From Candidatus Poribacteria bacterium (GTDB lineage: Bacteria; Poribacteria; DTPJ01; WJIO01): DNA of 11,620 nt. Shown here in pieces: positions 1-11,620 of this stretch. Each line of letters begins with the position of its first letter. Positions within the stretch are counted from its first letter, which is position 1. Both the position numbers and the translations under genes were made by a program. The stretch lies in assembly GCA_014730235.1 (NCBI GenBank), contig WJIO01000313.1:1-11620 (forward strand), read 5' to 3'. A model generated the notes under the pieces. The model was not told where the DNA came from, did no database searches, and saw only the letters and a list, made by a program, of their open reading frames with translations.

Positions 1-29
1 CTTCCATAATTATTAAATAATTATGGAAG
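1..29. repeat. 29-nt perfect palindrome upstream of the first gene
   Basis: A 14-bp arm (CTTCCATAATTATT, 1-14) is followed after one base by its exact reverse complement (16-29). It lies 35 bp upstream of the start codon at 65. There is no T-tract on either side, so it does not look like a classical intrinsic terminator. A symmetric operator for the downstream gene, or the 3' end of something left of the window, are both possible. The symmetry is seen directly; the role is open. Confidence 0.6.
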
Positions 30-64
30 ATGGTATTACTCTCAAATCATAGAGAGGATTAGTT

Positions 65-835
65 ATGAAAAAATACAAAGGCTTTGCCGAAGATAAAAAT
101 AATTCAATTGAATCAAAAAGGATAAATCGTCAAGACCAAGATTATAGTAACAATATAAAAAACATATCTGAAAGTGAAACAAGGCTTTTGATGCTGAGGA
201 TGGAGGAATTAGCAAAGCTAGAAGGTATAAGGGATAATATACAACCCTCTACCAGAAGGTTAATAGATAATAAGGCTTCAAAATCGGAAGTGTTAAGACA
301 CGATGGAACTATTGGGCTTTCCGGAGATTGGGATGCTGGAATTAACAGAAGCATAACAGTTGGAAAGCTAAAGCTAAAAGACTCCAATACATATATTACT
401 ACTGATGAATCGGGAAATATGACGTTAACCGATAAAGATTCTGGAACTCACACTTTAGATGACTTGTTGGATGGTTCTGGAGGTACCAGTATTAGTCATG
501 TATTTATAAAGGCTATTAATCAACCTGCTGGCGATCTTCATCTCTCAGATCCTGCTAATTGGAATGTATCAAAAGCAATTATAAAAATTATTCGTGTAGT
601 AAACCAATCCACAGACTGGGATTTATATCTTTTGCAAAATGGCAACGGACACACTGTAAATGATGCCAACATCCCGGAAATACAAATAATGCAGTCGGGT
701 AATGGTGATGCCAACATATATCTTGATATTCCATATCAGGATGAGGATGGAAGCAATCAGGTTCACCTGTATTATGCCGATAATAGTGGTTCAAATACTG
801 CCGATATTTACATAATTGGTTGCGAAATAGGCTAA
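65..835 (+). CDS. Hypothetical protein with a phage tail-fibre-like motif
   Basis: Encodes 256 residues. The ATG at 65 has a good ribosome binding site, AGAGAGGA at 51-58, six bases upstream. No signal peptide or membrane segment is visible. The N-terminal 75 residues are charged and probably helical (about 35-75). Residues 79-99 read HDGTIGLSGDWDAGINRSIT, resembling the 'DGT..LSGDWDAG.N.I' module that recurs in phage and tailocin tail-fibre proteins just before a fibre or head domain. Next comes a polar segment (101-140) with a Gly-rich turn DGSGGTS. Residues 145-256 look beta-rich with many Asn, Asp and Gly (QNGNGH, SGNGDANIY), as in trimeric fibre heads or carbohydrate-facing domains. The gene stands alone: no other phage gene is next to it, and it ends at a clear terminator. 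It may be a domesticated or stranded phage gene, or a lineage-specific structural protein. The tail-fibre link rests on one short motif. Confidence 0.8.
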   Translation: MKKYKGFAEDKNNSIESKRINRQDQDYSNNIKNISESETRLLMLRMEELAKLEGIRDNIQPSTRRLIDNKASKSEVLRHDGTIGLSGDWDAGINRSITVGKLKLKDSNTYITTDESGNMTLTDKDSGTHTLDDLLDGSGGTSISHVFIKAINQPAGDLHLSDPANWNVSKAIIKIIRVVNQSTDWDLYLLQNGNGHTVNDANIPEIQIMQSGNGDANIYLDIPYQDEDGSNQVHLYYADNSGSNTADIYIIGCEIG

Positions 836-856
836 AATAAAATATTAATCCCAACC

Positions 857-891
857 TATAGCGTCTCAGTTTTCTGTGACGCTATATTTTT
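857..891 (+). terminator. Intrinsic terminator after the first gene
   Basis: TATAGCGTC (857-865) pairs perfectly with GACGCTATA (878-886). After a single T/T mismatch the inner CAG/CTG also pairs around a TTTT loop. TTTTT follows at 887-891. It lies 22 nt after the stop codon at 835, a standard arrangement for a rho-independent terminator of the plus-strand gene. Confidence 0.88.
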
Positions 892-1087
892 ATCCCCAAA
901 TATCAGGATTAAAAAATCTCTTAATATAATACTATTATCCCTACCACCCAAAAATTATTAGACCTTTACAAAACTAATAATACGACTGAAAATTATAGAT
1001 AGATCAATAAATATCCTTATTTAATCTTCAAAAAATGGAAGATATGTTTACCATATTCGTTTTTTCTATGATTAATAAAAAATTTGT
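892..1087. other. AT-rich intergenic stretch, no gene seen
   Basis: This is very AT-rich sequence between the terminator and the element A relic. No convincing reading frame, RNA gene or promoter pair was found on either strand. The only structure noted is a short 7-bp inverted repeat (TTATTAG ... CTAATAA) around 955-982. Confidence 0.5.
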
Positions 1088-1161
1088 GGCTCTTCCGGGT
1101 TCAGTGTGGTAAAGATATGAAACTTCTTTATGCTGTCATTCCTGCAAAAGCAGGAATGACA
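1088..1161. mobile_element. Family A MITE-like element, one-ended relic
   Basis: The left terminal repeat GGCTCTTCCGGGTTCAGTGT (from 1088) differs by two bases from the intact copy at 3940. The next 27 bases also align closely with that copy, up to CTGTCATTCCTGC. A 12-bp perfect hairpin follows: TGTCATTCCTGC (1134-1145), loop AAAA, then GCAGGAATGACA (1150-1161). In the intact copy the corresponding region is a 72-nt long hairpin. This copy looks as if the part between the two GCAGGAAT segments was deleted. No right terminal repeat and no matching target duplication is found before the gene at 1229, so the right end is lost or decayed. The hairpin sits 67 bp upstream of that gene's start. Confidence 0.8.
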
Positions 1162-1228
1162 ACTAAGGTATATTCACTTTTAAAGATTACTTATAGAAAA
1201 TTTAAACTCTAAAAAAAAGGAATTGAAT

Positions 1229-3817
1229 ATGAAATTAATTAAAGTATTGTTTAATCTGCTCCTTTTCATTTCATTTACTGTGGTAATAGCCACCGCCGAT
1301 ACATACTACGTTTCACCTGAAGGAAATAACAGTAATTCCGGAACTTCCAATAACCCCTGGGCTACCCCCGGTTATGGTTCAAAACAGCTCCAAAGTGGCG
1401 ACACACTGGTTATAAAAGATGGTTATTATATATTAAGCCAGTTTTATGATGATATGATAACACCGCTTAACTCAGGAACTTCAGAATCATGGATTACCAT
1501 TAAAGGTGAAGATGGAAACACACCCATTCTGGCGGGTAAAGATAATCTATTTTCAGCCATAGCCCTTGAAGGTATCAGCTACATAAAAATTGAAAATCTG
1601 GAAATTACGAACCATGATGGTCAACAGTTCAGAGAAGGTATAAACGCAACAGGGGGTGAAATTTCCCATATATTATTTAAAAATTTACATATACACCATG
1701 TTGATGAATTTGGTATAGATATAGCCGATGTCAATAACCTGGTTATAGACGATTGTGTATTAACCCATTGTGGTTTTGGTTCAATCGGAGGCCCGGAAGG
1801 TCAAAGCGAAGGATGGCGTAATGTAATAATTCGTAATTGTAACCTTTCATATGCTGGACATTATTACAGCGGCGGACCTGGGCCTTCTCCATTTTATGAT
1901 CGTCCAGACGGTTTTGGTATAGAGCCGTCAGCAGGTCCGGTAGAGATTAATAACTGCAAAGCTGAACACAATTGGGGTGATGGGTTGGACTCAAAAGCCG
2001 AAAATACTTATATTTATAATTGCATTGTGTCTAATAACAGATGCGATGGTATAAAGTTATGGGGTGATGGAAGCAAAGTGCATAACAGCTTAATATATGG
2101 AACCGGTGATGGAATCTCTGGAGCGACGCCCTGGGCGGCTATGGTGATTGGAACAGATAAGAACAATGCAAGTTTTGAAATCATTAATGTTACAATTCAT
2201 GATACTATTGAAACTCAGAATTATCCTGTATATGTCCAGTATGATTCATCAGCACCTATCAATCTTCTGATGAGAAACTGCATAATTTCTGATGGATATG
2301 GGGTTGTTTATGTCGGTGATTCAGTCAATTTTACTGCCGATCATAATATATTCTATCGTCCAGAAAATCCGGTCCAGGTATATGCCAATAGTCGGGATTA
2401 CACAGTCCAACAGATAGAATCTGGCGAATTGGGAGTAGGTAATCTGTCCAGAAATCCTGATTTTGTTTCCCCTGCATGGGGATCAGAAGGTGATTATCAT
2501 CTTAAAACCAATAGTCCGGCTGTAGGTGCGGGAGTGATGGCTCAGAATGTTCCTGTCTACGATATAGAGGGAAATCCAAGACCTTCTCCTTTTGATACTA
2601 ATCCTGACATAGGTGCATATGAGATTAATCAAAATTATGCCCCCGGTCAGGATATAATCCCTCCATCGTCAATAACTGATCTTTCAGCTTATACACACAA
2701 TTCCATCAAGCTCCAATGGACTGCACCAGGAGATGATGGAAACACCGGAATCGCCTCTGCTTATATAATAAAGTATAACACTATGCCAATAACAGAGGAT
2801 AACTGGGAAACATCATTGGATATAGAAGGGGAACCTTTACCAGAAACGGCTGGCAGCATACAGGACATCACATTGGAAAATCTTAACCCCGGAGTATATT
2901 ATTATTTTGCAATAAAAACAATGGATGAGGTTCAAAATATATCCGGCATATCAAATAGTCCGGGCATAAGGGATTTATCTTTAAGGTTATACTCCGGCTG
3001 GAATATGGTTTCCCTTATGTGTCAGAATACTATTTCTATAGAGGAGTTAGAAGCATCTCTGGAAGGCAATTTAATCTCTATATGGTTTTATAATGCTCCA
3101 AACTCCCAATGGCTCAGGTATTTTTCCGCTGGTCCGTCTTTTATCAACAATATGGATAAACTGTTTCCGGGATTTGGATATTGGATAAATGTAAAGTATG
3201 ATTGTGTATGGAATCAGGTGGGTAATTTTACTCTTGCTCCAGGCAATTTTCCCAGCAGCAAACCACCCATGATTATCTACGGTCAAGTTGATATACCATC
3301 TAATTTTTCCGAAACATATATATCTATAAGGAAGGAAAAAAAAGAGATCGATAAATATCAGTTAAATTCAAATCCTGCTTACGATGGATACTATGTTTTG
3401 GAAGTGCCTATAGATAAATATAATTCCGCCCAGATATATGTTAATAATATTCTTTCTAACCATATCTCTCTGCATATGTTTGAAATTGGAAGTATAATCA
3501 GGTGTGACTTAAATAACAAACCCAAAAACACCAGACTATTACAAAATTACCCAAACCCATTCAATCCCGAAACATGGATACCTTATGAACTTGCCTATGA
3601 TACTCACGTTTTAATTAAAATATATTCGATTTCAGGCAAAATTTTAAAAAACATAGATTTAGGTCATCAAAAAGCCGGTTTTTATACATCCAGAAACAGC
3701 TCTGCATATTGGGATGGTAAAAACAGCTTTGGTGAAAAGGTTATCAGTGGAATATATCTATACTGTATATATACTAATGAATCTTGTATAACCAGAAAAA
3801 TGATCATATGCCGATAA
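1229..3817 (+). CDS. Secreted right-handed beta-helix protein with fibronectin III domain and C-terminal sorting tail
   Basis: Encodes 862 residues. I chose the ATG at 1229 over the in-frame TTG at 1223 because AAAGGA (1216-1221) lies seven bases before the ATG and almost touches the TTG. Domains: signal peptide 1-23 (VVIATA|DTYY, an A-x-A cleavage site); N-terminal cap TYYVSPEGNNSNSG; parallel beta-helix repeats, about 85-390, with runs such as HILFKNLHIHHV and NLVIDDCVLTHCG; a closing segment (about 409-466) ending NPDIGAYE, typical of the 'choice-of-anchor Q' type; a fibronectin type III domain (about 475-578); a 'SGWNMVSL' domain (about 589-665); and a C-terminal tail from about 770, QNYPNPFNPETWIPYEL, ending SGIYLYCIYTNESCITRKM. 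This tail has the FlgD-like / Por (type IX) sorting domain form and suggests export to the cell surface or medium. The beta-helix fold is common in polysaccharide lyases and adhesins. No catalytic residues can be assigned here, so the substrate is unknown. The architecture is well supported; the exact function is not. Confidence 0.92.
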   Translation: MKLIKVLFNLLLFISFTVVIATADTYYVSPEGNNSNSGTSNNPWATPGYGSKQLQSGDTLVIKDGYYILSQFYDDMITPLNSGTSESWITIKGEDGNTPILAGKDNLFSAIALEGISYIKIENLEITNHDGQQFREGINATGGEISHILFKNLHIHHVDEFGIDIADVNNLVIDDCVLTHCGFGSIGGPEGQSEGWRNVIIRNCNLSYAGHYYSGGPGPSPFYDRPDGFGIEPSAGPVEINNCKAEHNWGDGLDSKAENTYIYNCIVSNNRCDGIKLWGDGSKVHNSLIYGTGDGISGATPWAAMVIGTDKNNASFEIINVTIHDTIETQNYPVYVQYDSSAPINLLMRNCIISDGYGVVYVGDSVNFTADHNIFYRPENPVQVYANSRDYTVQQIESGELGVGNLSRNPDFVSPAWGSEGDYHLKTNSPAVGAGVMAQNVPVYDIEGNPRPSPFDTNPDIGAYEINQNYAPGQDIIPPSSITDLSAYTHNSIKLQWTAPGDDGNTGIASAYIIKYNTMPITEDNWETSLDIEGEPLPETAGSIQDITLENLNPGVYYYFAIKTMDEVQNISGISNSPGIRDLSLRLYSGWNMVSLMCQNTISIEELEASLEGNLISIWFYNAPNSQWLRYFSAGPSFINNMDKLFPGFGYWINVKYDCVWNQVGNFTLAPGNFPSSKPPMIIYGQVDIPSNFSETYISIRKEKKEIDKYQLNSNPAYDGYYVLEVPIDKYNSAQIYVNNILSNHISLHMFEIGSIIRCDLNNKPKNTRLLQNYPNPFNPETWIPYELAYDTHVLIKIYSISGKILKNIDLGHQKAGFYTSRNSSAYWDGKNSFGEKVISGIYLYCIYTNESCITRKMIICR

Positions 3818-3826
3818 TAAAATAAC

Positions 3827-3872
3827 ACTGTATCAATTTTATATCAAAGTAATCGTCAAAGGATGATACAGT
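3827..3872. repeat. 9-bp inverted repeat after the beta-helix gene
   Basis: ACTGTATCA (3827-3835) is matched by TGATACAGT (3864-3872) around a 28-nt AT-rich loop, ten bases after the stop codon. It has no T-tract (CATAATGAGC follows), so it is a weak candidate for a terminator or mRNA 3'-end stabiliser. No better terminator for the preceding gene was found. Confidence 0.45.
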
Positions 3873-3939
3873 CATAATGAGCGTCTTTCCAGCCTTAGAA
3901 TTCAAGATTCCCACAAGAAAATATTACTTATTAAAATAT

Positions 3940-4101
3940 GGTTCTTCCGGGTTTAGTGTGGTAAATATAAGGAACTTCCTTATGCTGTCATTCCTGCGAA
4001 AGCAGGAATCCAGTAGATCTACATAAAGATTGGATTTCTGCTTTCGCAGGAATGACAAGCTGAGAGAATTTCAATATAACCACACTAAACCCGGAAGAAC
4101 C
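3940..4101. mobile_element. Family A MITE-like element, intact, 8-bp target duplication
   Basis: This 162-bp non-coding element has perfect 23-bp terminal inverted repeats: 3940-3962, beginning GGTTCTTCCGGGTTTAGTGT, and 4079-4101, its exact reverse complement. It is flanked by a perfect 8-bp direct repeat TAAAATAT (3932-3939 and 4102-4109), the mark of transposition. Inside, 3986-4012 and 4031-4057 form a 27-bp hairpin with one mismatch, built on GTCATTCCTGCGAAAGCAGG. Its loop holds the palindrome GTAGATCTAC (4013-4022). No transposase is encoded, so it must be mobilised in trans. An 8-bp AT-rich duplication would fit ISL3-type or other 8-bp-duplicating transposases; the family is not settled by the sequence. 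It lies between the beta-helix gene and the rnpA-region operon. Confidence 0.92.
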
Positions 4102-4166
4102 TAAAATATTAAAGAATATTTCTTTTCCAACCCTTCTATATAACTAAAACGGCATCCACAAATTAT

Positions 4167-4331
4167 CCAAGTATAAATTTTGTGTCCCTGTATCATTGCG
4201 AAGAACGGAGTGACGAAGCAATCTCCTCCATAAATTATACCTTTGAGATTGCTTCGCTTTGCTTGCAATGACATATATAGTAGGTTTTTAGCCTGTTCAG
4301 AAGTCTTTACGGGCATAAATTTTATTCTTGG
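4167..4331. mobile_element. Family B MITE-like element, intact, 9-bp target duplication
   Basis: This 165-bp element is unrelated in its ends to family A. Its terminal inverted repeats match at 18 of 22 aligned positions: CCAAGTATAAATTTTGTGTC from 4167, and the reverse complement of GGGCATAAATTTTATTCTTGG (up to 4331). It is flanked by a perfect 9-bp direct repeat ACAAATTAT (4158-4166 and 4332-4340). The interior folds as a hairpin: CGAAGCAATCTC (4214-4225) pairs perfectly with GAGATTGCTTCG (4245-4256), and TCATTGC (4193-4199) with GCAATGA (4265-4271). No protein is encoded. The right duplication ends seven bases before the -35 box at 4348, so the element sits directly upstream of the operon promoter. 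Confidence 0.9.
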
Positions 4332-4347
4332 ACAAATTATAGAGTTG

Positions 4348-4376
4348 TTGACAAAATATTTTTGTTATGCCATAAT
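4348..4376 (+). promoter_or_regulatory. Sigma-70 type promoter of the HNH-rnpA-yidC-jag operon
   Basis: The -35 box is TTGACA (4348-4353, perfect), the spacer 17 nt, and the -10 box CATAAT (4371-4376, five of six). Transcription would begin near 4383. The 5' leader then has a small hairpin, GCTAAAA (4385-4391) with TTTTAGC (4405-4411). It lies just before the ribosome binding site AAGGTGA (4412-4418) of the HNH gene and may limit its translation. Confidence 0.82.
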
Positions 4377-4424
4377 ATTATTAAGCTAAAAATGCTGGTG
4401 GTTCTTTTAGCAAGGTGATATAGT

Positions 4425-4943
4425 ATGTTAAACAAAAGTGTATTAGTATTAAATGCAAGTTATGAAGCCATAAACATATGTAATCTTAAAAGAGCTATTA
4501 TTTTAATTTTTAAGGGTGTTGCATGTGCTGAAGAAGAGGCAGAACATGAGATTAGGTCTGCCAGTATGGTAATAAAAGTTCCAACAGTTATAAGGCTTTT
4601 GAAATATGTGCGTATTCCATATAGAGTGGTACGTTTTTCACGTAAAAATGTACTTTTACGAGATAGGCATACATGCCAGTATTGCGGTCAAAAGTTTTTA
4701 CCAGGAATGTTGACTATAGATCATGTAGTTCCGGTTTCCCGCGGTGGCAAAACAAGATGGGAAAATGTAGTAGCAGCCTGTAAAAAATGCAACATAAAAA
4801 AAGGTAACAGAGAACCTCGAGAAGCTGGTATGAATCTGCTTAAGACACCAAAGGCTCCGCCTGTTGTATATTATCTGCATCTGGTTAGAAACATGCAGGG
4901 ACATCATGATACCTGGCGTAAATATCTATTTTTGGATTGTTAA
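4425..4943 (+). CDS. HNH endonuclease family protein
   Basis: Encodes 172 residues. The ATG at 4425 is six bases after AAGGTGA. The HNH fold occupies about 76-130: RDRHTCQYCG with the first zinc-type Cys pair C84/C87, LTIDHVVPVSRGG with the D99-H100 catalytic pair, WENVVAACKKC with N114 and the second Cys pair C119/C122, then NIKKGNR. The last H of H-N-H is replaced by Asn (N123), which is common in this subfamily. The N-terminal 70 residues (LVLNASYEAINICNLKRAI) match the small stand-alone HNH proteins widespread in bacteria whose cellular role is unknown. It is not paired with a methylase, phage gene or toxin partner, and it opens what looks like a housekeeping operon, with a 33-nt gap to the next gene. 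The nuclease fold is sure; the target is unknown. Confidence 0.92.
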   Translation: MLNKSVLVLNASYEAINICNLKRAIILIFKGVACAEEEAEHEIRSASMVIKVPTVIRLLKYVRIPYRVVRFSRKNVLLRDRHTCQYCGQKFLPGMLTIDHVVPVSRGGKTRWENVVAACKKCNIKKGNREPREAGMNLLKTPKAPPVVYYLHLVRNMQGHHDTWRKYLFLDC

Positions 4944-4976
4944 TTTGATTCTAAATATACAGGTGAGATTTCAGGA

Positions 4977-5702
4977 ATGTCTTGCTCTTCATTCCATAAT
5001 TTCCATTTTCTAATATCCATACTTATGATTCTAGGGCTTATATATGCTTGCAGCACAGTAACACCACCTGACAATTATTATGAGAACGTTCTGGAAATGG
5101 AGAACTATGGAGAAGAAACAAGACAGGAAACTGGGCGTAAACCGGGCGAAGTAGTAAAACCACCTGAATCTGAAGAAACTGAAGTTGTCGAAAACACACC
5201 AATGCGGGAATTACCATTACAAGAAGATCAGAAATCAGAAGAAAAGATATTGGTTGTTGAAAATGAAAAATCATTAGAAGAACAAGACCCCCCACCGATG
5301 CGAGAAATAATTGAAGAACCAAAGCCAGCCCCCAAAGCTATTCCTGTGAACACATCGGCAGATGTTATGAAAATAGCTATGAATAATGCTGATTTGGGTA
5401 TAGGAGCCAGAAATGTAGAGATAGTCAATGGAAGATTAAACGGTGGTAAAAATTCTGTTCGAGTAAATTTTCTTTGTAATTCGATTGATAGAATATATGA
5501 AAAGTTTGTTGGCATATGTGCCGTAATATACCATCTTGACAAAAACGCAGAATCAATTGATGTAATAGTCGGCATTGCTGAGGATGATTTAGCCAATATG
5601 ATAGCAATTATCCAGAGCGATATGGACGATGTTACAGCATGGATGACTGATGAAATATCAAGGTCAGAATGGTTTTCTAAAATAACTGTGAAAATACTGT
5701 AA
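4977..5702 (+). CDS. Putative lipoprotein with acidic linker and unknown C-terminal domain
   Basis: Encodes 241 residues. The ATG at 4977 follows AGGTGAG (4961-4967) by nine bases. Residues 5-24 are hydrophobic and end in LIYA-C25, a slightly atypical lipobox (Tyr at -2), so C25 would be lipidated. Residues 38-120 are a low-complexity, Glu- and Pro-rich linker containing a rough duplication (VVEN...PMRE at about 70-78 and 93-110). Residues 125-241 look like a compact alpha/beta domain (NTSADVMKIAMNNADLGIGA ... DVTAWMTDEISRSEWF ... KITVKIL). I do not recognise a family. Its place directly before rnpA, where rpmH usually stands, and its cell-envelope destination fit the yidC side of the operon, but that is only context. 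The stop codon is 46 nt before rnpA. Confidence 0.82.
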   Translation: MSCSSFHNFHFLISILMILGLIYACSTVTPPDNYYENVLEMENYGEETRQETGRKPGEVVKPPESEETEVVENTPMRELPLQEDQKSEEKILVVENEKSLEEQDPPPMREIIEEPKPAPKAIPVNTSADVMKIAMNNADLGIGARNVEIVNGRLNGGKNSVRVNFLCNSIDRIYEKFVGICAVIYHLDKNAESIDVIVGIAEDDLANMIAIIQSDMDDVTAWMTDEISRSEWFSKITVKIL

Positions 5703-5748
5703 TATTAGATTTTAAAAGATAACATTTTCATTTAATTTCCAATTATAT

Positions 5749-6078
5749 ATGAAATATGGAAAACTCAAGAAGACCTGGCAGTTTAGCAAAGTTTACCAAG
5801 AGGGGGATAAATATTATAGCAACCTATTTATTCTTTACGTTTTACCCAACAAAATATGCGAAATAAGAGTAGGTTTGACTGTAAGTAAAAAAGTGGGGAA
5901 AAGTGTACAGCGTAATAGGGTTAAAAGGTTAATACGGGAGATAGTAAGATCAGTAAAGACATTTAAACCAGGATATGATCTGGTATTTATAGCAAGAAGA
6001 TCTGCAGTAGATATAGAATATTCAAAAGCGAAAGAATCAATATTTTATTTACTTAATCGGGCTAATATACTCTACTAA
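5749..6078 (+). CDS. rnpA: Ribonuclease P protein component
   Basis: Encodes 109 residues, the usual length for RnpA, the protein subunit that helps the RNase P RNA bind and cleave the 5' leader of pre-tRNA. The hallmarks are present in order: LKKTWQFSKVYQEG (6-19), LFILYVLPN (26-34), RVGLTVSKKVG (40-50), and the RNR signature in SVQRNRVKRLIRE (52-64), which contacts RNase P RNA. GYDLVFIARRSA (75-86) follows. The start codon has no visible Shine-Dalgarno sequence (TTTAATTTCCAATTATAT precedes it), unlike most other genes of this operon, so translation may depend on upstream ribosomes or A/T-rich initiation. The next gene, yidD, starts 18 nt after the stop. Confidence 0.96.
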   Translation: MKYGKLKKTWQFSKVYQEGDKYYSNLFILYVLPNKICEIRVGLTVSKKVGKSVQRNRVKRLIREIVRSVKTFKPGYDLVFIARRSAVDIEYSKAKESIFYLLNRANILY

Positions 6079-6096
6079 AATTAGGTGATTTTTTCT

Positions 6097-6303
6097 ATGA
6101 AAAAGGCATTTGTATTTCTGATAGATATATACCGAAAATGTATCTCTCCTTTCTTGCCTTCTTCCTGTCGTTTCTATCCCACTTGTTCTCAATATACCCA
6201 GGAAGCTATAATTCGTTACGGTCTTATCAAAGGTCTATGGTTATCTATTAAACGGATATCCAAATGTCATCCCTTTCATCCCGGTGGATACGATCCAGTT
6301 TGA
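6097..6303 (+). CDS. yidD: Membrane protein insertion efficiency factor YidD
   Basis: Encodes 68 residues. I chose the ATG at 6097 rather than the in-frame GTG at 6085, because the GTG lies inside the ribosome binding site AGGTGA (6083-6088), which is eight bases from the ATG. The sequence has the full family signature: [25 protein letters not shown], with conserved Cys residues, then [23 protein letters not shown]. YidD is a small membrane-associated protein with an amphipathic N-terminal helix that assists insertion of proteins by YidC. Its position between rnpA and yidC is the classic one. Confidence 0.96.
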
Positions 6304-6427
6304 TGGATATGTAGCATTATGCTCCTGCATATTTAACCTGAGAATATTAATGCTCCCAGATATTCATTCTGCTATTTCCGGGTAATCAGTCAGACAGATT
6401 ATCAATGCTCTTTGTGTGGAGAAAATT
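6304..6427 (+). other. 124-nt yidD-yidC spacer with a small hairpin
   Basis: This is the longest gap inside the operon. ATATGTA (6306-6312) can pair with TGCATAT (6327-6333), one G-U pair included, with AGCA/TGCT nested inside. There is no T-tract, so it is not a typical terminator. A diverged direct repeat (ATTATGCTCCTGCATATT and ATTAATGCTCCCAGATATT) follows each other closely. No promoter is convincing. It could be an mRNA processing or stability site; that is speculation. Confidence 0.35.
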
Positions 6428-8302
6428 ATGGAAAAAAGGTTTATAATAGCTATAGTTTTGATTTTTGCGATCCTCTTCCTTTGGCCTCTGGTTTTTAACC
6501 GTAGAAGGCAACCTGCACCTACATCGTTAGATGAAAAAGCAGAACAACAAACTCAAAAAGGTGAATCAGAATCAGTTCAGGACGAATCCGAACCAATACA
6601 AAAAGAATTGAAGGAATTGGAGTCATACCAAAAAGTACCGGAAGAAACTCTTGTTCAAGTTGATACAAAGCTTTATCAAGTTCAGTTGACTACATCAGGA
6701 GCAAGGGCTGTTAGCTGGAAACTAAAGGAATTTTATGAGCGTAATGGCGATGACAATCAATATCCGGACAATATTGATTTGATTCCAGAGAATTTAGTTC
6801 ATCCTTCGGCGAGAAAATGGCTGACTGTTAAGTTTTCTGATCCTGAACTCCAGGATGAAATTGAAGATGCTCAATGGCGACCAGATAAAAAATCCCTTGA
6901 TATTATAAGCAGTGGAAAAGAACAAGATTCAATTGAATTTATTTACCCTAGTAACCAAGGTCTAACTATATCAAAAAAGGTTACTTTCTTTGCTGATAAT
7001 TATTTTGCTGATGTGGAAATTGGTTTCCAGAACGAATCAGAAGATAGTGTTGAAATAGATGGTTACAATCTGTACTGGGGGGCCGGGATTACAAAAGATG
7101 AGGTGATCTCTGATTCGGAGATGGCCAGTGAAGGGCCTGTTGCCCTTGTAAAAACCGAAAAAGGACTTGATCTTATAAGACATTGGAAGCGAACTGGATT
7201 TGCCTGCTTTGGTGGTAAATACGTTCAACTGCCTGAGCAGCAAGGCCCTATTTCCTGGGTTGGTTTATCCAGCAAATATTTTTTGGCTGTTTTAATACCC
7301 GGTAGTGATTCCTGGTGGTCAAATGCAGAGGTAGCAGGTAAAAGATACGATCTTATTGCTGAGAATAAGGATACAGTTTTACCTCCTTCTCTTGGCCCAA
7401 ATGAAGTCTGGAACGAATGGGGTATGAATACATCCATAGCCCTTATAAGACCTGATTTTTCAATACCTACAGGTCAATCAGTTAAACACCAGTATCGGGT
7501 TTATATAGGGCCGAAAAAATGGGATATAGTAAGGAATATTAAAAGTCTGGGAGAATCACCGGAAAATCTACAAATTGGGAAGATTATAAAGTTTGGAATG
7601 TTTAGCCCCCTTGGAAAGGCTACACTCTGGATTCTTAACCTTATTTACGATTTAGTGAATAATTATGGTGTAGCAATTATATTCATAACTATTCTAATCA
7701 AGACAATTTATCTTCCTTTAACTCACAAAAGCTTCAAGTCAATGCGCAAAATGCAAGAATTAGGACCTAAACTCAATGAGCTACGGGAGAAATACAGAGA
7801 TGATGCGCAACGTTTGCAAAAGGAGACAATGAAGCTGTATAAAAAACACGGCGTCAACCCTATGGGAGGTTGTCTGCCGCTGTTATTTCAAATGCCCGTC
7901 TTTTGGGCTTTATTTACAACGCTGCGAGGAGCAGTAGAATTGAGAGGGGCTGTTTTCATATCTGGTTGGGTAACCGATCTATCATTACCAGATACTGTTG
8001 CTATGATCGGGGGATTCCCCCTCCGCATATTACCCGTTCTTATGACTGGTAGTATGCTTGCCCAACAGCTTCTATTCGGATCAGGCGGACAGGGGCAAAA
8101 TAACAAAATGATGGCCTTTATGCCACTTATATTCGCTGTTATATTTTATGGAATGCCTTCTGGTTTGGTTTTGTATTGGCTCTGCAATAACATATTATCA
8201 ATTGGGCATCAATATCTCATTAGAAGGCAGCAAGACACGGGAATCGAGGATGAAGAAGAAAAAAATGTTAAAATCACTAAAAATAATGACAAGACAAAAT
8301 GA
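6428..8302 (+). CDS. yidC: Membrane protein insertase YidC
   Basis: Encodes 624 residues. The ATG at 6428 is preferred over the in-frame GTG at 6416: GGAG (6418-6421) sits six bases before the ATG, and the resulting N-terminus MEKRFIIAIVLIFAILFLW is the usual YidC first membrane helix. Then come a charged linker (about 30-65) and the large periplasmic beta domain (about 66-385) found in Gram-negative YidC. The conserved Oxa1/YidC core begins near 389 (FGMFSPLGKATLWILNLIY). It includes the cytoplasmic helical hairpin (KMQELGPKLNELREKYRDD), the signature NPMGGCLPLLFQMPVFWALF (about 476-495), and the last helices (MAFMPLIFAVIFYGMPSGLV, then YWLCNNILSIGHQYLI). The tail is short and charged. YidC inserts membrane proteins alone or with SecYEG. 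Length and domain order are normal. Confidence 0.97.
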   Translation: MEKRFIIAIVLIFAILFLWPLVFNRRRQPAPTSLDEKAEQQTQKGESESVQDESEPIQKELKELESYQKVPEETLVQVDTKLYQVQLTTSGARAVSWKLKEFYERNGDDNQYPDNIDLIPENLVHPSARKWLTVKFSDPELQDEIEDAQWRPDKKSLDIISSGKEQDSIEFIYPSNQGLTISKKVTFFADNYFADVEIGFQNESEDSVEIDGYNLYWGAGITKDEVISDSEMASEGPVALVKTEKGLDLIRHWKRTGFACFGGKYVQLPEQQGPISWVGLSSKYFLAVLIPGSDSWWSNAEVAGKRYDLIAENKDTVLPPSLGPNEVWNEWGMNTSIALIRPDFSIPTGQSVKHQYRVYIGPKKWDIVRNIKSLGESPENLQIGKIIKFGMFSPLGKATLWILNLIYDLVNNYGVAIIFITILIKTIYLPLTHKSFKSMRKMQELGPKLNELREKYRDDAQRLQKETMKLYKKHGVNPMGGCLPLLFQMPVFWALFTTLRGAVELRGAVFISGWVTDLSLPDTVAMIGGFPLRILPVLMTGSMLAQQLLFGSGGQGQNNKMMAFMPLIFAVIFYGMPSGLVLYWLCNNILSIGHQYLIRRQQDTGIEDEEEKNVKITKNNDKTK

Positions 8303-8344
8303 AATCCGAACCCGTCAAAAATACAGAATGCGGGAGGTAATGTA

Positions 8345-8980
8345 ATGACAGAACAGTTCGTTGAAGAAGAAGGTAGAACAACCGAAGAGGCTTTAGAACG
8401 GGCACTTAACAAAATTGGTGCTGAAAGAGAGCATGTCAGAATAACAGTTTTGGATGAAGGTAAAAAAACCCTGTTTGGTTTGATAAGTAAACCAGCGCGG
8501 GTTCGTGTTAGCCTGAAAGAAGATCCAGCAAGCACGCCAGAAGGTATATTGAAAGTACTGTTAGATGAAATGGGTATTAAATCTGATATTCATACACGGG
8601 CTACCGACGGAAATATATATCTTACCGTCAATACCCCAAGCGCAGGCCTTTTAATCGGAAGACGAGGTCGTACTCTAAACGCAATACAACATATAATTAA
8701 CTGCATAGTAAATAGATCATCCCTGGTAAAAAGAAGAGTTATAGTTGACGCAGAGCAGTATCGCGAAAGAAGAGAGGAAATACTCACTAATCTTGCTCAT
8801 AAACTTGCCACAAAAGTAAAATCAACAGGTCAGGAAGTGGTCGTTGAGCCTATGAATCCCCAAGACAGAAGAATAATACATCTGGCTTTGCAGGATGATA
8901 AAGATGTAACTACATTCAGTCGGGGGGAAGGTTCTTTCCGTAGTGTCGTTATAACCTTAAAAGAAAGTGCTGCTGGTTAA
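8345..8980 (+). CDS. jag: Jag/KhpB RNA-binding protein
   Basis: Encodes 211 residues. The ATG at 8345 lies seven bases after GGGAGG (8332-8337). There are three domains: an N-terminal Jag domain (about 3-57, GRTTEEALERALNKIGAE ... KTLFGLISKPARVRV), a KH domain with the GxxG loop GRRG at 105-108 (SAGLLIGRRGRTLNAIQHI), and an R3H domain (about 139-205) with R175-R176-x-x-H179 in NPQDRRIIHLALQ. The family binds RNA and is linked to cell-wall growth and division in Firmicutes. It is nearly always encoded beside yidC, as here, 42 nt downstream. It is the last gene before the operon terminator. Confidence 0.96.
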   Translation: MTEQFVEEEGRTTEEALERALNKIGAEREHVRITVLDEGKKTLFGLISKPARVRVSLKEDPASTPEGILKVLLDEMGIKSDIHTRATDGNIYLTVNTPSAGLLIGRRGRTLNAIQHIINCIVNRSSLVKRRVIVDAEQYRERREEILTNLAHKLATKVKSTGQEVVVEPMNPQDRRIIHLALQDDKDVTTFSRGEGSFRSVVITLKESAAG

Positions 8981-9010
8981 TGTTAGCATAATGTATCCAT
9001 AAATCATAAC

Positions 9011-9050
9011 AAAAAGCAAGGGACGATCAAACGATCGTCCCTTGCTTTTT
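9011..9050. terminator. Strong bidirectional intrinsic terminator
   Basis: A perfect 18-bp stem: 9011-9028 (AAAAAGCAAGGGACGATC) pairs with 9033-9050 around the loop AAAC. The A-run on the 5' side and T-run on the 3' side let it act on both strands. It closes the operon 30 nt after the jag stop and lies only 17 nt before the mnmE start codon. Confidence 0.93.
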
Positions 9051-9057
9051 ATACAAA

Positions 9058-9063
9058 TATAAT
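9058..9063 (+). promoter_or_regulatory. Candidate -10 box just before mnmE
   Basis: TATAAT (9058-9063) is a perfect -10 hexamer and ends four bases before the mnmE ATG. The -35 region would fall inside the terminator stem (around 9035, TCGTCC) and is poor, and no TGn extension is present. If used, transcription would start at or next to the ATG, giving an essentially leaderless mRNA. In DNA this AT-rich, chance matches are common. Confidence 0.3.
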
Positions 9064-9067
9064 TAAA

Positions 9068-10468
9068 ATGTCCTTTAAAGATTACACAAATAATACAATT
9101 TCAGCAATATCAACCCCCAGGGGCGAAGGTGGTATAGGAATAGTCAGGATGAGCGGTCCATCAGCTTTATTTATTGCTGAAAGTATATTTAAACCTCGTT
9201 ACAGTAAAAACAGTATTTCTCAGGCTGACACTCATACTCTTTTATATGGCCATATAATAAATCCCAAAAACCATGAAATACTGGATGAAGTGCTTCTTAC
9301 TGTAATGAAAGCACCAAGAACCTACACAAAAGAAGATATAGTAGAAATAAACTGTCATGGAGGTAGCATTCCTTTAAGTAAAGTATTGGAACTTACCCTG
9401 GAGATGGGGGCAAGACTTGCCGAACCCGGGGAATTTACCCGAAGGGCCTTTATTAACGGCCGGATTGATCTGACCCAGGCAGAAGCTGTGGCGGATATTA
9501 TCCGGGCCAAGACGGAACTAAGCTTAAAAGTATCCATGGAGCAGTTACAGGGACGTTTGGCGGATATAATTGGTAATATACGGTCTGATGCCCTGGAATT
9601 GATGACCTATGTGGAAGCATCCATAGATTTTCCCGATGAAGATCTGGATTTTTTGTCTTCAAAAGAGATAATAGAACGGCTAAAAGATATTATATATACT
9701 TTAGATAAGCTTTTAGCTACAGCAAATGATGGAAAATTTATTACTGAAGGTATAAAAGGTGTTATTATTGGTAGACCAAATGTAGGTAAATCCAGCTTAT
9801 TTAATGCACTACTCCATGAAAACAGAGCTATTGTTACGAGCATTCCCGGCACTACCAGAGATACTATAGAAGAATTTATTAATCTGTATGGTGTTCCACT
9901 AAAACTTACCGATACAGCAGGCCTTCATCATGCAGAGGATACTATCGAGATCGAAAGCATGGAACGGACAAGAGTTCAGTTGGATAAAGCAGATATAATT
10001 TTGTTGGTTCTGGATTCTTCTGATTCATTAACAGAAGATGATCGGCAGTTAATTGATTTAGTCAAAGAAAAGAAAACTCTTGTTATACTTAATAAATCAG
10101 ATCTTCCCAGGAATATTGAAAAAGAAGAAATAAAAAGATTGGCTGGTATAAACAGTTTAATAGAAGTTTCTGCTATTAATGAAACCGGTCTGGATAGACT
10201 TAAGTCTGCTATAACTGGTTTGACGTTACACAAAGAATCTGTATCAACAGATACTGTATTCATAACTAAACTACGTCACAAGATTTCTCTTGAAAAGGCG
10301 AGGGAAAATTTTGAATATGCACTACAAAGCGCAAAAGATAAAATGCCGCCCGAGCTTATTTCTGTTGACCTTAGAGGAGGGCTGCGGAGCCTGGATGAAA
10401 TAACAGGAAAAACAAGCTCCGCAGAGATTTTAGATCAGGTGTTTTCGAGATTTTGTATAGGAAAATAG
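9068..10468 (+). CDS. mnmE: tRNA modification GTPase MnmE (TrmE)
   Basis: Encodes 466 residues, normal for the family. With MnmG it makes the cmnm5 modification at wobble U34 of certain tRNAs, using a folate one-carbon unit. The N-terminal folate-binding domain begins NNTISAISTPRGEGGIGIVR (8-27) and contains the conserved NCHGG (95-99) and GEFTRRAFINGRIDLTQAEA (121-140). The G domain has all motifs: GRPNVGKSS (235-243), TTRD (262-265), DTAG (282-285), NKSD (342-345) and SA (368-369). The C-terminus FCIGK (462-466) carries the conserved Cys463. The ATG at 9068 has no Shine-Dalgarno sequence and directly follows a strong terminator, so initiation is unusual; no better upstream start exists in frame. 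mnmG is not seen. The stop lies five bases from the 3' end of the opposing gene. Confidence 0.97.
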   Translation: MSFKDYTNNTISAISTPRGEGGIGIVRMSGPSALFIAESIFKPRYSKNSISQADTHTLLYGHIINPKNHEILDEVLLTVMKAPRTYTKEDIVEINCHGGSIPLSKVLELTLEMGARLAEPGEFTRRAFINGRIDLTQAEAVADIIRAKTELSLKVSMEQLQGRLADIIGNIRSDALELMTYVEASIDFPDEDLDFLSSKEIIERLKDIIYTLDKLLATANDGKFITEGIKGVIIGRPNVGKSSLFNALLHENRAIVTSIPGTTRDTIEEFINLYGVPLKLTDTAGLHHAEDTIEIESMERTRVQLDKADIILLVLDSSDSLTEDDRQLIDLVKEKKTLVILNKSDLPRNIEKEEIKRLAGINSLIEVSAINETGLDRLKSAITGLTLHKESVSTDTVFITKLRHKISLEKARENFEYALQSAKDKMPPELISVDLRGGLRSLDEITGKTSSAEILDQVFSRFCIGK

Positions 10469-10473
10469 AGACG

Positions 10474-10839
10474 TTAAACTGTACCGTATGCAAAATATCC
10501 ACCGCGATTTAACCCTCTTGCCATAGCCCTTTTTTCCATAAATAATTCAAGTCTTCTCTGGTCTATACGTCCTATATGGTTTACTATAACTTTTGCAGAA
10601 CACCCTTCGATTTCTTCAGACGATAGTATAGTTCCTTTACATTTTATAGGTGAACGTTCCAGAGGCAGATATACTTTGAAATCTATATCTGTATCATCGC
10701 TGAATTCTGTATTAAGAAAGTTAATAAAAAGTTCACTGAAATCAGAGCTTGTGCTGTTAAGCTTACAATTAAATGCGTTTTCTGAGTCACCAAATTCAAC
10801 GACCGCCGGTAAATCAACCTGAATTAAAGTTTCAAACAT
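10474..10839 (-). CDS. PilZ-like domain protein, degenerate ligand motif
   Basis: Encodes 121 residues on the minus strand. The start at 10839 has a strong ribosome binding site: GGAGG at 10848-10852 (minus sense) with eight bases between. The middle and end resemble a small PilZ beta-barrel: DIDFKVYLPLERSPIKCKGTI (about 51-71), then CSAKVIVNHIGRIDQRRLELF (80-100), where the final helix starts. The canonical c-di-GMP residues are not clear. There is no RxxxR in the N-terminal arm, and the (D/N)xSxxG motif is at best DFSELF (33-38), without the Gly. It may therefore be a non-binding, partner-type PilZ protein, and family assignment itself is moderate. It is transcribed toward mnmE with only five bases between the stops and no terminator there. 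A sigma-54 type promoter lies 78 bp upstream, which suggests a link to motility, pili or another sigma-54 regulon. Confidence 0.8.
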   Translation of the reverse strand: MFETLIQVDLPAVVEFGDSENAFNCKLNSTSSDFSELFINFLNTEFSDDTDIDFKVYLPLERSPIKCKGTILSSEEIEGCSAKVIVNHIGRIDQRRLELFMEKRAMARGLNRGGYFAYGTV

Positions 10840-10915
10840 TTTTCCTTCCTCCCAGATAATTAAGACTAGATGCCGCTTTCAAACCCCTTGTAAATTCAAT
10901 TGTCTACCTTTCAAA

Positions 10916-10933
10916 AAGCATTATACGTGCCAA
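10916..10933 (-). promoter_or_regulatory. Sigma-54 (-24/-12) promoter for the PilZ-like gene
   Basis: Read on the minus strand from 10933: TTGGCACGTATAATGCTT. The sigma-54 consensus is YTGGCACG-N4-TTGCW; this site has one mismatch (A for the first T of TTGC). The invariant GG (10931-10930) and GC (10919-10918) are exactly ten bases apart. The predicted start near 10907 gives a leader of about 68 nt before the ATG at 10839. A TATAAT (10925-10920) is embedded in it but lacks a sigma-70 -35 partner. Confidence 0.75.
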
Positions 10934-11140
10934 ATATAAACAAAATCCATAAGTCATTATATGTCAGTAATTTTCAGCCTTTGGGTATATATAATGAATT
11001 CGATTATAATATGCCGCATAATGTGACTTATTCGTGAGACATGTATAAAGGTTTGTTATAATTGGTTAAATACACCATGTAGTATATATTATCATGTTGC
11101 TTATTGCATCTTTAATTGAATTAAAATTCAGAATTCCAGG
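10934..11140. other. AT-rich intergenic stretch, no gene seen
   Basis: This lies upstream of the PilZ-like promoter and left of the nested mobile elements. No credible reading frame or RNA gene was found. A 15-nt palindrome TTTAATTGAATTAAA (11111-11125) is the only clear symmetry. The segment could hold activator sites for the sigma-54 promoter, but none can be identified from sequence alone. Confidence 0.4.
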
Positions 11141-11149
11141 TTTATTGAG

Positions 11150-11425
11150 CCAAGTATAAAATTTATGTCCGTGAAAACTTTGGCTCTTCTGGTTTGAGTA
11201 TGGTAATAATTTGAAAATTTTCTCAGCTTGTCATTCCTGCTTCAGGCTTTTTTAAAAAAGCCTGAAGCAGGAATGACAAATGGAGGATATTTTTTTCTTA
11301 ATTGGACAATGTTTTTTACACCTCCACATTCAAACTGGATGAGCCAAAACTTTTGATATAGACTAAAAACTTTATTTGTTACTCCGTTCTTCGGAATAAC
11401 AAAGGTATGTAAAATTTATGCTTTG
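11150..11425. mobile_element. Family B MITE-like element interrupted by a family A element
   Basis: The left end is CCAAGTATAAAATTTATGTC (from 11150) and the right end is the imperfect inverted repeat TAAAATTTATGCTTTG (to 11425). It is flanked by a perfect 9-bp direct repeat TTTATTGAG (11141-11149 and 11426-11434). Without the inserted A element and its duplication the B element is 104 bp. Its inner hairpin (TTTGTTACTCCG ... CGGAATAACAAA, 11376-11402) matches, in reverse orientation, the interior of the copy at 4167 (CGAAGAACGGAGT shared). So this copy lies in the opposite orientation and is a shorter variant. Its right end is 16 nt before the TTGACA at 11442, the same distance as in the other copy. 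Confidence 0.86.
11182..11345. mobile_element. Family A MITE-like element nested in a family B element
   Basis: This is a 164-bp element. Its ends GGCTCTTCTGGTTTGAGTAT (from 11182) and CCACATTCAAACTGGATGAGCC (11324-11345, read as reverse complement) match at 17 of 22 positions. It is flanked by a perfect 8-bp direct repeat AAAACTTT (11174-11181 and 11346-11353). Inside is a perfect palindrome of two 26-nt arms with no loop (11228-11253 and 11254-11279), containing GTCATTCCTGC. The left half (TTTTCTCAGCTTGTCATTCC) matches the right half of the copy at 3940 in reverse complement, so this copy is inverted relative to it. More diverged ends suggest it is older or a separate subfamily. Confidence 0.9.
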
Positions 11426-11441
11426 TTTATTGAGTTTTTAG

Positions 11442-11470
11442 TTGACAATATATTTCTACCGTAGTATATT
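11442..11470 (+). promoter_or_regulatory. Sigma-70 type promoter for the gene starting at 11611
   Basis: The -35 box is TTGACA (11442-11447, perfect), the spacer 17 nt, and the -10 box TATATT (11465-11470, five of six). An overlapping TATTAT begins at 11467. The -35 and the first bases of the spacer (TTGACAATATATTT) closely resemble the operon promoter at 4348 (TTGACAAAATATTT). Transcription would begin near 11477, leaving a leader of about 135 nt. Confidence 0.82.
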
Positions 11471-11491
11471 ATAGCGGTTGCAAATTTAGCA

Positions 11492-11598
11492 AGAGGAGGT
11501 GATAGTCTCAGCAATTTGACTTTTATACAGAGAAGTTTTGCTGTGATTTCATTGGATCCTATAGGCGGATATAAACTTTAATAATCACACACACCTCT
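11492..11598 (+). promoter_or_regulatory. Structured mRNA leader, possible cis-regulatory RNA
   Basis: A closing helix can form between AGAGG (11492-11496) and CCTCT (11594-11598), and between GTGAT (11499-11503) and ATCAC (11584-11588), separated by a small internal loop. Inside, CAGCAA (11509-11514) pairs with TTGCTG (11538-11543). The 3' strand ends directly beside the ribosome binding site AGGAG (11599-11603), and the 5' strand contains a second, Shine-Dalgarno-like AGGAGGTG that has no well-spaced start codon. It matches no riboswitch class I can name. The pairings are seen; regulation is inferred. Confidence 0.4.
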
Positions 11599-11610
11599 AG
11601 GAGAAAAAAT

Positions 11611-11620
11611 ATGAGGAAAA
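11611..11620 (+). CDS. Start of a gene leaving the window
   Basis: ATGAGGAAAA (Met-Arg-Lys...) begins at 11611, seven bases after the ribosome binding site AGGAG (11599-11603), downstream of a good promoter and leader. Only three codons are visible, so the product cannot be named; a basic start of this kind is compatible with a signal peptide or many other proteins. Confidence 0.6.

Follow-up and report, generated by a model that had tools for sequence, protein, structure and literature searches.

A probable composite MITE of nested origin and its placement upstream of promoters in a Candidatus Poribacteria genome

Members of the ISL3 family generate 8-bp target duplications. TnGBS, ISLre2, and several ISKra4-group elements (Mutator superfamily) insert 15 to 17 bp upstream of -35 boxes, and in those ISKra4 members whose ends are nearly complementary, promoters lie at either side of the element (PMC3942029). 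Here, we describe a stretch of 11,620 nucleotides (the window) from a Candidatus Poribacteria bacterium (GenBank assembly GCA_014730235.1, contig WJIO01000313.1), in which an element designated A lies inside an element of a second family, B. The nested stretch is very probably one copy of a composite MITE, derived from an ancestral insertion of A in B, spread through the ends of B, and targeted to promoters.

Structure of the window copy

The outer element occupies positions 11150-11425 (276 bp, CCAAGTATAAAATTTATG...GTAAAATTTATGCTTTG) and the inner element positions 11182-11345 (164 bp). Neither unit carries a gene, and no ORF of at least 60 aa was found within the 276-bp outer unit. A reading made from the sequence alone (the sequence-only reading) had reported a pair of target duplications for each element, two different inverted-repeat families, and the absence of a transposase from the window. 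Direct reading of the window sequence confirmed both pairs of duplications at the positions listed in Table 1; the boundaries of both families proved correct to the base, and the window indeed contains no transposase. No Rfam family was matched in the window, and folding of the whole composite gave a z score of -11.6.

The window also contains an ordinary cluster of rnpA, membrane-insertase-like (yidC), R3H/KH-like, and mnmE genes (5749-10468), with A and B elements occupying the intergenic gaps on both sides. An A-like left end with a hairpin, lacking a matching right end, is located at 1088-1162 and is probably a truncated A.

Table 1. Positions of the A and B elements, their duplications, and associated features in the window
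Feature	Position	Strand	Sequence or observation
Standalone A	3940..4101	+	8-bp duplication TAAAATAT
Uninterrupted B (no A)	4167..4331	-	9-bp duplication ACAAATTAT on both sides; TTGACA 16 nt past the 4331 end
9-bp target duplication of composite, left copy	11141..11149	+	TTTATTGAG, from the sequence; other 9-mers at composites elsewhere
B left end, inverted repeat	11150..11173	+	CCAAGYATAAAATTTATGTCC; 18/21 bases in common with the ISKra4/ISLre2-like IS on C354
Inner 8-bp duplication, left copy, apparently inherited with the composite	11174..11181	+	AAAACTTT, present at 93/107 left junctions
Element A, most likely an ISL3-type MITE	11182..11345	+	GGCTCTTCTGG...GAGCC; inverted arms; standalone relatives with their own 8-bp duplications
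Hairpin inside element A	~11228-11279
Inner duplication, right copy	11346..11353	+	AAAACTTT here versus AAAACTTC in most composites
B right part, shortened hairpin and right inverted repeat	11354..11425	+
Terminator-like hairpin in B right part	11403-11375	minus
9-bp target duplication of composite, right copy	11426..11434	+	TTTATTGAG, from the sequence
Sigma-70-like promoter, TTGACA-17 nt-TATATT	11442..11470	+	Starts 16 nt past the element end; putative target, outside the element

Copies of the composite and the order of events

The source genome (5.53 Mb in 451 contigs) was searched for further copies; counts other than those from pattern searches refer to a sample of approximately 0.73 Mb of long stretches plus approximately 120 short regions. 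Using sequence search, 86 places in the genome were found to match the stretch, with long matches mostly starting at query position 51 and stopping at approximately 324 to 329, the outer boundaries of B. Forty of the 86 places were retrieved, and comparison of the ends of the fuller copies gave CCAAGCATAAAATTTATGTCCGTGAAAACTTTGGCTC at the left and GTAAAATTTATGCTTGG at the right, with differing 9-mers flanking the composites (e.g., TTTTGTAAT, TGTTATAAA, GAGCTAAAT, and TGTATATTT). The outer 9-bp duplication was perfect in 19 of the 47 composites measured and had no more than one mismatch in 29, which is beyond chance, as pairing the left flank of one copy with the right flank of another gave 0.05% perfect matches and 0.8% with one mismatch or fewer. 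A pattern search for the junction of the B left end, AAAACTTT, and A gave 116 occurrences genome-wide, against none for a reversed-pattern control. The long-stretch sample contains 24 B pairs, in most of which A begins at a distance of 32 bp, measured from the same end of B.

As this junction is fixed in 116 occurrences and the copies carry their own outer duplications, A would have entered B once, in an ancestor, with the composite then spreading through the B ends; these duplications and the fixed boundaries likewise indicate that the composite transposes as a unit and that 11150-11425 arrived in one event. We infer that the nesting happened only once, in a progenitor. A single subtype accounts for most A ends in composites (80 of 102, versus 14 of 138 standalone ends), and this similarity argues for a single origin. 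Both the composite and B have the features of a MITE, being short (approximately 165 to 350 bp for B with or without A), devoid of a transposase, bounded by inverted repeats and 9-bp duplications, and present in many copies.

Each part was also found alone. A occurs at many sites with its own perfect 8-bp duplications, and B lacking the A interruption, for which the sequence-only reading had proposed a search, was identified once in the window and additionally on C46, C368, and C383, each with an unsplit AAGACTTC; the window copy runs GTAAAGACTTCTGAACAGGCTAAAAAC unbroken across the insertion point of A. These uninterrupted relatives were recognized by similarity and alignment, as no unsplit B identical to that of the composite was found at three or fewer mismatches; this absence counts against the explanation given above. 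On C332, a copy of B at full length carries A (GTGAAAACTTT-A-AAAACTTCTGATACAGACTAAAAACTTATTATACAT) and is bounded by an outer duplication of its own, CTTCAGATA. The large hairpin of B has been lost from the common composite, and common composites have a deletion in B that is absent from solo B.

The sequence-only reading had taken the perfect inner duplication as proof that B landed at this locus and that A entered it there afterward. That A is nested inside B holds, since A alone and B without A both exist; two successive events at the window locus are, however, extremely unlikely, even with both duplications perfect there. The junction is the same to the base in all 116 occurrences, mostly with the same A subtype and with A offset 32 bp from one particular end of B, in copies that have different outer duplications of their own. 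Furthermore, the inner repeat is usually a 7/8 match (AAAACTTT/AAAACTTC): among 46 composites, 26 have AAAACTTC as the right copy and just 2 have AAAACTTT. Because the right copy is normally AAAACTTC and uninterrupted B reads AAGACTTC, the perfect AAAACTTT pair is not a fresh footprint, and the perfect match in the window copy probably reflects a later C-to-T change. The sequence-only reading had named as evidence against itself a continuous unit repeated many times, with no copies of either part alone; the repeated unit was found, as were the separate parts. Repeated, independent entry of A into the same AAAACTTT site of B is given a slight chance. Such a hotspot would accord with the preference of A for AT-rich 8-mers, and the different right half of A in short composites could stem from a second insertion of A or from recombination among A copies, yet the common composites have one B deletion absent from solo B and one left-end A subtype that is rare elsewhere.

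Short composites of approximately 194 to 212 bp are missing the segment bounded by two AAAACTTT motifs, and their A has a different right half; those of 195 to 197 bp are located at L076:13269-13464, L077:585-780, L084:1600-1794, and L063:621-817, and their structure points to either a subsequent deletion or recombination of one A copy with another. Palindromes of 23 bp such as CCAAGYATAAAWTTTATRCTTGG, which correspond to two fused B ends, were identified at L094:9694-9716, L113:247-269, L080:7569-7591, L069:2739-2761, and L032:167-189. Those in L113 and L080 have perfect 9-bp duplications and that in L094 a near-perfect one, and a TTGAC occurs 16 bp away from those in L094, L113, and L069. 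Such palindromes are likely either minimal elements or what deletions have left of B.

Promoter placement and candidate transposases

To examine the flanks of B, 198 distinct B ends were taken without selection for promoters. TTGAC starts at offset 16 in 39 of these, against approximately 0.17 expected per offset, and the full TTGACA is found at this offset in 26. TATAAT, allowing one mismatch, is most frequent at offset 39, with 31 cases; this position is 17 nt past the -35 hexamer. At the 57 ends with TTGA at offset 16, the unselected -10 hexamer is T72 A75. A54 A67 T70 (percent), and T and G are overrepresented immediately before it. No such promoter peak was present at 125 standalone A ends used as a control. 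Either B end faces a promoter about equally (49 of 138 versus 20 of 58 ends). Of 44 promoter-bearing flanks, 32 are followed within 250 nt by an ORF with a ribosome-binding-like site, versus 31 of the 66 other flanks. Among composites with clear duplications, 14 of 29 have a -35 box matching at five of six positions at offsets 14 to 17, where 1.4 are expected; that only about half of them have the box counts against the best explanation. In the window, the composite and the solo B each end 16 nt before a promoter, in the latter case upstream of an HNH gene at 4425. Insertion 15 to 17 bp upstream of -35 boxes, expected of a derivative of ISKra4 or the Mutator superfamily, is thus seen for B.

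A PF06782 transposase of 442 aa is encoded on C354 within an intact 1,509-bp IS, the ends of which (CCAAGCATAAAAATAATGTTC) match those of B at 18 of 21 bases and which is flanked by a 9-bp duplication, CCGATTTGT. The protein passes the PF06782 cutoff and scores below the NCBIfam cutoffs for both ISKra4 (E = 1.4e-44, 152.9 bits; cutoff, 205) and ISLre2 (E = 5.2e-42, 144.5 bits; cutoff, 200). This IS was seen once in the genome, differs from B at 3 of the 21 terminal bases, and itself has no clear -35 box at offset 16; these points and the scores below the cutoffs likewise count against the best explanation. It is the best candidate for the source of the transposase of B. B is most likely an ISKra4-type MITE, and the enzyme moving the composite would very probably be of the ISKra4/ISLre2 kind, supplied in trans. 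A second UPF0236 match, on C264 (L180:733-2037), is an ISKra4 transposase above the curated cutoff but was rejected as it lacks B-like ends; by eye, the sequence that comes next looks like a cobalamin riboswitch ahead of a gene for a binding protein.

A is also short and transposase-less, with inverted repeats, 8-bp duplications, and many copies, as in a MITE. Approximately 690 A-type ends are present in the 5.5-Mb genome, which for a bacterium is a very heavy load of MITEs. The 8-bp target duplication expected of an ISL3 derivative is present, and ISL3 transposase fragments at contig ends in the same genome are candidates for its mobilization; the end of one resident fragment matches the A repeat at 17 of 23 bases, a loose match. 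A is most likely an ISL3-type MITE and would have been moved by an ISL3 transposase.

Under the preferred explanation, A, with its 8-bp duplication, would have entered the Mutator/ISKra4-type MITE B, with its 9-bp duplication, in an ancestor of the lineage, and the outer B ends would have remained functional after nesting. The nested unit would then have been copied to approximately 100 sites, very probably by an ISKra4/ISLre2-like transposase supplied in trans that tends to place it 16 bp upstream of a sigma-70 -35 box in either orientation, as the window copy would have landed relative to its promoter. Movement of the composite by the ISL3-type transposase of A, with passive B ends, is very improbable: the genome does contain ISL3 transposase fragments, and the end of one of them bears a loose resemblance to that of A, but the outer duplications are 9 bp at B ends rather than 8 bp at A ends, and the promoter rule is obeyed by composite insertions and not by standalone A. 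There is a small chance that B is kept next to promoters by selection, as an operator or insulator, rather than by targeting, which would suit both its position upstream of promoters and the strong hairpins of the folded composite. The distance is, however, constant to the base at many unrelated promoters, the flanking duplications indicate insertion, related transposases are known to use this offset too, and under selection harmless insertions farther upstream should be equally common.

Distribution and comparison with known systems

No composite was found in 38 related genomes, and when B ends were searched for across 83 further genomes from the phylum, each gave zero to three matches, at chance level; among these 84 genomes of the phylum, B is private to its species. 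The exact junction had one match in GTDB 220 contigs, within a succinate dehydrogenase-like iron-sulfur gene and without a B or A end. IMG/VR gave two matches, both in unrelated sequence; all three were dismissed as chance.

The genome displays the steps by which one element absorbs another, with the intact host, the host plus insert, shortened forms, and more than 100 offspring. It extends the promoter-targeted transposition rule of bacteria (ISLre2, TnGBS, and some ISKra4) to an expanded MITE family. It also supplies dozens of target promoters mapped in this lineage, together with a natural test of the effects of such elements on downstream genes. A further, tentative proposal is that the two-family nested MITE, as the dominant form of the B family delivered to about -51 of dozens of promoters, might cap the upstream side of many genes with hairpin-rich, terminator-like DNA, in effect a genome-wide promoter insulator or a rewriting of upstream regions.

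As far as the literature was searched, fixed placement upstream of promoters is a known but rare behavior that is undescribed for a composite MITE, and no paper describing an ISKra4-related MITE as promoter targeted was found there. Mosaic MITEs such as the Tn3-derived TIMEs (PMC4133298) resemble the composite in being small and nonautonomous and in forming mosaic mobile units, and they belong to a different transposase family. To our knowledge, promoter targeting has not been described for them. A shares with the ISL3 family its 8-bp duplications and has ISL3 transposase fragments in the same genome, whereas it lacks coding capacity, and the resident fragment end agrees at only 17 of 23 bases. 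The ISLre2 family and the TnGBS conjugative transposons (p-MULT 3) follow the same rule as B, inserting 15 to 17 bp (16 bp) upstream of promoters, but they do so mostly in one orientation, with the right end at the promoter, while B uses either end. Compared with the ISKra4 group (p-MULT 4; ISKra2, 4, 5, and 6; Guerillot et al. 2014, PMC3942029), B differs in lacking a transposase, and the resident transposase falls below the curated ISKra4 cutoff; the two are alike in lying approximately 16 bp upstream of a sigma-A -35 box on either side, and the resident IS with B-matching ends has an ISKra4-like transposase.
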